DNA of 64,000 nucleotides from Parabacteroides faecalis (GTDB taxonomy: Bacteria; Bacteroidota; Bacteroidia; Bacteroidales; Tannerellaceae): NCBI RefSeq assembly GCF_022809355.1, contig NZ_JAKZMM010000001.1, positions 1 through 64,000 of the forward strand. The letters run 5' to 3'. A program made the translations under genes and the position numbers. Of the stretch, positions 1 to 64,000 are shown piece after piece. Position 1 is the stretch's first letter; each line of letters opens with the position of its first letter. The notes beneath the pieces are model-generated. The model ran no database searches. It worked only from the letters and a program-made list of their open reading frames with translations, and was not told the origin of the DNA.

Positions 1-70
1 TTACCAAACGGAAAATCTCTCTTTCCAAATTCTTCCGAAACTTCTCTTGTTCATAATTGCTTTCTTTCAT
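1..70 (-). CDS. Unidentified protein, N-terminal 23 residues only (cut by window edge)
   Basis: A minus-strand frame opens at an ATG at 70-68 and stays open to base 1, giving 23 residues that begin MKESNYEQEKFRKNLEREIF. The peptide is charged and likely helical. The gene would be divergent from queD with about 190 bases between them. A purine-rich AGCAAGAAG precedes the ATG. Too little is visible to name a family, and the frame could be fortuitous. No clear TAnnTTTG box was found upstream on this strand. Confidence 0.4.
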   Translation of the reverse strand, partial: MKESNYEQEKFRKNLEREIFRLV

Positions 71-237
71 CTTCTTGCTTTTTAGGAGTCAACCTTATTT
101 ACAAAAAGACATTTATTCGAGATACTTGTCTGAATGAGGATTTTTTCTCATTGTCATAGTAAAGAGTCGTCGGGTTGATTGGGGGATTTTGTAAAAAGAT
201 TCAAGGTGAAACTGAATCAAGAATCCGCAAATCCATG

Positions 238-245
238 TATCTTTG
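238..245 (+). promoter_or_regulatory. Bacteroidetes -7 box (TATCTTTG) for queD-queE
   Basis: TATCTTTG matches the Bacteroidetes sigma-ABfr -7 consensus TAnnTTTG exactly and lies 17 bases before the ATG at 263. A transcript starting a few bases downstream would exclude the longer frame that opens at 179, so this box decides the queD start. No clear -33 TTG was seen at the usual spacing. Confidence 0.6.
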
Positions 246-262
246 CAGCCAAAATAGAACCT

Positions 263-595
263 ATGTACACCGTAATTAAAAGACTGGAAATATCTGCGGC
301 ACATCACTTGTGCCTTTCTTATCCGAGTAAGTGCACCAATCTGCATGGCCATAACTGGATTGTAACGATTTATTGCCGGGCGAAGGAGTTGAACGAAGAC
401 GGTATGGTGACGGATTTCAGCCATATCAAGCAGCTGGTAAAAGACCGGTTGGATCATAAGAACCTGAATGAAGTACTGCCCTTTAATCCGACGGCCGAAA
501 ACATCGCTCGTTGGGTTTGTGAGCAGGTGCCTCATTGCTTTAAAGTAGAAGTGCAGGAGTCTGAAGGTAATACGGCGATCTATGAGAAAGATTAA
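263..595 (+). CDS. queD: 6-carboxy-5,6,7,8-tetrahydropterin synthase (QueD)
   Basis: This enzyme converts 7,8-dihydroneopterin triphosphate to 6-carboxytetrahydropterin, the second step of 7-deazaguanine (queuosine precursor) synthesis in the cytoplasm. The 110-residue protein is normal for the family. Visible motifs are the zinc-binding SAAHHL near residue 14, the catalytic Cys and zinc histidines in KCTNLHGHNW, the DFSHIK segment, and a C-terminal ESEGNTA with the pterin-anchoring Glu. An upstream in-frame start at 179 is possible but would lie before the -7 box at 238-245, so ATG 263 is chosen. It overlaps queE by 14 bases, implying translational coupling in a two-gene queDE operon. Confidence 0.93.
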   Translation: MYTVIKRLEISAAHHLCLSYPSKCTNLHGHNWIVTIYCRAKELNEDGMVTDFSHIKQLVKDRLDHKNLNEVLPFNPTAENIARWVCEQVPHCFKVEVQESEGNTAIYEKD

Positions 596-1127
596 TGAAA
601 TATTCTACAGCCTGCAGGGCGAAGGCTATCATACTGGTACGCCGGCTTTGTTTATCCGTTTCTCGGGTTGTAACCTGAAATGTCCGTTTTGTGATACGCA
701 GCACGAAGAAGGCCGTTGGATGGACGATGAGGAGATTTGGGCAGAAGCAGCAGCTTGCCCGGCCCGGACAGTTATTCTGACGGGCGGCGAACCTTCGTTG
801 TGGATCGACGATGCCCTGATAGACGGACTGCATCGGCTGGGGAAATATGTTTGCATAGAAACCAACGGAACACGGAAAGTCCCGGCAGGAATAGATTGGG
901 TGACGTGTTCTCCGAAAGGCGAACCGGTGGTATTGGACCGGATTGATGAAGTAAAGGTCGTCTTTACCGGTGAAGAAGATGTGGAAGTGTATCGCCAGTT
1001 GCCGGCTAAACAATACTATTTGCAACCTTGTTCGTGCCGGAACACGGAAGAGGTGGTGGATTATATCTTGAAGCATCCGGCGTGGAGACTGAGCTTGCAG
1101 ACGCATAAGTGGATTCAGATCCGGTAA
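582..1127 (+). CDS. queE: 7-carboxy-7-deazaguanine synthase (QueE), radical SAM
   Basis: QueE is a radical-SAM enzyme that rearranges 6-carboxytetrahydropterin to 7-carboxy-7-deazaguanine, the step after QueD. The 181-residue protein begins MRKINEIFYSLQGEG, the family's N-terminal signature, and carries the radical-SAM CxxxCxxC cluster motif as CNLKCPFC near residues 30-37. LTGGEP (SAM binding) follows near residue 65, and ETNGT near residue 90. It overlaps the end of queD by 14 bases and reads in another frame. Its product feeds QueC or preQ0 steps that are not present in this window. Confidence 0.93.
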   Translation: MRKINEIFYSLQGEGYHTGTPALFIRFSGCNLKCPFCDTQHEEGRWMDDEEIWAEAAACPARTVILTGGEPSLWIDDALIDGLHRLGKYVCIETNGTRKVPAGIDWVTCSPKGEPVVLDRIDEVKVVFTGEEDVEVYRQLPAKQYYLQPCSCRNTEEVVDYILKHPAWRLSLQTHKWIQIR

Positions 1128-1188
1128 TGCTCGGATGGATTTTGGAGTGGATTTATCATTGAATACAGACTTTAGAAGATTTAGATAT

Positions 1189-2481
1189 ATGAAGAAAATT
1201 GGAAGTAGGCGGTGGGCGCGTTTGGCCGTATTTATCTGTTCTTTGTTTGTGGGCATGGGGCAAATAGAAGCTCAGGAAACATATCATACACAAATATACA
1301 AGCCTAAACGAATCAAATCATTGCAGGTTGTTCAGCCGGATCAGACCTTTACAGTACCGGTTATTTCATTAGGCAATGGAGAACAAATTCTGATTAACTT
1401 TGATGACTTGACGCCTAATTACGAGCGTTATGCCTATTCCGTTATCCATTGTGATGCCGACTGGAAGAAATCGTCGTTGAACGAACTCGAATATATGCAG
1501 GGTTTCCAAGGATTGACGATCGACGACTTTGCCAATTCATTTAATACGACTACGCAATATACCAATTATCAGCTGTTATTGCCGAATGATGATGTACAGT
1601 TGAAAGTATCGGGCAACTACGCCGTTCGTGTATATCATGAAGATCATCCGGAGGAAACGGTGCTGGTGGCTTGTTTTTCGGTGGCAGAGTCGGAGATAGG
1701 CATTGCAGCTGAAGTAACCGGAAATACATTAGTTGATACCTATCAGCGGCATCAGCAGGTAAATTTCTCGGTCCTGAAGAAGAATTTGAATATTACACAT
1801 CCGCAGACTGATCTGAAAATCCGGGTAGTACAGAATAACCGGCCGGATAATGTTGTTCGGAAAATCATGCCGAGTGGTATCTTGAGCGACCGGATCGTCT
1901 ATGAAAACCTGCGGGAACTGATTTTCCCGGCAGGCAATGAATACCGCCGTATGGAGTTCTTGTCGAGCAAGTACAATGGGATGCGTGTAGAAGGTATTTC
2001 CTATCATAATCCGTATTACCATGTCGATCTGATGAAAGACTACCCAAGTAGCATGGCGACGTATGAATATGATCAAGATCAGAATGGACGTTTCTATGTG
2101 GCATGTAGCCGATGTGATGATGCCAATACGGAAGCCGATTATTACATTGTTCATTTCACCTTAGCAATGCCTGAAGCAAAAGGAGGTAAGGTTTATTTGA
2201 ACGGAGACTTCATGCAGAATACCTTTGATGAGAACAGCGAGATGGTATTCAATCCGGATTCACGCCAATATGAAAAGGCCCTTCTGCTGAAACAGGGAAA
2301 TTATAACTATCAGTATCTATATGTTCCGGAAGGTGAGACTACCGGACAAACCGGAAGTATTGAAGGAGATTTCCATCAGACGGAAAACGAATATACGATT
2401 TACGTCTATTTCCGTCCGATGGGAACTCGTTATGACCGTCTGATTGGTGTACAGACGGTGCATATCAATGGTCATAACTGA
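1189..2481 (+). CDS. DUF5103 protein, type IX secretion plug-like
   Basis: The 430-residue protein has a signal peptide (basic MKKIGSRRWAR, hydrophobic LAVFICSLFVGM, cleavage near IEAQE) and matches my recollection of the DUF5103 family. That family includes the Plug protein which closes the periplasmic side of the type IX translocon in Flavobacterium. Visible features are an N-terminal beta-rich region with VIHCDADW and FNTTTQYTNYQL, and a C-terminal immunoglobulin/early-set-like part with KVYLNGDFM. A frame from 1135 exists, but ATG 1189 puts the signal peptide at the N terminus and is preferred. It follows queE by 61 bases and converges with guaD, the stop codons being 11 bases apart. Family assignment is fairly sure; an actual secretion role here is inference. 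Confidence 0.8.
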   Translation: MKKIGSRRWARLAVFICSLFVGMGQIEAQETYHTQIYKPKRIKSLQVVQPDQTFTVPVISLGNGEQILINFDDLTPNYERYAYSVIHCDADWKKSSLNELEYMQGFQGLTIDDFANSFNTTTQYTNYQLLLPNDDVQLKVSGNYAVRVYHEDHPEETVLVACFSVAESEIGIAAEVTGNTLVDTYQRHQQVNFSVLKKNLNITHPQTDLKIRVVQNNRPDNVVRKIMPSGILSDRIVYENLRELIFPAGNEYRRMEFLSSKYNGMRVEGISYHNPYYHVDLMKDYPSSMATYEYDQDQNGRFYVACSRCDDANTEADYYIVHFTLAMPEAKGGKVYLNGDFMQNTFDENSEMVFNPDSRQYEKALLLKQGNYNYQYLYVPEGETTGQTGSIEGDFHQTENEYTIYVYFRPMGTRYDRLIGVQTVHINGHN

Positions 2482-2492
2482 TCGGATTCCGA

Positions 2493-3809
2493 TTATCTTT
2501 CATGTACACACTGGCCGGCGATGTAGGTAGCCCGAACGGCGCGGTCGTCGGCATGTGTCATCAAACCAAACAGCAGATTCTCAATATTCCAGGCTTTTGT
2601 CCGCTTTAAGTATTCATAACGATACAGCTGGGCAAACGTAGAACTGTAATCCACCACGATGAAATCAGCCATCCGTCCCGGCAGAAAACTGCCGATTTCC
2701 TGATCCAGATGCAAGGCTTTCGCACTACCCAAAGTAGCTTTATAAAAGGCTTCGAAGGCCGACATCGGATAATTGTTCAGTTGTTGTACCTGATAGGAAG
2801 CACCTAATGTATGGAAGATGGAAAAAGAGGTACCACCACCGATATCTGTTCCTATCACTGTCTGCATACCGGCTTCGTTGGCTTTCTTCATTTCATACAG
2901 ACCACTTCCCAGAAAACCGTTGGATGTCGGACAATGTACGGCGATTGCCTGTGCCTTGGCAATACGTTCCCGTTCCGAATCACTCAAATGGATGGCATGA
3001 GCCAGCAAGGTCCGGTCGGTAAGCAATCCATATTTCTCGTACACCGACAGATAATCCGGACAGTCCGGATATAATGTCCTGACGAAATCGACTTCACCTT
3101 TGTTCTCCGATAAATGTGTCTGGATGTATGTATCCGGATAATCGGCATGAATCCGCTGGCAGGCTTCCAGTTCTGCCGGAGAACAACTGACAGCAAAACG
3201 AGGTGTAATGACATATTTGTTTCGTCCTTTCCCGTGCCATTTCTGTATCAGCGCACGTACGTCGGCTTCTCCTTGCTCCGGCGTGTCGCAAAGATATTCA
3301 GGCGCTTCCTGGTCCATTTGGACTTTCCCTGTCAGCATACACATATTGTATCGGGAAGCTTCTTCAAACAGAATATCTGCCGATTGCGGATGAACCGACG
3401 AAAAGGCAACTGCCGTGGTCGTCCCGTTACGGAAAAGCTCTTTCAGAAATGCGCGGGAGATTTCACGGCAATGGTCCGTATCGGCAAAGGCTCTTTCGGC
3501 CGGAAACGTATATTGGTTCAACCAGTCGAGCAACTGCCTTCCGTACATTCCCGTGATTTCGGTCTGCACATAATGAAGATGTGCGTCGATAAATCCCGGC
3601 ATCAAAACGGAACCCTGATAATCGACGACTTCCGCCTTCGGATATTTCTGCAATAGGATAGCCGATGTTCCGGCTTCTACAACCAATCCATCGCAGACGC
3701 ATAAAGCACCGTCGGGTTCATATACGATATTCTTTGCCGACAGCAAAGGCGAGTCTGTAAAATAAAATACCTCACCCAAATATAGTTTCATTTCATTCAT
3801 CCTATTCAT
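2493..3809 (-). CDS. guaD: Guanine deaminase (amidohydrolase)
   Basis: This predicted zinc amidohydrolase deaminates guanine to xanthine in purine salvage or catabolism. Visible elements are the metal-binding PGFIDAHLHYVQ near the N terminus, THLSENKGE and LLAHAIHLSD (metal and substrate His), HCPTSNGFLGSG, and GTDIGGGTSFSI with the catalytic Asp. The length of about 438 residues suits the family. The start is uncertain: ATG codons at 3809, 3800 and 3791 are in frame, and a TTG further out at 3830 is unlikely. ATG 3809 follows AAAAGAG and is used here. The gene is divergent from the LacI regulator across a 300-base region with inverted repeats, and convergent with the DUF5103 gene. No other purine gene is adjacent. 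Confidence 0.88.
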   Translation of the reverse strand: MNRMNEMKLYLGEVFYFTDSPLLSAKNIVYEPDGALCVCDGLVVEAGTSAILLQKYPKAEVVDYQGSVLMPGFIDAHLHYVQTEITGMYGRQLLDWLNQYTFPAERAFADTDHCREISRAFLKELFRNGTTTAVAFSSVHPQSADILFEEASRYNMCMLTGKVQMDQEAPEYLCDTPEQGEADVRALIQKWHGKGRNKYVITPRFAVSCSPAELEACQRIHADYPDTYIQTHLSENKGEVDFVRTLYPDCPDYLSVYEKYGLLTDRTLLAHAIHLSDSERERIAKAQAIAVHCPTSNGFLGSGLYEMKKANEAGMQTVIGTDIGGGTSFSIFHTLGASYQVQQLNNYPMSAFEAFYKATLGSAKALHLDQEIGSFLPGRMADFIVVDYSSTFAQLYRYEYLKRTKAWNIENLLFGLMTHADDRAVRATYIAGQCVHER

Positions 3810-3917
3810 CTCTTTTGTATTCCGTTTCAATAAACACCCTAAAGTACAAATTTGTTTGGAGTAGGAAGGATAGAAATCAAGATTTTTTCATTCGGTATAC
3901 CCCGGCTTTTAAAAAAG

Positions 3918-3975
3918 AAACCAACGAGAATTACTTATAGATGTAACGAGAATTAAAATTGATTCTCGTTGGTTT
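3918..3975. repeat. 14-bp inverted repeat plus a third half-site in the guaD-lacI intergenic region
   Basis: AAACCAACGAGAAT at 3918-3931 is repeated perfectly in inverted orientation at 3962-3975. A third, direct copy of the core AACGAGAAT lies between them at 3945-3953. The interval 3810-4111 holds no gene. This cluster and the lacI promoter are its only recognisable contents. It sits between divergent promoters, so an operator or looped regulatory site is more likely than a terminator. No protein partner can be named. Confidence 0.6.
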
Positions 3976-4059
3976 TGCCGGTTACTCTTGGGTATTTTGT
4001 AATTCGATAAGACATTGAAAATAGAATTTATTAAAAATGATGAAATGATTTGTTGTTTA

Positions 4060-4101
4060 TTGGGATTTAGAAAATGTATATGTATTTTTGAACCGATTAA
4101 A
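4060..4101 (+). promoter_or_regulatory. lacI-family gene promoter with candidate operator
   Basis: TTG at 4060-4062 and TATTTTTG at 4083-4090 are separated by 20 bases and fit the Bacteroidetes -33/-7 promoter pattern. The downstream decamer ACCGATTAAA (4092-4101) recurs as ACCGGTTAAA at 5160-5169 in front of the mannosidase operon. It is therefore a candidate binding sequence for the LacI-type protein. The box overlaps the TTG codon that opens the longest frame, which supports ATG 4112 as the true start. Confidence 0.55.
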
Positions 4102-4111
4102 TAAGAAATTT

Positions 4112-5131
4112 ATGAAAGTGTCTTTAAAAAATATAGCAGAAGCCTTAAATCTTTCAAAGGCTACAGTCTCTTGGATTCTTTCAGGACAAGGAGAAGCAAA
4201 AGGGTTTAGCGAAGCAACGATTAAACGAGTAAAAGATTATGCGGAATCCGTCAATTACCGTCCGAATTTATTGGCCCGAAGTTTGTCTTTGGGAACTTCC
4301 AATACGATTGGACTGATCATTCCCTTTTTGGGAGATACTTTTTATGCTCAGTTGGCAAGTGCGATAGAATTGGAGGCTGCCCGAAATAAATATGCCTTGA
4401 TTGTTTGCAGTTCAGAAGGCGATGGAGATAAAGAGTTTGAATTGATACGTACTTTGAAAGCCAAACAGGTAGATGGTATTATTATCGCTCCGACAAAGGT
4501 TTCGAAGAAGGGAATAGACTTGCTGTCGGAAGAAACTTTCCCGTATGTTCTGGTGGATCGTTATTATCCGAATTTGCCTTCCAATTATGTCATTGTGAAT
4601 AATACGCAGAGTTGTTATGATGTGGTGCATTATCTGGGTAAGAAAGGAGCCAGGAAGATCGCTTTGCTGACAACTGATATTCATTTGTATGTCATGAAGC
4701 AGCGGGTGGAAGGATACCGGAAAGCATTGCAAGACTTGGGCCTGGACAGTGACTTGTCCTTGGGACTTTTCATCGAGCGGCAGAATTATCAGACGGATAT
4801 TATTGATAAGTTGGATTGTCTGTTTCAGGAAGTGCCGGATGTTGATGGCTTTTTCTTTTCGACCCATTATCTGGCTTTAGAGGCAATTCGTTATTTTATC
4901 AATCATCAGATAGACTATCAGCATCGTTTTCATTTGGGTTGCTTCCATGAGACAATAGCGTTGGATGTTTTGGCACCGGAGATGTGTGTCACCAGAATGC
5001 CGATTGATAAAATGGGAGTAGAGGCGGTAAAAATCCTGTTGGATAATATACAGCAGGGAGGAGACTTTTCTTTCCGAAATGTGGTATTGGAGAATGAGTT
5101 TTCGCCTTCCTTTTCTCTTTTGGGGAAATAA
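4112..5131 (+). CDS. LacI-family transcriptional regulator
   Basis: The 339-residue protein has an N-terminal LacI-type helix-turn-helix (VSLKNIAEALNLSKATVSWI, then NYRPNLLARSL hinge helix) and a periplasmic-binding-like effector domain (TNTIGLIIPFLGDTFYAQLA, VDGIIIAPT, YVLVDRYYP, and a C-terminal VTRMPIDKMG). It most likely senses a mannose-containing sugar or sugar phosphate and controls the glycosidase operon that begins 68 bases downstream on the same strand. Start ATG 4112 is chosen because the -7 box covers the upstream TTG. The shared ACCGRTTAAA sequence before this gene and before the operon suggests autoregulation plus operon control. Ligand identity is inference. Confidence 0.9.
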   Translation: MKVSLKNIAEALNLSKATVSWILSGQGEAKGFSEATIKRVKDYAESVNYRPNLLARSLSLGTSNTIGLIIPFLGDTFYAQLASAIELEAARNKYALIVCSSEGDGDKEFELIRTLKAKQVDGIIIAPTKVSKKGIDLLSEETFPYVLVDRYYPNLPSNYVIVNNTQSCYDVVHYLGKKGARKIALLTTDIHLYVMKQRVEGYRKALQDLGLDSDLSLGLFIERQNYQTDIIDKLDCLFQEVPDVDGFFFSTHYLALEAIRYFINHQIDYQHRFHLGCFHETIALDVLAPEMCVTRMPIDKMGVEAVKILLDNIQQGGDFSFRNVVLENEFSPSFSLLGK

Positions 5132-5159
5132 GGCGGTTACTACCTGTATTTAGAATTAG

Positions 5160-5169
5160 ACCGGTTAAA
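5160..5169 (+). promoter_or_regulatory. Candidate LacI-family operator before the mannosidase operon
   Basis: ACCGGTTAAA, 31 bases before the GH38 ATG at 5200, repeats the decamer at 4092-4101 downstream of the regulator's own promoter with one change. Its centre ACCGGT is palindromic, as is common for LacI-family operators. No convincing TAnnTTTG box was found in 5132-5199, so the operon promoter itself is unclear. Confidence 0.35.
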
Positions 5170-5199
5170 GTATTGTTGGACTTTTAGTTATTTTCAGAC

Positions 5200-6744
5200 A
5201 TGATGAAACACAAAATTGGGTGGGTATGTTTGTTATTCACCTCTTTTCATTTAGGAGCACAAGTATCAGAGATGACACAAGTAGCACCTGTTTCACCCAT
5301 TACATATAAGCAGGAAGATGGAAAATTCAGAGTTCTTTCTTTTGTCAAGGTAAAGGATGTTCAGACAAAAAGGTTAAAAGGAAGTATCGATGGGGTGGCG
5401 GCAAAGATCATCCCTACGGAGAAAGAAGACAGTGTATTGGTCTGGTTACCTATGATAGGAAAACCTGCCGTCTTAAGATTAAATGATGGGAAAAAGACGG
5501 TATGCGAACAGACCTTTTCTCCATTAATACCTGCCGACTGGGGTTACTTTAAAGAGGGAACGATCCATATCATTCAGTCGTCACATCAGGATATTGCCTG
5601 GATGGATACACCCGAGTATTGTCGTGAAGACCGTATCAATCAGATCATCCTGCCGGCATTGGAGCTTATGAAAAAGAATCCGGCGTTTACGTTTGAGATG
5701 GAACAGACATTAAACCTGATGGAGTTTCTGGAAGCTCATCCGGAGAGGAAAGACGAATTGATCCGGCTGTACCAGGAGAAGAGATTCGGTTGGGGTGCAA
5801 CTTATAATCAGCCTTACGAAGGTCTTTCCAGTGGAGAACAGTTGGTCCGTCAGGCTTATTATGGAAGAAAATGGATTCAGGAAAATCTTCCTGGATGCGA
5901 TGATCGGGTTGCTAATAATATAGATGTGCCGGGAAGAACCTGGCAAATGCCACAGATATTGGCTAAAAGCGGAATCCCTAATTTGTTTGTCAGCCGAATG
6001 GCAGAAGGTTTATACGACTGGTATAGTCCGGATGGATCGAAAGTGCTGACTTTTACTCCTGGAAACTATGGTTGGGCGTCTATGATCTGGAAGTTCTTCG
6101 ATCAGGATGCCGTTATAGCTTTTCATAAGCTACACCATCGGACACAGCTGTGGAGCGATTATTTTAAGAAGCATCAAATACCGCCTCATTATGCCATTTT
6201 AATGAGCTGTGATGCTACCAAGCCGGTAGATTATCAGCCAGTGATTGATGAATGGAATAAAATAGCAGATGCTTCGGATATTCCGTTACCACATTTGAAA
6301 GCCTCTACTGCTGAAGCCTATTTTGAAGCGGTGAGAGGAGAAAACACCCAGTTTGAAAAGATTGCAGGAGAAAGGCCGGACTTGTGGCTGTATATTCATG
6401 GACCTGCCCATTATGAAGCTACGAAATACAAACGGGAAGCGGCCGTTTTGTTACCAGCTGCCGAATCGTTTACCACATTCGCTGCTTGTCTGCGGAATGA
6501 ACTGTCGTCATATCCTCGTCGTGCATTCGATCGGGCATGGATGGCTTCTATCTATCCTGATCATGGATTAGGCGGAAAGAATGGAGAAATAACCGATGCT
6601 ATCTTTGAAGATAGCTTGAAAGTGGGACGTGATGAAGGACAAAAGTTATTGTCGGATGCTTTACAGCAAATCACGGAAGAAGTAAATACACATCCGGACA
6701 ATTATATTGTATTTAATGATCTGACCTGGGAACGTAGTGAATAG
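5200..6744 (+). CDS. GH38 alpha-mannosidase, N-terminal fragment with complete catalytic barrel
   Basis: This 514-codon open frame could be translated alone. It includes the signal peptide and all four putative zinc/catalytic residues (H129, D131, D242, H455) but ends at NDLTWERSE, just after the catalytic and helical domains and before the beta-sandwich domains. Whether such a truncated product folds is unknown; GH38 enzymes normally need the C-terminal domains. Confidence 0.6.
   Translation: MMKHKIGWVCLLFTSFHLGAQVSEMTQVAPVSPITYKQEDGKFRVLSFVKVKDVQTKRLKGSIDGVAAKIIPTEKEDSVLVWLPMIGKPAVLRLNDGKKTVCEQTFSPLIPADWGYFKEGTIHIIQSSHQDIAWMDTPEYCREDRINQIILPALELMKKNPAFTFEMEQTLNLMEFLEAHPERKDELIRLYQEKRFGWGATYNQPYEGLSSGEQLVRQAYYGRKWIQENLPGCDDRVANNIDVPGRTWQMPQILAKSGIPNLFVSRMAEGLYDWYSPDGSKVLTFTPGNYGWASMIWKFFDQDAVIAFHKLHHRTQLWSDYFKKHQIPPHYAILMSCDATKPVDYQPVIDEWNKIADASDIPLPHLKASTAEAYFEAVRGENTQFEKIAGERPDLWLYIHGPAHYEATKYKREAAVLLPAAESFTTFAACLRNELSSYPRRAFDRAWMASIYPDHGLGGKNGEITDAIFEDSLKVGRDEGQKLLSDALQQITEEVNTHPDNYIVFNDLTWERSE
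6742..6744 (+). other. In-frame TAG interrupting the GH38 gene
   Basis: The codon follows ERSE and precedes VEVEIQK in the same frame. The paralogue at 9200 has a proline at the aligned position (FARTAPVQFEI). A C-to-T change in CAG would create it in one step. All other stops examined in the window behave normally, so genome-wide amber reassignment is not indicated. Confidence 0.8.
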
Positions 6745-6777
6745 GTAGAAGTTGAGATCCAGAAGCCACAGGCATCG

Positions 6778-8067
6778 GTGAAAGATGAGCGAGGACGCGT
6801 GGTACCCTCGCAAGTAAGAATCGCTGAAGATGGTAAGCGTTATGTTGTTTTCCTGGCAGAACAGATTCCGGCCATGGGATATCGTAGTTTTACTGTTGTG
6901 GAAGGAAAGAAACCGAAAGGGAATTTCACGGGTGCTGTTCAATGCTTGGCCAACAGTATTGAGAATAGTTATTATAAAGCACAACTAGGGAATGGTGGTA
7001 TTGTTTCTCTTTATGATAAAGAATTAGGAAAAGAACTGATTCATTCTTCCAAATTTGCGTGTGGAGATGTCGTTGAACTGGGATATACAGGAAATGGAGC
7101 GGGCGAGTTTACTCGTATTACCGATGTGACACCGGGAGACATCATTCCTTTAAGTTCTTTCACCCCGACTTGGAAAGTAACGGAAGACGGTCCGTTGTTT
7201 ACCCGTTTTGAGCAAGAACAACCTACCCAACATGCGGTAATCAGACAGACTATCACATTTTATCATACGTATAAAAAGATCGATTTTGACATAACCCTGA
7301 AAGATTTTGATGGAGAACATAACCGCCAGTATCGGATTGCTTTCCCGTTGAATATGATGGAAGAACGGACAATTCATTATGAAGTCCCCATGGGTGTTGC
7401 ACAAGTGGGAAAAGATGAGCTGGACAAACAACCTGGAGGTTGGGCCTGGGGTGGAACCTATGTACATCATCCGAAAGATTCTCATCCACGGGAAATTCAG
7501 AATTTCATTTCAGCGAGCGGCAATGGATTTGGTTTTACCATGTCATCCTGTGTAGCTGTTGCAGATTGGTTGGATCCTTCGCGTGAAATGGCTGTTTATC
7601 CGGTATTACAAGGCATATTGTTCTCTTCCCATAAAAGTTGCCATGGCGAAGGAAACTGGTATCATCAGAAAGGAACCCATTCATATAAGTTTTCTATCAC
7701 CTCTCATCCGGAAGGTTGGAAAAACGGATATCCGTTTGGTATAGCTAGTAATCATCCTTTTTATGTACAGAAAAAGGTAAACAAAGGTGGTTCTTTGGCA
7801 GCAACACATAGTTTCTTACAGATTTCAGATCCTTTCACTGCATTATCATTAATCAAGAAAGCGGATCAGGACGGTAATCTGATTATTCGTCTGACTGAAA
7901 TGGAAGGGAAAGATAAAGAAATAACTGTTACGCTTCCTTTTGAAGTGAAACAGGTAATCCGAACCAATCTGATAGAAGAAGAGCAAGAAGCCTTAAATGT
8001 TTCAGGCAAGCAATTACGCCTGAAGTTAGGCCATCATGCCATTGAAACCTATAAGCTGGTTCTTTGA
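6778..8067 (+). CDS. GH38 alpha-mannosidase, C-terminal fragment
   Basis: This is the 429-codon downstream part of the interrupted GH38 gene, in the same frame as the 5' part. It contains the C-terminal beta-sandwich domains (EVPMGVAQVGKDE, HPREIQNFISASGNG, HHAIETYKLVL at the end) and no catalytic residues or signal peptide. Independent translation is doubtful, since the ATG at 6784 has no obvious initiation signal. It is most likely just the remainder of the reading frame after the TAG. Confidence 0.45.
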   Translation: MKDERGRVVPSQVRIAEDGKRYVVFLAEQIPAMGYRSFTVVEGKKPKGNFTGAVQCLANSIENSYYKAQLGNGGIVSLYDKELGKELIHSSKFACGDVVELGYTGNGAGEFTRITDVTPGDIIPLSSFTPTWKVTEDGPLFTRFEQEQPTQHAVIRQTITFYHTYKKIDFDITLKDFDGEHNRQYRIAFPLNMMEERTIHYEVPMGVAQVGKDELDKQPGGWAWGGTYVHHPKDSHPREIQNFISASGNGFGFTMSSCVAVADWLDPSREMAVYPVLQGILFSSHKSCHGEGNWYHQKGTHSYKFSITSHPEGWKNGYPFGIASNHPFYVQKKVNKGGSLAATHSFLQISDPFTALSLIKKADQDGNLIIRLTEMEGKDKEITVTLPFEVKQVIRTNLIEEEQEALNVSGKQLRLKLGHHAIETYKLVL

Positions 8068-8113
8068 TAAAAAGGAATATTGAAAATAGTATGTACTTTA
8101 AATAAGGATGACC

Positions 8114-9190
8114 ATGAAAGAAATGACATCGTTGGAACGTTGCATGGCGGTATTGAACGGGAATATACCCGATAAATTGCCCGTTGTACCGCAATGCTTT
8201 ATGTTAGCTGTCGAAACAGCCGGCATGAAGATAAGTGATGTAAATAAAAACGGCCGTAAGATGGCGGAAGCTCATTTTATTTCTCAGGAGAAATATGGGT
8301 ATGATGGTTGCGTCATTGACTTTGATGATGCAACCATTGCCGAGGCGGTAGGAGCGAAGGTGATTTTTAGAGACGATGAGCCTGCAATTGTTGATGAGAG
8401 CGAACCTGTACTGAAGGATTTACGGGATGTATATGATTTACCTATTCCTGATCCTTTTACGTCGGGACGATTAAATGAATGGCTGGAAGCAACACGTGTC
8501 TTAAAGGAGAAGATAGGAGATCACGTATTTATTATGGGACGGGCAGATCAAGGTCCTTTCAGTATTGCCTGTCTTTTACGTGGTACGACTCAATTTATGA
8601 TGGACCTGATGACGGAAGACAGACAATTGATCCAAGATGTATTGGATTATTGCCGGAAAGTAAGTGCTGTGTTTGCCAAAGCCCAGAAGGATGCGGGTGC
8701 TCATGCTACTTCTATTGGAGATGCTTTGGCTGGGCCGAATCTGATTTCACCGGAAATGTATCGTGACTTTGCTTGGGAACCGGAGAAATGCCTGGCTGAA
8801 GAAGTTCAGGCTTACGGAATCCCGTTCTCCATTCATATATGTGGAAATACCAATGGTATTATCAAAGATATGGGAATGACCGGAGCAAAAATCCTGGAAG
8901 TGGATTGGATGCTCGACATGAAAGAGGCTCGTCAGCTTGTTCCTGCAGATACGGTTTTGATGGGTAACATAGATCCGAGCTTTCCATTAGTATTAGGTTC
9001 GCCTACTGATGTAGAACAAGCCGTAAAGAACTTGATTGAAGCAACACAAGGTCGCAGACATATCATCAGTTCCGGTTGTGCCATGGGACGGAATACTCCG
9101 GTTGATAATTTCAAGGCTTTTATTGCTGCGACACGTCGCTATGGTTCGTATGAAGAAATTCAACGTCTTCAGGCAAATGAAGTAGGATGA
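8114..9190 (+). CDS. Uroporphyrinogen decarboxylase-family corrinoid methyltransferase homologue
   Basis: The protein of about 358 residues belongs to the URO-D fold family. It shows the zinc motif of the MtaA/MtbA/CmuA methyltransferase branch rather than HemE: HICGNTN near residue 240 and a distal Cys in SSGCAMGRNTP near residue 320 give His-x-Cys...Cys. True decarboxylase heme-precursor residues are not evident. Such enzymes move methyl groups between corrinoid or cobalamin carriers and thiols. It lies inside a mannosidase operon, with 9 bases to the next gene, so the substrate may derive from the glycan, for example an O-methyl sugar. That is speculation. ATG 8114, six bases after AAGGA, is preferred over ATG 8108. 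No corrinoid-binding protein gene is nearby. Confidence 0.75.
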   Translation: MKEMTSLERCMAVLNGNIPDKLPVVPQCFMLAVETAGMKISDVNKNGRKMAEAHFISQEKYGYDGCVIDFDDATIAEAVGAKVIFRDDEPAIVDESEPVLKDLRDVYDLPIPDPFTSGRLNEWLEATRVLKEKIGDHVFIMGRADQGPFSIACLLRGTTQFMMDLMTEDRQLIQDVLDYCRKVSAVFAKAQKDAGAHATSIGDALAGPNLISPEMYRDFAWEPEKCLAEEVQAYGIPFSIHICGNTNGIIKDMGMTGAKILEVDWMLDMKEARQLVPADTVLMGNIDPSFPLVLGSPTDVEQAVKNLIEATQGRRHIISSGCAMGRNTPVDNFKAFIAATRRYGSYEEIQRLQANEVG

Positions 9191-9199
9191 TTAAATCAG

Positions 9200-11887
9200 A
9201 TGCGTATGAAGAAAATAATAATTCCGATATTGTCTTTGTTGCCATTCTTCTCAGTACAGGCTCAGTTTGAGAAGAATTTATATACTTGCGATGAAGAGAC
9301 TTATGATTTATTGAAGAACCTTTCGGATTCACAATTAGGAAAGGGTAGTATTTATCTGTTCACAACTACACATCAGGATTTGGCATGGCTGAACCATATT
9401 GATGCTTGTATAGCCGATCGTGATACGTTATGGCTGACTCCATTCTTAAAGCGATTGGAAGAAGATCCGACATTTAAGATGGATATCGAACAGACATCTA
9501 TCGTAATGGAGTACTTACATCGACATCCAGACACGAAGCCTTTGTTTGATAAGTATATCAAAGAAGGTCGTATTTGTATCGGAGGTACGTACATCCAGCC
9601 GTACGAAGAAATGTATTCAGGAGAATCATTGGCTCGTCAGTTTTATTGGGGTGCTCGTTGGTTGAAGAAGAATTTTGATGGCTACCAGACATTATCTTAT
9701 TTTAATGTGGATGTTCCGGGCCGGACATTACAAATGCCTCAGATCATGAAAAAAGCCGGTGTGAATAACCTGATCATCAGTCGCCATGAACGAGGTTTGT
9801 TTTATTGGAAAGCTCCTGACGGATCAAAGGTCCGGACTTATACGCCGGGACATTATATCTATTTCTATAATGTAATGGCAAAAGAAGATACGGCAGCCGT
9901 AAAGGAATTAGGAAAGGAATCGATCTTATGGTACACAAAGTATAATGATATCAAGCAGGCAAAAACAGTTATGCCGGCCATGCTGAATTACGAATTATCA
10001 TGGGATCAGAAACCGGTGGCAAATACATTGCAGTTTAAGGATAAATGGAACCGCGTTCAATATATCCGTAAGGAAGGAGAGATGAAATGGGAAAAAGTCA
10101 ATCTACCCAAATTTGAATATGCCACGGCAGACAACTTTTTCAATACGTTGGATCATTCTACGAAAAACTTGCCTGAAATAGAAGGAGAACGTCCGAATGT
10201 GTGGTTATATATTCATGGTCCTTCGCACGAGAAAGCTATTACGGCAAGTCGAAAAGGTGATTTACTGTTGCCGGCAGCAGAAGCAATGGCTTCTTACCGG
10301 ATTATGACTTCCGGTTCTTTTCTTTCTTATCCTTCAGAGATGTTAGACGAAGCGTGGAAGGCAAAGATTTATCCGGATCATGGTTGGGGCGGTAATGGAG
10401 GAATCATGACGGATAATGAATTCCGACGGAAATATGATTTTGCCTTGACGGAAGCAGAGAAACAGATTATAGAAGATGCCGGTTATCTGGCATCATCGGT
10501 TAATACGAAGGCTGAAAAAGGAAGACCTGTCGTGTTGTTTAATAACTTGTCATTTGCTCGTACTGCTCCGGTTCAGTTTGAGATTCGTTTGGAGGAAGGT
10601 TTTGCCAAGCAGTTGTCTGTACAAGATGCGGAAGGAAAACAAATACCGGTTCAATTGTCGGATGTCAAATATTATGCAGATCAGAGTATTCAGCAGGCAA
10701 AGGTTCATTTTGTAGCTTCTGCTGTTCCTGCCATGGGGTTGAAGACTTATTATGTAAATGCTTCTTCTTCGGTGGCTGCTCTACGTTCGGCTTCCGATCA
10801 GATCATAGAAAATTCATATTATCGGATTGAATTGACGAAAGGTGGTATCAAGCAGATCTATGACAAAGAACAGCAGACTCCGTTACTGAATACTGCAAAG
10901 TTTTTGGGAGGAGAAGTTATCACCATGCGTTCATTTGGCAATGGTGCCGGCGAATTTGATGCCGTACAACAACCTGATATGGAAGGATTTGATAAAACAT
11001 CCAGTCATGCGGCAGATTGGACTCTTCTGGAAGATGGTCCGGTTTATACGGCTTATAAGTTGAGAACGCCAATCCGTCATGCCATAGTGGAACAGACTTT
11101 GCGCGTATATCACCAGACAAAACGGATTGATATGGATGTAGATCTGTTGAATTGGGAAGGTGTTATGTTCCGGGAGTTCCGTCTGATGTGGCCTTTGGCT
11201 TTTGGAAAGGCTGAGGTATCTTATGAAGTTCCTTTTGGTGCGTTGACAGTCGGTAAAGACGAGATGCCTGGTGCTGCCGGTGAACGTTATTATGTGGAGA
11301 ATAAGGAACAGCATCCGCGTGGAATCGGGAATTGGATCAGTGCGAAAGGAGACAAAGCGGCTGTTACGATGACTTCATCGGTTGCGGTAGCCGATTATTT
11401 GGATCCGACAGACCAACCAGTCGATTATACGATATTGCAACCGATTTTGATGGCTTCCAGAAGAAGTTGTCATGGACAGGGAAATGATTATTTCCAACCA
11501 GGAGATCATTCGTTCCATTTTTCGGTTACTTCGCATCAGCCTAGAAGCATTCAGCGTGAAGAAGCTGGAGTTTCTGCCAATGCTCCGCTAATATCTGTGT
11601 ATAATCCTATTCGATATGCAGAGACTCGTTTGCCGGAAGAATATTCTTTCCTGACATTGGATAATCCTCAGGTCAAGGTGACTGCCCTGAAAAAGTGTGA
11701 AGATGATAATAGTTTGATCGTCCGTCTGTATAATTGTTCCGGCCAAGAGGAAGTGGTACATTTGCAAATGCCTTTCCAGCCGAAAGCGATTGTACATACG
11801 AATCTGATTGAGGAAGAATTGGAAAGTGTGCAAGAGATACGATTGGGAAAATATGCGATTGAAACATATAAAATCAAGTTAGAATAA
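9200..11887 (+). CDS. GH38 alpha-mannosidase (intact)
   Basis: This 895-residue exported alpha-mannosidase has a signal peptide MRMKKIIIPILSLLPFFSVQ (cleavage near AQ) and a GH38 catalytic barrel. Zinc ligands H58 and D60 lie in THQDLAW, the presumed nucleophile D171 in NVDVPGR, and the fourth ligand H394 in YPDHGWGG. C-terminal beta domains follow (GNGAGEFDAV, EVPFGALTVGKDE, ending KYAIETYKIKLE). It is a paralogue of the interrupted upstream gene. It may complement its loss or act on a different linkage. ATG 9206 is an alternative start. It sits 9 bases after the URO-D homologue and 3 bases before the GH92 gene, so the operon is tight. Its probable substrates are alpha-mannosides trimmed from N-glycans or mannans. 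Confidence 0.92.
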   Translation: MRMKKIIIPILSLLPFFSVQAQFEKNLYTCDEETYDLLKNLSDSQLGKGSIYLFTTTHQDLAWLNHIDACIADRDTLWLTPFLKRLEEDPTFKMDIEQTSIVMEYLHRHPDTKPLFDKYIKEGRICIGGTYIQPYEEMYSGESLARQFYWGARWLKKNFDGYQTLSYFNVDVPGRTLQMPQIMKKAGVNNLIISRHERGLFYWKAPDGSKVRTYTPGHYIYFYNVMAKEDTAAVKELGKESILWYTKYNDIKQAKTVMPAMLNYELSWDQKPVANTLQFKDKWNRVQYIRKEGEMKWEKVNLPKFEYATADNFFNTLDHSTKNLPEIEGERPNVWLYIHGPSHEKAITASRKGDLLLPAAEAMASYRIMTSGSFLSYPSEMLDEAWKAKIYPDHGWGGNGGIMTDNEFRRKYDFALTEAEKQIIEDAGYLASSVNTKAEKGRPVVLFNNLSFARTAPVQFEIRLEEGFAKQLSVQDAEGKQIPVQLSDVKYYADQSIQQAKVHFVASAVPAMGLKTYYVNASSSVAALRSASDQIIENSYYRIELTKGGIKQIYDKEQQTPLLNTAKFLGGEVITMRSFGNGAGEFDAVQQPDMEGFDKTSSHAADWTLLEDGPVYTAYKLRTPIRHAIVEQTLRVYHQTKRIDMDVDLLNWEGVMFREFRLMWPLAFGKAEVSYEVPFGALTVGKDEMPGAAGERYYVENKEQHPRGIGNWISAKGDKAAVTMTSSVAVADYLDPTDQPVDYTILQPILMASRRSCHGQGNDYFQPGDHSFHFSVTSHQPRSIQREEAGVSANAPLISVYNPIRYAETRLPEEYSFLTLDNPQVKVTALKKCEDDNSLIVRLYNCSGQEEVVHLQMPFQPKAIVHTNLIEEELESVQEIRLGKYAIETYKIKLE

Positions 11888-11890
11888 GAT

Positions 11891-14260
11891 ATGAAGAAAT
11901 GTAAGACGAAGAGAAATATCCTGGCTGCGCTGGGATGTTTCCTTCTGGTGGCTTGTACAACGACAAGTAACCAGAATCAGACGACAACAGAAGAGTCGTT
12001 GACTCAGTATGTGGAGCCTCGTATCGGTACAGCTCATTGCCGGTGGTTTCATTTTGCTCCGGGAGCCTTGCCATTTGGTTTGGCAAAGCCTGCTGCTGCT
12101 ACGAATGCGAGTGTAGGAAACAAGTCGGGTTGGGAAGCAACGGGCTATGATTATCGGGATACTTCTATCGAAGGTTTCCCTTGTTTGCATGAGTTTCAGG
12201 TAGGAGGTATTGTCTTGATGCCGACTGTCGGTGAACTGAAAACGATTCCAGGAGCTGTGAATTCGGAAGGCGAAGGTTATCGTTCCGCTTTTAGTCATGA
12301 AGATGAAGTCGCTACGGCCGGATATTATTCGGTCTTGTTAAAAGACTATGACATAAAGGCTGAATTAACGGCTACGAAGCGAGTTGCGTTCCAACGATTC
12401 ACATTTCCGGAAAGTGGCGAAAGTCATATCTTGTTTGATATCGGAAATCGCCAGGGAGAAAGTGGTCCGGCTGTAGATGCTGAAGTAACGGTTTGCAGTA
12501 ATGATCTGGTTGAAGGTTGGGTAAAGACCTTGCCGGAATACAGTAAGAAATATCAGGATGGTGCGACCATTACAATGTATTTCTCTGCCAAACTGGATAA
12601 AGAAGCCAGTTCTTTTGGTACGTTTATCAAAGAAGATGTTAAAGAGAATCAAGCATCCGTTAAAGGTGTTGGGGCAGGAGCTTATCTGACTTATCAGACT
12701 AAGGCTGGTGAAACCGTTACTGCCAAAGTGGGGCTTTCGTATACTTCTGTTGAAAATGCCCGGTTAAATCGAGAAGAGGAAACGAATCAGGATCAATTGA
12801 CATTTGATGAAGCTCGTTTGGCCTCTCATCAAACCTGGGAAGAATACTTGGGCCGGATTCGGGTAGAAACACCGGTGAAGGAAGATAAAGTAAAGTTCTA
12901 TACAGGTTTGTATCATGCTATTTTAGGTCGTGGTCTGGCTAGCGATGTCAATGGTGCTTATCCGAAGAATGACGGTTCGATAGGTCAGTTGCCGATGGAA
13001 AATGGAAAACCGAAGTTCTCTTTCTATAATACTGATGGTATTTGGGGCGGACAATGGAACTTGATTCAGGTTTGGGCCTTGGCTTATCCGGAGTATTTGT
13101 CGGATTATGTCAGCACGCATTTACAGGTCTATAAAGATACGGGCTGGTTAGGTGATGGTATTGCCTGCAGTCGTTTTGTATCGGGCGTTGGAACCAATCA
13201 GTTGGGAAATGTTATTGCTGCTGCTTATTTGTGTGGTATTCGTGACTTTGATGTAGAAACTGCTTATGCAGCTGCCCGCAAGAATGAATTGGACGGAAAG
13301 GATCGTCCGATGGGTGCCGGCAAGTTGGATACAGACAAGTTTGTCAAATATGGTTATGTTCCTCACAAAGATCAAGGAGAATATCCGGATGAGTCGTGGA
13401 TGTTTTCTGCATCTCATACGTTGGAATATTCGTTTGGTGCGTATGCGGTTGCTCAGATGGCGAAAGAATTAGGCAAGATGGACGATTATCAGCAATTGAT
13501 GGATTTATCGAAAGGTTGGGAACGTATTTATAATGAGGAGACCAATCTGATTCATCCGAAATGGGAGAATGGAAAATTCATTGAGAACTTCGATCCGATG
13601 CAAGTATGGCGTGGCTTCCAGGAAGGAAATGCTTATCAATATACATTCTATGTACCGCATGATGCCCAGACGCTGATCGTAAAGATGGGTAAAGAAGAAT
13701 TTGTACAGCGTCTGGACAGTATTTTCATTATCTCGCAAGATAAGATTTTCAGTGGAGGCAAGACGATTAATGCTTTTGCCGGCTTGCAGACATATTATAA
13801 TCAGGGAAACCAACCTTGCTTGCATATTTCTTGGCTGTTCAATCAGGCAGGCCGTTACGATTTAACGCAGAAATGGGTAAGAGCTATCTTGGATGAGTTC
13901 TATGGAACAGATGGAATCCATGGTTATGGATACGGACAGGATGAAGATCAGGGACAGTTGGGTGCCTGGTATGTGATTTCTTCCTTAGGTATGTTTGATG
14001 TAAAAGGATTGGCCGATGTGGATCCGGTCTTTTCATTGGGTAGCACGTTGTTTGATAAAGTAACGATTCGTTTGAATAAAGATTATTATCCGGGTGATAC
14101 CTTTGTGATCGAAGCACATAATAATGACAAACAGCATGTTTATGTAAAAGACTATGTTTGGAACGGAAAAGAGTTAACATCTCCAGAAATCCGTTTCAAA
14201 GATGTTGTATCGGGTGGTCAGTTGTCTGTTGAAATGAGCGATCAGCCAGTCGTCAAATGA
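11891..14260 (+). CDS. GH92 alpha-mannosidase lipoprotein
   Basis: The 789-residue protein has a lipoprotein signal (MKKCKTKRNILAALGCFLLVAC, lipobox LVAC) and a complete GH92 body. It shows YVEPRIGTAHCRWF and FPCLHEFQVGG in the N-terminal domain, and DGIWGGQWNLIQVW, EGNAYQYTFYVPHD and GYGQDEDQGQLGAWY in the barrel. GH92 enzymes are calcium-dependent exo-alpha-mannosidases, most often alpha-1,2. It is last in the operon with the two GH38 genes, and the terminator hairpin at 14336-14376 follows. The set lacks SusC/SusD partners here, so glycan uptake genes must lie elsewhere. Confidence 0.93.
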   Translation: MKKCKTKRNILAALGCFLLVACTTTSNQNQTTTEESLTQYVEPRIGTAHCRWFHFAPGALPFGLAKPAAATNASVGNKSGWEATGYDYRDTSIEGFPCLHEFQVGGIVLMPTVGELKTIPGAVNSEGEGYRSAFSHEDEVATAGYYSVLLKDYDIKAELTATKRVAFQRFTFPESGESHILFDIGNRQGESGPAVDAEVTVCSNDLVEGWVKTLPEYSKKYQDGATITMYFSAKLDKEASSFGTFIKEDVKENQASVKGVGAGAYLTYQTKAGETVTAKVGLSYTSVENARLNREEETNQDQLTFDEARLASHQTWEEYLGRIRVETPVKEDKVKFYTGLYHAILGRGLASDVNGAYPKNDGSIGQLPMENGKPKFSFYNTDGIWGGQWNLIQVWALAYPEYLSDYVSTHLQVYKDTGWLGDGIACSRFVSGVGTNQLGNVIAAAYLCGIRDFDVETAYAAARKNELDGKDRPMGAGKLDTDKFVKYGYVPHKDQGEYPDESWMFSASHTLEYSFGAYAVAQMAKELGKMDDYQQLMDLSKGWERIYNEETNLIHPKWENGKFIENFDPMQVWRGFQEGNAYQYTFYVPHDAQTLIVKMGKEEFVQRLDSIFIISQDKIFSGGKTINAFAGLQTYYNQGNQPCLHISWLFNQAGRYDLTQKWVRAILDEFYGTDGIHGYGYGQDEDQGQLGAWYVISSLGMFDVKGLADVDPVFSLGSTLFDKVTIRLNKDYYPGDTFVIEAHNNDKQHVYVKDYVWNGKELTSPEIRFKDVVSGGQLSVEMSDQPVVK

Positions 14261-14335
14261 TGACAGATCATAAATCTTTTCCGTAAGTTTATAGAAGCTG
14301 TAAGCATTTGAACTTACGGAATTGGCTTAAAACAG

Positions 14336-14376
14336 AAAGAGGTTGCGTCATGATATCGTGAACGCAACCTCTTTTT
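14336..14376. terminator. Bidirectional intrinsic terminator between GH92 and the DUF4293 gene
   Basis: AAAGAGGTTGCGT (14336-14348) pairs with ACGCAACCTCTTT (14362-14374), a 13-bp stem. T and A runs on either side suit termination from both converging genes. A second, weaker inverted repeat built on CCGTAAGTT/AACTTACGG lies just before it at 14281-14319. Confidence 0.8.
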
Positions 14377-14395
14377 ATAAGATAGATTTGTCTTT

Positions 14396-14860
14396 TTACC
14401 GTAAGCGATCCAATGAACGAACCAAAGCTTCATCAGCTCCGATATTACGGATGGCCAGATAATTCAGGATTAAACTGATAAATGGGAATGTTAAAGCGAT
14501 TTTCCCGGTGATGTCAACATCTCCCAAATCTTTTGATACTGTCCATACATAGAAAGCATACAAGCCATAAAAACCTAACATCAGGATGGCATTGAAAATA
14601 CACAAACGAATCTGTAGAATGCGTTTGCGATAAAGGAAAATAGTAATCAGTGAAATGAGGGCTATAATTGCTGTCAGCGCAAACAAACCCCATGTCGGAT
14701 AAAGTAATTCCGGTTGATCTGTCAGCATCGTTGAGATACCAGAGGCATCAAACGAACATAAAGACTCGCCTGCCTGTAAAACCGTTAATGGCAGGAATAA
14801 TGTTGCAATCATCAGTGCGACGATGATTAACAGATATACGGTTTGTATTCTTTGTATCAT
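14396..14860 (-). CDS. DUF4293 four-helix membrane protein
   Basis: This is a 154-residue integral membrane protein of the Bacteroidetes-specific DUF4293 family; its function is unknown. Four hydrophobic segments are visible: IQTVYLLIIVALMIATLFL, YPTWGLFALTAIIALISL, LCIFNAILMLGFYGLYAF and ALTFPFISLILNYLAI. The true start is ATG 14860 (MIQRIQTVYLL); the longer frame uses a TTG inside a hairpin. It lies downstream of rpoZ on the same strand but beyond a strong hairpin, so it is either read through or separately transcribed. Confidence 0.85.
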   Translation of the reverse strand: MIQRIQTVYLLIIVALMIATLFLPLTVLQAGESLCSFDASGISTMLTDQPELLYPTWGLFALTAIIALISLITIFLYRKRILQIRLCIFNAILMLGFYGLYAFYVWTVSKDLGDVDITGKIALTFPFISLILNYLAIRNIGADEALVRSLDRLR

Positions 14861-14904
14861 AAGTATTCTTCTTTTTATGTTATTGTCGTTTGAATCAGAA
14901 AATG

Positions 14905-14970
14905 AAAAGAGCAATTAATAAAGGATATTTCCTGTCGGTTGACTGAAAAGACTTTATTAATTGCTCTTTT
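14905..14970 (-). terminator. Long hairpin between rpoZ and the DUF4293 gene
   Basis: AAAAGAGCAATTAATAAAG (14905-14923) pairs with its exact complement at 14952-14970, a 19-bp stem around a 28-base loop. On the minus strand it lies 46 bases after the rpoZ stop and ends in TTTTC. It could terminate the bamD-rpoZ transcript or attenuate DUF4293 expression. Confidence 0.65.
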
Positions 14971-15015
14971 ATGGATTCAAACTGTCGTTAGCAAATAAAT
15001 ATATTCCGACAATTA

Positions 15016-15348
15016 TTAGAAATTATTCTTTTCTTTAGCAGGATTTCTGTAATAAACCTTACCATCCTCATACTCTTTCGCTGCAATCAGTGTTGGTTTA
15101 GGCAGCTTTTCATAGTAACGAGAGATTTCAATCTGCTCTCTGTTTTCGAACACTTCTTCCAGATTGTCGTTATAAGAGGCGAACTCTTGGAGTTTCTTTT
15201 CCAGATCTTGTTTCATTTCAACACCAATCTGATTAGCCCGCTTTGCAATAATCGCTACCGTTTCATACACATTACCTGTATCGGCACAAAGTTTCATCAT
15301 GTCGCGTGTAATGGTATTCGTCGGCGCGTTCGTTTTTCTGTAATCCAT
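15016..15348 (-). CDS. rpoZ: RNA polymerase omega subunit (Bacteroidetes type)
   Basis: The 110-residue protein matches my recollection of the Bacteroidetes omega/Rpb6-like subunit, which stabilises the beta' subunit of RNA polymerase. The central helix TGNVYETVAIIAKRANQI corresponds to the conserved omega core that wraps the beta' C terminus, and it is followed by an extended acidic and aromatic C-terminal tail. It lies 24 bases downstream of bamD in the same direction and presumably shares its promoter. Sequence similarity to proteobacterial RpoZ is low, so the call rests on family pattern and gene order. Confidence 0.82.
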   Translation of the reverse strand: MDYRKTNAPTNTITRDMMKLCADTGNVYETVAIIAKRANQIGVEMKQDLEKKLQEFASYNDNLEEVFENREQIEISRYYEKLPKPTLIAAKEYEDGKVYYRNPAKEKNNF

Positions 15349-15372
15349 ACTTCGTTTATATTGATAATTCGT

Positions 15373-16182
15373 TTAATACGTATTAGTAATCCGCTTGCTA
15401 GCATAATTGAAATACTTGGTCGCATCTTTCAGATATTTACCTTCCGGATACTCATTGATGTAATTGTAATATTCGTCAACTACATCACGGTATCTTCCTT
15501 GTAACTTCTCATCGACACTAACCAATGCCAATTCATATTTTGCGCGCAGCATAATATACATAAATTCTTCACGATACTTTGAATACGGATAATTCTTCAA
15601 CGCATTCTCTGCCGTGATAACCGCAGACAAATAGTTGTTACCCATATAAGTACCCAAGTTGAAATAAAGCCGGGTAGCCAGCAATTCTTTCAATGCCAGT
15701 TTTTCCTGCAGTTCGAACAAGATTCGCTGTGCTTCTTCTGCCCGTTCGCTTTGTGGATAATAATCCATGTACAACTGCAATTGTTCGATTGCCTTATACG
15801 TCTGTGTCTGGTCTAATTTAGGATCCGGAGAATCTAAATATAAACCATAACCGGAATAATAACGTGACAGTTCGGCATATTCGCCTTTCGGGTACGTCTT
15901 ATAATAAGTTTCAAAATATTGCGAAGCTGTCTGGTAATCTTTTTGCCCATAATAGCTTTGAGCGAGCAGATACAGAGATTCTTCTGCATAAGCTGTTCCT
16001 TTAAAGATTGTAACCAATTCATCCAACAGCGTTGCTGATTTGGAGTATTGTTTCGCGTTGAAATACTTCTTGGCGTACGAATACTTCAATTCATAATCTG
16101 TGCTTTTCAAGATCTTGTTATACTCTCCGCAAGAAGTAAACAAGACAGCACTCATCATCCATAATAATACAATCTTCTTCAT
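15373..16182 (-). CDS. bamD: Outer membrane assembly lipoprotein BamD
   Basis: This is a 269-residue lipoprotein (MKKIVLLWMMSAVLFTSCGE, lipobox FTSC) built of TPR-like helical repeats: YAKKYFNAKQYSKSATLLDE, EESLYLLAQSYYGQKDYQTA, and YPKGEYAELSRYYSGY. This is the BamD/YfiO layout. BamD binds BamA at the inner face of the outer membrane and helps beta-barrel insertion. A consensus -7 box lies about 20 bases upstream. It is the first gene of a probable bamD-rpoZ operon. Confidence 0.9.
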   Translation of the reverse strand: MKKIVLLWMMSAVLFTSCGEYNKILKSTDYELKYSYAKKYFNAKQYSKSATLLDELVTIFKGTAYAEESLYLLAQSYYGQKDYQTASQYFETYYKTYPKGEYAELSRYYSGYGLYLDSPDPKLDQTQTYKAIEQLQLYMDYYPQSERAEEAQRILFELQEKLALKELLATRLYFNLGTYMGNNYLSAVITAENALKNYPYSKYREEFMYIMLRAKYELALVSVDEKLQGRYRDVVDEYYNYINEYPEGKYLKDATKYFNYASKRITNTY

Positions 16183-16202
16183 TCAACCATACGTTTAGCG
16201 CG

Positions 16203-16231
16203 CAAAGATAACAATTCTTTGTGAAATACAA
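16203..16231 (-). promoter_or_regulatory. bamD promoter (TATCTTTG with upstream TTG)
   Basis: On the minus strand TATCTTTG occupies 16210-16203, with TTG at 16231-16229, 18 bases further upstream. Both fit the Bacteroidetes -33/-7 consensus and give a leader of about 15 bases before the bamD ATG. Confidence 0.65.
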
Positions 16232-16251
16232 GGTCGTTAGCGTATTAAAAA

Positions 16252-16677
16252 TTACAATTTGTATAAATCACTGGCTGCAATCAGTTCGAGTTTGTTCTCT
16301 TTCAGTACCTCGGCGCAACGTTCAACATTGTCCGGACGGATAATGACGTTCGCTGCATCGCCCTGCGAAAAGGCATACATATATTCTACGAAGATACCGG
16401 CTGCCGTAATGATTTGCATGGCTTTTGCCAATGCACCGGGCTGATTCGGGCAGTGAAGGCATACCACATCGGCTACACTTACCGCATATAAATGATCGCG
16501 CAATACTTGAATGGCCTTGTCGGTATCGGAAACGATAAGGCGGAGTATGCCGAAATCCGAATTTTCGGATACCGTGAATGCCGACATGTTGATGTCTGCT
16601 TCTCCTAATATATTGGCTACTTCCGTAAAACGGCCTTTCTTGTTCTCCAAAAAGATTGATAATTGTTTGATCAGCAT
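16252..16677 (-). CDS. Tandem ACT-domain protein
   Basis: The 141-residue protein consists of two ACT domains: MLIKQLSIFLENKKGRFTEV near residues 1-70, and LHCPNQPGALAKAMQIITAA near residues 75-140. The LENKKGR and PNQPGAL turns are typical amino-acid-binding loops. It follows phenylacetate-CoA ligase by 21 bases. This pairing is common in anaerobes, where the ACT protein may sense the aromatic amino acid from which the aryl acid is derived. No catalytic domain is present. Confidence 0.88.
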   Translation of the reverse strand: MLIKQLSIFLENKKGRFTEVANILGEADINMSAFTVSENSDFGILRLIVSDTDKAIQVLRDHLYAVSVADVVCLHCPNQPGALAKAMQIITAAGIFVEYMYAFSQGDAANVIIRPDNVERCAEVLKENKLELIAASDLYKL

Positions 16678-16698
16678 AATAATCCTTTCTTTTAGTTA

Positions 16699-18000
16699 TT
16701 ATTCGAATTTACGGTTGTCGATGACGTGCTTTGCCTTGCCCATACTACGCTCGATGCTGCGCGGTTCGACAATTTTGATATCCGGCTGCAATCCGATTAC
16801 ACTTTGGATGCGGTTGGTTATCTTTTTCTTCAAAGCAATCATCTTGTTCATTTCGTCTGAGTAATATTCCGGACGGACTTCTACCTGGATCTGGAATGTA
16901 TCGGTATTGTTCACACGATCTACAATAATCAGGTAGTGGGCCTCGAATTCCGGCAATTCCAAAATTACGGATTCTACTTGAGATGGGAAAACATTTACGC
17001 CACGAATAATCAACATATCGTCACTTCGACCTAAAATTCTTCCCATTCGGACTGCTGTACGCCCGCATTCGCACTTTTCGTAGATCAAATGTGTCAAATC
17101 GCGGGTACGATAACGAATCATCGGCATACCTTCTTTTGTTAATGTAGTGAAGACGAGTTCACCCATCTGGCCTGGTTCAACCGGCTGCAGGGTTTTCGGA
17201 TCAACGATCTCCGGGAAGAAATGATCTTCCCACAGGTGTGTTCCGTTCTGGCATTCACATTCACCGCCAACGCCCGGTCCGCAGATTTCTGTCAGTCCGT
17301 AGATATCGTATGCCTTGATGTTCATTTTTTCTTCCAACTCTTTGCGCATATTTTCAGTCCAGGGCTCTGCTCCGAAGATACCTACCCGCAGTTTGAATTC
17401 GTCAAGAGGAATACCCGAATTGCGGATAGTTTCTGCCAGATACAAAGCATACGAAGGCGTACAAGCCAAAGCCTTGGCTCCGAAGTCGTGCATTAGCTGA
17501 ATCTGTTTCTGTGTATTGCCACTACTCATCGGAATAACGGTACCTCCGATATTCTGTACGCCACCATGCAATCCCAATCCTCCGGTAAACATCCCATATC
17601 CGTATGATACTTGGACGGAATCATTCTTACTTAATCCGTAGGCTGTCAGGCAGCGGGCAACGACTTCTTCCCATATTCCCAAGTCTTTGCGGGTATATCC
17701 AACGACAATCGGCTTGCCGGTTGTACCCGAAGAGGCATGAAGCCGCACAATTTCGGACATAGGAACGGCCATTAATCCAAACGGATAATTGTCGCGTAAG
17801 TCTTGTTTGACAGTAAAAGGAAGTTTGGTGATATCATCGATCGATTGAATATCCTGCGGAACTACACCCAGCTCCTGCATCTTCTTCCGGTAGAAAGGGG
17901 AATTATGATAAACGTGTTCAACAACTCTTCTCAGTCTGATACTTTGCAGTTTCCGCATTTCTTCGCGGTCCATGCATTCTATTGTTTCGTTCCAAATCAT
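16699..18000 (-). CDS. paaK: Phenylacetate-CoA ligase (PaaK family)
   Basis: This 433-residue AMP-forming ligase activates phenylacetate or a related aryl acid (for example indoleacetate) to its CoA thioester. Visible motifs are the P-loop-like SSGTTGKPIVVGYT, YGLTEICGPGVGGEC (adenylate binding), YRTRDLTHL, GRSDDMLIIRGVNVFP (hinge), and a C-terminal catalytic Lys in SMGKAKHV. The true start is ATG 18000 (MIWNETIECM); an upstream TTG frame runs into the promoter region. A weak -7-like TACTTTTC lies at 18052-18045 on the minus strand. No indolepyruvate oxidoreductase gene is adjacent. The direction (activation or CoA release) is not evident from the sequence. Confidence 0.9.
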   Translation of the reverse strand: MIWNETIECMDREEMRKLQSIRLRRVVEHVYHNSPFYRKKMQELGVVPQDIQSIDDITKLPFTVKQDLRDNYPFGLMAVPMSEIVRLHASSGTTGKPIVVGYTRKDLGIWEEVVARCLTAYGLSKNDSVQVSYGYGMFTGGLGLHGGVQNIGGTVIPMSSGNTQKQIQLMHDFGAKALACTPSYALYLAETIRNSGIPLDEFKLRVGIFGAEPWTENMRKELEEKMNIKAYDIYGLTEICGPGVGGECECQNGTHLWEDHFFPEIVDPKTLQPVEPGQMGELVFTTLTKEGMPMIRYRTRDLTHLIYEKCECGRTAVRMGRILGRSDDMLIIRGVNVFPSQVESVILELPEFEAHYLIIVDRVNNTDTFQIQVEVRPEYYSDEMNKMIALKKKITNRIQSVIGLQPDIKIVEPRSIERSMGKAKHVIDNRKFE

Positions 18001-18223
18001 AGTTTTTCTTGATATTGACGTTAAGTTTATTTCTAAAATCGGGCGAAAAGTAATAACTTTTTCAGAGAAAGCCAAGGAAAAGCAGAAAATGTTTATCCGT
18101 TACGGTGTTTTTATGTGGAAAAAGATACTTTGAGGGAAGATGCTGTTCACACCATGCAATCTTTTTCGGAACCCTAATTAAAGTTGCAGATCCTACCAGG
18201 GAAAACTGTAATTCTGCCTGGTA

Positions 18224-18317
18224 ATTCTTTAGTTCACGTCGGGAACTAAGTAATCCACGCCGTGAACTACTTAATCCACGGCGTGAACTAAGTAATTCGC
18301 GACGTGAACTAAAGAAT
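18224..18317. repeat. Phased palindrome array A (four 15-bp cores, 21-bp period)
   Basis: Four palindromic cores lie at 18232-18246 (GTTCACGTCGGGAAC), 18253-18267 (ATCCACGCCGTGAAC), 18274-18288 (ATCCACGGCGTGAAC) and 18295-18309 (ATTCGCGACGTGAAC). They are separated by 6-bp spacers TAAGTA, TACTTA, TAAGTA and flanked by ATTCTTTA and TAAAGAAT. The outer 18 bases on each side are perfect inverted copies. Read on the minus strand it matches array B at 29023-29116. It is the main content of the 445-base gap 18001-18445, between divergent paaK and MFS genes; the rest holds only weak promoter-like boxes. Confidence 0.85.
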
Positions 18318-18404
18318 AAGGTGCGACATGTGTAAGTTGCTGTCAGAGGGTATTTGTTTTTTATATCCGGGCAGAGAAAAGAAAGGGCAAGCCAAATTAA
18401 TTCG

Positions 18405-18412
18405 TAATTTTG
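18405..18412 (+). promoter_or_regulatory. -7 box (TAATTTTG) for the MFS gene
   Basis: TAATTTTG fits TAnnTTTG and lies 33 bases before the ATG at 18446. It is about 88 bases downstream of palindrome array A, so the array would occupy a far-upstream regulatory position. No good -33 box is visible. Confidence 0.45.
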
Positions 18413-18445
18413 TATCTCGTTACATGAAATCAAGTTGAAAGAAGT

Positions 18446-19615
18446 ATGAATCGAAATATTTTGGCATTGTATCTGGTGAAACTTTCCAAATGGTTCTCGC
18501 TGGTGATGCCCATCATCGTATTGTTTTATGAAAAACATGGTTTGGGTTTGCATGATGTCTTTATCCTGAAGAGTGTTTATTCGGTAGCAGCCGTGACGTT
18601 GGAAATACCTTCGGGTTATCTGGCTGATGTATGGGGACGGAAGAAATGCCTGGTTTCGGGTTGTATCTTGTTCTTTATCGGTTATCTGGTTTATTCGTTT
18701 ACTTCATCCTTTACGGCTTTTTTGGGTGCCGAATTGCTTTTGGGTATCGGACAGACACTTGTCAATGGAGCCGATTCTGCTTTATTATATGATACGACGG
18801 TGCACTACAAACGTGAAAATGAGTACTTGAAATACGAAGGGCGGATTACGATGATCGGGAATTTTGCCGAGGCTTTTGCCGGTATTTTCGGCGGTTTGCT
18901 GGCTGTTTATTCGTTGCGTTTTCCCTTTTATGCCCAGGCTTGTGTGGCGTTTATCGGGATACCAGCCGCCTTTGCCCTGCAGGAATTTAATACAAAAGGA
19001 AAGGTGCAGAGTCCGGTAGCCGAGATCATCCGGATTATTAAATACTCGTTGTTTACGAATCGACAGTTGTGTTGTAATATTATGTATTCGGGCATTATCG
19101 GAGCTGCTACGCTGACGATGGCCTGGTTTGTACAGCCGGTTTTGATGTATCTCGAGACACCGACTTCCTGGTTTGGCGTGATTTGGACGGTATTGAACCT
19201 GATTGTAGGTGTAGCGGCCTTGTATTCGGATAAAATAGAGCATCGGTTGGGCATGAACAAAATGAATCTGCTGATTTTGGTCTGCATAGCCGGAGGTTAT
19301 CTGGCCTTGGCCTACAATCTGACTTATTGGGGATTGGCTATTTTGGCGTTATTCTATATTGTACGGGGCTTTGCAACGCCGGTTTTGAAAGGATACATCA
19401 ATCAGCTGACTTTTTCGGACATGCGTGCCACGGTCTTGTCGATCCGGAATTTCGTTATCCGCTTGATGTTTGCCGGAGCTGCGCCGTTTGTCGGTTGGCT
19501 GAATGATATGTATTCGTTGAAGACAGCATTGCTGGCATCGGCAGGAATTATCTTTATCCCCGGACTTATATTCCTTCTTTTGAGCTTCGAAGTCAATCAT
19601 AAAAAGGAAGAGTAG
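18446..19615 (+). CDS. MFS transporter
   Basis: This 389-residue inner-membrane transporter has about 12 hydrophobic helices. The MFS loop signature between helices 2 and 3 appears as GYLADVWGRKKCL, with a second-half counterpart around GFATPVLKGYINQLTF. N-terminal LYLVKLSKWFSLVMPIIVLFY is the first helix pair. It resembles drug or metabolite efflux MFS proteins found in Bacteroidetes, but the substrate cannot be read from sequence. It is convergent with the LuxR-type gene (18-base gap). Palindrome array A lies 136 bases before its start, in the orientation that array B has relative to the HU-HTH gene at 28286. Confidence 0.85.
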   Translation: MNRNILALYLVKLSKWFSLVMPIIVLFYEKHGLGLHDVFILKSVYSVAAVTLEIPSGYLADVWGRKKCLVSGCILFFIGYLVYSFTSSFTAFLGAELLLGIGQTLVNGADSALLYDTTVHYKRENEYLKYEGRITMIGNFAEAFAGIFGGLLAVYSLRFPFYAQACVAFIGIPAAFALQEFNTKGKVQSPVAEIIRIIKYSLFTNRQLCCNIMYSGIIGAATLTMAWFVQPVLMYLETPTSWFGVIWTVLNLIVGVAALYSDKIEHRLGMNKMNLLILVCIAGGYLALAYNLTYWGLAILALFYIVRGFATPVLKGYINQLTFSDMRATVLSIRNFVIRLMFAGAAPFVGWLNDMYSLKTALLASAGIIFIPGLIFLLLSFEVNHKKEE

Positions 19616-19633
19616 GGAAAAGGAGAGGCCGAT

Positions 19634-20209
19634 TTAGAGTTCGATCTCGTCTCCCGAGATCAATCCGTTCATGATGGCATAGAATGTAAGCCCCGAAACC
19701 GTTTTAATTCCCAGTTTTGCTGTAATATTTTTCCGGTGGGTAAGAACTGTATTCAGACTGATATTCAGATGTTCGGCAATTTCTTTATTGGTATGCCCAC
19801 GAACAATTTGCTGAAGAACGTTTATCTCCCGGCCGGATAAGTCTTTGTTATTGGTCTCAACTACGTTGTTCGTATTCTCGGCAAGTAAGACTTGTTCGAT
19901 TTGTTCGATCATCGTTTCTATGGAACTTCGCGTAGAAATCAGATTATTGGCCGTGCCGCTGGTTTCCACCTTATCCACCAGAACAATGGTTTTATTCCGG
20001 CGGGGAAGAAAATAATCCCCATGAATCAGGAATGTTTCAGCATCCGTGAAATAGAAATCGAACCAGTCCGGCTGCTTCTCTGCCAATGCCTGCATATTGG
20101 GAAAATAAGAAATCTGTAAGGGAGAGAAATACTCTTTCAACAGGCAATCGAGCCCATAAAACTGAAGCATGTCTGCTAATATGATGGCTATTTGCTTATT
20201 CCTGGCCAT
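19634..20209 (-). CDS. LuxR/NarL-type regulator with degenerate receiver
   Basis: The 191-residue protein has a C-terminal LuxR helix-turn-helix (LSGREINVLQQIVRGHTNKE, IAEHLNISLNTVLTHRKNI, AKLGIK). Its N-terminal region of about 110 residues has receiver-like alternation (IAIILADMLQFYGL, FDFYFTD, KTIVLVD). The usual acidic pocket and Asp/Lys positions are not clear, so phosphorylation is uncertain. It is the last gene of a tightly packed minus-strand operon, 14 bases after the hemerythrin-like gene. That gene could act as its redox or NO sensor partner. This functional link is inference. Confidence 0.85.
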   Translation of the reverse strand: MARNKQIAIILADMLQFYGLDCLLKEYFSPLQISYFPNMQALAEKQPDWFDFYFTDAETFLIHGDYFLPRRNKTIVLVDKVETSGTANNLISTRSSIETMIEQIEQVLLAENTNNVVETNNKDLSGREINVLQQIVRGHTNKEIAEHLNISLNTVLTHRKNITAKLGIKTVSGLTFYAIMNGLISGDEIEL

Positions 20210-20223
20210 TGGATTACGAAACT

Positions 20224-20940
20224 TTAACGGGTCTTGATGAGAAGTTCCATTTTATGTACAATCGGAGAGAGGATACGATAACGGATCCGGTTATGTTGTT
20301 TGATGTCTTTTTCCAGACTGTTGACTGCAAAAATAACGGCATAACAAAGATTCTCGTTAAAATCGCCCGAAAGATGTTTGATCATGATGCTTTTCAAGTC
20401 GGCAAGTACCGCTTCCAGACTATCATCGTTCGTTTCCTGATCCGAGAACGACCGGATTTCTTCCTGGTTGAAAGAAATACTTTTCTGCAATTGTCCGCTT
20501 AACTGCAAACAATAAGGGAACCATTCCGATTCATCTTTCTTGATCTGTTCCGTTAAGTGCTCTTTAAAGGATTGGAAGAATTTGCCAATCAAATTCAAGG
20601 TTGCATTATTGGATTCGCTATGGGTAATGAACAAATCCAAATGCTTGGCAATATTCGGAATCTGGAACCTGAGGTAATATTGATTGGTCTTGTTTAAGTA
20701 ATCAATGATTTGGGAAACGTGAAATGCCTGAAGCCGTTTCTCCGGGAAGTATTCTTCATTCAGGAACGTATTGATGATGATCAGGAGAAAATCTGTATCG
20801 ATTTGGTGATCTTCACAAACTTCCCGAACTGTTTTATCCTGCAATCCCAGCCGAATACCTAAGCGGTTGATTACAGGAATGAGCGAGGTGTTTTCTTCTA
20901 CCACCTCACTCATTGACATATTTGGTTGAATCAAAGCCAT
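20224..20940 (-). CDS. ScdA-N/hemerythrin-like protein (DUF542-type)
   Basis: The 238-residue protein begins with a domain resembling the ScdA/RIC N-terminal DUF542 module (EVVEENTSLIPVINRLGIRL, then REVCEDHQID). The paired Cys of the iron-sulfur repair proteins is missing and only one Cys remains. The rest is helical with scattered His/Glu in a hemerythrin-like order (IAKHLDLFITH, FKEHLTEQIKKDE, IMIKHL, IVHKMELL). A di-iron or haem-free sensor of oxygen or NO is plausible, but the ligand set must be tested. Only 1 base separates it from the upstream TIM-barrel gene's stop, and 14 bases from the LuxR gene, so it belongs to the same operon. Confidence 0.65.
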   Translation of the reverse strand: MALIQPNMSMSEVVEENTSLIPVINRLGIRLGLQDKTVREVCEDHQIDTDFLLIIINTFLNEEYFPEKRLQAFHVSQIIDYLNKTNQYYLRFQIPNIAKHLDLFITHSESNNATLNLIGKFFQSFKEHLTEQIKKDESEWFPYCLQLSGQLQKSISFNQEEIRSFSDQETNDDSLEAVLADLKSIMIKHLSGDFNENLCYAVIFAVNSLEKDIKQHNRIRYRILSPIVHKMELLIKTR

Positions 20941-20941
20941 A

Positions 20942-21895
20942 TTATGCTTCTACCCATTGTTTACGCAATAAATTCAAGGCATTGATAACGGTAGCTGCCC
21001 GGTCTTCACTCTGGCAACCGCACTCAAAGCTAACGTACTTGTTATAGCCAATAGCTTTCAATCCTTTGAATCCGTTTACATAATTATCAGCATCACCGTC
21101 TTCTCCCGGCATACTTCTACGCTTACGGCTTGCCACATGTACGTGTTGCAAGTATTCACCGGCAGAAATAAAGGCACCCATATCCGATGTTTCTTCCCAA
21201 GTCATGTGCCAGAAGTCGCCCATACAACGAACACCCGGATTATTGATATCCCGGCATAAAGAAGCCGCGTCGGCTACTTGACGTAAGTAGAAACATTCTT
21301 TCCGGTTTAACGGTTCGAAGATAACTGTTGTTCCATGTTCTTTGGCGAAGTTTCCCATTTCATTGAATTGTTCGCACAAGAAATCACGGGTTTCCATTGT
21401 ATGCGGCATAACCGGAACTTGACCGTTGAATGCAGGTACAATGATAACTCCCGTAGAACCTAATTCTCCGGCAGCAGCAATGATTTCTTTCATCGTATCC
21501 ATGCATTGCTTCCGAATAGCCGGATCAGTAGAAAGAATGAAACCTTTGAATCCGGCGCAGATCGCACTGATCTTGATGTTTCGTCCGTTTAATGCCTGTT
21601 TGAATTCATCCACGCGAGCCGCTAAATTACCACCGCCCGGTTCCAAGCCTACTACACCATTCTTTTCCATGAAGTCCAGTTTCTCATTCAAGCTTTCGCC
21701 CGGAGCAACACCTTCCTGTAAAGAGATATTCAGCTGTGCGGCCTTATTGAATTCGATACCACAAGCTTTTGGACAAGCAGCCGGTTCGGATGTTTCTGCC
21801 GGTTTGCCTGTACAAGAAGCAATGGCTGTACTTCCTACAGCCATTGCAGCACCTGAAAGAGTTGCTTTCAGGAAATTTCTTCTATTTACTGTCAT
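20942..21895 (-). CDS. Tat-exported sugar phosphate isomerase/epimerase-like TIM-barrel protein
   Basis: This 317-residue xylose-isomerase-like TIM-barrel protein has an N-terminal twin-arginine signal (NRRNFLKATLSGAAMAVGST). Barrel elements with probable metal ligands are visible: TVIFEPLNRKE, VRCMGDFWHM, YLQHVHVASRKR and YVSFECGCQ near the C terminus. It is predicted periplasmic. ATG 21895 is the start; the longer frame begins with TTG 21901. It lies 6 bases after the Gfo/Idh/MocA gene. In the Bacteroides 3-keto-glycoside pathway, proteins of this fold accompany Gfo/Idh oxidoreductases, so a role as keto-sugar epimerase, isomerase or lyase is the leading inference. Confidence 0.85.
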   Translation of the reverse strand: MTVNRRNFLKATLSGAAMAVGSTAIASCTGKPAETSEPAACPKACGIEFNKAAQLNISLQEGVAPGESLNEKLDFMEKNGVVGLEPGGGNLAARVDEFKQALNGRNIKISAICAGFKGFILSTDPAIRKQCMDTMKEIIAAAGELGSTGVIIVPAFNGQVPVMPHTMETRDFLCEQFNEMGNFAKEHGTTVIFEPLNRKECFYLRQVADAASLCRDINNPGVRCMGDFWHMTWEETSDMGAFISAGEYLQHVHVASRKRRSMPGEDGDADNYVNGFKGLKAIGYNKYVSFECGCQSEDRAATVINALNLLRKQWVEA

Positions 21896-21901
21896 ACGCA
21901 A

Positions 21902-23287
21902 TTATTTCTTGTCAACTGGTTTGCCAGGAACAGGAACAACGAATCCACTCATATCCATCTTACCCAAGTTCAAATCTTTTGGAGTGTAATCCAAAGCAGA
22001 AGCAGTCATAGCATCCCATGTTGTTTCTGCACCTGAATAAGCTGATTCACGTCCCATAATAGCAGCCATGTTAGCAACAGCTGTCTCAGAAGCCTGTTCG
22101 ATCGGTTTGTTACCACGAATGCAATTAATCCAGTTTACATGTTCCAATACGTATGGATTAGTTTGCTTGTAGGTATTCTTTTCAGCTTCACTATCATATT
22201 TCCAAACGACATTACCTGCCAAATCTTTGATCTCCATGGTTGAACTATCCCAAGAACCTTTAGTTCCCTGGATGAATTCACTTACATTGTTGGCGCAACC
22301 ATCTATCTGGCGGCACATACTGTGCAAGTGGATACCATTTTCCATTGTGAAGTCTACACTGAAGTTATCATACTGATCACCGGTCAGACGGCGTTGACGA
22401 GAACCGAAACCAACAGCTTTTACTGGTTTCAATCCGCTGAACCAAGTAAATACATCAATATTGTGAACGTGCTGCTCTACGATATGGTCACCAGATAACC
22501 ATTTCCAGTTAACCCAGTCCTTAATCATCCATTCGCAATCGCTCCAGCCTTGCTGACGTTCACGATACCAAAGCATACTTTGATTCCAATATACGATACC
22601 ACCAGTAATTTCACCGATAGCACCTTCCATAATCTTCTTGTATGATTCAACGTATGAACGCTGGTGATGACGCTGAGTTCCTGTAACTACGCGCAAATTC
22701 TTTGCTTGAGCTTGTTTGGCAGCAGCCATGATAGTTCTGTAACCAGCCGGATCAACACAAATCGGTTTTTCCAAGAAACAGTGTTTGCTCTTTTCAACTG
22801 CATACTGGAAATGTACCGGACGGAATACAGGAGGAGTTGCAACGATAACAACATCAACACCACTATCGATTAATTGTTTGTAGGCATCCAAACCAACAAA
22901 TCGTTTGTCGGCAGGTATATCAATATTCTTTTCGCTCTTTAATTTGTCGGCCAAAGCATCAACTCTTTCTTTGAATGTATCAGCAAGAGCAACAATAGTA
23001 ACGCCATTTGCTGCGTTCAAGAAGTCAAAAGCTGCTCCAGAACCACGGCCACCGCAACCAATAACACCGGCTTTGATTTCTTTGCCGTCAGTTGCTAAAT
23101 CAGGTAATTCAGGAATATAATAAGTTCCCGGTTCTTTTAATGCCTTAGGTGCATCAGCCTGAGCATTTCCACCACCACAAGAGGTTAATAATGTAGCAGC
23201 ACTACCGCCACCAATTGCACTTAATGCGCCAGCCATAGCTGAACTTTTCAGAAATGATCTTCTGCTAATTCCATTTTCCTTCTTCAT
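21902..23287 (-). CDS. Tat-exported Gfo/Idh/MocA family oxidoreductase
   Basis: The 461-residue protein has a twin-arginine signal (ISRRSFLKSSAMAGALSAIG) followed by a Cys-containing cleavage region. Next comes a Rossmann domain with GVIGCGGRGSG near residue 75, then the family's EKP motif in HCFLEKPICVD, and a C-terminal alpha/beta substrate domain (WNQSMLWYRERQQGW, HIVEQHVHNIDV). Exported members carry tightly bound NAD(H) and oxidise or reduce sugar hydroxyls. It sits between a tetraheme cytochrome fusion and a TIM-barrel epimerase. The cytochrome could therefore reoxidise or rereduce it through the quinone pool. That coupling is inference. Confidence 0.9.
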   Translation of the reverse strand: MKKENGISRRSFLKSSAMAGALSAIGGGSAATLLTSCGGGNAQADAPKALKEPGTYYIPELPDLATDGKEIKAGVIGCGGRGSGAAFDFLNAANGVTIVALADTFKERVDALADKLKSEKNIDIPADKRFVGLDAYKQLIDSGVDVVIVATPPVFRPVHFQYAVEKSKHCFLEKPICVDPAGYRTIMAAAKQAQAKNLRVVTGTQRHHQRSYVESYKKIMEGAIGEITGGIVYWNQSMLWYRERQQGWSDCEWMIKDWVNWKWLSGDHIVEQHVHNIDVFTWFSGLKPVKAVGFGSRQRRLTGDQYDNFSVDFTMENGIHLHSMCRQIDGCANNVSEFIQGTKGSWDSSTMEIKDLAGNVVWKYDSEAEKNTYKQTNPYVLEHVNWINCIRGNKPIEQASETAVANMAAIMGRESAYSGAETTWDAMTASALDYTPKDLNLGKMDMSGFVVPVPGKPVDKK

Positions 23288-23333
23288 AATATTGTTTGTT
23301 AAGTCAGCAATTATATTTTATGTGTTTTATTTC

Positions 23334-24899
23334 TTATTTGTCATATTCGCATACTACTCGGAAACCGATACCTTTAATGTCTGAATACCACCAGATACTC
23401 TTTGGTTGCTGCGGATCGGTCTTTAACCAAGCATCATGCTGTGTGCAAGAACGGGCTGCACAACGAACGTCGGCAGCATCGGATGTATAATTTCCTCCTC
23501 TCACTACCCATTCTTCGCCTTCCGTACAGATCGGATTAGAAACCTTTTCGCCTCCTTGTTTATATGCTTCCGGACTGTATTTGTCGGCGCAGTATTCCAT
23601 TACGTTACCCAACATATTCTTTAAGCCGAATGGATTTGCCTTGACACTTGATGGCTCTTGTGTCTTGTTTTCACTATTCTTGGCATAGATAACGTATGAG
23701 CTGATACTGTCAGTTTCTGCATCGAAGAACTTTCTCCAGAATCCTTGGTCTGAGAAATCTTTTGGATTTCCTTCAAAGAAGTAAGGAGTTTCTTTTCCTC
23801 CTCTGGCTGCATATTCCCATTCAGCTTCTGTCGGTAGACGATATTTCTTTCCTGTTTTCTTAGACAACCATTGACAGAAGGTTTCTGCAGCATAATGAGT
23901 CATCGTAATAGCAGGTCTATCACCGCTTCCCCAGCCTTGGTCAGGGAATCCGAATGGAGGAGTAGGACCTGAGATTGCGTCTACGTCAGGATTGCTGTTG
24001 TTGGCATATACTTCTTCGGGCGGAGTTCGTCCTTCGCTCATTGTATTGGCAAAGAATGCCCAATACTGATCCCAAGTTACTTCGAATTCTGCCATGAAGA
24101 ATTTATCCAATGTTACTTCACGTATCGGCGATTCATCCTCTTTATGGAAAGCTTCGTTTGCTGGACTACCCATCTTGAATGTACCACCAGGTATGGCTAT
24201 CATATTGAATGAAACTGTTGTTCCTGGAATTTTCTCTGTGAAATTCTCGAAAGCAGTAATTGGAGTTGCTTCTTTATAGAACAGACTGGTATCAACTGCA
24301 CTGGTAGAACTTTGAGCTCCCGGAATACCTGTCATCTTTCCGTGCGTATAATTCGGATTATAGTGACCGGCATCCAAGTGACAACTGATACACTGCAGAT
24401 CTAGTTTCTTTTCATTCTCTTCATAATATAGGTGAGCAGTAATACCATCGTTGGTTATACCTTCCGGGAATAAGTTCTGGTGACAATCTTTACAAGACTC
24501 GTTGGGAATATATTTTACGGCGTGTTCCAATTCGGATTTCAATTCCCAATTGAAGTCAGCGCTGTCTTTAGTCAGGTATGACCATACATCTTTTAATCCG
24601 AGTTTTGCTTTCGCTGAATAATGATCCCAAGTATTTGATTGGGGAGGAAGGTGACACGCAACGCAATGAGTCGTTACGCCACTTCCATTGTTTACGTGCT
24701 TGGATAGTTTCCAGCTGTCATATACATGTGGATGTACATGACACATCATACATGAGTCATCTGAAGAAAAGTAAACAGATGCCTTGTATGTTCCGATCAT
24801 TAATCCAGCACCAACACCAATGCCAACTAATAATATGAATGGTTTCCTTGTAAAAAAGTTTTTCTTCTTTTCAGAATTTGAACTGTTTCTCTGGCTCAT
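23334..24899 (-). CDS. NapC/NrfH-type tetraheme cytochrome fused to a SUMF1/FGE-like domain
   Basis: This is a 521-residue fusion. Residues 1-45 hold a basic N terminus and one membrane anchor (PFILLVGIGVGAGLMIGTY). Four CxxCH haem sites follow at 50-54 (CMMCH), 79-83 (CVACH), 136-140 (CKDCH) and 170-174 (CISCH), a NapC/NrfH quinol-dehydrogenase-like module. Residues about 228-520 form a formylglycine-generating-enzyme-like (SUMF1/EgtB/PvdO) domain: MIAIPGGTFKMGSP, FEVTWDQYWAFF, RLPTEAEWEYAARGG, NVMEYCAD, VVRGGNYTSD, GIGFRVVC. It is periplasm-facing. It is the first gene of the operon with Gfo/Idh and TIM-barrel proteins (46 bases to the next). Cytochrome electron transfer from menaquinol is inferred; the SUMF1 part may be catalytic or only a lectin-like fold. 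Confidence 0.88.
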   Translation of the reverse strand: MSQRNSSNSEKKKNFFTRKPFILLVGIGVGAGLMIGTYKASVYFSSDDSCMMCHVHPHVYDSWKLSKHVNNGSGVTTHCVACHLPPQSNTWDHYSAKAKLGLKDVWSYLTKDSADFNWELKSELEHAVKYIPNESCKDCHQNLFPEGITNDGITAHLYYEENEKKLDLQCISCHLDAGHYNPNYTHGKMTGIPGAQSSTSAVDTSLFYKEATPITAFENFTEKIPGTTVSFNMIAIPGGTFKMGSPANEAFHKEDESPIREVTLDKFFMAEFEVTWDQYWAFFANTMSEGRTPPEEVYANNSNPDVDAISGPTPPFGFPDQGWGSGDRPAITMTHYAAETFCQWLSKKTGKKYRLPTEAEWEYAARGGKETPYFFEGNPKDFSDQGFWRKFFDAETDSISSYVIYAKNSENKTQEPSSVKANPFGLKNMLGNVMEYCADKYSPEAYKQGGEKVSNPICTEGEEWVVRGGNYTSDAADVRCAARSCTQHDAWLKTDPQQPKSIWWYSDIKGIGFRVVCEYDK

Positions 24900-25026
24900 T
24901 TTTCCGTTCGTGTTAAAATATGGTATTTTTAAGTCTAATATTTACTTCTACTTATACTTTCAGAATTAATACTTTTCTTCATCGAAAGTAAGCAGAATGT
25001 TTCCTTTTTGATTTGTCTGCTAAAAC

Positions 25027-25083
25027 AAATCGGGAATAAAAGTAATACTTTCCTTATAAAAGAAAAACTTTTATTCCCGATTT
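25027..25083. terminator. Hairpin terminator downstream of the beta-galactosidase gene
   Basis: AAATCGGGAATAAAAGT (25027-25043) pairs with its exact complement at 25067-25083, a 17-bp stem. It lies 38 bases after the lacZ stop on the minus strand. The rest of the 24900-25120 gap, upstream of the cytochrome fusion, shows no clear promoter box. Confidence 0.7.
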
Positions 25084-25120
25084 AACGTAAAATAATAAAA
25101 TGATTATGCTTTTTTAATCG

Positions 25121-28237
<3,117 letters not shown>

Positions 28238-28242
28238 TTATG

Positions 28243-28272
28243 CAAAAATAAAAATAAAGGGAGAATGTACAA
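28243..28272 (-). promoter_or_regulatory. Beta-galactosidase promoter (TTG-19-TATTTTTG)
   Basis: On the minus strand TTG at 28272-28270 and TATTTTTG at 28250-28243 are 19 bases apart, a full match to the Bacteroidetes consensus. The -7 box is 23 bases from the ATG. It lies in the short gap behind the HU-HTH gene, so lacZ need not depend on readthrough. Confidence 0.7.
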
Positions 28273-28285
28273 CTATAAAAATCAA

Positions 28286-28918
28286 TTATTCATCCTTTCT
28301 TTTGACATAGACTTTGTTTGTTCCCATGCCGGAAACCGTAATTCCACTGTTCGGATCCTGCCGGAAACGTTGCAATTCCCGTGTTGCTGTCGTACGACTT
28401 AACCCGGTCAGTTGTACATAATCGGCAATACGCATCAGGGTATGCGTCGATAAATACTGCTGGGCAAGGGCCAATCGTTCTTGTTCGCTATAACGGGAGC
28501 TGTGTAAAACACTGTTTCCTCCGCGTTTCAGATTACAATGCCGGTTGGTTCGCCGGATTAATTCCTGGCTGGCTCTGAAATTAACGCCGTTCACTTCAAT
28601 GCTCCGGGCATTACGTTCGGGAGCATCTTCTTCAACCGTTTCGGTTTCCTTGTCGGCCGAAAGTCCCAATGTAGGTTTGAAAGTACCTACACCGTCGATT
28701 GTAACCGTATAACCTTGTCCCATGTAATAAGCCAACTTTTCGGCCATGTTACTTAGTACGTGCAACACACTTCCTTCGCTCAATCCGGAACCCGGTTGGG
28801 CAAGTTCGCTGACAAATTCCCGCATGTTGATGCGCTGATACGTTTTCATTCTATAGAATGTACGTTTTTTTCCAGACCCGTCCAGGTCGTTCATTTCTTG
28901 TTTGATGTATTCTGCCAT
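28286..28918 (-). CDS. HU-related DNA-binding protein with C-terminal helix-turn-helix (paralogue 1)
   Basis: This 210-residue protein has an N-terminal HU/IHF-like domain (residues about 1-130; YTVTIDGVGTF is the HU beta-arm entry) of the HU-related family found in Bacteroidetes. A C-terminal helix-turn-helix or winged-helix module follows (RYSEQERLALAQQYLSTH, MRIADYVQLTGLSRTTATREL, GITVSGMGTNKVYVKRK). It is a clear paralogue of the protein at 55468. HU-like parts bend DNA and the HTH may give sequence specificity. A four-unit palindrome array lies 112 bases upstream, immediately beyond a promoter-like TACCTTTA at 28986-28979. This suggests autoregulation or array binding, which is inference. 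No partner gene is cotranscribed. Confidence 0.85.
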   Translation of the reverse strand: MAEYIKQEMNDLDGSGKKRTFYRMKTYQRINMREFVSELAQPGSGLSEGSVLHVLSNMAEKLAYYMGQGYTVTIDGVGTFKPTLGLSADKETETVEEDAPERNARSIEVNGVNFRASQELIRRTNRHCNLKRGGNSVLHSSRYSEQERLALAQQYLSTHTLMRIADYVQLTGLSRTTATRELQRFRQDPNSGITVSGMGTNKVYVKRKDE

Positions 28919-28978
28919 GATAAGATTAGGTATGATTCATGTAATTTACGGAGAGCAAAATTTGCTTTCCGCGCAGGG

Positions 28979-29011
28979 TAAAGGTACGAAATAATTTAGA
29001 TAAAAATGCAA
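28979..29011 (-). promoter_or_regulatory. Putative promoter of HU-HTH gene 1
   Basis: TACCTTTA (28986-28979, one mismatch to TAnnTTTG) with TTG at 29011-29009, 22 bases upstream, reads toward the HU-HTH start. The array begins 12 bases beyond this TTG. The predicted leader contains the palindrome GCAAAATTTGC at 28955-28965. In the gene-free stretch 28919-29303, this promoter, array B and the ferritin terminator are the only features seen. Confidence 0.4.
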
Positions 29012-29022
29012 TCCTTCTGGAA

Positions 29023-29116
29023 ATTCTTTAGTTCACGTCGTGGATTACTTAGTTCACGTCGTGGATTACTTAGTTCACGTCGTGGATTACTTAGTTCACG
29101 CCGTGAACTAAAGAAT
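29023..29116. repeat. Phased palindrome array B (four 15-bp cores, 21-bp period)
   Basis: Cores at 29031-29045, 29052-29066 and 29073-29087 are identical (GTTCACGTCGTGGAT). The fourth at 29094-29108 is GTTCACGCCGTGAAC. Spacers are all TACTTA and flanks are ATTCTTTA and TAAAGAAT, for a total of 94 bp. The length, flanks and period equal those of array A at 18224-18317 in reverse orientation. Transcription in either direction would give a series of hairpins. It lies just upstream of the promoter-like boxes of HU-HTH gene 1. Confidence 0.9.
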
Positions 29117-29231
29117 ATGTTACGGGAAAACTGATTTTATATCCTTTGTGGAAGATGTTTTTATCGGAGGATTAATGGGAATCGGATAGAGTAAAGTAGG
29201 AGAGATGCATATCGTTCGAGTATATAAAAAA

Positions 29232-29272
29232 GAAAGAGGTCATCTTCCCACGCAGGGAAAACAACCTCTTTC
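29232..29272 (-). terminator. Hairpin terminator downstream of ferritin
   Basis: GAAAGAGGT (29232-29240) pairs with ACCTCTTTC (29264-29272) around an internal loop, 32 bases after the ferritin stop on the minus strand, followed by a T-rich run on that strand. Confidence 0.6.
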
Positions 29273-29303
29273 CATATAGATACAAAATTAATCTTGCTGA
29301 TTA

Positions 29304-29789
29304 TTAGTCACGCTTACCTAACTTATGGTCGATGATACCGTAATGATGATCGCCATAGTTCTTCAAGTCGTCCAAAATACCTTTAGCTGTTGATTCTTCT
29401 TCTACTTGTTCACGAACAAAACCGAACAAGAAATCTCTTGAAGCATGGTCTTTATCTTCTTCTGCGATATCAACCATTTTGTCAATCAACTCAGAAACAT
29501 ATTTTTCGTGCTTATAAACGTGTTCGAACACTTCTACCGGAGAACCCCAAGCCGTTGGCACAACATTTACCTGACCAATCATGATATCACCGCCGCGGTC
29601 AATACAATAATTGATCATCTTGTGTGCATGTTCCAATTCTTCGCTGGCTTGTTTTTCCATCCAGTGAGCAAAACCGTTCAAACCTTCTTTCTTGAAATAA
29701 ACAGCCATAGACAAATACAGATTAGAAGACCACATTTCTGCATTCACCTGCGCATTAAATGCTTCTGATAATTTTGTGCTTAGTAACAT
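29304..29789 (-). CDS. ftnA: Ferritin
   Basis: This 161-residue non-haem ferritin forms iron-storage cages in the cytoplasm and oxidises Fe(II) at its di-iron site. Visible ferroxidase elements are NAEMWSSNLYLSMAVYF (first Glu and Tyr near residue 17-24), KQASEELEHAHKMINY (Glu/His near residues 50-53) and FVREQVEEESTA (Glu/Gln near residue 127). Length is typical of bacterial FtnA. A -7-like GACATTTG at 29834-29827 overlaps the end of the upstream gene and could drive it alone. Confidence 0.95.
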   Translation of the reverse strand: MLLSTKLSEAFNAQVNAEMWSSNLYLSMAVYFKKEGLNGFAHWMEKQASEELEHAHKMINYCIDRGGDIMIGQVNVVPTAWGSPVEVFEHVYKHEKYVSELIDKMVDIAEEDKDHASRDFLFGFVREQVEEESTAKGILDDLKNYGDHHYGIIDHKLGKRD

Positions 29790-29837
29790 GATAGATACGT
29801 TTTAATAGTTAGTTTATTTTCTAATGCAAATGTCGCA

Positions 29838-31541
29838 TTAATGTTTATAATAAACCAAATCTTCCCGATTAAATTTGTTTATGAACGTATAAATTTTGTC
29901 TATTTCAGCTTCTCCGTAATTGATATACACTTCGGCAGAACGACGATAGCTTTCGTCTTTGTTTGCATCCTGAAGCAACAGATATCCAAATACACAATGC
30001 GCACCAGCCTCAACCAAACGGCGTGCCTGGAAGTCAATGTATTCGGTATCTTTGGTGCCTGCTACTGCATCTACCAGTTCGGCATATTTAGAAGTCATTG
30101 CCTGCAGGCGACTTTGCAACGGTTTCAACGCTTCGTTGTATTCAATCTTGTCGTATTCGTGCAACTGGTTAAGATAAGTTCCGGTTGTGACGTGGCGGAT
30201 TGCTGCTACGACCTGCAACTGAGTCGTACCTTCGTAAATATTGGTGATGCGGGCATCGCGGTACAAACGTTCGCAAGTATAGTCTTTCATGAAACCGGAA
30301 CCACCGTGAATCTGAATGGCATCGTAAGCATTCTGATTGGCAAACTCGGTGGTCATGCCTTTACCCATCGGTGTAAAGGCGTCGGCCAGCTTACTGTATT
30401 TCTTCAGTTCCTGGCGTTCTTCCGGAGTCAGTTTACGCTCTTTGGAAATATCATCGAGTGCTTTGTACACATCTACGAAACGAGCTGTTTCGTAAAGCAT
30501 AGCACGTGAAGCATCCGCCTTGGCACGCATCAGTGAAAGCATTTCGTAGATAGCCGGGAACTGTATGATCGCTTTACCGAACTGCTTACGGTCGAGAGCA
30601 TAAGCGTAACCTTCCCGATAAGCTGCTTCGCTTAATCCGACAGCCTGAGCCATGATACCTAAACGGGCACCATTCATCAAAGCCATGACATATTTGATCA
30701 GACCTAACTTACGGTCACCGCAAAGTTCTGCCTTAGCATTCTTGAATACCAATTCACAAGTAGGAGAACCTTTGATACCCATCTTGTTTTCAATGCGGCG
30801 AACATTAACACCTCCGTTGCGTTTGTCGTAAATAAACATAGACAAACCACGACCATCATGTGTTCCTTCTTCCGAACGAGCCAGTACCAGATGAATATCT
30901 GCGTCGCCGTTGGTGATGAAACGTTTTACGCCATTCAAGTACCAGCAGTTGTCTGCTTCGCTGAATGTCGCTTTCAACATGACAGACTGCAAGTCAGAAC
31001 CGGCATCCGGTTCAGTCAAGTCCATTGACATCGTTTCGCCGGCACATACGCGCGGAATGTAACGCTGACGCTGGTCTTCGCTACCAAATTCGTACAATGT
31101 TTCGGCACAGTCCTGCAAACCCCAAAGGTTTTCAAAGCCGGCATCTGCACGAGAAACCATATCGGCAGCCATAATATAAGGTACAATCGGGAAATTCAGA
31201 CCGTCATAACGGCGAGGCATGGCAATACCCATCAGGCCGGCTTTACGTACGGCATCCAGGTTTTCCTGAGTTCCTTTGGCATAAGTCACACGACCATTTG
31301 CTACAGAAGGACCTTCATGATCTACACTTTCAGCATTGGGTGCGATGATGTCTCCACAGATTTCACCAACGATTTCCAATACTTTTTCATAACTATCCAT
31401 GGCATCCTCAAAATCCTGAGGTGCATAATCATATTTATCTTTATCGGCAAAGCCGCGTTCTTTCAGCTCAACAATACGCTCCATCAACGGATGATGCAGG
31501 TGGTGCTTCAGGCTGGGATTATCTAAATAAAAGTTAGCCAT
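29838..31541 (-). CDS. Acyl-CoA dehydrogenase (long form)
   Basis: This 567-residue FAD acyl-CoA dehydrogenase is about 180 residues longer than the canonical enzyme. Typical motifs are MSMDLTEPDAGSDLQSVMLK (FAD/substrate loop), KRFITNGDADIHLVLAR, NKMGIKGSPTCELVF, RKQFGKAIIQFPAIYEMLS and YRDARITNIYEGTTQLQ near the end of the core. The C-terminal extension (from about residue 430) is helical and resembles that of long ACADs seen in Bacteroidetes. It lies 3 bases after etfA, so the complex is expressed as one unit. A role in butyryl- or acyl-CoA oxidation/reduction, possibly flavin-bifurcating with EtfAB, is inferred. Confidence 0.9.
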   Translation of the reverse strand: MANFYLDNPSLKHHLHHPLMERIVELKERGFADKDKYDYAPQDFEDAMDSYEKVLEIVGEICGDIIAPNAESVDHEGPSVANGRVTYAKGTQENLDAVRKAGLMGIAMPRRYDGLNFPIVPYIMAADMVSRADAGFENLWGLQDCAETLYEFGSEDQRQRYIPRVCAGETMSMDLTEPDAGSDLQSVMLKATFSEADNCWYLNGVKRFITNGDADIHLVLARSEEGTHDGRGLSMFIYDKRNGGVNVRRIENKMGIKGSPTCELVFKNAKAELCGDRKLGLIKYVMALMNGARLGIMAQAVGLSEAAYREGYAYALDRKQFGKAIIQFPAIYEMLSLMRAKADASRAMLYETARFVDVYKALDDISKERKLTPEERQELKKYSKLADAFTPMGKGMTTEFANQNAYDAIQIHGGSGFMKDYTCERLYRDARITNIYEGTTQLQVVAAIRHVTTGTYLNQLHEYDKIEYNEALKPLQSRLQAMTSKYAELVDAVAGTKDTEYIDFQARRLVEAGAHCVFGYLLLQDANKDESYRRSAEVYINYGEAEIDKIYTFINKFNREDLVYYKH

Positions 31542-31544
31542 ATC

Positions 31545-32564
31545 TTATTTACTATTCTTTTTGTAATACTTGATCATCTTCGGAATCACTTCTTCAACGG
31601 TACCGTTGATAACATAGTCGGCAATCGTATTGATCGGGGCATTTTCATCATTATTGATAGAAATGATAATACCCGCATCCTGCATACCGGCAATGTGTTG
31701 GATTTGTCCGGAGATACCACATGCAATATATAATTTCGGACGAACCGTTACACCGGTTTGACCAATCTGACGATCGTGTTCACAGAATCCAGCGTCAACA
31801 GCTGCACGGCTGGCGCCGACTTCAGCATGAAGTTCTTTTGCCAATTCGAACAACATGTCGAATCCTTCTTTTGATCCCATGCCGTAACCACCGGCGATGA
31901 CGATAGGAGCACCTTTCAAGTTGTGCTTAGCTTTCTCAACATGACGGTCGATAACTTTTACAACGAAGTCTGTTTCCGGAACATATTTCGCTACATCATG
32001 GCGGATAACTTCGCCCTGATAGTTCGGATCCAATACTTCTTTCTTCATCACACCTTCACGAACAGTGGCCATTTGCGGGCGATGTTCCGGATTGATGATC
32101 GTAGCAACGATGTTACCACCGAAGGCCGGACGAATCTGATACAACAGGTTTTCGTATGTCTTACCGGCTTTCTTATCTTCGTGTGAACCAATTTCCAAAG
32201 AAGTACAGTCGGCTGTCAAACCACTGGTCAGGGCAGAAGAAACACGAGGACCTAAATCGCGTCCGATAACAGTTGCTCCCATCAGACAGATCTGCGGTTT
32301 TTCTTCCTTAAACAAATTGATTAGAATGGAAGCGTGAGGCAAAGTAGTATAAGGGAAAAGTCCCGGAGCATCGAATACATGTACTTTGTCAACACCGTAT
32401 GGAAGCACTTGGCTTTCTACACCGTTCAAGTTTGTACCGGCAATGATGGCTTCCAGCTGGCAGCCCAATTGATTGGCTAATTTTCTACCTTTTGTCAGTA
32501 GTTCGAGACTTACATCAGCAACGGTTGTGCCTTCAAGTTCACAATATACAAATACGTTATTCAT
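31545..32564 (-). CDS. etfA: Electron transfer flavoprotein alpha subunit
   Basis: The protein of about 339 residues starts at MNNVFVYCELEG (ATG 32564; the longer TTG frame overlaps etfB). Its C-terminal FAD-binding domain is clear: IVIAGGYGMGSKEGFDML, GASRAAVDAGFC, RQIGQTGVTVRPKLYIACG, ISGQIQHIAGMQDA, ISINNDENAPI. It pairs with EtfB encoded immediately upstream (10-base gap) to carry electrons between acyl-CoA dehydrogenase and NAD or ferredoxin/quinone acceptors. Whether this is a bifurcating Etf cannot be decided without modelling of the EtfB flavin site. Confidence 0.94.
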   Translation of the reverse strand: MNNVFVYCELEGTTVADVSLELLTKGRKLANQLGCQLEAIIAGTNLNGVESQVLPYGVDKVHVFDAPGLFPYTTLPHASILINLFKEEKPQICLMGATVIGRDLGPRVSSALTSGLTADCTSLEIGSHEDKKAGKTYENLLYQIRPAFGGNIVATIINPEHRPQMATVREGVMKKEVLDPNYQGEVIRHDVAKYVPETDFVVKVIDRHVEKAKHNLKGAPIVIAGGYGMGSKEGFDMLFELAKELHAEVGASRAAVDAGFCEHDRQIGQTGVTVRPKLYIACGISGQIQHIAGMQDAGIIISINNDENAPINTIADYVINGTVEEVIPKMIKYYKKNSK

Positions 32565-32574
32565 AGGTATATTT

Positions 32575-33480
32575 TTATCCAATCGTATGATTGGCTAACA
32601 GTTCAACAATCAAATCTTCAATATCTTTATCCGAGCTGGTCAGAGTCTTGCTTTCCTTGGCCTGGAAAACAATGTTCTGGATAGACTTAACCTTTGTCGG
32701 AGAACCCGACAAGCCACATTGTTTCAAGTCGCCATTCACGTCGGCTACACTCCATTCCGGAATATTCAGATAAGGACGAGTCTCATATAATTCCGCATAT
32801 TTAAGAGCGGGAGTTCCATCAGGATGGCAAGCTGGAGCCGGCGCTTTTTCCTGTTTTCCTAATGCTCGTTTATACTTTTGTACCAGTTTGGCATTACGCG
32901 GACGGCAAGGAGCTGCTGAACCATTTACGGTAATGACGATAGGCAGCGGACCTTCAACCGTTTCTACACCACCGTCAATATGACGTTTTACCGTAATACG
33001 CCGGTTCTCTTCATCAACATTCAGGATTTCTTCGGCATACGTAATCTGTGTCAGGCCCAGTTTCTCTGCTACCTGCGGACCAACTTGAGCCGTATCACCG
33101 TCAATTGCCTGTCGACCTCCGATGATGACATCGTAATCTTGGATCTTCTTGATGGCAGTAGCCAGTGCATACGATGTTGCCAGCGTATCAGCTCCGGCGA
33201 AAGCTCTGTCGGTAAGTAGATAACCTCCGTCAGCACCACGATATAAACCTTCTCTGATTATTTCTGCTGCACGACCCGGACCCATTGTCAACAGTGTGAC
33301 AGTTGATCCCGGATGTGTGTCTTTCAGGCGTAAAGCCTGTTCTAAAGCGTTCAGGTCTTCTGGATTGAATATGGCAGGAAGTGCGGCACGGTTAACAGTT
33401 CCGTCTTCTTTCATGGCATCCTTTCCGACATTTCGTGTGTCGGGAACCTGTTTTGCTAATACAATAATTCGTAAACTCAT
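32575..33480 (-). CDS. etfB: Electron transfer flavoprotein beta subunit
   Basis: This 301-residue EtfB is the first gene of the etfB-etfA-ACAD operon. Motifs: MSLRIIVLAKQVPDTRNV, FNPEDLNALEQALRLKD, VTLLTMGPGRAAEIIREGLY, GADGGYLLTDRAFAGADTLA, IIGGRQAIDGDTAQVGPQVA, and the C-terminal peptide SSDKDIEDLIVELL. The DGDTAQVGP nucleotide-binding loop is intact. Its length (longer than mitochondrial EtfB) is like EtfB of anaerobes. A -7 box lies 35 bases upstream. Confidence 0.94.
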   Translation of the reverse strand: MSLRIIVLAKQVPDTRNVGKDAMKEDGTVNRAALPAIFNPEDLNALEQALRLKDTHPGSTVTLLTMGPGRAAEIIREGLYRGADGGYLLTDRAFAGADTLATSYALATAIKKIQDYDVIIGGRQAIDGDTAQVGPQVAEKLGLTQITYAEEILNVDEENRRITVKRHIDGGVETVEGPLPIVITVNGSAAPCRPRNAKLVQKYKRALGKQEKAPAPACHPDGTPALKYAELYETRPYLNIPEWSVADVNGDLKQCGLSGSPTKVKSIQNIVFQAKESKTLTSSDKDIEDLIVELLANHTIG

Positions 33481-33515
33481 TTTATTGGATATTATATTCG
33501 TTTTTTCTTTGCTTG

Positions 33516-33523
33516 CAAAAGTA
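33516..33523 (-). promoter_or_regulatory. -7 box (TACTTTTG) for the etfB-etfA-ACAD operon
   Basis: TACTTTTG reads on the minus strand from 33523 to 33516 and fits TAnnTTTG, 35 bases before the etfB ATG. It lies in a divergent region shared with the TonB receptor promoter. Confidence 0.55.
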
Positions 33524-33559
33524 ATTATTAAATTGAGATTAGGAAAGAATGTATCAAAA

Positions 33560-33608
33560 AATCACTAATTGTAGTGATTGTCTGGTTAGGCAAATTGTCT
33601 TTCCTTTG
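33560..33608 (+). promoter_or_regulatory. TonB-receptor promoter with overlapping palindromic operator
   Basis: AATCACTaattgtAGTGATT (33560-33579) is a perfect 7-6-7 interrupted palindrome. It overlaps TTG at 33578-33580, which is 20 bases from the -7-like TTCCTTTG at 33601-33608. An operator over the -33 region suggests repression of the receptor gene that starts at 33639. The regulator is unknown. Confidence 0.5.
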
Positions 33609-33638
33609 CAATCGAAAACAATATACCAAGTAGTGGAA

Positions 33639-35939
33639 ATGAAAAAAGAACAAATGTTCATCGCGACAATTCTGTTGGCAGGCTCAGAATTTGTCATGGC
33701 GGATGAAATCAATCCTAAAGATACGATCCGTACATATAATATAGAAGAAGTTGTCCTGACGTCTTCAACAAAAGAGACGAACGATTTGCGGAAACTTCCC
33801 GGTTCTGTAACGATTTTATCGCCCCAGCAGATTATCGGGCGGCAGATAGATGCCTTGAAAGACATCAGTTCGTTTGTGCCGAATCTCTATATGCCCGACT
33901 ACGGAGCCAAATTGACTTCAGCCATTTATATTCGTGGTATTGGAGCCCGAAGCAGCGGACAGTCTATCGGGATGTATGTTGATAACGTTCCTTATCTGGA
34001 TAAAAGTACATTCGACTTTGAACTGACCGATATCCAGCGGATTGAAGTATTGCGTGGTCCGCAAGGAACCTTATATGGACGTAATGCTATGGGTGGTATT
34101 GTCAATATTTATACGATTTCTCCCTTTGATTTCCAAGGAAAAAAGCTTTCAGTCTCGGCTGGTAACTACGGACAGGTTAAAGTAAAGGCTTCGCATTATG
34201 GTGTAATCAATGATAAGTTCGGGTTTACTGCCGGTGTGTATTACGATCGGAACAGTGGTTTCTTTACGAATGAATATACGGGGAAGAAAGCCGATAATGA
34301 ACAATCGGTTGGTGGACGTATCCGCTTGGAGGGTCGTTTTAATCCTAATTTCCGGATGGCTTATACTTTGTCTGCCGATTATTCGGATCAAGGCGCTTTC
34401 CCTTATGGTTTATATGATGCGGCTTCCGGATCGGTTGCACTGGTGAATATCAACGATCCTTCGTCTTATACGCGAACCATGGTAGCCAACAGCCTTTTGT
34501 TGGAGTATAAGACAGATCAGATATTGTTAAGCAGTACAACCGGTTATCAATATCTGAATGACGATATGCTGATGGATCAGGATTTCTCTCCTAAATCAAT
34601 CTTTACCTTGAATCAGAAACAGAAACAGCATGCATTCAGTGAAGAAGTAGCGATAAAAAGTAATTCGGCCCAGAATTATCAGTGGTCATTTGGTCTGTAT
34701 GGCTTTTATAATAGCTTGAATACCGACGGACCTGTTACATTCAAGGAAGATGGTATCAAAGAAGTTCTGCAACCGGTATTCGACAAAATCAAGGAAGATG
34801 CTGATAATCCGAAAATGCCTGCCCTGAAGATTACGGACAAAGAATTGTATATCCCGGGTAACTTTGATACACCTTCGTTTGGATTGGCTCTTTTCCACCA
34901 GTCAACATACAATAATCTTTTCGTTGATGGTTTATCAGTAACGGCAGGTGTCCGTTTGGATTATGAAAAACAGAAATTAGGATATACGGGAGAAGCCAAA
35001 ATGAACATGGCGGCCAGTTTCGGAGAAACAGAAATACCGTTGAGTTCCTTCTATGATGCTACCGTGATGGATGTACACGCTTCGCAGGATTTCTGGGAAT
35101 TTTTGCCGAAGGTCTCATTGAAATATGAATGTTCTCCTTCTACATATACATACGTATCGGTAGCGAAGGGATATAAAACGGGCGGTTATAACGTACAGAT
35201 GTCGGCAGATGTGATGCAGGCTCAGATGAAATATGATATGATGTCTGCTTTCAGTTCGATGATTCCGGTTGAAATCGAAAAGCCAACTCCCGTGGAAGAA
35301 GTCGCTGCCTATAAGCCGGAAAAGAGCTGGAATTACGAATTGGGTATCCGAAGTGAGCTGATCAAGAATCGCCTGAGTACGGAGCTTACTACCTTTTTGA
35401 TGGATATTCAGGATTTACAGATAACCAAGTTTGTGAATAGTGGTAACGGACGAGTCTTGGCCAATGCAGGAAAAGCGCGTAGCTTTGGTGTAGAAGCTTC
35501 GGCTCATGCTTTACTGGCGACAGGTTTGACGGCCGATTTGAATTATGGTTATACGCATGCGACTTTCCGAGATTATAATAATGGAAAGGATGACTTCAAA
35601 GGGAATTATGTTCCTTATACGCCGCGTCACACCATGAGTTTGGGCTTGCAATATTCAAAAAGTCTACAAGGCAAATGGCTGGACCAAGTCTATGCTTCAG
35701 CTCAGTTAAACGGAACGGGGAAGATCTTTTGGACAGAATATAATGATATCAGCCAGAATTTTTATCTGACCTTAAATGCGCGGGCAGGCGTTCGTAAAGA
35801 CAAAATCAATGTGAGTGTCTGGTCTAAGAACTTAACGAATACGACTTATTCTGCCTTTTACTTTGAATCGTTTGGCAATCCGTTTATCCAGCTGGGAAAA
35901 CCCTTGCAAGTAGGAGTAGAAGTATCGCTGACTCTGTAA
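33639..35939 (+). CDS. TonB-dependent outer membrane receptor
   Basis: This 766-residue receptor has a signal peptide (MKKEQMFIATILLAGSEFVM), a TonB-box-like stretch TYNIEEVVLTSS and a plug domain (LPGSVTILSPQQIIGRQI, YIRGIGARSSGQSIGMYVDN, RIEVLRGPQGTLYGRNAMGG). The rest is a beta barrel ending in a terminal aromatic-rich strand (LGKPLQVGVEVSLTL). It lacks the N-terminal carboxypeptidase-like domain and SusD partner of glycan porins, and resembles siderophore, haem or cobalamin receptors. It is a single gene with a palindrome over its promoter, divergent from etfB. The ligand is unknown. Confidence 0.88.
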   Translation: MKKEQMFIATILLAGSEFVMADEINPKDTIRTYNIEEVVLTSSTKETNDLRKLPGSVTILSPQQIIGRQIDALKDISSFVPNLYMPDYGAKLTSAIYIRGIGARSSGQSIGMYVDNVPYLDKSTFDFELTDIQRIEVLRGPQGTLYGRNAMGGIVNIYTISPFDFQGKKLSVSAGNYGQVKVKASHYGVINDKFGFTAGVYYDRNSGFFTNEYTGKKADNEQSVGGRIRLEGRFNPNFRMAYTLSADYSDQGAFPYGLYDAASGSVALVNINDPSSYTRTMVANSLLLEYKTDQILLSSTTGYQYLNDDMLMDQDFSPKSIFTLNQKQKQHAFSEEVAIKSNSAQNYQWSFGLYGFYNSLNTDGPVTFKEDGIKEVLQPVFDKIKEDADNPKMPALKITDKELYIPGNFDTPSFGLALFHQSTYNNLFVDGLSVTAGVRLDYEKQKLGYTGEAKMNMAASFGETEIPLSSFYDATVMDVHASQDFWEFLPKVSLKYECSPSTYTYVSVAKGYKTGGYNVQMSADVMQAQMKYDMMSAFSSMIPVEIEKPTPVEEVAAYKPEKSWNYELGIRSELIKNRLSTELTTFLMDIQDLQITKFVNSGNGRVLANAGKARSFGVEASAHALLATGLTADLNYGYTHATFRDYNNGKDDFKGNYVPYTPRHTMSLGLQYSKSLQGKWLDQVYASAQLNGTGKIFWTEYNDISQNFYLTLNARAGVRKDKINVSVWSKNLTNTTYSAFYFESFGNPFIQLGKPLQVGVEVSLTL

Positions 35940-36008
35940 GAACGACGACTTATGTAATATTTTCTGCTTTTCTAGGGAGAAAAGGATAATCGTTGGCGTT
36001 TTAGTTTG

Positions 36009-36016
36009 TACTTTTG
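36009..36016 (+). promoter_or_regulatory. -7 box (TACTTTTG) for the GNAT-nitrilase gene
   Basis: TACTTTTG fits TAnnTTTG and lies 22 bases before ATG 36039. It rules out the longer frame that opens at 36006. Confidence 0.6.
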
Positions 36017-36038
36017 TGGGCTAAATACACAGATTGTG

Positions 36039-37577
36039 ATGGAACAACATTCTCAAAACATTAACAAAGTAATTGTCCGTCCGTTGCAGATGACGGATTA
36101 TAAGCAGTTAGCTCAATCGTTCAGACGTGTTTATTCTGATGGTTCGGATGTGTTCTGGACGAAAGAGCAGATCGAAAAATTACTTACTATTTTCCCCGAA
36201 GGACAGGTTGTAACGGTTGTTGATAATAAGATAGTTGGTTGTGCCCTTTCAATTATCGTTGATTATGATCGTGTCAAGAATGATCATACTTATGCCGATG
36301 TAACAGGGAAAGAAACTTTCAATACACATAATCCGAAAGGTAATATTCTATATGGTATAGAAGTCTTTATACATCCGGATTATCGTGGATTACGTCTGGC
36401 CCGTCGTATGTATGATTATCGGAAGGAACTTTGCGAAAGCCTGAACTTGAAAGCGATTATGTTTGGTGGACGTATTCCGAATTATCATAAATATGCGGAT
36501 GTCATGCGTCCCAAAGAATATATCGATAAGGTCCGCAAGAAAGAAATATATGATCCGGTTCTGACGTTCCAGTTGTCAAACGATTTCCATGTGCGAAAAG
36601 TGATGACTAATTATCTGCCGAACGATGAAGAGTCAAAGCATTATGCGACCTTGTTGCAATGGGATAATATTTACTATCAGCCGAAACCAGAAGTGATTGC
36701 TTCAAAAACAACGGTTCGGGTAGGTTTGGTTCAATGGCAGATGCGTCCGTATAAGAGCTTAAATGACGTCTTCGAGCAAGTTGAATTCTTTGTGGATGCA
36801 GTGTCGGACTATAAAAGTGATTTCATCCTGTTCCCGGAATATTTCAATGCTCCGCTGATGGCAAAATTCAATCACATGAGTGAGTCAGAGGCTATCCGTG
36901 AGTTAGCTCAGTATACGGATGAGATGCGGAAACGCTTTGTTGAGCTGGCTATCAGTTATAATATCAATATCATTACAGGAAGTATGCCTCAGATCCGTGA
37001 AGACGGTTTATATAATGTAGGATTCTTATGCCGTCGGGATGGTTCTTATGAGACATATGAGAAAATTCATATTACACCGGATGAAGCTAAAAGCTGGGGA
37101 CTTTCGGGAGGAAAGAAAGTACAAACCTTTGAAACGGATTCAGCTAAGATAGGTGTCTTGATTTGTTATGATGTTGAGTTCCCGGAATTATCCCGTATCA
37201 TGGCTGAACAAGGGATGCAGATATTGTTCGTTCCTTATTTAACTGATACGCAGAATGCCTATTCAAGAGTTCGGGTCTGTGCTCAGGCTCGTGCCATTGA
37301 AAATGAATGTTTCGTAGTCATTGCCGGTAGTGTGGGTAACTTACCGCGTGTACACAATATGGATATTCAGTACGCTCAGTCGGGAGTCTTCACTCCGTGT
37401 GACTTTGCCTTCCCAACGGATGGAAACCGGGCAGAAGCAACACCGAATACTGAAATGATTCTGGTATCGGATGTCGATCTGGATTTGTTGAGTGAATTAC
37501 ATACCTATGGAAGCGTACGCAATTTGAAAGATCGCCGGAATGATTTGTATGAAGTTCGATTGAAAAAAAATAAATAA
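36039..37577 (+). CDS. GNAT acetyltransferase - carbon-nitrogen hydrolase fusion
   Basis: This 512-residue two-domain protein starts at MEQHSQNINK. Residues about 10-215 are a GNAT N-acetyltransferase (YGIEVFIHPDYRGLRLARRM is the acetyl-CoA loop). Residues about 225-510 are a nitrilase-superfamily amidohydrolase with the Glu-Lys-Cys triad: Glu in FILFPEYFNAPLM, Lys in YEKIHITPDE, Cys in IGVLICYDVEFPEL. The fusion is known in several bacterial phyla but its substrate is not established to my knowledge. The gene has its own -7 box and is followed by a hairpin, so it is probably monocistronic. Confidence 0.9.
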   Translation: MEQHSQNINKVIVRPLQMTDYKQLAQSFRRVYSDGSDVFWTKEQIEKLLTIFPEGQVVTVVDNKIVGCALSIIVDYDRVKNDHTYADVTGKETFNTHNPKGNILYGIEVFIHPDYRGLRLARRMYDYRKELCESLNLKAIMFGGRIPNYHKYADVMRPKEYIDKVRKKEIYDPVLTFQLSNDFHVRKVMTNYLPNDEESKHYATLLQWDNIYYQPKPEVIASKTTVRVGLVQWQMRPYKSLNDVFEQVEFFVDAVSDYKSDFILFPEYFNAPLMAKFNHMSESEAIRELAQYTDEMRKRFVELAISYNINIITGSMPQIREDGLYNVGFLCRRDGSYETYEKIHITPDEAKSWGLSGGKKVQTFETDSAKIGVLICYDVEFPELSRIMAEQGMQILFVPYLTDTQNAYSRVRVCAQARAIENECFVVIAGSVGNLPRVHNMDIQYAQSGVFTPCDFAFPTDGNRAEATPNTEMILVSDVDLDLLSELHTYGSVRNLKDRRNDLYEVRLKKNK

Positions 37578-37587
37578 GCATTTAAAC

Positions 37588-37639
37588 AAAGACACGAAGA
37601 TAACGCCGTTCGTATGAACACGCGGACTTCGTGTCTTTT
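37588..37639 (+). terminator. Hairpin terminator after the GNAT-nitrilase gene
   Basis: AAAGACACGAAG (37588-37599) pairs with CTTCGTGTCTTT (37627-37638), a 12-bp stem followed by TTG, 10 bases after the stop codon. Confidence 0.65.
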
Positions 37640-37659
37640 GTATATAATTATAAAGGTAA

Positions 37660-39036
37660 ATGGCAAAGACAAAGACGGTTTATGTTTGTTCTCATTGCGG
37701 GGCTGATTCTCCGAAATGGTTAGGGAAATGTCCGAATTGCGGAGAATGGAATACGTATGTGGAAGAGGTTGTTACGAAAGAAGTCCCTTCTGCCAAGCGT
37801 CCGGTTCCTTCCGGTTTGAGCGAAAGAGGACAGGCGCGTCCGGTATTGCTTCGGGATATTACAGCGGAGAAGGAAGACCGATTGGATTTGAAAGACCAGG
37901 AGTTGAACCGTGTGTTGGGCGGTGGCTTGGTGAAAGGATCTTTGGTATTGATTGGCGGTGAACCGGGAATCGGAAAATCTACCTTGGTTTTGCAGACAAT
38001 CCTCAAGTTGCATGATTTGAAAGTCTTGTATGTTTCCGGGGAAGAAAGTTACCGTCAGTTGAAAATGCGGGCGGATCGTCTGGCTCCAGATAGTCAGAAT
38101 TGCCTGATCTTATGCGAGACCAATCTGGAACAGATATTCGTGCAGGCTCAGAATGTGCAACCCGATTTGTTGATTATCGATTCTATTCAAACGATTTTTA
38201 CCGAGCTGGTCGAATCTTCTCCGGGCAGTGTTTCTCAGGTGCGCGAGTGTAGTGCTGCGATTCTGAAGTTTGCCAAGGAAAGCGGAGTGCCGGTATTGCT
38301 GATCGGTCATATTAATAAGGAAGGAAGCATTGCCGGACCTAAGGTGTTGGAACATATCGTTGATACCGTTTTACAGTTCGAAGGCGACCAACATTATATG
38401 TATCGGATTCTTCGCAGTATCAAGAACCGTTTCGGTAGTACTGCCGAATTGGGAATTTATGAGATGCGGCAAGAAGGTTTGCGCGAGGTAAGTAATCCAT
38501 CGGAATTATTGCTTACGCAGAACCATGAAGGATTGAGTGGAGTAGCCATTGCCGCTGCCATCGAAGGAATTCGTCCGTTCTTGATTGAAACGCAGGCTTT
38601 GGTAAGTTCCGCCGTTTATGGGACGCCGCAACGAAGTGCCACCGGTTTTGATATCCGGCGGATGAATATGTTGCTGGCGGTATTGGAGAAACGTGCCGGA
38701 TTCAAGCTGGCTCAGAAAGACGTTTTCCTGAATATTGCCGGTGGTTTGCGTGTCAATGATCCGGCAATCGATTTGGCCGTGTTGGCAGCCGTTCTGTCGT
38801 CAAGTCTGGATATCTCCATCGAACCAGGCGTTTGTATGGCAGGTGAAGTAGGCTTGTCGGGCGAGATCCGTCCGGTAAATCGGATTGAACAACGAATCAT
38901 GGAGGCAGAAAAGCTGGGTTTTTCCCGTATTCTGATTCCCTATAATAATTTGAAAGGTTTTGATACGAGCCGTTGCCGGATTCAGATTGTGCAGGTCCGG
39001 AAAGTGGAAGAGGCGTTCCGGCAGCTGTTCGGTTAA
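37660..39036 (+). CDS. radA: DNA repair protein RadA
   Basis: This 458-residue RecA-like ATPase processes recombination intermediates by promoting branch migration. The domains are complete: an N-terminal C4 zinc finger (CSHCGADSPKWLGKCPNCGEW, split here only by description), Walker A GGEPGIGKST near residue 100, the RadA-specific KNRFG loop in RSIKNRFGSTAELGIYEM, and a C-terminal Lon-protease-like domain (DVFLNIAGGLRVNDPAID, GEVGLSGEIRPVNRIEQR). The length is normal. It is followed 38 bases later by the FAD oxidoreductase gene. Confidence 0.96.
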   Translation: MAKTKTVYVCSHCGADSPKWLGKCPNCGEWNTYVEEVVTKEVPSAKRPVPSGLSERGQARPVLLRDITAEKEDRLDLKDQELNRVLGGGLVKGSLVLIGGEPGIGKSTLVLQTILKLHDLKVLYVSGEESYRQLKMRADRLAPDSQNCLILCETNLEQIFVQAQNVQPDLLIIDSIQTIFTELVESSPGSVSQVRECSAAILKFAKESGVPVLLIGHINKEGSIAGPKVLEHIVDTVLQFEGDQHYMYRILRSIKNRFGSTAELGIYEMRQEGLREVSNPSELLLTQNHEGLSGVAIAAAIEGIRPFLIETQALVSSAVYGTPQRSATGFDIRRMNMLLAVLEKRAGFKLAQKDVFLNIAGGLRVNDPAIDLAVLAAVLSSSLDISIEPGVCMAGEVGLSGEIRPVNRIEQRIMEAEKLGFSRILIPYNNLKGFDTSRCRIQIVQVRKVEEAFRQLFG

Positions 39037-39074
39037 TCTCGGTATAATTTATCATTGATTAATGATTGACTTAC

Positions 39075-40655
39075 ATGATTAAAGAAATACAATTACGCAT
39101 ATTGCCGGAAGAAGCTGCCAACGAGCAGGCTTTAAAGACGGTGCTTTCCCGGGAGTTGGCTTTATCGGTAACAGACATTCATGCTGTCCGTATTCTGAAG
39201 CGTTCGATCGATGCCCGGCAGCGCACGATATTTGTGAATCTGAAAGTACAGGCCTTTATTGAGGAAGATCCGACAACACCGGCTTATCAGTCGGTAACAT
39301 ACGGAGATGTTTCGTCGGGAAAGCCCGTAGTGATTGTCGGAGCAGGACCCGGAGGTTTGTTTGCTGCCTTGCGCGCCATCGAATTGGGACTTCGTCCGAT
39401 TGTAGTAGAACGAGGCAAGAATGTACGGGAACGGAAAAAGGATATTGCCCGTATCAGTCGGGAACATCTGGTGAATCCGGAGTCGAATTACAGCTTCGGA
39501 GAAGGAGGTGCCGGCGCTTATTCAGACGGTAAACTCTATACGCGAAGTAAGAAGCGGGGTTCGGTCGAGAAGATCCTGAATGTATTCTGCCAACACGGGG
39601 CCAGTCCGTCGATCCTGTCGGATGCGCATCCGCATATCGGGACGGACAAACTGCCGCGTGTGATTGAGAATATGCGCGAACAAATCCTTCGGTCGGGTGG
39701 AGAAGTACACTTTGAAACCCGGATGGACCGATTGATTATCCGCGACAACGAAGTGATCGGTATAGAAACACAGACAGGAGAGACATTTATGGGACCGGTT
39801 ATTCTGGCCACAGGACATTCTGCCCGCGATGTCTATTATTATCTATATAATGCCCAAATCCCGATTGAGGCGAAAGGTATTGCCGTGGGCGTCCGTCTGG
39901 AACATCCGCAGCAATTGATAGATCAGATTCAATATCACCGGAAGGAAGGTAGAGGTAAGTATTTACCAGCTGCCGAATACAGTTTCGTCACACAAGTACA
40001 AGGACGAGGCGTTTATTCATTTTGTATGTGTCCGGGTGGTTTTGTTGTACCGGCAGCCAGCGGCCCCCGACAGATTGTTGTCAATGGAATGTCTCCATCC
40101 AACCGTGGGTCGTATTGGTCTAATTCCGGAATGGTTGTAGAAATCCGTCCGGAAGATTATCCCGAACTGATGAAAGGGCAGGAGATGAAAGTCCCGGCTG
40201 ATTCGCCTTTGGCATTGATGGCTTTTCAGGAGCGGCTGGAAGAACTTTGCTGGCTCAACGGGAACCAGCGACAGACGGCTCCGTCTCAGCGGATGGACGA
40301 TTTTATTCATAAACGCCTGTCGGCAGATTTGCCTGCCACATCCTATACGCCCGGCGTATTATCTTCGCCTCTTCATTTCTGGATGCCAGAATTTATCACC
40401 CATCGGTTGCGCGAAGGATTCCGTCACTTTGGGAAAGTCTCCAGAGGCTTTTTAACTAATGAAGCCCTGATGATAGGAGTGGAAACACGAACCTCTTCGC
40501 CCGTTCGTATCTTGCGTGATAAAGAACTCCTGCAACATGTCACTTTGCGTGGTCTTTTCCCTTGTGGAGAAGGAGCCGGATATGCCGGAGGCATTGTGTC
40601 GGCTGCTATTGATGGAGAACGCTGTGCCGAGATGGTGGCTGAATTATTGAAATAA
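39075..40655 (+). CDS. FAD-dependent oxidoreductase (uncharacterised 'FAD-dependent dehydrogenase' family)
   Basis: This protein of about 526 residues starts at MIKEIQLRILPEE (ATG 39075; the longer frame uses TTG). After an N-terminal domain of about 85 residues with RILKRSIDARQRTIFVNLKV comes a dinucleotide-binding motif VVIVGAGPGGLFAALRA. Further FAD-family elements are NYSFGEGGAGAYSDGKLYTR, GPVILATGHSARDVY and LFPCGEGAGYAGGIVSAAID. This family is widespread and annotated only as NAD(P)/FAD-dependent oxidoreductase; the reaction is unknown. It is followed by a rhomboid protease 34 bases downstream. A radA-FAD-rhomboid-MATE transcription unit is likely. Confidence 0.9.
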   Translation: MIKEIQLRILPEEAANEQALKTVLSRELALSVTDIHAVRILKRSIDARQRTIFVNLKVQAFIEEDPTTPAYQSVTYGDVSSGKPVVIVGAGPGGLFAALRAIELGLRPIVVERGKNVRERKKDIARISREHLVNPESNYSFGEGGAGAYSDGKLYTRSKKRGSVEKILNVFCQHGASPSILSDAHPHIGTDKLPRVIENMREQILRSGGEVHFETRMDRLIIRDNEVIGIETQTGETFMGPVILATGHSARDVYYYLYNAQIPIEAKGIAVGVRLEHPQQLIDQIQYHRKEGRGKYLPAAEYSFVTQVQGRGVYSFCMCPGGFVVPAASGPRQIVVNGMSPSNRGSYWSNSGMVVEIRPEDYPELMKGQEMKVPADSPLALMAFQERLEELCWLNGNQRQTAPSQRMDDFIHKRLSADLPATSYTPGVLSSPLHFWMPEFITHRLREGFRHFGKVSRGFLTNEALMIGVETRTSSPVRILRDKELLQHVTLRGLFPCGEGAGYAGGIVSAAIDGERCAEMVAELLK

Positions 40656-40689
40656 GAAAAAGGAAAGATAATAGACATAAACAGAGCTT

Positions 40690-41292
40690 ATGATAACCTA
40701 TTTGATTTTGGGAATAACCGTAGTAGTCTCTTTCATCTGTTTTGGAAATCAGACGCTGGCGATGAAACTGGCCTTGAGTCCTTATCAGGTAATCCACCGA
40801 CAGGAATGGTATCGGGTCGTTACCCATGGATTTGTACATGCCGATATGACTCACCTGGTGGTAAATATGTTTACCTTCTGGTCGTTCGGTACCTATATGG
40901 AGCAATACTACCAATACGTAGGACTTGGGAAGTGGGGCTTCCTTCTTTTGTATTTCGGAGGAATGATCTTTGCTTCTTCCTTTGATCTGGCGAAACAAAA
41001 AGACAATCCATATTATTTGTCTATTGGTGCTTCAGGAGCCGTTTCGGCCGTTCTGTTTTCTTCTATCTTTTTCGATCCATGGGGAAAAATCTATTTCTTT
41101 GCCCTGTTGCCTATACCGGGAATACTCTTCGGAGTCATTTACTTATTGTATTGTCAGTATATGGCCAAGCAGGCGAGCGACCATATCAACCATAATGCCC
41201 ATTTCCTGGGTGCTTTGTTTGGCTTTTTACTGCCCGCTCTGTTAAACCCTTCGTTGGTGAAGTTATTCTTAGGAGCATTGATAGGACGATGA
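40690..41292 (+). CDS. Rhomboid family intramembrane serine protease
   Basis: This 200-residue polytopic membrane protease cleaves substrate helices within the bilayer. Conserved elements are HGFVHADMTHLVVNM (oxyanion/HxxxN region), SIGASGAVSA with catalytic S115, and NHNAHFLGALFG with catalytic H171. Six hydrophobic helices are apparent. The gene ends in ATGA shared with the start of the MATE gene, so translation is probably coupled. Confidence 0.93.
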   Translation: MITYLILGITVVVSFICFGNQTLAMKLALSPYQVIHRQEWYRVVTHGFVHADMTHLVVNMFTFWSFGTYMEQYYQYVGLGKWGFLLLYFGGMIFASSFDLAKQKDNPYYLSIGASGAVSAVLFSSIFFDPWGKIYFFALLPIPGILFGVIYLLYCQYMAKQASDHINHNAHFLGALFGFLLPALLNPSLVKLFLGALIGR

Positions 41293-42587
41293 ATAAACGG
41301 ATACTAGGGTTGGCTTTTCCTTCGATTATTTCGAATATTACCGTTCCTCTGCTCGGCTTGGTGGATGTTTCCATCGTGGGACATTTAGGTTCGGCTATTT
41401 ACATCGGAGCTATTGCTGTGGGTGGTATGTTGTTTAGTATGATCTATTGGATTTTCGGCTTTCTACGGATGGGTGCCAGCGGACTAACTGCCCAAGCCTA
41501 TGGAAGACGTGATTTGGCAGAAGTTATCCTATTGTTTGTCCGTTCGCTAGGAATAGCCTTTGGACTGGCCTTGTTGCTGATCTTGCTTCAATATCCAATC
41601 CTGAAAGTCGCTTTTACATTGATTGATGCAACACCAGCTATTAAAGAACTGGCCTCTCTTTATTTCCGGATTTGTATATGGGGCGCTCCAGCGGTATTAG
41701 GTTTATATAGTTTTGCGGGTTGGTTTGTAGGTATGCAGAATTCGCGTTTCCCGATGTACATAGCCATTACACAAAATGTTGTCAATATTGCTGCCAGTTT
41801 GTTCTTTGTATTTGTCTGGAACCGTGGAGTAGCAGGCGTTGCCATGGGAACGCTGGTTGCCCAATATGCCGGATTGCTGATGGCTTCGTTATTATGGTAT
41901 GGTTATTATCGCCGATTATGGCAAAAGCTGAACTGGCAAATGTTGACAGACTATGAGGCCATGCGTTCCTTTTTCATACTGAACCGGGATATTTTCTTCC
42001 GAACTTTATGTCTGGTCGCGGTAACAACTTATTTTACTTCTCGGGGAGCCGAACAAGGCGATATTATTCTGGCTGTAAATACGCTGATGATGCAGCTGTT
42101 TACCTTATATTCATACATCATGGATGGTTTTGCCTATGCAGGAGAAGCTTTGACCGGTCGCTATGTCGGCGCACATAATCAGGCAGACTTAACACGTATG
42201 ATCCAGACTTTGTTTGCTTGGGGTGTTGGATTGGCTCTTGCCTTTACCTTATTATATGGTATAGGAGGAAGTTCATTCCTGAGCTTACTGACAAACGAAC
42301 AAGAGGTATTGAATGCTTCTTCAGACTATTTCTATTGGGTACTGGCTATTCCATTAGCCGGCATGGCTGCCTTTTTATGGGATGGAATCTATATTGGAGC
42401 TACAGCTTCCCGCCAGATGCTATATTCGATGTTGGTTGCTTCGATTTCATTCTTTATTTTACAAGGAATATTTCAGCAACGAATGGGAAACCATGCCTTG
42501 TGGATGGCTTTTATCGCTTATTTGTTCCTGCGGGGTCTGGTTCAAACCGGATTGGCACGAAAGATTCTGTTGAAATCAGAGAGATGA
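41289..42587 (+). CDS. MATE family efflux transporter (DinF-like)
   Basis: This 432-residue transporter has about 12 hydrophobic helices in two repeats. The first repeat contains PSIISNITVPLLGLVDVSIV, with GASGLTAQAYGRRD after helix 2; the second contains ILAVNTLMMQLFTLYSYIM and GEALTGRYVGAHNQ. MATE proteins extrude cationic drugs or metabolites against Na+ or H+. It overlaps the rhomboid gene by 4 bases. Substrate is unknown. Confidence 0.93.
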   Translation: MNKRILGLAFPSIISNITVPLLGLVDVSIVGHLGSAIYIGAIAVGGMLFSMIYWIFGFLRMGASGLTAQAYGRRDLAEVILLFVRSLGIAFGLALLLILLQYPILKVAFTLIDATPAIKELASLYFRICIWGAPAVLGLYSFAGWFVGMQNSRFPMYIAITQNVVNIAASLFFVFVWNRGVAGVAMGTLVAQYAGLLMASLLWYGYYRRLWQKLNWQMLTDYEAMRSFFILNRDIFFRTLCLVAVTTYFTSRGAEQGDIILAVNTLMMQLFTLYSYIMDGFAYAGEALTGRYVGAHNQADLTRMIQTLFAWGVGLALAFTLLYGIGGSSFLSLLTNEQEVLNASSDYFYWVLAIPLAGMAAFLWDGIYIGATASRQMLYSMLVASISFFILQGIFQQRMGNHALWMAFIAYLFLRGLVQTGLARKILLKSER

Positions 42588-42603
42588 ATTAAAATAGATT
42601 ATC

Positions 42604-42611
42604 TATTTTTG
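42604..42611 (+). promoter_or_regulatory. -7 box (TATTTTTG) for the SGNH-SGNH-MBOAT cluster
   Basis: TATTTTTG fits TAnnTTTG, 27 bases before ATG 42638. A purine-rich ATAGGAG lies 9-10 bases before the start. It marks the beginning of a transcription unit that runs through tightly overlapping genes to about 48037. Confidence 0.6.
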
Positions 42612-42637
42612 CGGACTTTAATAGGAGATTAGAATTG

Positions 42638-44080
42638 ATGATTGTAGAAAATCGTTTGAGCAGGTTACTATTGTTATTGTTTCTGACGTTTATATTCTGC
42701 TGTGCGTTCTATTACTTACCCGAACAGATAGCAGGTTATCCAGTGAAACGAATAGACTTATTTGCTGATTTGAGAGAAAAATCGACCATTGCTGCCGTTG
42801 ATACATTGCAACAGTCGTGGTTGGAAGAAGATACATTGACTGTTGATTCTGTCGCTTTACAGCGTTTGGCACAAGAAAAAGCTGGAATTGATTCCGTAGC
42901 TTTAGCATTAAGAGATTCATTATATAAAGCCCTGTATGCTGTGGAAGGAGCTGATTCTACGGGTATTCGAATAGAAGATTATTCGGTTGGCCATATCGGA
43001 CTGAATCGTTTCTTTACTGCATTACGGAACCGGACATCTTTGAACCGACCAGTCCGGATCGGTTTTATGGGTGATTCGTTTATAGAAGGAGATATTTTAG
43101 TAGCAGATTTCCGCTCGTTGATGCAGAAAAGATTTGGCGGACGAGGTGTTGGTTTTGTCCCCATTTCTTCTCCGGCGGCACAATATCGTCCTACTGTGAA
43201 GACAACTCCTGCCGGCTGGAAAACTTGGTCTATGTTGACAGATCAGGAACATGCTTATACACTAAGCTGCCTGACATTTGAAGCAGAAGAAGACAAGGCT
43301 GCTTTTTCAATAGAAGCAACAGATAAATATCCTGAACTGGATTCGGTTTCTTCCCTGAAATTAATCTATGAGAATAATCTTTCTACTCAGGTCCGTATCT
43401 CTATGGAAGGATCTTCTGATTCAATGCTGGTTAATTTGCCGCCAACACAGACGATGGCTCAGTATGAATGGAAAGGGATTATCAATAAAGCAGGATTTAG
43501 TTTTTCTCATGCAACTGGATTCAGGGCATTGGGTGTAGCTATGGAAAATGAAGAAGGGGTTGTTGTAGATAACTTTTCCATGCGGGGGAATTCAGGTTTG
43601 GTGTTGGAACGATTAGATTCTATCCAATGTCGGGCATTTAATGATATTCGGCCATACGATTTGATTATCTTACAATATGGTTTGAATGTTGCGAACGACA
43701 GTGTCATGCAATATGGCTGGTATGGCAAAAGAATGGAAAAAGTCATTCATCATATACGACATTGTTTCCCGACAGCAGATGTGATGTTAATGGGTGTTTC
43801 CGACCGTAGTCGCCAAGAGAATGGAACATTTTATACGATGCCTTCGGTATTAGCCCTGTTACATGCCCAAAGGCAGGCGGCGAAAAGAGCAGGAACACCA
43901 TTCTGGAATACGTATGGAGCCATGGGAGGGAAGAATAGTATGGCCCGTTATGTAGAGAATAATTGGGCAAGTAAAGATTATACGCATCTTGGATTTGGTG
44001 GTGGCCGTCAGTTGGCTCGTATCCTCATGGATGCTTTAATGTCTGAAATGGAGTTTTATGAAAATGCAGAACAGAAATAG
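42638..44080 (+). CDS. Membrane-anchored SGNH/GDSL hydrolase-like protein 1
   Basis: This protein of about 480 residues has one N-terminal membrane segment (LLLLLFLTFIFCCAFYYL) and a periplasmic SGNH domain. Block I is GFMGDSFIEGDI (nucleophile Ser), block III is LQYGLNVAND, and block V is KDYTHLGFGGGR (Asp-His). An SGNH partner beside an MBOAT protein is the layout of AlgX/AlgJ/PatB-type O-acetylation machineries, in which it transfers the acyl group to a glycan in the periplasm. ATG 42638 is preferred to the adjacent TTG. It overlaps the next SGNH gene by 23 bases. Confidence 0.85.
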   Translation: MIVENRLSRLLLLLFLTFIFCCAFYYLPEQIAGYPVKRIDLFADLREKSTIAAVDTLQQSWLEEDTLTVDSVALQRLAQEKAGIDSVALALRDSLYKALYAVEGADSTGIRIEDYSVGHIGLNRFFTALRNRTSLNRPVRIGFMGDSFIEGDILVADFRSLMQKRFGGRGVGFVPISSPAAQYRPTVKTTPAGWKTWSMLTDQEHAYTLSCLTFEAEEDKAAFSIEATDKYPELDSVSSLKLIYENNLSTQVRISMEGSSDSMLVNLPPTQTMAQYEWKGIINKAGFSFSHATGFRALGVAMENEEGVVVDNFSMRGNSGLVLERLDSIQCRAFNDIRPYDLIILQYGLNVANDSVMQYGWYGKRMEKVIHHIRHCFPTADVMLMGVSDRSRQENGTFYTMPSVLALLHAQRQAAKRAGTPFWNTYGAMGGKNSMARYVENNWASKDYTHLGFGGGRQLARILMDALMSEMEFYENAEQK

Positions 44081-45449
44081 TCGGATGCGAACAATTGGTA
44101 TTTTCATAGGAATTGTCTTGACGATGTCTGTTTGGGCACAATCTTTGCTTCGTTCCCCCAAAAAAGTTGAAGCTATTCATGAGACGGGACCGACAGCTGT
44201 GGAACTTCCATTACCATTACCGGGAATGTTAGTAGAAGAACGTGATACTTTATTGTTCCCATCAGACAGTGTGCAACCTTTGGAGCGCTTTTTCTCCATG
44301 CTTGATTCTTTGAAGGCAAGAAAGGATACGGTACTGACAATTGTTCATCTCGGAGATTCACATATTCAAGCCGGCAAATATAGTGGTAAAGTCATGCGTC
44401 TGCTACAAGATGAATTTGGAAATGCCGGTCGGGGCTGGATTGCTCCATTTAAGCTAAGCCGGACAAACGAACCTGATGATTATTTTATTACTTCCTCTGT
44501 TCGTGACTGGATTGCCGGGCGTTGTATTCAACGGAAACGGAAGACATCTGTAGGAATGGGCGGAATAGGAGTCAGAAGCATGTCGTCATCTATTAATTTG
44601 AATGTACGTATCGCTCCCAATAATGGCGCCGGTTATGCCTTTAATCAAGCGATCTTATATCGACGGTACAATGCCATGCCCATGCTTCCAACAGATGAAA
44701 GTAAAAAGATTGCAGAAGCTTCCTTGGCTGATTCGGTTGTATATGCCGGCGTAAAAGCAGATACTTTCCGATTGAGTCGTATGACTGATACGTTGCTACT
44801 CCACAGTACCCGACGCAAACAAGGAACAGATTTGTTGTTGCCGGCATCTTCCTTTAATAATACCTATTATGGATTTTCGCTAACGAACGGACAACCGGGG
44901 ATATTGTATCATTCTATAGGTGTGAATGGAGCTATGTATGTAAATTATACAGATAAGGAATATCTGCAACGGCTTTCGTTGCTTCGCCCCCAACTTTTAA
45001 TCATCTCTCTTGGAACCAATGAAACTTTCGGCAGGAACTTTTCCGGTCTTGAATTCAGCGAACAAGTCCATCGGTTTCTGTCGCTGGTAAAGGAAGTCAT
45101 GCCAGAGACTGAGATTATATTAACTACACCGCCGGAATGTTATAAAAGGACTTATGTCAAGAAGAAACGGATTTATGTAAGAAATGAGAATACGGAAAAG
45201 GCTGCAGCAGCTTTAAGGCAGATAGCTCAAGAGGAAGGTATAGTTTGTTGGGATTTATTTACAGCAACCGGCGGGAAAAACTCCTGCCGAAAGTGGCAAA
45301 CTCAGCATTTACTAAGCAAAGACCGGATTCATTTTACGCAGCGAGGCTATCAGGATCAAGGCGTATTATTATATAGAGCGCTGATGAATGCCTATAATGC
45401 TCATCTTAGACAAAGAGTAATCAATCAGCCGATGGAGGATAAATTATGA
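44058..45449 (+). CDS. SGNH/GDSL hydrolase-like protein 2
   Basis: This 463-residue exported protein has a signal or anchor (TIGIFIGIVLTMSVWAQ) and a second SGNH fold. Block I is VHLGDSHIQAGK, block III is ISLGTNETFG, and block V is KDRIHFTQRGYQDQG with the Asp-His pair. It is a distant paralogue of the preceding protein. It starts within the end of that gene (23-base overlap) and overlaps the MBOAT gene by 4 bases (ATGA). Having two SGNH partners for one MBOAT suggests separate acetyl-transfer and de-acetylation or two acceptor sites, which is inference. Confidence 0.85.
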   Translation: MKMQNRNSRMRTIGIFIGIVLTMSVWAQSLLRSPKKVEAIHETGPTAVELPLPLPGMLVEERDTLLFPSDSVQPLERFFSMLDSLKARKDTVLTIVHLGDSHIQAGKYSGKVMRLLQDEFGNAGRGWIAPFKLSRTNEPDDYFITSSVRDWIAGRCIQRKRKTSVGMGGIGVRSMSSSINLNVRIAPNNGAGYAFNQAILYRRYNAMPMLPTDESKKIAEASLADSVVYAGVKADTFRLSRMTDTLLLHSTRRKQGTDLLLPASSFNNTYYGFSLTNGQPGILYHSIGVNGAMYVNYTDKEYLQRLSLLRPQLLIISLGTNETFGRNFSGLEFSEQVHRFLSLVKEVMPETEIILTTPPECYKRTYVKKKRIYVRNENTEKAAAALRQIAQEEGIVCWDLFTATGGKNSCRKWQTQHLLSKDRIHFTQRGYQDQGVLLYRALMNAYNAHLRQRVINQPMEDKL

Positions 45450-47005
45450 ATACATTAGATATGATACAAACGGGATTGTTTGAAGGCTTTTCATGGAGTA
45501 AATTGGGTGAATTACTTGTCTATCATCCGGAAGAACCCATGTTGTTCAGTAGTGGATTGTTCTTCTGTCTATTTTGCCTTTTCTCGTTATTTTATGTTGC
45601 CTTACGAAAACATACATTGGCAAGAATTATTTATGTCACGTTATTTTCTCTTTATTTTTACTATAAAAGTAGTGGACTGTGGTTTGGCTTACTGATTTTG
45701 ACAGCTAGTTCAGATTTTCTTATAGCCAGAATCATGATGCGCTTGGATGAAACCTGGAAGAAAAAGTGGATGGTGACATTAAGCCTTTGTGTGAATCTGG
45801 GTATGTTGGCTTATTTTAAGTATTTCAACTTTTTATTGGATTTAGGTTCATCCTTCTTGCGTGAATTAGGAGTTTGGTTTCATTATCAACCTTGGGCATC
45901 ATTGGAGGTTGTTCCTTTGCAGATATTCCTTCCGGTAGGAATATCATTCTTCACTTTTCAAAGCATCAGTTATGTGATTGATGTTTATCGAGGACGTATT
46001 CAACCTTTGAATCGATGGATTGATTATTTGTTTTATGTCTCGTTCTTTCCACAATTAGTAGCCGGACCTATTGTCAGAGCACGTGATTTCATTCCACAAA
46101 TCTATCGGAATCCTATTGTATCAAAGGATGAGTTTGGTGAAGGTATATTCTTAATCCTATGTGGTTTGTTTAAGAAATGCGTGATTTCCGATTATATCAG
46201 TCTGAATTTTGTCGATCGCGTCTTTGATGCACCGGCTTTATATACGGGTTTGGAAAATCTGATGGGTGTTTATGGTTATACTTTACAAATCTATTGCGAT
46301 TTTTCCGGATATTCGGATATGGCAATTGGAATTGCTCTTTTGTTGGGTTTCCGATTTAATATCAACTTTGACTCTCCTTATCAGTCGGCTACGATTACTG
46401 AGTTTTGGAGACGATGGCATATATCTTTGTCTAGTTGGTTGAAAGATTATCTGTATATTTCGTTAGGAGGAAACCGAAAGGGGAAAAGACGTACCTATAT
46501 AAACTTGTTCCTTACAATGCTTTTGGGTGGTTTATGGCATGGTGCTTCCGTACGTTTTATTCTTTGGGGAGCTTTGCATGGAATCGCATTAGCTATCCAC
46601 AAAGCTGTAATGTCTGCCTTTCCTAGTTTTAAGAAGGTGGGAAGTGAGATGAGTCCTTTTCGCCGTATCGTTGGTGTGCTGATCACATTTCACTTGGTTT
46701 GTTTTGGATGGATTTTATTCAGGGCCGATTCGATGCAAAAAGTGGGAGAAATGCTGACTCAAATAGGTACAAACTTTCACCCGGAAGTGTTTGTCCAATT
46801 CGTAACTGGTTATAAAGGTGTTTTTGCTTTGATGATTATCGGATATATATTCCACTTCGTTCCGAAAAGAGCAGAAAACTATTTACAAAAGTGGGTAACG
46901 GATTCACCTTTGGCAGTTCAGGCTTTCTTGTTGGCTCTTGCAATTTTAGTAGTTGTCCAATTCAAGAGTGCAGGTGTCCAACCTTTTATTTATTTCCAGT
47001 TTTAA
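45446..47005 (+). CDS. MBOAT family O-acyltransferase (AlgI/PatA-like)
   Basis: This 519-residue polytopic membrane protein moves acyl groups, probably acetyl from acetyl-CoA, across the inner membrane. Family landmarks are VGISFFTFQSISYVIDVYRG, FFPQLVAGPIVRARDF, FWRRWHISLSSWLKDYLYI and the conserved His in LGGLWHGASVRFILWG. It acts with the two SGNH proteins encoded just upstream. The target glycan is unknown; the GT2 gene 15 bases downstream suggests a surface or lipid-linked polysaccharide. Confidence 0.92.
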   Translation: MNTLDMIQTGLFEGFSWSKLGELLVYHPEEPMLFSSGLFFCLFCLFSLFYVALRKHTLARIIYVTLFSLYFYYKSSGLWFGLLILTASSDFLIARIMMRLDETWKKKWMVTLSLCVNLGMLAYFKYFNFLLDLGSSFLRELGVWFHYQPWASLEVVPLQIFLPVGISFFTFQSISYVIDVYRGRIQPLNRWIDYLFYVSFFPQLVAGPIVRARDFIPQIYRNPIVSKDEFGEGIFLILCGLFKKCVISDYISLNFVDRVFDAPALYTGLENLMGVYGYTLQIYCDFSGYSDMAIGIALLLGFRFNINFDSPYQSATITEFWRRWHISLSSWLKDYLYISLGGNRKGKRRTYINLFLTMLLGGLWHGASVRFILWGALHGIALAIHKAVMSAFPSFKKVGSEMSPFRRIVGVLITFHLVCFGWILFRADSMQKVGEMLTQIGTNFHPEVFVQFVTGYKGVFALMIIGYIFHFVPKRAENYLQKWVTDSPLAVQAFLLALAILVVVQFKSAGVQPFIYFQF

Positions 47006-47020
47006 TGTGAATCAAGATCC

Positions 47021-48037
47021 ATGGAAAATCTGTACAGAAATAGTATTCCTCGATTATTAATTATCGTGCCTTGTTATAATGAGGAAGAAGTCTTGCCGGA
47101 GACTATCAATCGTTTGGCAGAGCAGATAAATCTTTTAAAACAGCAACAACTAGTATCAGTGGGTAATATTCTATTGGTCGACGATGGAAGTACAGATGGA
47201 ACATGGCAAATTATCGAATCGCATGCCCAGCAAAAGCGTGAAGTTGCCGGATTAAAGTTAGTTCATAATTCAGGTCATCAGCAGGCTTTATGGGCAGGAT
47301 TGGAATATGCTGCCGATCGCTCGGACGTTACAATTTCAATAGATGCTGATTTACAAGATGACATTCAGGTTATACCTCAAATGCTTACTTATTATTTGCA
47401 AGGAATCGATATTGTATATGGCATCAGAAAAGAGAGAAAAACGGATACTTTCTTGAAACGTTCTTCTGCCCAGTTGTTTTATAAACTGATGAATGGTTTG
47501 ACTGGGAATGTAATCTATAATCACGCCGATTTCCGTCTGATAAGTAATCGGGCTTTACGGGCTTTGCTTCAGTATCCGGAAAGAAATTTGTTTCTGCGCG
47601 GATTGGTCAGTTCTTTAGGTTTTCCATCAGCTATGGTTTATTATGACCGACAGAAAAGACAGGCAGGCAAATCTAAATATCCGTTATGTAAAATGTTGAG
47701 TTTTGCGGCTGACGGAATTACTTCTTTTTCTGTACGGCCATTACAAGGAATTGTTCTACTAGGGTTGCTGTTTATTTTAGTTTCTGTGGGTGTTATCATA
47801 TATGCCATTGTCGTTTATTGGGAAGGTGAAACTATACCTGGTTGGACATCTTTATTAGTTTCTCTTTGGCTAATCGGCGGTTCGATGATGACTGCCATCG
47901 GCATTATAGGAGAATATATCGGTAAAATCTATAAGGAAGTGAAAAAACGACCTCGCTATTTAGTGGATAAATCAACGAAATGGAAAGATAATAATGTAGA
48001 AGAACGTTCCGATTCAGATTCTTCTTCGGATTTGTAA
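47021..48037 (+). CDS. GT2 glycosyltransferase with C-terminal membrane helices (ArnC/DPM-like)
   Basis: This 338-residue family 2 glycosyltransferase has a GT-A fold: IVPCYNEEEVLPETINRL, LLVDDGSTDGTW, ISIDADLQDD (metal-binding DxD equivalent). A YYDRQKRQAGKSKYPLCKML segment precedes two membrane helices (GIVLLGLLFILVSVGVIIYA and SLLVSLWLIGGSMMTAIGII). Proteins of this shape transfer a sugar from a nucleotide donor to undecaprenyl phosphate. The C terminus is Ser/Asp-rich (RSDSDSSSDL). It closes the acyltransferase cluster; a separate -7 box precedes the next gene. Confidence 0.88.
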   Translation: MENLYRNSIPRLLIIVPCYNEEEVLPETINRLAEQINLLKQQQLVSVGNILLVDDGSTDGTWQIIESHAQQKREVAGLKLVHNSGHQQALWAGLEYAADRSDVTISIDADLQDDIQVIPQMLTYYLQGIDIVYGIRKERKTDTFLKRSSAQLFYKLMNGLTGNVIYNHADFRLISNRALRALLQYPERNLFLRGLVSSLGFPSAMVYYDRQKRQAGKSKYPLCKMLSFAADGITSFSVRPLQGIVLLGLLFILVSVGVIIYAIVVYWEGETIPGWTSLLVSLWLIGGSMMTAIGIIGEYIGKIYKEVKKRPRYLVDKSTKWKDNNVEERSDSDSSSDL

Positions 48038-48087
48038 GTAGAAACCAAAAAAGTCTGGTTTGAGTCGCTATATCCAAACATATTGTC

Positions 48088-48095
48088 TATATTTG
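48088..48095 (+). promoter_or_regulatory. -7 box (TATATTTG) upstream of the polyprenol-phosphate mannosyltransferase gene
   Basis: TATATTTG fits TAnnTTTG, 30 bases before ATG 48126. The only upstream TTTG (48059-48062) is 25 bases away, longer than usual. Confidence 0.45.
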
Positions 48096-48125
48096 TGGGT
48101 GTAAAAATATAAAATACCAAAATTC

Positions 48126-48860
48126 ATGTCGGATAGTGTAGTTATTATACCTACTTACAACGAAAAAGAAAATATTGAGAATATTATCCGGGCCGTATTT
48201 GGTTTGGAGAAAGAATTTCATATTCTAATTATTGATGATGGGTCGCCTGATGGAACAGCGTCTATCGTTAAGTCGTTGCAGAAAGAATTTCCCGAGCGTT
48301 TGTTCCTTGTAGAACGTCAAGGTAAATTGGGTTTAGGAACAGCTTATATCTGTGGTTTTAAATGGGCCATAGAACATAAATATGACTTCATCTTTGAAAT
48401 GGATGCCGATTTTAGCCATAATCCGAAAGATTTGCCTCGTTTATATGCTGCATGTACAGAACAAGGAGGCGATGTGGCTATTGGATCTCGTTATTGTAAT
48501 GGAGTGAATGTGGTTAATTGGCCATTGGGTCGTGTATTGATGTCTTATTTCGCTTCTGTTTATGTCCGCTTTGTTACAGGCATGGATATTCATGATACAA
48601 CTGCGGGTTTCAAATGTTATCGGAGAAAAGTTCTGGAAACAATTGAATTGGACAGAATTCACTTCAAGGGATATGCTTTCCAGATTGAAATGAAGTTTAC
48701 AGCCTACAAATGTGGTTTTAAGTTAATTGAAGTTCCAATTATTTTCATTAATCGGGTTTTAGGTACATCCAAGATGAACTCTTCTATTTTCGGAGAAGCA
48801 TTGTTTGGTGTATTGCAATTAAAATGGTGGAGCTTCTGGCGTAAATATCCTCAGGCGTAA
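48126..48860 (+). CDS. Polyprenol-phosphate mannose synthase-like GT2
   Basis: This 244-residue soluble or peripheral GT2 of the dolichol-phosphate mannose synthase type has IPTYNEKENIENII, IIDDGSPDGTASIV, FEMDADFSHNPKDLPRL, GSRYCNGVNVVNWP and TAGFKCYRRKVLE. It lacks C-terminal membrane helices. It would make polyprenyl-phosphate mannose (or another hexose) for periplasmic GT-C enzymes. Bacteroidetes use such donors for protein O-glycosylation and envelope glycans. The nucleotide sugar is inferred from family membership. Confidence 0.9.
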   Translation: MSDSVVIIPTYNEKENIENIIRAVFGLEKEFHILIIDDGSPDGTASIVKSLQKEFPERLFLVERQGKLGLGTAYICGFKWAIEHKYDFIFEMDADFSHNPKDLPRLYAACTEQGGDVAIGSRYCNGVNVVNWPLGRVLMSYFASVYVRFVTGMDIHDTTAGFKCYRRKVLETIELDRIHFKGYAFQIEMKFTAYKCGFKLIEVPIIFINRVLGTSKMNSSIFGEALFGVLQLKWWSFWRKYPQA

Positions 48861-48905
48861 TTTATTTATACATGGAAAATTGAGTTTTAAATCTGATAAA
48901 GAATT

Positions 48906-49712
48906 ATGAAATTAGAATTTATTTGTTTGGCAGCTTTGGCTTTGGTTAGCTGTTCTGGACAAAAGGCCGATAAGGAACAATCGGCAGCTCCTGTAGCTCA
49001 AGAGAATGTTCAAGAAGAAGTAGTAAGAAACCAATTGACAGAACAGGAAAAGGCTGATGGCTGGAAACTGCTCTTCGATGGTAAAACGACCAATGGCTGG
49101 AGAGGTGCTCATTTAGCTACTTTCCCGGAGAAAGGCTGGAAGATTGAAGATGGTATTCTTACTGTAGAGGCTTCTGATGGCGGTGAATCTACAAACGGAG
49201 GTGATATTGTTACCAACGACGAATACTCAGCGTTCGAGTTGAGTGTTGATTTCAAGATAACCAAAGGTGCAAATAGCGGTATCAAATATTTCGTGACTGA
49301 GAATGAAAAGCAACATGGTTCAGCTTTTGGTTTGGAATATCAGATATTGGACGATGCTGTTCATCCAGATGCGAAGTTATATACAACTTATCCAGGCAGC
49401 CGTACGTTGGCCAGCTTATATGATTTGAAGAAGAGTGAGAATGGCTCATTCAATGGCGTAGGTGAATGGAATACTGCGGTTGTTAAGGTTTTCCCCAATA
49501 ACCATGTAGAGCATTGGTTGAATGGAAAGAAGGTTTTGGAGTATGAACGAGGTAGCCAGGAGTTTAAGGAACTGGTAAAAGGCAGTAAGTATGCTGCTCC
49601 TGAGTATAATACAAGTGGACCTTTTGGAGAAGCTGCTAAAGGACACATCTTATTGCAGGATCATGGAAATGAGGTTTCATTTTGTAATATAAAAATAAAA
49701 GAACTGAAATAA
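48906..49712 (+). CDS. DUF1080 lipoprotein (3-keto-disaccharide hydrolase domain)
   Basis: This 268-residue lipoprotein (MKLEFICLAALALVSCSGQ, lipobox LVSC) has an acidic/Glu-rich linker and a single DUF1080 beta-jelly-roll domain. Typical elements are GWKLLFDGKTTNGWRG, FELSVDFKITKGANSGIKYF, GLEYQILDD, WNTAVVKVFPNNHVEHWLNG and GHILLQDHGNEVSFCNIKI. DUF1080 proteins of Bacteroides have been reported to hydrolyse 3-keto-glycosides, and the domain is now named for that. Their usual partners (Gfo/Idh and TIM-barrel proteins) are present in this window 24 kb away at 20942-23287 but not here. Activity is therefore inferred. Confidence 0.88.
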   Translation: MKLEFICLAALALVSCSGQKADKEQSAAPVAQENVQEEVVRNQLTEQEKADGWKLLFDGKTTNGWRGAHLATFPEKGWKIEDGILTVEASDGGESTNGGDIVTNDEYSAFELSVDFKITKGANSGIKYFVTENEKQHGSAFGLEYQILDDAVHPDAKLYTTYPGSRTLASLYDLKKSENGSFNGVGEWNTAVVKVFPNNHVEHWLNGKKVLEYERGSQEFKELVKGSKYAAPEYNTSGPFGEAAKGHILLQDHGNEVSFCNIKIKELK

Positions 49713-49746
49713 TGATATTGCGATAACAGAGTTTATGATATATTGA

Positions 49747-49797
49747 TAATTTTGCAAGTCCGTTTCGGAGGGGTTTGGACTCTGAAACGGATTTTTT
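49747..49797 (+). promoter_or_regulatory. -7 box followed at once by a terminator-like hairpin (GT39 leader)
   Basis: TAATTTTG (49747-49754) fits the -7 consensus. Directly after it, CCGTTTC (49760-49766) pairs with GAAACGG (49784-49790) and is followed by ATTTTTTAG. A transcript from this box would begin with an intrinsic-terminator shape 20 bases before ATG 49811. The hairpin could instead end the DUF1080 transcript, with the -7 box being chance. Confidence 0.5.
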
Positions 49798-49810
49798 AGT
49801 TTATTTGAGG

Positions 49811-51457
49811 ATGAATATTGTGGATGTTAGAAGTAAAGTAGGAAAGTGGATACTTATTGGCTTGGTGCTGTGTTGTACCTTTTTCGTAAACAACGAAGCC
49901 ATTTTTGTAGATATCATGGAATCTCGTAATATGATTACGGCGAGAGAAATGGTTTATGACGGAAATTGGTTGACACCTACAATGAATGGAGAATTACGTT
50001 TGGAAAAACCACCGTTACCTACCTGGATTTCTGCGATAGCAGAATATATTTCTTCTGATAATTTAGGCTTACAGCGGGCTATGGCTGGTCTGGCAGCTTT
50101 ATTGCTTGTGTTTTATTTGTTCCGGTTTGGGAAATTACTGACGCAGGATAAAGTATATTCATGGATAGCTGTCGGTATATTATGTACTTCTTATAACATC
50201 ATCTTGATGGGACGTACGGCGTCGTGGGATATTTATTGCCATGCTTTTATGCTGATGGCTATTTATTATTTGTTTAAGGCTATGCAAACCGATGGCTGTG
50301 ATTGGAAATCTTTTATGCTTTCAGGAATAGCGATGGGTTTATCTTTCTTAGGGAAAGGACCGGTTTCCTTTTATGCCTTGTTGCTTCCTTTCTTGTGTGC
50401 TTACCTTATTTATTATCGGAAAAGCATGACGGGAAAATGGAATGCTTGTCTGAGCATGCTTATTATTACTATAGTACTCAGCTGCTGGTGGTATGCTTAT
50501 ATTTATATTTATCATCCAGAAATGGCCGAATATGTCTGGAATAAAGAATCTTCTTCTTGGGCAAACAAGAACGTTCGTCCGTGGTATTATTATTGGAAGT
50601 TCTTTTTGGAAACCGGAGCTTGGTCGTTGGTAACCATCTTTGCCCTGTTTGTTCCTGTTTGGAAGAAAAGATTGGGAGATAAAACAAAGCCATACCTGTT
50701 TTCACTGTTATGGATGTTGTTTGTTGTTTTCTTCCTTTCCCTGGTTCCCGAAAAGAAAACGCGTTATTTGCTTCCTGTTTCCATTCCGGCAGCTCTGACT
50801 ATGGCTCATTTGTTTTATTATTGGATCAGACAGATGAAAGAGACAGACCGGTTGGGAAGAATATTATATCGGATTAATGGCTATCTGTTGTCTGTCGTGG
50901 TACTGGCATTACCCGTTATGCTGTATATTTTTATGTACAAAGAACAAAGGATGACGGGAACTGCATTTATCCTTCTATCATTGGGATTATGGGGAATTGC
51001 ATCTTGCCTTTTTTATGCAGTCAGATCAGTTCGTCCGGCTTATCTTTTAGGCGGAGTAGTGGGTCTCTTTGTCTTTGCTGAAATATTTCTGATGCCTTAT
51101 GTTGGAAGTTTTGTTTCCAACGCAGACAAAAAAAGTATTGCGCTTACCCGGGATATAAAAGAAGTCCAGGCATTGCCTTTTTATCATCCGGCAACCGAAG
51201 ATATACGTATGGAGTTGGTCTATGCGGCTTATAAGAAAATTCAACGACTAGACTTGACTGATTCGACTGCTGTTATGGCTGCTATGCCGTTTGTCTTGGT
51301 GCAGAGTATCGAATCAGAAGCAGCGATGCCTGACTGGCTGAAGCGGAACACGATTAGGGAAGAAGTCGATGTTTATGATGATAATCCTTGGCCTAAAGAG
51401 CATCGTCGGTATTCTTCTGCTTTTATCAAACGAGTGACAATTATACGAAAGAAATAA
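49811..51457 (+). CDS. GT39 ArnT/PMT-like lipid-linked sugar transferase
   Basis: This protein of about 548 residues is a multi-membrane-spanning GT-C glycosyltransferase. The first periplasmic loop carries the acidic motif (NEAIFVDIMESRNMITAREM), followed by LRLEKPPLPTWISAI, which is highly typical of ArnT-like enzymes. Repeated membrane helices and SLVPEKKTRYLLPVSIPAAL follow. Such enzymes move a sugar from undecaprenyl phosphate to lipid A or another periplasmic acceptor. The start is ATG 49811; the longer frame opens in the leader hairpin. Next are a GT2 (8-base gap), a LAB_N protein and an epimerase, so all four look like one modification operon. Confidence 0.9.
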   Translation: MNIVDVRSKVGKWILIGLVLCCTFFVNNEAIFVDIMESRNMITAREMVYDGNWLTPTMNGELRLEKPPLPTWISAIAEYISSDNLGLQRAMAGLAALLLVFYLFRFGKLLTQDKVYSWIAVGILCTSYNIILMGRTASWDIYCHAFMLMAIYYLFKAMQTDGCDWKSFMLSGIAMGLSFLGKGPVSFYALLLPFLCAYLIYYRKSMTGKWNACLSMLIITIVLSCWWYAYIYIYHPEMAEYVWNKESSSWANKNVRPWYYYWKFFLETGAWSLVTIFALFVPVWKKRLGDKTKPYLFSLLWMLFVVFFLSLVPEKKTRYLLPVSIPAALTMAHLFYYWIRQMKETDRLGRILYRINGYLLSVVVLALPVMLYIFMYKEQRMTGTAFILLSLGLWGIASCLFYAVRSVRPAYLLGGVVGLFVFAEIFLMPYVGSFVSNADKKSIALTRDIKEVQALPFYHPATEDIRMELVYAAYKKIQRLDLTDSTAVMAAMPFVLVQSIESEAAMPDWLKRNTIREEVDVYDDNPWPKEHRRYSSAFIKRVTIIRKK

Positions 51458-51465
51458 TATTTGAA

Positions 51466-52203
51466 ATGAATCGTACCAGTAATTATGAATTGACGATTAT
51501 AGTTCCTGTCTATAATGAAGAGGACAATATGTGTGCATTGGAAGAAAAACTGTCTTCCTATGTCCAGCAGGCTTCTGTGCCTGCTTGTATCCTTTTCGTG
51601 AATGATGGATCGACAGACCATAGTTTGGAACGAATGATGCAGATCTGCCATCGGCAGCCTCATTTTTTCTATTGTAGTCTGAAGAAGAACGGCGGATTAA
51701 GCGCCGCCATGAAGGCAGGAATTGATCAGGTTGAATCCAAACTATTAGGATATATTGATGCCGACTTGCAGACGGATCCGGAAGATTTTGAGCGTTTGTT
51801 GCCTTATGCCCATGAATACGAATTGGTGATGGGTATTCGAGCCAACCGGAAAGATTCTTTCTTTAAGAATTTGCAGTCGAAGATAGCGAATGGTTTCCGT
51901 AGGATGATGACTAAAGACAAAGCAACGGATACCGGTTGTCCTCTGAAGATTCTACATACGGATTGTGCCAAACGAATTCCGTTTTTTACGGGAATGCATC
52001 GTTTTCTGCCGGCTTTGATCATGTTGCAGAACGGACAGATGAAAGAAGTACCGGTCCGGCATTATCCTCGGGTGGCAGGTGTTTCCAAATATCATTTGTG
52101 GAATAGACTGGTTTCTCCTTTTCTGGATTGTTTTGCCTATCGGTGGATGAAAAAGCGGTATATCAACTATCAAATAGGCGACACGAATTTGTCGGATAAA
52201 TAA
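51466..52203 (+). CDS. GT2 undecaprenyl-phosphate sugar transferase-like
   Basis: This 245-residue GT2 has IIVPVYNEEDNMCALEEKL, LFVNDGSTDHSLERMM, GLSAAMKAGIDQV, YIDADLQTDPEDFERL, TDTGCPLKI and the C-terminal RVAGVSKYHLWNRL. It resembles ArnC/RgtE-type enzymes that load a sugar onto undecaprenyl phosphate for the adjacent GT39, but lacks the C-terminal membrane helices. It is 3 bases from the LAB_N gene. Donor sugar is inferred to be the product of the epimerase at 52837. Confidence 0.88.
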   Translation: MNRTSNYELTIIVPVYNEEDNMCALEEKLSSYVQQASVPACILFVNDGSTDHSLERMMQICHRQPHFFYCSLKKNGGLSAAMKAGIDQVESKLLGYIDADLQTDPEDFERLLPYAHEYELVMGIRANRKDSFFKNLQSKIANGFRRMMTKDKATDTGCPLKILHTDCAKRIPFFTGMHRFLPALIMLQNGQMKEVPVRHYPRVAGVSKYHLWNRLVSPFLDCFAYRWMKKRYINYQIGDTNLSDK

Positions 52204-52206
52204 GGC

Positions 52207-52830
52207 ATGGTGGGAATCTATTTGATAGGATTGATTGCGCAGGTCTTTTTCTCTGCCCGGATGTTGATCCAATGGATTTTGTCGGAGAAGAAGAAGAAAG
52301 TCGTTTCGCCTTCGTTGTATTGGGTGTTCAGTTTGCTGGGGGCTTATTTGCTTTGTATATACGGATGGCTGCGAAATGACTTTTCAATTATCCTGGGGCA
52401 GTTTATATCCTTTTATGTCTATATTTGGAACCTGAAGGAAAAAGGGCTTTGGAATAAACTTCCCCGGATTCTGCAGGCTATTCTGGTGATGACTCCAGTG
52501 GTGGCAGCTGTCTTTGCGTTGAATGACTTCCATTCGTTTATAGATTCCTTTTTTATGGATGAAGACATTCCGTTATGGCTGATTATCATGGGGTCGATGG
52601 GACAGGTGATTTTTACGTTGAGATTTGTTTATCAATGGTATTATTCGAAAAAGTTTGGCGCCTCGGTTTTGCCAGTCAATTTTTGGATTATAAGTCTGGT
52701 AGGTTCGTTGACGATCGCCTTATATGGAATTATCCGTTTAGATCCGATTTTGATTCTGGGGCAGTCAACCGGATTTATCGTTTATATCCGTAATATCATG
52801 ATAGGTAACCGTGAAACTAAAAAAAGATAA
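52207..52830 (+). CDS. Double LAB_N-domain membrane protein
   Basis: This 207-residue membrane protein is made of two copies of the lipid-A-disaccharide-synthase N-terminal domain (LAB_N). Copy 1: YLIGLIAQVFFSARMLIQWI, SPSLYWVFSLLGAYLLCIYG, LGQFISFYVYIWNL. Copy 2: IIMGSMGQVIFTLRFVYQWY, PVNFWIISLVGSLTIALYGI, LGQSTGFIVYIRNI. The matching order (QxxFxxRxxxQW, then a P-x-x-(F/Y)W turn, then LGQ) shows internal duplication. No LpxB catalytic domain is attached. From memory LAB_N is placed near PQ-loop/SWEET-like three-helix units, so a flippase or transporter of the lipid-linked sugar is a reasonable guess. Confidence 0.85.
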   Translation: MVGIYLIGLIAQVFFSARMLIQWILSEKKKKVVSPSLYWVFSLLGAYLLCIYGWLRNDFSIILGQFISFYVYIWNLKEKGLWNKLPRILQAILVMTPVVAAVFALNDFHSFIDSFFMDEDIPLWLIIMGSMGQVIFTLRFVYQWYYSKKFGASVLPVNFWIISLVGSLTIALYGIIRLDPILILGQSTGFIVYIRNIMIGNRETKKR

Positions 52831-52836
52831 AAGAGT

Positions 52837-53844
52837 ATGAGGGTTTTAGTAACAGGTGTGGCAGGTTTTATCGGTTCTTTTTTGGCAGAGAGACTGGTAA
52901 AACGTGGAGATGAAGTTGTAGGGTTGGATAATTTGAATGCTTACTATCCGGTATCACTGAAACTGGATCGGTTGAAAAGACTGGGTATAAAAGAGGTGAA
53001 AGCATCGGCTTTTGCGACCAGTACGATTTATGCTAACCTGCGCTTTATCCAAATGGATTTGGCGGATCGGGAAGGTATCGCCCAATTATTCGCTGATGAG
53101 CAGTTTGACGCCGTTTGTAATTTGGCTGCTCAGGCTGGAGTCAGGTATTCTATTGAGAATCCTGAAGCATATATCCAGTCGAATATTGTCGGATTCTTGC
53201 ATATATTGGAAGGATGTCGCCAAAATCAGGTAAAGCATTTGGTGTATGCCAGTTCAAGCAGTGTGTATGGCTTGAATAAGCAAATACCGTTTAAGGAAAC
53301 GGATCAGGTGGATCAGCCGGTTAGTTTGTATGGTGCTACGAAAAAGGCCGACGAACTGATGGCTTTTTCGTATAGTCAGCTGTATGGATTGCCAACCACC
53401 GGACTACGTTATTTTACGGTTTATGGGCCTTGGGGCAGACCGGACATGGCTCCGAATCTGTTTTTGAAAGAAATTTTAGGCGAAGGAACAATTCAAGTGT
53501 TCAATCATGGTGATTTGCAACGAGATTTTACTTATATTGCAGACGTAATTGACGCGACATTACGAGTGCTTGATTTTCCTTCGGAAGAATCGATTCCGTA
53601 TAAGATATATAATGTAGGAAATTCTTCTCCCGTTGCGTTGATGGACTTTATTCGGCTGCTTGAATCGTATGCAGGAAAAACCGTCAACAAAGTATTTAAA
53701 GAAATGCAGCCTGGAGATGTGAAGTCAACGTATGCTGATACGTCAAAGCTGGAGCATGATGTTCATTATAAACCGAAAACATCGGTAGAGGAAGGAACTC
53801 GTATGTTCTATGAGTGGTTTGTGACATATTATAATATTAAATAG
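52837..53844 (+). CDS. NAD-dependent UDP-sugar epimerase (UDP-glucuronate 4-epimerase-like)
   Basis: This 335-residue extended short-chain dehydrogenase has the NAD-binding GVAGFIGSFLAERL, LDNLNAYYPVSLKLDRL (typical of CapI/LpsL UDP-glucuronate 4-epimerases), YASSSSVYGLN and the catalytic YGATKK. YFTVYGPWGRPDMA and YNVGNSSPVALMDFI follow. It would supply UDP-galacturonate (or a related sugar) for the GT2/GT39 pair encoded just upstream. The uronate specificity rests on the family-like N-terminal segment and context, not on proven residues. Confidence 0.9.
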   Translation: MRVLVTGVAGFIGSFLAERLVKRGDEVVGLDNLNAYYPVSLKLDRLKRLGIKEVKASAFATSTIYANLRFIQMDLADREGIAQLFADEQFDAVCNLAAQAGVRYSIENPEAYIQSNIVGFLHILEGCRQNQVKHLVYASSSSVYGLNKQIPFKETDQVDQPVSLYGATKKADELMAFSYSQLYGLPTTGLRYFTVYGPWGRPDMAPNLFLKEILGEGTIQVFNHGDLQRDFTYIADVIDATLRVLDFPSEESIPYKIYNVGNSSPVALMDFIRLLESYAGKTVNKVFKEMQPGDVKSTYADTSKLEHDVHYKPKTSVEEGTRMFYEWFVTYYNIK

Positions 53845-53853
53845 AATACGATT

Positions 53854-54498
53854 ATGAATGATTCAGTAATACCATTTGCCCTGTTGTGCTTTACTTCGTT
53901 TTTTACGTTGATAAACCCACTGGGAACGATGCCCGTCTTTCTTTCCATGACAACAGGTATGACAGAAAGTGAACGAAAACGAATAATCATGAAGGCAACC
54001 TTTGTCGCTTTTCTGATTATGATTTCATTTACTGTCTTCGGACAGTTCCTGTTCCAAGTATTTGGATTATCGACCAATGGATTCCGAATAGCAGGTGGTA
54101 TTGTGATCATGAAGATCGGATATGATATGTTGCAAGCGCATTATACGCATATAAAATTGAATGAGGATGAAAAGATGCATTTCGCGGATGACATTTCAAT
54201 AACGCCTTTGGCTATTCCGATGTTGTGCGGACCGGGAGCAATAGCCAACGGAATCGTGTTGATGGAAGACGCTGAAACCTTGCTTAAAAAGGCAATCCTG
54301 ATCTTTATCATCGCTTTTGTTTTTCTGATAACAGCTCTTATCCTTCGCACGTCTACCAAGTTGGTCCATTTCATGGGCGAAACTGGGAATAATGTGATGA
54401 TGCGACTTATGGGACTCATTTTGATGGTAATAGCTGTTGAGTGCTTCGTCAGTGGCGCAAAACCTATCTTGATAGATATTTTGCAACAAGCCGCTTGA
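53854..54498 (+). CDS. MarC family membrane protein
   Basis: This 214-residue protein has six predicted membrane helices of the MarC/UPF0056 family: FALLCFTSFFTLINPLGTMP at the N terminus, FRIAGGIVIMKIGYDMLQA, and ITPLAIPMLCGPGAIANGIV. Despite its name the family's role is unknown and the link to antibiotic resistance is not supported. It starts 9 bases after the epimerase stop, and a hairpin lies 12 bases beyond its own stop, so it may be the last gene of the preceding operon. Confidence 0.92.
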   Translation: MNDSVIPFALLCFTSFFTLINPLGTMPVFLSMTTGMTESERKRIIMKATFVAFLIMISFTVFGQFLFQVFGLSTNGFRIAGGIVIMKIGYDMLQAHYTHIKLNEDEKMHFADDISITPLAIPMLCGPGAIANGIVLMEDAETLLKKAILIFIIAFVFLITALILRTSTKLVHFMGETGNNVMMRLMGLILMVIAVECFVSGAKPILIDILQQAA

Positions 54499-54510
54499 GA
54501 TTCTTGATTG

Positions 54511-54538
54511 ATTCTTGCCGTGTCCTTTAGGCAAGAAT
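54511..54538 (+). terminator. Hairpin after marC
   Basis: ATTCTTGCC (54511-54519) pairs with GGCAAGAAT (54530-54538), a 9-bp stem with a 10-base loop. It lacks a strong T tract, so it may stabilise the 3' end more than terminate. Confidence 0.5.
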
Positions 54539-54664
54539 ATTGGCAATAACCCATATAATTTCTCATCCTTTAATTTATACTTAAACAATATGATGGTACA
54601 GCGTATGGATTTATTGAAGAGTACTTTGAAGAATTATTCATTACTAATTTAATCTGTTGAAGTT

Positions 54665-55264
54665 ATGGTCTATGGATATATTCGTGTAAGTACAGATAAA
54701 CAGACGGTCGAGAACCAGCGATTTGAAATCGTTCGTTTTTGTGAGACGCATGATATTAAGATCGACAGTTGGATCGAAGAGATTATTTCTGGTTGCCAAG
54801 CTGTGGAGAAGCGGGAGTTGGGCGAACTTTTGTCGAAAATGCAAAAGGGAGATATTATTATCTGTGCCGAACTCTCTCGTTTGGGAAGGAATCTTTTGAT
54901 GATTATGAGTATTCTGCATCAGTGCATGCTTTCGGATGTACAGGTTTGGACTATCAAAGATAATTATCGCTTGGGAAGCGATATTACGTCGAAGGTCCTG
55001 GCTTTTGCTTTCGGATTATCTGCCGAAATCGAACGTAACCTGATCTCGCAACGGACGAAAGAAGCATTGGCACGGAAGAAAGCCGAAGGTGTTTTACTTG
55101 GAAGACCGAAGGGAAGCAAATCAAAAGTGAATAAATTGACGGGACGCGAATCGGAAGTGAAGCGCCTGTTGGAAATGAATATGACGAAATCGGCCATCGC
55201 CAAGGTTATGGGCGTTCATCGTAGCACGATCTCCAAATATTTGTCGGAAGGGAAGATTGGATAG
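54665..55264 (+). CDS. Serine site-specific recombinase (Hin/Pin/Mpi-type invertase or resolvase)
   Basis: This 199-residue serine recombinase has catalytic Ser in YGYIRVSTDKQ (S9), AELSRLGRNLL with conserved arginines, the E-helix region KVLAFAFGLSAEIERNLISQ, the RPKGSKSK arm, and a C-terminal helix-turn-helix (MTKSAIAKVMGVHRSTISKY). In Bacteroides, relatives such as Mpi invert promoters of surface polysaccharides. No inverted-repeat-flanked promoter was found beside this gene, so its sites may be remote. Its neighbours downstream are palindrome array C and HU-HTH gene 2. HU-like architectural proteins are known accessory factors for serine invertases, which makes the arrangement suggestive. 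Confidence 0.93.
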   Translation: MVYGYIRVSTDKQTVENQRFEIVRFCETHDIKIDSWIEEIISGCQAVEKRELGELLSKMQKGDIIICAELSRLGRNLLMIMSILHQCMLSDVQVWTIKDNYRLGSDITSKVLAFAFGLSAEIERNLISQRTKEALARKKAEGVLLGRPKGSKSKVNKLTGRESEVKRLLEMNMTKSAIAKVMGVHRSTISKYLSEGKIG

Positions 55265-55347
55265 CAAAGACCGGTAACGGGATTTGATCCTGATTCTTTT
55301 CGGATTATCTGTGAGAAAAACTTGGAAAAGAGACGAATCTTTGTTAG

Positions 55348-55425
55348 TTTTACGTCGGCGAATATATGTTCGCCGACGATGAATATATATTCGCCGGTGG
55401 TGATTATATATTCGCCCTGGGCGAA
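55348..55425. repeat. Phased palindrome array C (four 15-bp cores, 21-bp period)
   Basis: Cores lie at 55348-55362 (TTTTACGTCGGCGAA), 55369-55383 (TTCGCCGACGATGAA), 55390-55404 (TTCGCCGGTGGTGAT) and 55411-55425 (TTCGCCCTGGGCGAA). Spacers are TATATG, TATATA, TATATA. Outer bases CTTTG/CAAAG are inverted. Geometry equals arrays A and B, but the half-site is TTCGCC/GGCGAA instead of TTCACG/CGTGAA. The first core and its left flank (TTAGTTTTACGTCG) still resemble the A/B left end (TTAGTTCACGTCG), suggesting common origin. It ends 42 bases before HU-HTH gene 2, so it may lie in that gene's leader. Confidence 0.85.
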
Positions 55426-55467
55426 CAAAGAAAAAATACTATGAACTGCAATTAAAAGAACTGGCGT

Positions 55468-56097
55468 ATGGCAGAATATATCATGTGTCAGACGGATAGT
55501 CTGAATGAAGAAGGGGAACCGATCGTTTACCCGCGTATGAAATTATGCGGCATGTGCGACATGAAGCAATTTGCGGAAAGCATTGAAAATGGTACAACTT
55601 TTACAGCAGCCGAGGTAAAAGGTCTTTTGGATACAATCTCTTCCAAGTTGGCTTATTGGATGAGTAACGGTTATTCCGTCAAACTGGATGGAATAGGGGT
55701 GTTTACTCCGGCTTTGGGCTTTAAAAAGGAAAAAAGCGTGGAGACGTTGGATAAAGAACGGATGAATGCGCAGAGTTTACAGGTCAAAGGCATAAACTTC
55801 AGAGCAGATACACAGTTGGTATCGCGAACAAACAGTGGTTGCCAATTGGAACGTTCGGACAAGAAACCGCGAAGGTCATCCAGTCAGTATACGCCCGAAG
55901 AGCGTCTGGCTTTGGCAAAAAACTATTTGGAGGAACATCCCTTCATGCAGGTTGCCGATTATTGCCGGCTGACCGGACTCTGTCGGACGACTGCCAGTTT
56001 GGAGCTTCGCCGCTGGCGGGAAGATCCTGATAGTGGTATCGCCATCGCCGGAACAGGAACTCACCGGGTTTATATAAAGAAAGAAGAAGAAAAATAA
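55468..56097 (+). CDS. HU-related DNA-binding protein with C-terminal helix-turn-helix (paralogue 2)
   Basis: This 209-residue paralogue of the protein at 28286 has the same layout: N-terminal HU-like domain (MAEYIM at the start, YSVKLDGIGVF at the beta-arm), a basic linker (KKPRRSSSQ), and a C-terminal HTH (YTPEERLALAKNYLEEH, VADYCRLTGLCRTTASLEL, GIAIAGTGTHRVYIKKEE). Its upstream array C has different half-sites from the array before paralogue 1, as expected if each protein binds its own array. It follows the recombinase gene by about 200 bases on the same strand. The target of binding is inference. Confidence 0.85.
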   Translation: MAEYIMCQTDSLNEEGEPIVYPRMKLCGMCDMKQFAESIENGTTFTAAEVKGLLDTISSKLAYWMSNGYSVKLDGIGVFTPALGFKKEKSVETLDKERMNAQSLQVKGINFRADTQLVSRTNSGCQLERSDKKPRRSSSQYTPEERLALAKNYLEEHPFMQVADYCRLTGLCRTTASLELRRWREDPDSGIAIAGTGTHRVYIKKEEEK

Positions 56098-56118
56098 ACC
56101 GATCTGTATAAGAATTAT

Positions 56119-56126
56119 TATCTTTG
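56119..56126 (+). promoter_or_regulatory. -7 box (TATCTTTG) for aspS
   Basis: TATCTTTG matches the consensus, 69 bases before the aspS ATG and 21 bases after the HU-HTH stop. It gives aspS its own promoter with a leader of about 60 bases. Confidence 0.6.
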
Positions 56127-56195
56127 CACGTCCGACGGGCTGACTGCCGGGCTGTGATAAATCAAAATGTCAGATTGTATTTAATAGAATAATAT

Positions 56196-57953
56196 ATGTA
56201 CAGAACAAGAACTTGTGGCAATTTGCGTCTGGCAGACGAAGGCTTGGTGGTAACACTGGCCGGCTGGGTGCAGAAAACCCGTAAGATGGGTGGAATGACG
56301 TTCGTTGATCTTCGCGACCGTTATGGTATTACACAGTTGGTATTTAATCAGGAAGTAGATGCCGCTTTATGCGAGCAGGCAAATAAGTTAGGACGTGAAT
56401 ATGTAATCCAGGTAACCGGAACCGTGCGTGAACGTTCGAGCAAGAACCCGCACTTGGCAACGGGAGACATAGAGTTGATCGTATCAAAGCTGGTGGTTTT
56501 GAATACAGCTGTAACACCTCCGTTCACAATTGAAGATGAAACCGACGGCGGAGATGATTTGCGTATGAAATATCGCTACTTGGATTTGCGTCGTTCATGT
56601 GTGCGCAAGAACTTGGAACTTCGTCACAAGATGGCGTTCGAAGTACGTAGTTATTTGGATAAACAAGGCTTCTTGGAAGTAGAAACACCGGTATTGATCA
56701 AATCAACACCGGAAGGTGCACGCGATTTTGTCGTACCTTCTCGTATGAATCCGGGACAGTTCTATGCTTTGCCTCAGTCTCCGCAGACATTCAAGCAATT
56801 GTTGATGGTTTCAGGCTTCGACCGTTACTTCCAGATTGTAAAATGTTTCCGTGATGAAGACTTGCGTGCTGACCGTCAGCCGGAATTTACGCAGATCGAT
56901 TGCGAAATGAGTTTTGTAGAACAGGAAGATGTCATCCAGACATTCGAAGGCATGGCTAAGCATTTGTTCAAGACGATCCGTGGTATTGAAATCAAGGAAC
57001 CGTTCTTGCGCATGACTTGGCAAGATGCCATGAAATATTATGGTAGCGACAAACCGGATTTGCGTTTTGGTATGAAGTTCGTCGAATTGATGGATATCAT
57101 GAAGGGATATGGTTTCTCTGTATTTGATGACGCTGCTTATATCGGTGGTATTTGTGCCGAAGGTGCTGCCTCTTATACACGCAAGCAATTGGATGCCTTG
57201 ACCGAATTTGTAAAACGTCCGCAGGTAGGAGCCAAAGGAATGGTTTATGCCCGTGTAGAAGATAACGGAAATGTGAAGTCGAGTGTCGACAAATTCTATT
57301 CACAGGAAGTTTTACAGCAGATGAAAGAGGCATTCAATGCCAAACCGGGTGATTTGATCCTGATTCTTTCTGGTGACGATGCTATGAAGACGCGCAAGCA
57401 GTTGTGCGAACTTCGTCTGCATGTAGCCGAACAATTAGGCTTACGCGACAAGAATAAGTTCGCTTGCCTGTGGGTAGTTGATTTCCCGTTGTTCGAATGG
57501 AGCGAAGAAGATCAGCGTTTCTATGCAATGCACCATCCGTTTACATCACCGAAGCCGGAAGATATTCCGTTGCTGGATACTGATCCGGGTGCTGTCCGTG
57601 CCAATGCCTACGATATGGTAATCAATGGAGTAGAAGTTGGAGGTGGTTCTATCCGTATCCACGATAGTCAGTTGCAGGACAAGATGTTCAAACTGTTGGG
57701 CTTTACCGAAGAAAGAGCACAGGAACAGTTTGGTTTCTTGATGAATGCCTTCAAATACGGAGCACCTCCTCACGGTGGTTTGGCTTACGGTTTGGATCGT
57801 TGGGTTTCTTTGTTTGCCGGCTTGGATTCAATCCGTGACTGTATTGCTTTCCCGAAGAACAACTCAGGGCGTGATGTTATGATCGATGCTCCATCTGCCA
57901 TCGATGATACACAGTTAGACGAGTTGTGTCTGAAAGTAGATGTAAAAGAATAA
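56196..57953 (+). CDS. aspS: Aspartyl-tRNA synthetase
   Basis: This 585-residue class II synthetase has an N-terminal OB-fold anticodon domain ([20 protein letters not shown]), motif 1 region, motif 2 ([20 protein letters not shown]), the bacterial GAD insertion domain in the middle (about residues 285-420), and motif 3 ([15 protein letters not shown]). Length and order are those of bacterial AspRS that charges tRNA-Asp. Discrimination from the non-discriminating (Asp/Asn) type cannot be settled here. A hairpin follows the gene. Confidence 0.97.
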
Positions 57954-57967
57954 TTATAATAGAAATA

Positions 57968-58007
57968 ACGAGCCGTGGAGTATCAAGAATGATAATTCAT
58001 GGCTCGT
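57968..58007 (+). terminator. Hairpin terminator after aspS
   Basis: ACGAGCCGTG (57968-57977) pairs with CATGGCTCGT (57998-58007), one G-T wobble, followed by ATTTTAT. It is 15 bases after the aspS stop. Confidence 0.65.
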
Positions 58008-58029
58008 ATTTTATATATAGGCAGGAAAT

Positions 58030-59127
58030 ATGATAAGGATAAAAGATATTCTGAAAGAGATAGAAGCATACGCTCCGCTGCCTTTACAGGAAGGTTTTGA
58101 TAATGCCGGAGTTCAGGTAGGCGATGTCAATCAGCTGGCTCAAGGTGCACTATTATGTTTGGATGTGACTGAAAAAGTCATTGATGAAGCTCTGGAGTTA
58201 GACTGCAACTTGATTATCTCACATCATCCCTTGGCATTTAAGGCGTTTAAGTCGCTGACAGGAAAAAGCTATATCGAACGCTGCCTGATGAAAGCCTGTA
58301 AGTATGATTTGGTCATCTATGCTGCCCATACGAATTTGGACAATGCTTATGGGGGCGTTAATTTCAAGTTGGCCGAAATGATCGGACTTCAAAACGTGCG
58401 TGTACTCAGTTCCCAGAAAAATGCTTTGTTGAAACTGGTCACCTTCGTACCTGAAGCTTATGCCGATTTGGTACGTACGGCCTTGTTTAATGCCGGAGCC
58501 GGTCATATCGGAAATTATGATTCTTCCAGCTTTAACTTGCATGGAGAGGGAACTTTCCGGGCGAATGAAGGCTGTCATCCGTTCTGCGGAGAGATAGGAG
58601 AGTTGCATACCGAACCCGAAGTGCGTATCGAAACCGTTCTTCCTGCATTCCGTAAGGCAAGTGTTTTGCGGGCTCTTTTATCCGTTCATCCTTATGAAGA
58701 ACCAGCTTATGATTTCTATCCGTTGGCTAACACATGGGATCAGGTTGGCTCCGGAGTTGTTGGTGAATTACCTGAAGAAGAAGACGAGCTTTCTTTCCTT
58801 CAACGGATCAAGGATCTGTTTCATGTAGGCTGTGTCAAGCATTCAGCGCTGACCGGAAAACCCATTCGGGAAGTCGCTTTGTGTGGTGGTAGCGGTGCTT
58901 TCCTGATAAACGATGCCATTAGCTACGGAGCCGATGTTTTTATTACCGGCGAAGCCAAGTATAATGACTTCTATGATGTAGAAGACCGTATCTTGTTGGC
59001 AGTAATAGGACATTATGAATCGGAAGTATGCACAAAAGATATCTTTTATTCGATAATATCGAAAAAAATTCCTACCTTTGCCCTACATTTTTCGAATGTT
59101 AATTCAAACCCAGTAAAATATTTATAG
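58030..59127 (+). CDS. Nif3-like dinuclear metal-centre protein
   Basis: This 365-residue protein of the Nif3/DUF34 family forms toroidal hexamers with a dimetal site. Visible metal-ligand motifs are NLIISHHPLAF and YAAHTNLDNAYGGVN in the N-terminal half, and AVIGHYESEVCTKD near the C terminus. A central PII/CutA-like insertion (about residues 125-235; SVHPYEEPAYDFYPLAN) explains the long length. GTP cyclohydrolase-type or other hydrolase activity has been suggested but is not established. It precedes the zinc-ribbon gene by 1 base, a common pairing in Bacteroidetes. Confidence 0.93.
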   Translation: MIRIKDILKEIEAYAPLPLQEGFDNAGVQVGDVNQLAQGALLCLDVTEKVIDEALELDCNLIISHHPLAFKAFKSLTGKSYIERCLMKACKYDLVIYAAHTNLDNAYGGVNFKLAEMIGLQNVRVLSSQKNALLKLVTFVPEAYADLVRTALFNAGAGHIGNYDSSSFNLHGEGTFRANEGCHPFCGEIGELHTEPEVRIETVLPAFRKASVLRALLSVHPYEEPAYDFYPLANTWDQVGSGVVGELPEEEDELSFLQRIKDLFHVGCVKHSALTGKPIREVALCGGSGAFLINDAISYGADVFITGEAKYNDFYDVEDRILLAVIGHYESEVCTKDIFYSIISKKIPTFALHFSNVNSNPVKYL

Positions 59128-59128
59128 A

Positions 59129-59893
59129 ATGGCTACAGATAAACAATCAACTGAAAAAGAATACACGGTAGAAGAAAAACTCTCTTCGTTGTATCAGCTT
59201 CAGAAGATTATGACCGAAATTGATAAGATCAGAACTCTTCGTGGTGAATTGCCTTTGGAAGTGCAGGATTTGGAAGATGAGATTGCCGGACTGGAAACTC
59301 GTTTGCAGAATTATCAGTTGGATATCAAGAATTATGAAGCTTCCGTTAATGAGCAGAAACATAAAATCAACGAATCAAATGCGTTGATAGAAAAATATAA
59401 AGCACAGTTGGATAACGTGCGTAACAACCGTGAGTTTGATAACCTGTCCAAGGAAGTTGAATTCCAGGGTTTGGAAGTTGAATTTGCAGAGAAGAAAATC
59501 CGTGAATTTACTGAAGCTATTTCAAATAAGAAGAATGATATTGAAAAGCTGAAGGAAGATTTGGAAGGCCGTAAAGGAGATTTGGTTCAGAAGAAAGAAG
59601 AACTGGATCAGATTATTGCTGATACAAAACAGAACGAAGAAGATCTGCGTGCTAAAGCCAAGAAACTGGAAGCTCAGATTGAACCTCGCTTGCTGACAGC
59701 CTTTAAGCGTATTCGTAAAGGTGCCCGTAATGGTTTGGCCGTTGTTTACATCCAGCGTGATGCTTGTGGTGGTTGCTTCAATAAGATTCCGCCTCAGAAA
59801 CAATTGGATATTAAATTACGTAAGAAAATTATCGTTTGCGAATACTGTGGTCGAATCATGATTGATCCGGAATTGGCTGGTGTTGACGAATAA
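59129..59893 (+). CDS. Coiled-coil C4 zinc-ribbon protein
   Basis: In this 254-residue protein residues 20-190 are a long heptad-rich antiparallel coiled coil (LQDLEDEIAGLETRLQ, NDIEKLKEDLEGRKGDLVQ). The C-terminal C4 zinc ribbon has Cys pairs in CGGCFNKIPPQ and CEYCGRIM. This layout matches the DUF164/zf-RING_7 family, thought to bind nucleic acid or ribosomal RNA; the exact role is unknown. Only 1 base after the Nif3 gene, so translationally linked. Confidence 0.9.
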   Translation: MATDKQSTEKEYTVEEKLSSLYQLQKIMTEIDKIRTLRGELPLEVQDLEDEIAGLETRLQNYQLDIKNYEASVNEQKHKINESNALIEKYKAQLDNVRNNREFDNLSKEVEFQGLEVEFAEKKIREFTEAISNKKNDIEKLKEDLEGRKGDLVQKKEELDQIIADTKQNEEDLRAKAKKLEAQIEPRLLTAFKRIRKGARNGLAVVYIQRDACGGCFNKIPPQKQLDIKLRKKIIVCEYCGRIMIDPELAGVDE

Positions 59894-59916
59894 TTGACGT
59901 AAAGAGGATATAAAAG

Positions 59917-59956
59917 AACGCTGGAAGATATATTCATTTATTTTCCGGCGTTTTTT
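59917..59956 (+). terminator. Hairpin terminator after the zinc-ribbon gene
   Basis: AACGCTGGAA (59917-59926) pairs with TTCCGGCGTT (59943-59952) with one wobble, followed by a T run. It ends the Nif3/zinc-ribbon unit just before tilS. Confidence 0.7.
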
Positions 59957-59971
59957 ATCTAACGAAAAGCT

Positions 59972-61285
59972 ATGTTGTATCAGGTACGTGCATATATAGA
60001 CAAGCATCGGTTGTTGTTAGCATCAGATAAAGTTCTTGTAGGACTGAGTGGTGGTGCTGATTCAGTTGCCTTGTTGTCCGTATTGGTAAAGCTGGGATAT
60101 ACATGTATTGCGCTGCATTGTAATTTCCATCTGCGAGGCGAAGAATCTGTACGGGATGAAAAGTTCGCTCAGGCTTTTGCTGATAAACTGCATGTACCGT
60201 TCTATAAAATTGATTTTAAGACTGAGCAATATGCCCACGAAAACCATCTTTCCATCGAGATGGCAGCCCGGGAACTACGTTATGCCTGGTTTGAAGACAT
60301 GCGGATTCGTTTGCAAGCCCAGGCAATTGCGGTAGCCCATCATCGGGATGACAGCATAGAAACCTTACTTATGAATTTGGTAAGAGGTAGTGGTATTCGA
60401 GGACTGGTTGGTATCCGGCCTAGGAATCAATACGTGATCCGTCCTTTATTGGGCGTTTCCAGAAAAGAGATTCTTGCTTGGCTGGAAGAGCAACAATATA
60501 CGTATGTGACTGACAGCACAAATCTGTCGGACGCTTATACAAGGAATTTTATCCGGCTGCGTGTATTACCTTTATTGGAAGAAATAAATCCGTCTGTTCG
60601 ACAGACGTTGTCTCGTACAGCCGATCATTTATCGGCGGCCGAAACCATTTACCTATCCGTTCTGGAGAAAGCCCGTCAGGAACTTTGGATAAAAGATAAG
60701 TTATCTATCGAAAAGCTGATGCAGTATCCGTCCCCCGAAACGATTCTATATGAACTGCTTCAGCCATTCGGCTTTTCCCGGCAAGTTGCAAGTGATGTGT
60801 TCCGCTCATTAGAGGGAGAATCTGGAAAGGTATTTTATTCGGATTCATATCGTTTAGTGAAGGACCGTGAATATTTACTGCTGTCTAAGCGGGAACAAAT
60901 ATTGCCCATTACTTATACCTATCCTTTAGAAGCGGGGCAATGGCAAGAACCTTTCTCTTTCAGCTTTGAGATGATACAGAAAGATGCTGATTTCGCCTTT
61001 CAAGTTTCTAAGGATATAGCCTACTTTGATGCGGATAAATTGGATTCGGTGTTGCAATTGAGACGTTGGACGCAAGGAGATTGGTTTATTCCCTTTGGAA
61101 TGAAAGGCCGGAAGAAAGTAAGTGATTATTTCTCTGATCATAAATTTACGTTAGAACAAAAGGAAAATGCGTGGTTGTTATGTAGTGGACAATCTGTCAT
61201 TTGGCTGGTAGGAGAACGTTCAGATAATCGTTTCCGTGTATCAGCCGATACAAAACGGATATTAATTGTGAAAAAGTTTGCCTAA
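59972..61285 (+). CDS. tilS: tRNA(Ile)-lysidine synthase
   Basis: This 437-residue enzyme converts C34 of the tRNA-Ile CAU anticodon to lysidine with ATP and lysine. The PP-loop is LVGLSGGADSVALL near residue 25. Further elements are HCNFHLRGEESVRDEKF, AVAHHRDDSIETLLMNLVRG, RGLVGIRPRNQYVIRPLL and DSTNLSDAYTRNFIR. The C-terminal domains end with the TilS-C region around LRRWTQGDWFIPFGMKGRKK. It is full length and essential in most bacteria. Confidence 0.95.
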   Translation: MLYQVRAYIDKHRLLLASDKVLVGLSGGADSVALLSVLVKLGYTCIALHCNFHLRGEESVRDEKFAQAFADKLHVPFYKIDFKTEQYAHENHLSIEMAARELRYAWFEDMRIRLQAQAIAVAHHRDDSIETLLMNLVRGSGIRGLVGIRPRNQYVIRPLLGVSRKEILAWLEEQQYTYVTDSTNLSDAYTRNFIRLRVLPLLEEINPSVRQTLSRTADHLSAAETIYLSVLEKARQELWIKDKLSIEKLMQYPSPETILYELLQPFGFSRQVASDVFRSLEGESGKVFYSDSYRLVKDREYLLLSKREQILPITYTYPLEAGQWQEPFSFSFEMIQKDADFAFQVSKDIAYFDADKLDSVLQLRRWTQGDWFIPFGMKGRKKVSDYFSDHKFTLEQKENAWLLCSGQSVIWLVGERSDNRFRVSADTKRILIVKKFA

Positions 61286-61311
61286 ATAAGTGTATTTTCG
61301 GGAAAACTTTA

Positions 61312-61319
61312 TATATTTG
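61312..61319 (+). promoter_or_regulatory. -7 box (TATATTTG) of rho, with a long leader
   Basis: TATATTTG fits the consensus and lies 148 bases before the rho ATG, so the leader is about 140 bases. The leader contains a small hairpin (CTAAC/GTTAG, 61346-61361). Rho genes are often autoregulated in their leaders; no attenuator is proven here. Confidence 0.5.
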
Positions 61320-61467
61320 CAATGTTTTACTCCGCAGATGTGTTGCTAACATTTCAGTTAGTGATTTCATGAGTTCAAATATTCTTATAACTAATAATTG
61401 ATTTTAAATCCTTTTCTGTATTCCTGTTGTGAGGTGTACAGCAAACTAATGATATTACGATTGCAAT

Positions 61468-63453
61468 ATGCAAAAATACAACATCCTTGAATTAAATGAA
61501 AAACTTCTTCCCGAGTTACAGACAATTGCGGAAGAGTTGGGTATCAAGAAAGTACGTTCTTTCAAGAAAGAAGAGTTGGTGTACAAAATTCTAGATGAAC
61601 AAGCGATTTCTTACGCTGGTATTCAAGCCGAAAAAGAAAAAGTAAAAGAGGCCAAGAAAGCTGAACGAAGAGGACGGCCTAAGAAGACTTCAAAAGTAGA
61701 AAACAAGACGGCTGAAACCTTGACAGTTGATGAATTATTGGCACAACCAACTGAAATCAAATTGGATGCTCCGGTAGAGGAAAAAGAACCTGATGCAAAT
61801 AAGCCGGAAAGTAAGAAGAAAAAAGCTCGTACAGATAAAACAGACAAACCAGTTGTAGTGAAAGAAGAAGTAGTTCCTGCCGTGACAGAAACAGAAGAGG
61901 TTAAGCCTCAGGTAACGGTAGAAAAGAACAAACCATTATTACCTCCGGTAGTTATGGAAACGTCGGATAATAGTCCTGAAGAAGTGGTGAAAGCAGAGCC
62001 ACAGGAAATTTCAGCACCGGCTGAAACTCCGGCAAGTACAACTTCAGAAACTCCTGCTTCAGAAGCAGAACCAAAACGACTGGTATTTCGTCATCGGGAT
62101 GCGAAATCTGTTTTGGATCAAGTATTTCCTTTCCCTTCTTCTCCAAAGAACGAAAGCAAACCTGCTCAGCAACAATCTGCATCTAATAATGAACAACAGA
62201 ATGCTCAGCAGAATGCAAATCGGAATAAAAACAACCGGCAAAATAATAACAATAACAACAATACAAATAACAATAATAATCCGAATGCCAATAATAATGC
62301 TCAACAGGAAAAACCTTTTGAGTTTGATGGTATCTTAACGGGTACAGGTGTATTGGAAATTATGCAGGATGGATATGGCTTCCTGCGTTCTTCGGATTAT
62401 AATTATCTGACTTCTCCTGATGATATTTATGTTTCTCAGTCACAAATCAAACTCTTTGGTCTGAAGACAGGTGATGTTGTAGAAGGAGCAATTCGTCCGC
62501 CGAAGGAAGGCGAAAAGTATTTCCCGCTGGTAAAAGTAGATCGAATAAACGGACGTACACCTGAAGAAGTTCGCGACCGTGTTCCTTTTGATCATCTGAC
62601 ACCGTTGTTCCCGGATGAGAAGTTCATGTTGACTCGTCGTCGTTCTTCTAAAGTATATGATCATACAGCTGTACGAGTGGTTGATTTGTTCTCTCCGATT
62701 GGAAAAGGACAACGTGGTTTGATTGTAGCTCCTCCCAAGACAGGTAAGACTGTGTTGCTGAAAGATATTGCTAATGCAATCGCTGCTAATCATCCGGAAG
62801 TTTATATGATCATCTTATTAATAGATGAACGTCCTGAGGAAGTTACAGATATGGCTCGTAGCGTTGATGCGGAAGTCATTGCTTCTACTTTCGATGAACC
62901 GGCAGAACGCCATGTGAAGATTGCAGAGATCGTATTAAACAAGGCAAAACGTTTGGTAGAATGTGGTCATGATGTTGTGATCTTGTTAGATTCTATTACA
63001 CGTCTGGCACGTGCTTATAATACTGTTCAGCCGGCTTCTGGTAAAGTTCTTTCCGGAGGTGTGGATGCTAACGCTTTGCAGAAACCGAAACGTTTCTTCG
63101 GTGCTGCCCGTAATATTGAGAATGGCGGTAGTTTGACAATTCTGGCAACTGCGTTGATTGAAACAGGTTCAAAGATGGATGAAGTGATCTTTGAAGAGTT
63201 CAAGGGAACAGGTAATATGGAACTTCAGTTGGATCGTAAGTTATCTAACAAGCGTATTTATCCGGCTGTTGATATTACTGCTTCAAGTACGCGTCGTGAT
63301 GATTTATTGCAGAACGAGACAACTCTAAATCGTATGTGGATTCTTCGGAAATATCTGGCCGACATGAATTCAATTGAAGCGATGGAATTTGTTAAGCAAA
63401 GAATGGAACAGACTTTGGATAACCAGGAATTCCTGGCTTCTATGAATGGATAA
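61468..63453 (+). CDS. rho: Transcription termination factor Rho with Asn/Gln-rich insert
   Basis: This 661-residue Rho is about 240 residues longer than E. coli Rho. The N-terminal Rho_N helix bundle ([20 protein letters not shown]) is followed at residues about 65-285 by a low-complexity insert: Lys/Glu/Pro-rich first, then an Asn/Gln tract around residues 230-275. The RNA-binding cold-shock-like domain follows ([20 protein letters not shown]), then the ATPase with Walker [11 protein letters not shown] and [21 protein letters not shown] disordered region of this sort in Bacteroides Rho has been linked to phase separation and gut fitness. The rest of the protein is canonical. A strong terminator follows. 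Confidence 0.96.
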
Positions 63454-63474
63454 TCTATTTTAGTAAATAGCGAA

Positions 63475-63509
63475 ACGCCTGCTGTTTGTATTTCTCAAAC
63501 AGCAGGCGT
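63475..63509. terminator. Bidirectional terminator between rho and the TonB receptor
   Basis: ACGCCTGCTGTTTG (63475-63488) pairs exactly with CAAACAGCAGGCGT (63496-63509), a 14-bp stem with a 7-base loop between convergent genes. Confidence 0.85.
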
Positions 63510-63539
63510 CTCTGTTTATGGACTATTCGTAAATTCCTT

Positions 63540-64000
63540 TTAGAACTCAAATGTAACACCTAAGGTTGGTAATAACGTTCCACTTTCCTGTTTGATTGAT
63601 TTCATTACATATCGTTGCGCTTCTATGGGCGCTTCCGGGTTTTCAATAACGCCTGTACTCATCAGGATGTCTTGTTGCTTAAGCTTACTCATAGTTACAT
63701 TCTGCAAGTCCAGATAAATACCTAACATATATCGTTTGAAGTAAAACATTTTATCAATACGAATGTCTAACTGAGCATAACCAGCTAGTCTTTCACTATT
63801 GTAACGACTATAATCATAATAAGGACGACCTTGTGCATTCCAAGCTTGTACCAATGATGACTTGTCTGCATCGTATGGAGTATAAGGAGCGCCTCCAATA
63901 CAGCTTAGTTTAGCACCAAAGCTCCAGTTTTTGGGGAAGTTGTATGTTCCACTTGTATTAAAGATGAAGCGATTGTCCCAAGCTGACGGAATATACTCGC
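63540..64000 (-). CDS. TonB-dependent receptor, C-terminal part (cut by window edge)
   Basis: The minus-strand frame ending at 63540 stays open to the window edge, giving about 153 residues of an outer-membrane beta barrel. Recognisable are PSAWDNRFIFNTSGTYNF, NWSFGAKLSCIGGAPYTPYD, QLDIRIDKMFYFKRYMLG and LDLQNVTM, and the terminal strand TLLPTLGVTFEF ending in Phe, the barrel-assembly signal. The style (carboxypeptidase-like-domain receptors of Bacteroidetes) is likely, but the N-terminal plug lies outside the window. The ligand is unknown. Confidence 0.82.
   Translation of the reverse strand, partial: EYIPSAWDNRFIFNTSGTYNFPKNWSFGAKLSCIGGAPYTPYDADKSSLVQAWNAQGRPYYDYSRYNSERLAGYAQLDIRIDKMFYFKRYMLGIYLDLQNVTMSKLKQQDILMSTGVIENPEAPIEAQRYVMKSIKQESGTLLPTLGVTFEF

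Follow-up and report, generated by a model that had tools for sequence, protein, structure and literature searches.

The window analysed here, a 64,000-nucleotide stretch of a Parabacteroides faecalis contig (NZ_JAKZMM010000001.1), carries two paralogous genes encoding HU-like proteins, here called HU-B and HU-C, each preceded by an array of four short cores, and a third array located between two other genes:

Array C, 55348..55425, + strand: four cores, read in the sequence and detected by Tandem Repeats Finder (four-unit periodicity score 0.75 in a separate test), taken here as the probable multi-site operator of HU-C
Core 1 of array C, 55348-55362: TTTTACGTCGGCGAA
Core 2 of array C, 55369-55383: TTCGCCGACGATGAA
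Core 3 of array C, 55390-55404: TTCGCCGGTGGTGAT
Core 4 of array C, 55411-55425: TTCGCCCTGGGCGAA
Promoter-like stretch before array C, 55310..55346, + strand: TTGG (around -33) then AATCTTTG (around -7), one mismatch to TAnnTTTG, judged by eye against the Bacteroides consensus
HU-C, 55468..56097, + strand: HU-HIG protein of 209 aa (PF18291, TIGR01201) with a putative C-terminal helix-turn-helix (HTH)
HU-C codons 168-183, 55969..56016, + strand: LTGLCRTTASLELRRW, putative recognition helix in which residues 172, 174 and 177 covary with half-site bases
HU-B, 28286..28918, - strand: paralogue of HU-C, 210 aa, 43% identical
Array B, 29031..29108, + strand: four cores of the type GTTCACGNCGTGGAT/GTTCACGNCGTGAAC, upstream of HU-B
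Array A, 18232..18309, - strand: dispersed B-type copy separating the divergent genes of an AMP-binding enzyme and of an MFS protein

The four 15-bp cores of array C follow each other at a pitch of exactly 21 bp, with TATATG, TATATA and TATATA as successive spacers, and Tandem Repeats Finder also returned a period of 21. The four-unit periodicity score of this region (0.75) exceeds both the 99% level (0.591) and the maximum (0.619) of shuffled upstream regions. An initial sequence-only reading had described four 15-bp palindromes with a 21-bp period and TATATR spacers. The geometry and the spacers were confirmed but, by eye, only core 4 is a full palindrome (4/7, 5/7, 4/7 and 7/7 matched pairs in cores 1 to 4, i.e., 20/28 in total). 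Likewise, the half-site TTCGCC/GGCGAA attributed to this array is exact by eye in five of the eight half-sites and the other three deviate. The distance of 42 bases between the last core and the ATG of HU-C (55468) is as first described. The same reading also proposed an "A/B-like left half", TTAGTTTTACGTCG, to which we give no weight: a one-base gap is needed to match it to array B, and it was not seen by eye in the 16 other C-type arrays. Promoters of Bacteroides have a -7 box with the consensus TAnnTTTG. Since the promoter-like TTGG..AATCTTTG stands just before the array, array C probably lies in the leader of HU-C. A gene encoding a serine recombinase of the Mpi family (54665-55264 of the window) is found directly upstream of it. 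Altogether, the genes adjoining arrays A, B and C encode HU-HIG proteins, this Mpi-type recombinase, a ferritin, the AMP-binding enzyme and the MFS protein.

Both proteins are members of the HU-HIG (PF18291) and HU_rel (TIGR01201) families according to curated scores: HU-C with 79 bits (E 3.9e-22) and 85 bits (E 5.4e-24), HU-B with 56 and 75.7 bits, for cut-offs of 26.2 and 68.6 bits, respectively. The closest named matches of HU-C are from Parabacteroides. The stretch LTGLCRTTASLELRRW is a candidate recognition helix of an HTH, but this assignment is weak because the C-terminus of HU-C has no Pfam match at E 5, that of HU-B matches HTH_28 below the cut-off (16.4 bits for 25) and the PDB profile matches cover the HU part only. 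We found, and know of, no publication describing cognate arrays or a function of the HTH in these families. PADLOC returned nothing for HU-C and two weak matches for the HTH of the recombinase.

The genome of the window (G000, 4.3 Mb in 104 contigs) encodes seven HU-HTH homologues, HU-C included. The association with an upstream array was examined at 115 loci, 35 from G000 and its genus and 80 named ones from Bacteroides, Phocaeicola, Parabacteroides, Mediterranea, Tannerella and others, the latter supplied by a search that counted 299 relatives. A four-unit array scoring above the 99% shuffle level lies within 400 bp upstream of the gene at 110 of the 113 scorable Bacteroidales loci (two, L175 and L206, have a short upstream region), which are not independent cases, since some genes are present twice (e.g., L008/L136) and several loci come from one genome. 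Only L005, L020 and L149 fall below the threshold. The period is 21 in 95 of the 110 positive loci, 22 in 10 and 23 in five, several of these last fifteen assignments looking doubtful. By comparison, the threshold was exceeded by two of 63 neighbour genes and by five of 50 genes of the window, four of these five flanking array A, B or C. By eye, some own arrays lie 3′ of a -7 box (L001, L010-L012, L014, L027 and L035) and others 5′ of a promoter-like stretch (L008, L009, L015-L017, L019, L021, L022, L024 and L029-L032); both positions fit an autoregulation.

Matching arrays of both the B and the C type are also dispersed over the genome, a feature that had escaped the sequence-only reading, so that HU-HTH systems combine an array beside the gene with similar arrays elsewhere, as operators of a regulator may do. 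In G000, the B-type pattern has 153 matches compared to five for the reversed control, and the C-type pattern, with three mismatches allowed, 128 compared to 28. These matches include at least 25 loci with B-type arrays (A and B among them) and, besides array C, at least 16 C-type arrays, most of them upstream of genes; all array counts given here are lower bounds. A third family of G000, with a 22-bp period, is associated with a more distant HU-HIG paralogue (L006; 26+26 matches against 3+3), and its arrays are found at G000:C14:14090-14215 and at six other places. The B-type arrays (29031-29108 and L096-L118) combine two half-sites, GTTCAC and, opposite to it, mostly GTGGAT; the resulting strand asymmetry is conserved from copy to copy.

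The half-site types are almost private to their genomes. With one mismatch, in the 38 genomes of the genus, the B-type pattern has 105 matches in G000 and at most two in each of the 37 others, and the C-type pattern 46 in G000 and at most seven in any other (G005). Two of these seven C-like matches are exact and located in contig C144, possibly reflecting a small related family in G005. The TATCTTTAG type has 276, 420 and 666 matches in G015, G026 and G032 and at most five in the other 35 genomes, and each of these three genomes has an HU-HTH gene with an upstream array of this type (L025, L013 and, in G026, a gene cut by a contig end). The array type of L010 has 15 matches in G033, grouped in three clusters, and the P. 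distasonis-like genomes G004 and G005 have at least 12 arrays each. The copy number is thus very uneven, from three to more than 100 arrays and up to several hundred pattern matches per genome.

Four units are present in 20 of the 25 B loci examined (the others having 5, 3, 3, 2 and 2) and in all 17 C arrays. The 39 arrays sampled in G015 (one place, G015:C20:7547, being left out) include 15 with four Y units, 23 with the order XXYX and one with two Y units, where X is the half-site type of the own gene of L008 and Y that of L025; pure X arrays are absent from this sample because it was drawn with the Y-type pattern. XXYX is also the order in the own arrays of L008 and L009, and the interior Y unit of mixed arrays (L264-L296 in G015) keeps a perfect 21-bp register. 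Such an arrangement suggests either two paralogues on one platform or copies of a single founder.

The arrays are not distributed at random with respect to gene orientation. The 40 arrays of G000, own ones included, lie in 14 divergent, 25 tandem and one convergent gaps, and those of G015 in 18 divergent, 15 tandem and no convergent gaps, six being ambiguous (L128 contained no array, the two-unit L098 and L105 were left out of these classes and L110 was counted once). Against a null built from G000 gaps near arrays with crude ORF calls, the 73 classified arrays of both genomes include 32 divergent ones, where gap lengths predict 16% (p 2e-8), and one convergent, where they predict about 16% (p 5e-5); G000 alone gives p 0.004 and p 0.016, respectively. 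Furthermore, of 51 pairs of a dispersed array and its gene, 30 have a TAnnTTTG box in the stretch separating the two, compared to five with a box in the 150 bp before the array and four with one on the antisense strand of the separating stretch. By eye, the genes behind the dispersed arrays are of unrelated kinds and show no common pathway.

The relationship between arrays and proteins was analyzed for period-21 arrays linked to proteins of 170-260 aa (94, reduced to 68 at <90% identity). Comparison of whole domains does not single out the HTH, because HU similarity tracks the arrays as well (rho 0.375 for HU identity and 0.346 for HTH identity; partial correlations 0.24 and 0.19). However, once overall identity is removed, the columns most associated with array similarity correspond to residues 177 (z 8.3) and 174 (z 7.4) of HU-C. 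Residue 177 and half-site offset 7 form the top pair of the 1,730 residue-position pairs (z 16.1 for a permutation maximum of 6.8), although z values of 6.8-9.2 are also obtained for eleven pairs involving residues outside 168-184. T177 goes with T at offset 7 in 24/25 cases, S177 with A in 14/14 and A177 with A in 11/13, and D/N174 goes with G at offset 6 in 10/10; array C is in line with this pattern (T174/S177 with GAAT). For proteins 50-70% identical to each other, pairs with the same residue 177 show an agreement of 0.79 at offset 7, and pairs with different residues one of 0.38. The corresponding values at offset 6 are 0.49 and 0.29, and at positions 1-5 and 8-10 the two sets of pairs are no more than 0.05 apart. 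The covariation across homologues, which the sequence-only reading had proposed as a check, depends for its significance on the clustering: it is lost when proteins are clustered at 50% (p 1.0) or 55% identity (p 0.30) and is found at 60% (p 0.02). In a parsimony test of co-change, using a tree from which the helix was left out, p is 0.023 for 177/7, 0.0046 for 174/6, 0.012 for 174/5 and 0.62 for 172/2. At offset 7, residues 200 and 29 (p 0.001) outperform residue 177, so that the tree-aware support is moderate.

The aspS gene lies directly downstream of HU-C as well as of L008 and L009 (also present as L136 and L137). These syntenic orthologues differ both in the helix (GRSTAC in L008, CRTTAS in HU-C) and in the half-site (CGATATTTAT in L008, CGGCGAATAT in HU-C). 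Together with the prominence of residues 177 and 174, this difference supports the proposal that protein and sites co-evolve.

Overall, we consider it probable (about 0.7) that array C is a multi-site operator of HU-C itself, and that HU-C is a sequence-specific, autoregulated protein acting also at the dispersed C-type arrays. The half-sites would be read by the HTH of HU-C. Since a pitch of 21 bp corresponds to two helical turns and places the four palindromes on one face of the DNA, several dimers could assemble side by side, possibly in a cooperative way. At its own promoter, HU-C would most likely repress or tune its own gene. If the 16 or more further C-type arrays are bound as well, HU-C could be a global regulator or a local chromosome organiser, with effects on transcription or on DNA topology. 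At such dispersed sites, HU-HTH proteins would act upstream of promoters, perhaps as regulators or as insulators between divergent genes. HU-B and the B-type arrays would be a second such system, working in parallel but with separate addresses, and pairs of this kind would exist in other genomes as well.

A broader proposal, which we put forward only tentatively, is that these pairs are private and fast-changing address systems. Each HU-HTH paralogue would seed its four-site array at anything from a few sites to hundreds, many of them between divergent genes, where a phased HU-HTH complex would insulate or bend DNA; changes of a few helix residues would shift the specificity and the whole family of arrays would follow, and two paralogues could share a mixed array in a fixed order (XXYX). 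HU-HTH proteins are likely genome-wide regulators or organisers in abundant gut bacteria. Their pairs with arrays would provide many natural examples of switches in protein-DNA specificity, in which the correspondence between residues and bases is legible, and a clean setting for studying how a DNA-binding protein changes its specificity along with all of its dispersed sites.

The main rival to a regulatory role is that the arrays are selfish dispersed repeats, similar to REP/BIMEs or MITEs, spread by copying and repressed, tolerated or helped by HU-HTH proteins with little gain for the host. We regard this as rather unlikely for their present state, but a selfish origin may be true of the past, with a use that is now regulatory. 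It would account for the high and uneven copy numbers, for the lack of array A between the same two genes in G012 and G037, and for the recurrence of the XXYX order of the own array of L008 in 23 of the 39 G015 arrays, as expected of copies of one founder. In G012 and G037, 77 bp separate these genes; the use of such empty sites to date the arrival of array A was abandoned, the relatives being too diverged. A few C copies do share some flank, but most copies have none in common beyond about 30 bp: within 500 bp, one B pair has 30 bp in common and a small subgroup of C copies 23-75 bp, a result that also led us to reject a large mobile element. Moreover, in 23 B and 17 C arrays, target-site duplications or paired inverted flanks were no more frequent than in mismatched pairings of copies, and the combination of terminal inverted repeats and target-site duplication typical of MITEs was not encountered. 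The enrichment in divergent gaps, the near avoidance of convergent ones and the correlation of arrays with helix residues of the neighbouring protein also argue against simple copying, as does the constraint on half-sites: between G004 and G005, substitutions affect 10/36 core-centre positions and 29/576 positions at offsets 1-8 (p 3e-5), even though whole arrays (0.067) and flanks (0.049) change about equally fast.

The HU-HTH/array system has some resemblance to known ones, but we found no description of it in the literature, a weak argument given a mostly open-access coverage. REP/BIMEs are family-specific palindromic repeats dispersed between genes, one of them being located next to the gene that encodes the cognate RAYT protein. 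The arrays are likewise palindromic, dispersed and family-specific, one copy adjoining the gene of the matching protein. However, this protein is an HU-HTH protein and not a tyrosine transposase (no Y1 transposase gene adjoins arrays A, B or C), and the arrays differ by their fixed four-unit, 21-bp layout, their location in divergent rather than convergent gaps and the covariation of their half-sites with the HTH. MatP is a DNA-binding protein with many dispersed palindromic matS sites. The putative relationship of one HU-HTH protein with many dispersed palindromic sites is similar, but the arrays have four phased sites per locus, are close to promoters and change specificity between close relatives. 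BrickBuilt of P. gingivalis has 23-nt tandem units and 19 intergenic copies in one genome, one of which, BrickBuilt_14, adjoins a gene encoding a PF00216 DNA-binding protein (PMC4596501). It resembles the arrays in these three respects, and BrickBuilt_14 is possibly a pairing of the same kind. However, that article presents BrickBuilt as a MITE that has terminal inverted repeats and a variable number of units (18 full repeats in one copy), and the word "palindrome" does not occur in the portion of its text that was searched (PMC4596501). Array C is also similar in length to the 77-bp inverted repeat of the P. gingivalis capsule locus, which has an HU gene in the same operon; this candidate was rejected, since that repeat has a loop flanked by two 77-bp arms and is associated with a 550-nt antisense RNA, and does not consist of tandem 21-bp units (PMC8757827).

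It is much less likely that the arrays act as RNA, through hairpins in leaders or untranslated regions. For array C itself, the idea of the sequence-only reading that it could fold within the leader is tenable, considering the promoter-like stretch before it and the stability of its sense strand (-43.5 kcal/mol, z -6.7 compared to shuffles). However, its other strand folds alike (z -6.9) and array B folds better opposite its gene (z -11.7 compared to -6.3), which weighs against an RNA role because any palindromic DNA folds in one orientation or both. As a general role it fares worse: palindrome mismatches show no sense-strand G-U bias (154 G-T, 205 A-C), the -7 box frequently follows the dispersed array (30 of the 51 pairs mentioned above) and Rfam found nothing in array C, with one sub-threshold match outside it.

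The arrays could finally be recombination sites of the neighbouring Mpi-type recombinase, a very improbable reading since, although its gene adjoins array C and arrays sit at breakpoints between G004 and G005, one of them looking flipped, tblastn found Mpi beside L001 only among the 115 homologue loci (short flanks being searched), and homologous recombination or template switching at palindromic repeats can also give breakpoints and flips. This recombinase was therefore rejected as the partner of the arrays. An invertible segment between arrays A and B was also dropped, both being members of a dispersed family.

Returning to the arrays as probable binding sites of HU-HTH proteins, nine of those in G004 match an array at the orthologous place in G005. 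For matches above 200 bp, six pairs share both flanks and three (L239/L257, L240/L252 and L241/L254) only one. Furthermore, array L249 of G005 has the left flank of L236 on one side and the right flank of L248 on the other, L236 and L248 being two separate arrays in G004. It is because of this junction and of the three pairs sharing one flank that arrays are said here to sit at rearrangement breakpoints. The differences between L241 and L254 are mirror-symmetric, as if the array had been flipped. L243, L250 and L255 have no partner in this set. Besides these changes, about 142 bp located inside a gene (L242:2210-2350), which are missing from L256 and whose junction shows an overlap of 8 bp, do not correspond to an array.
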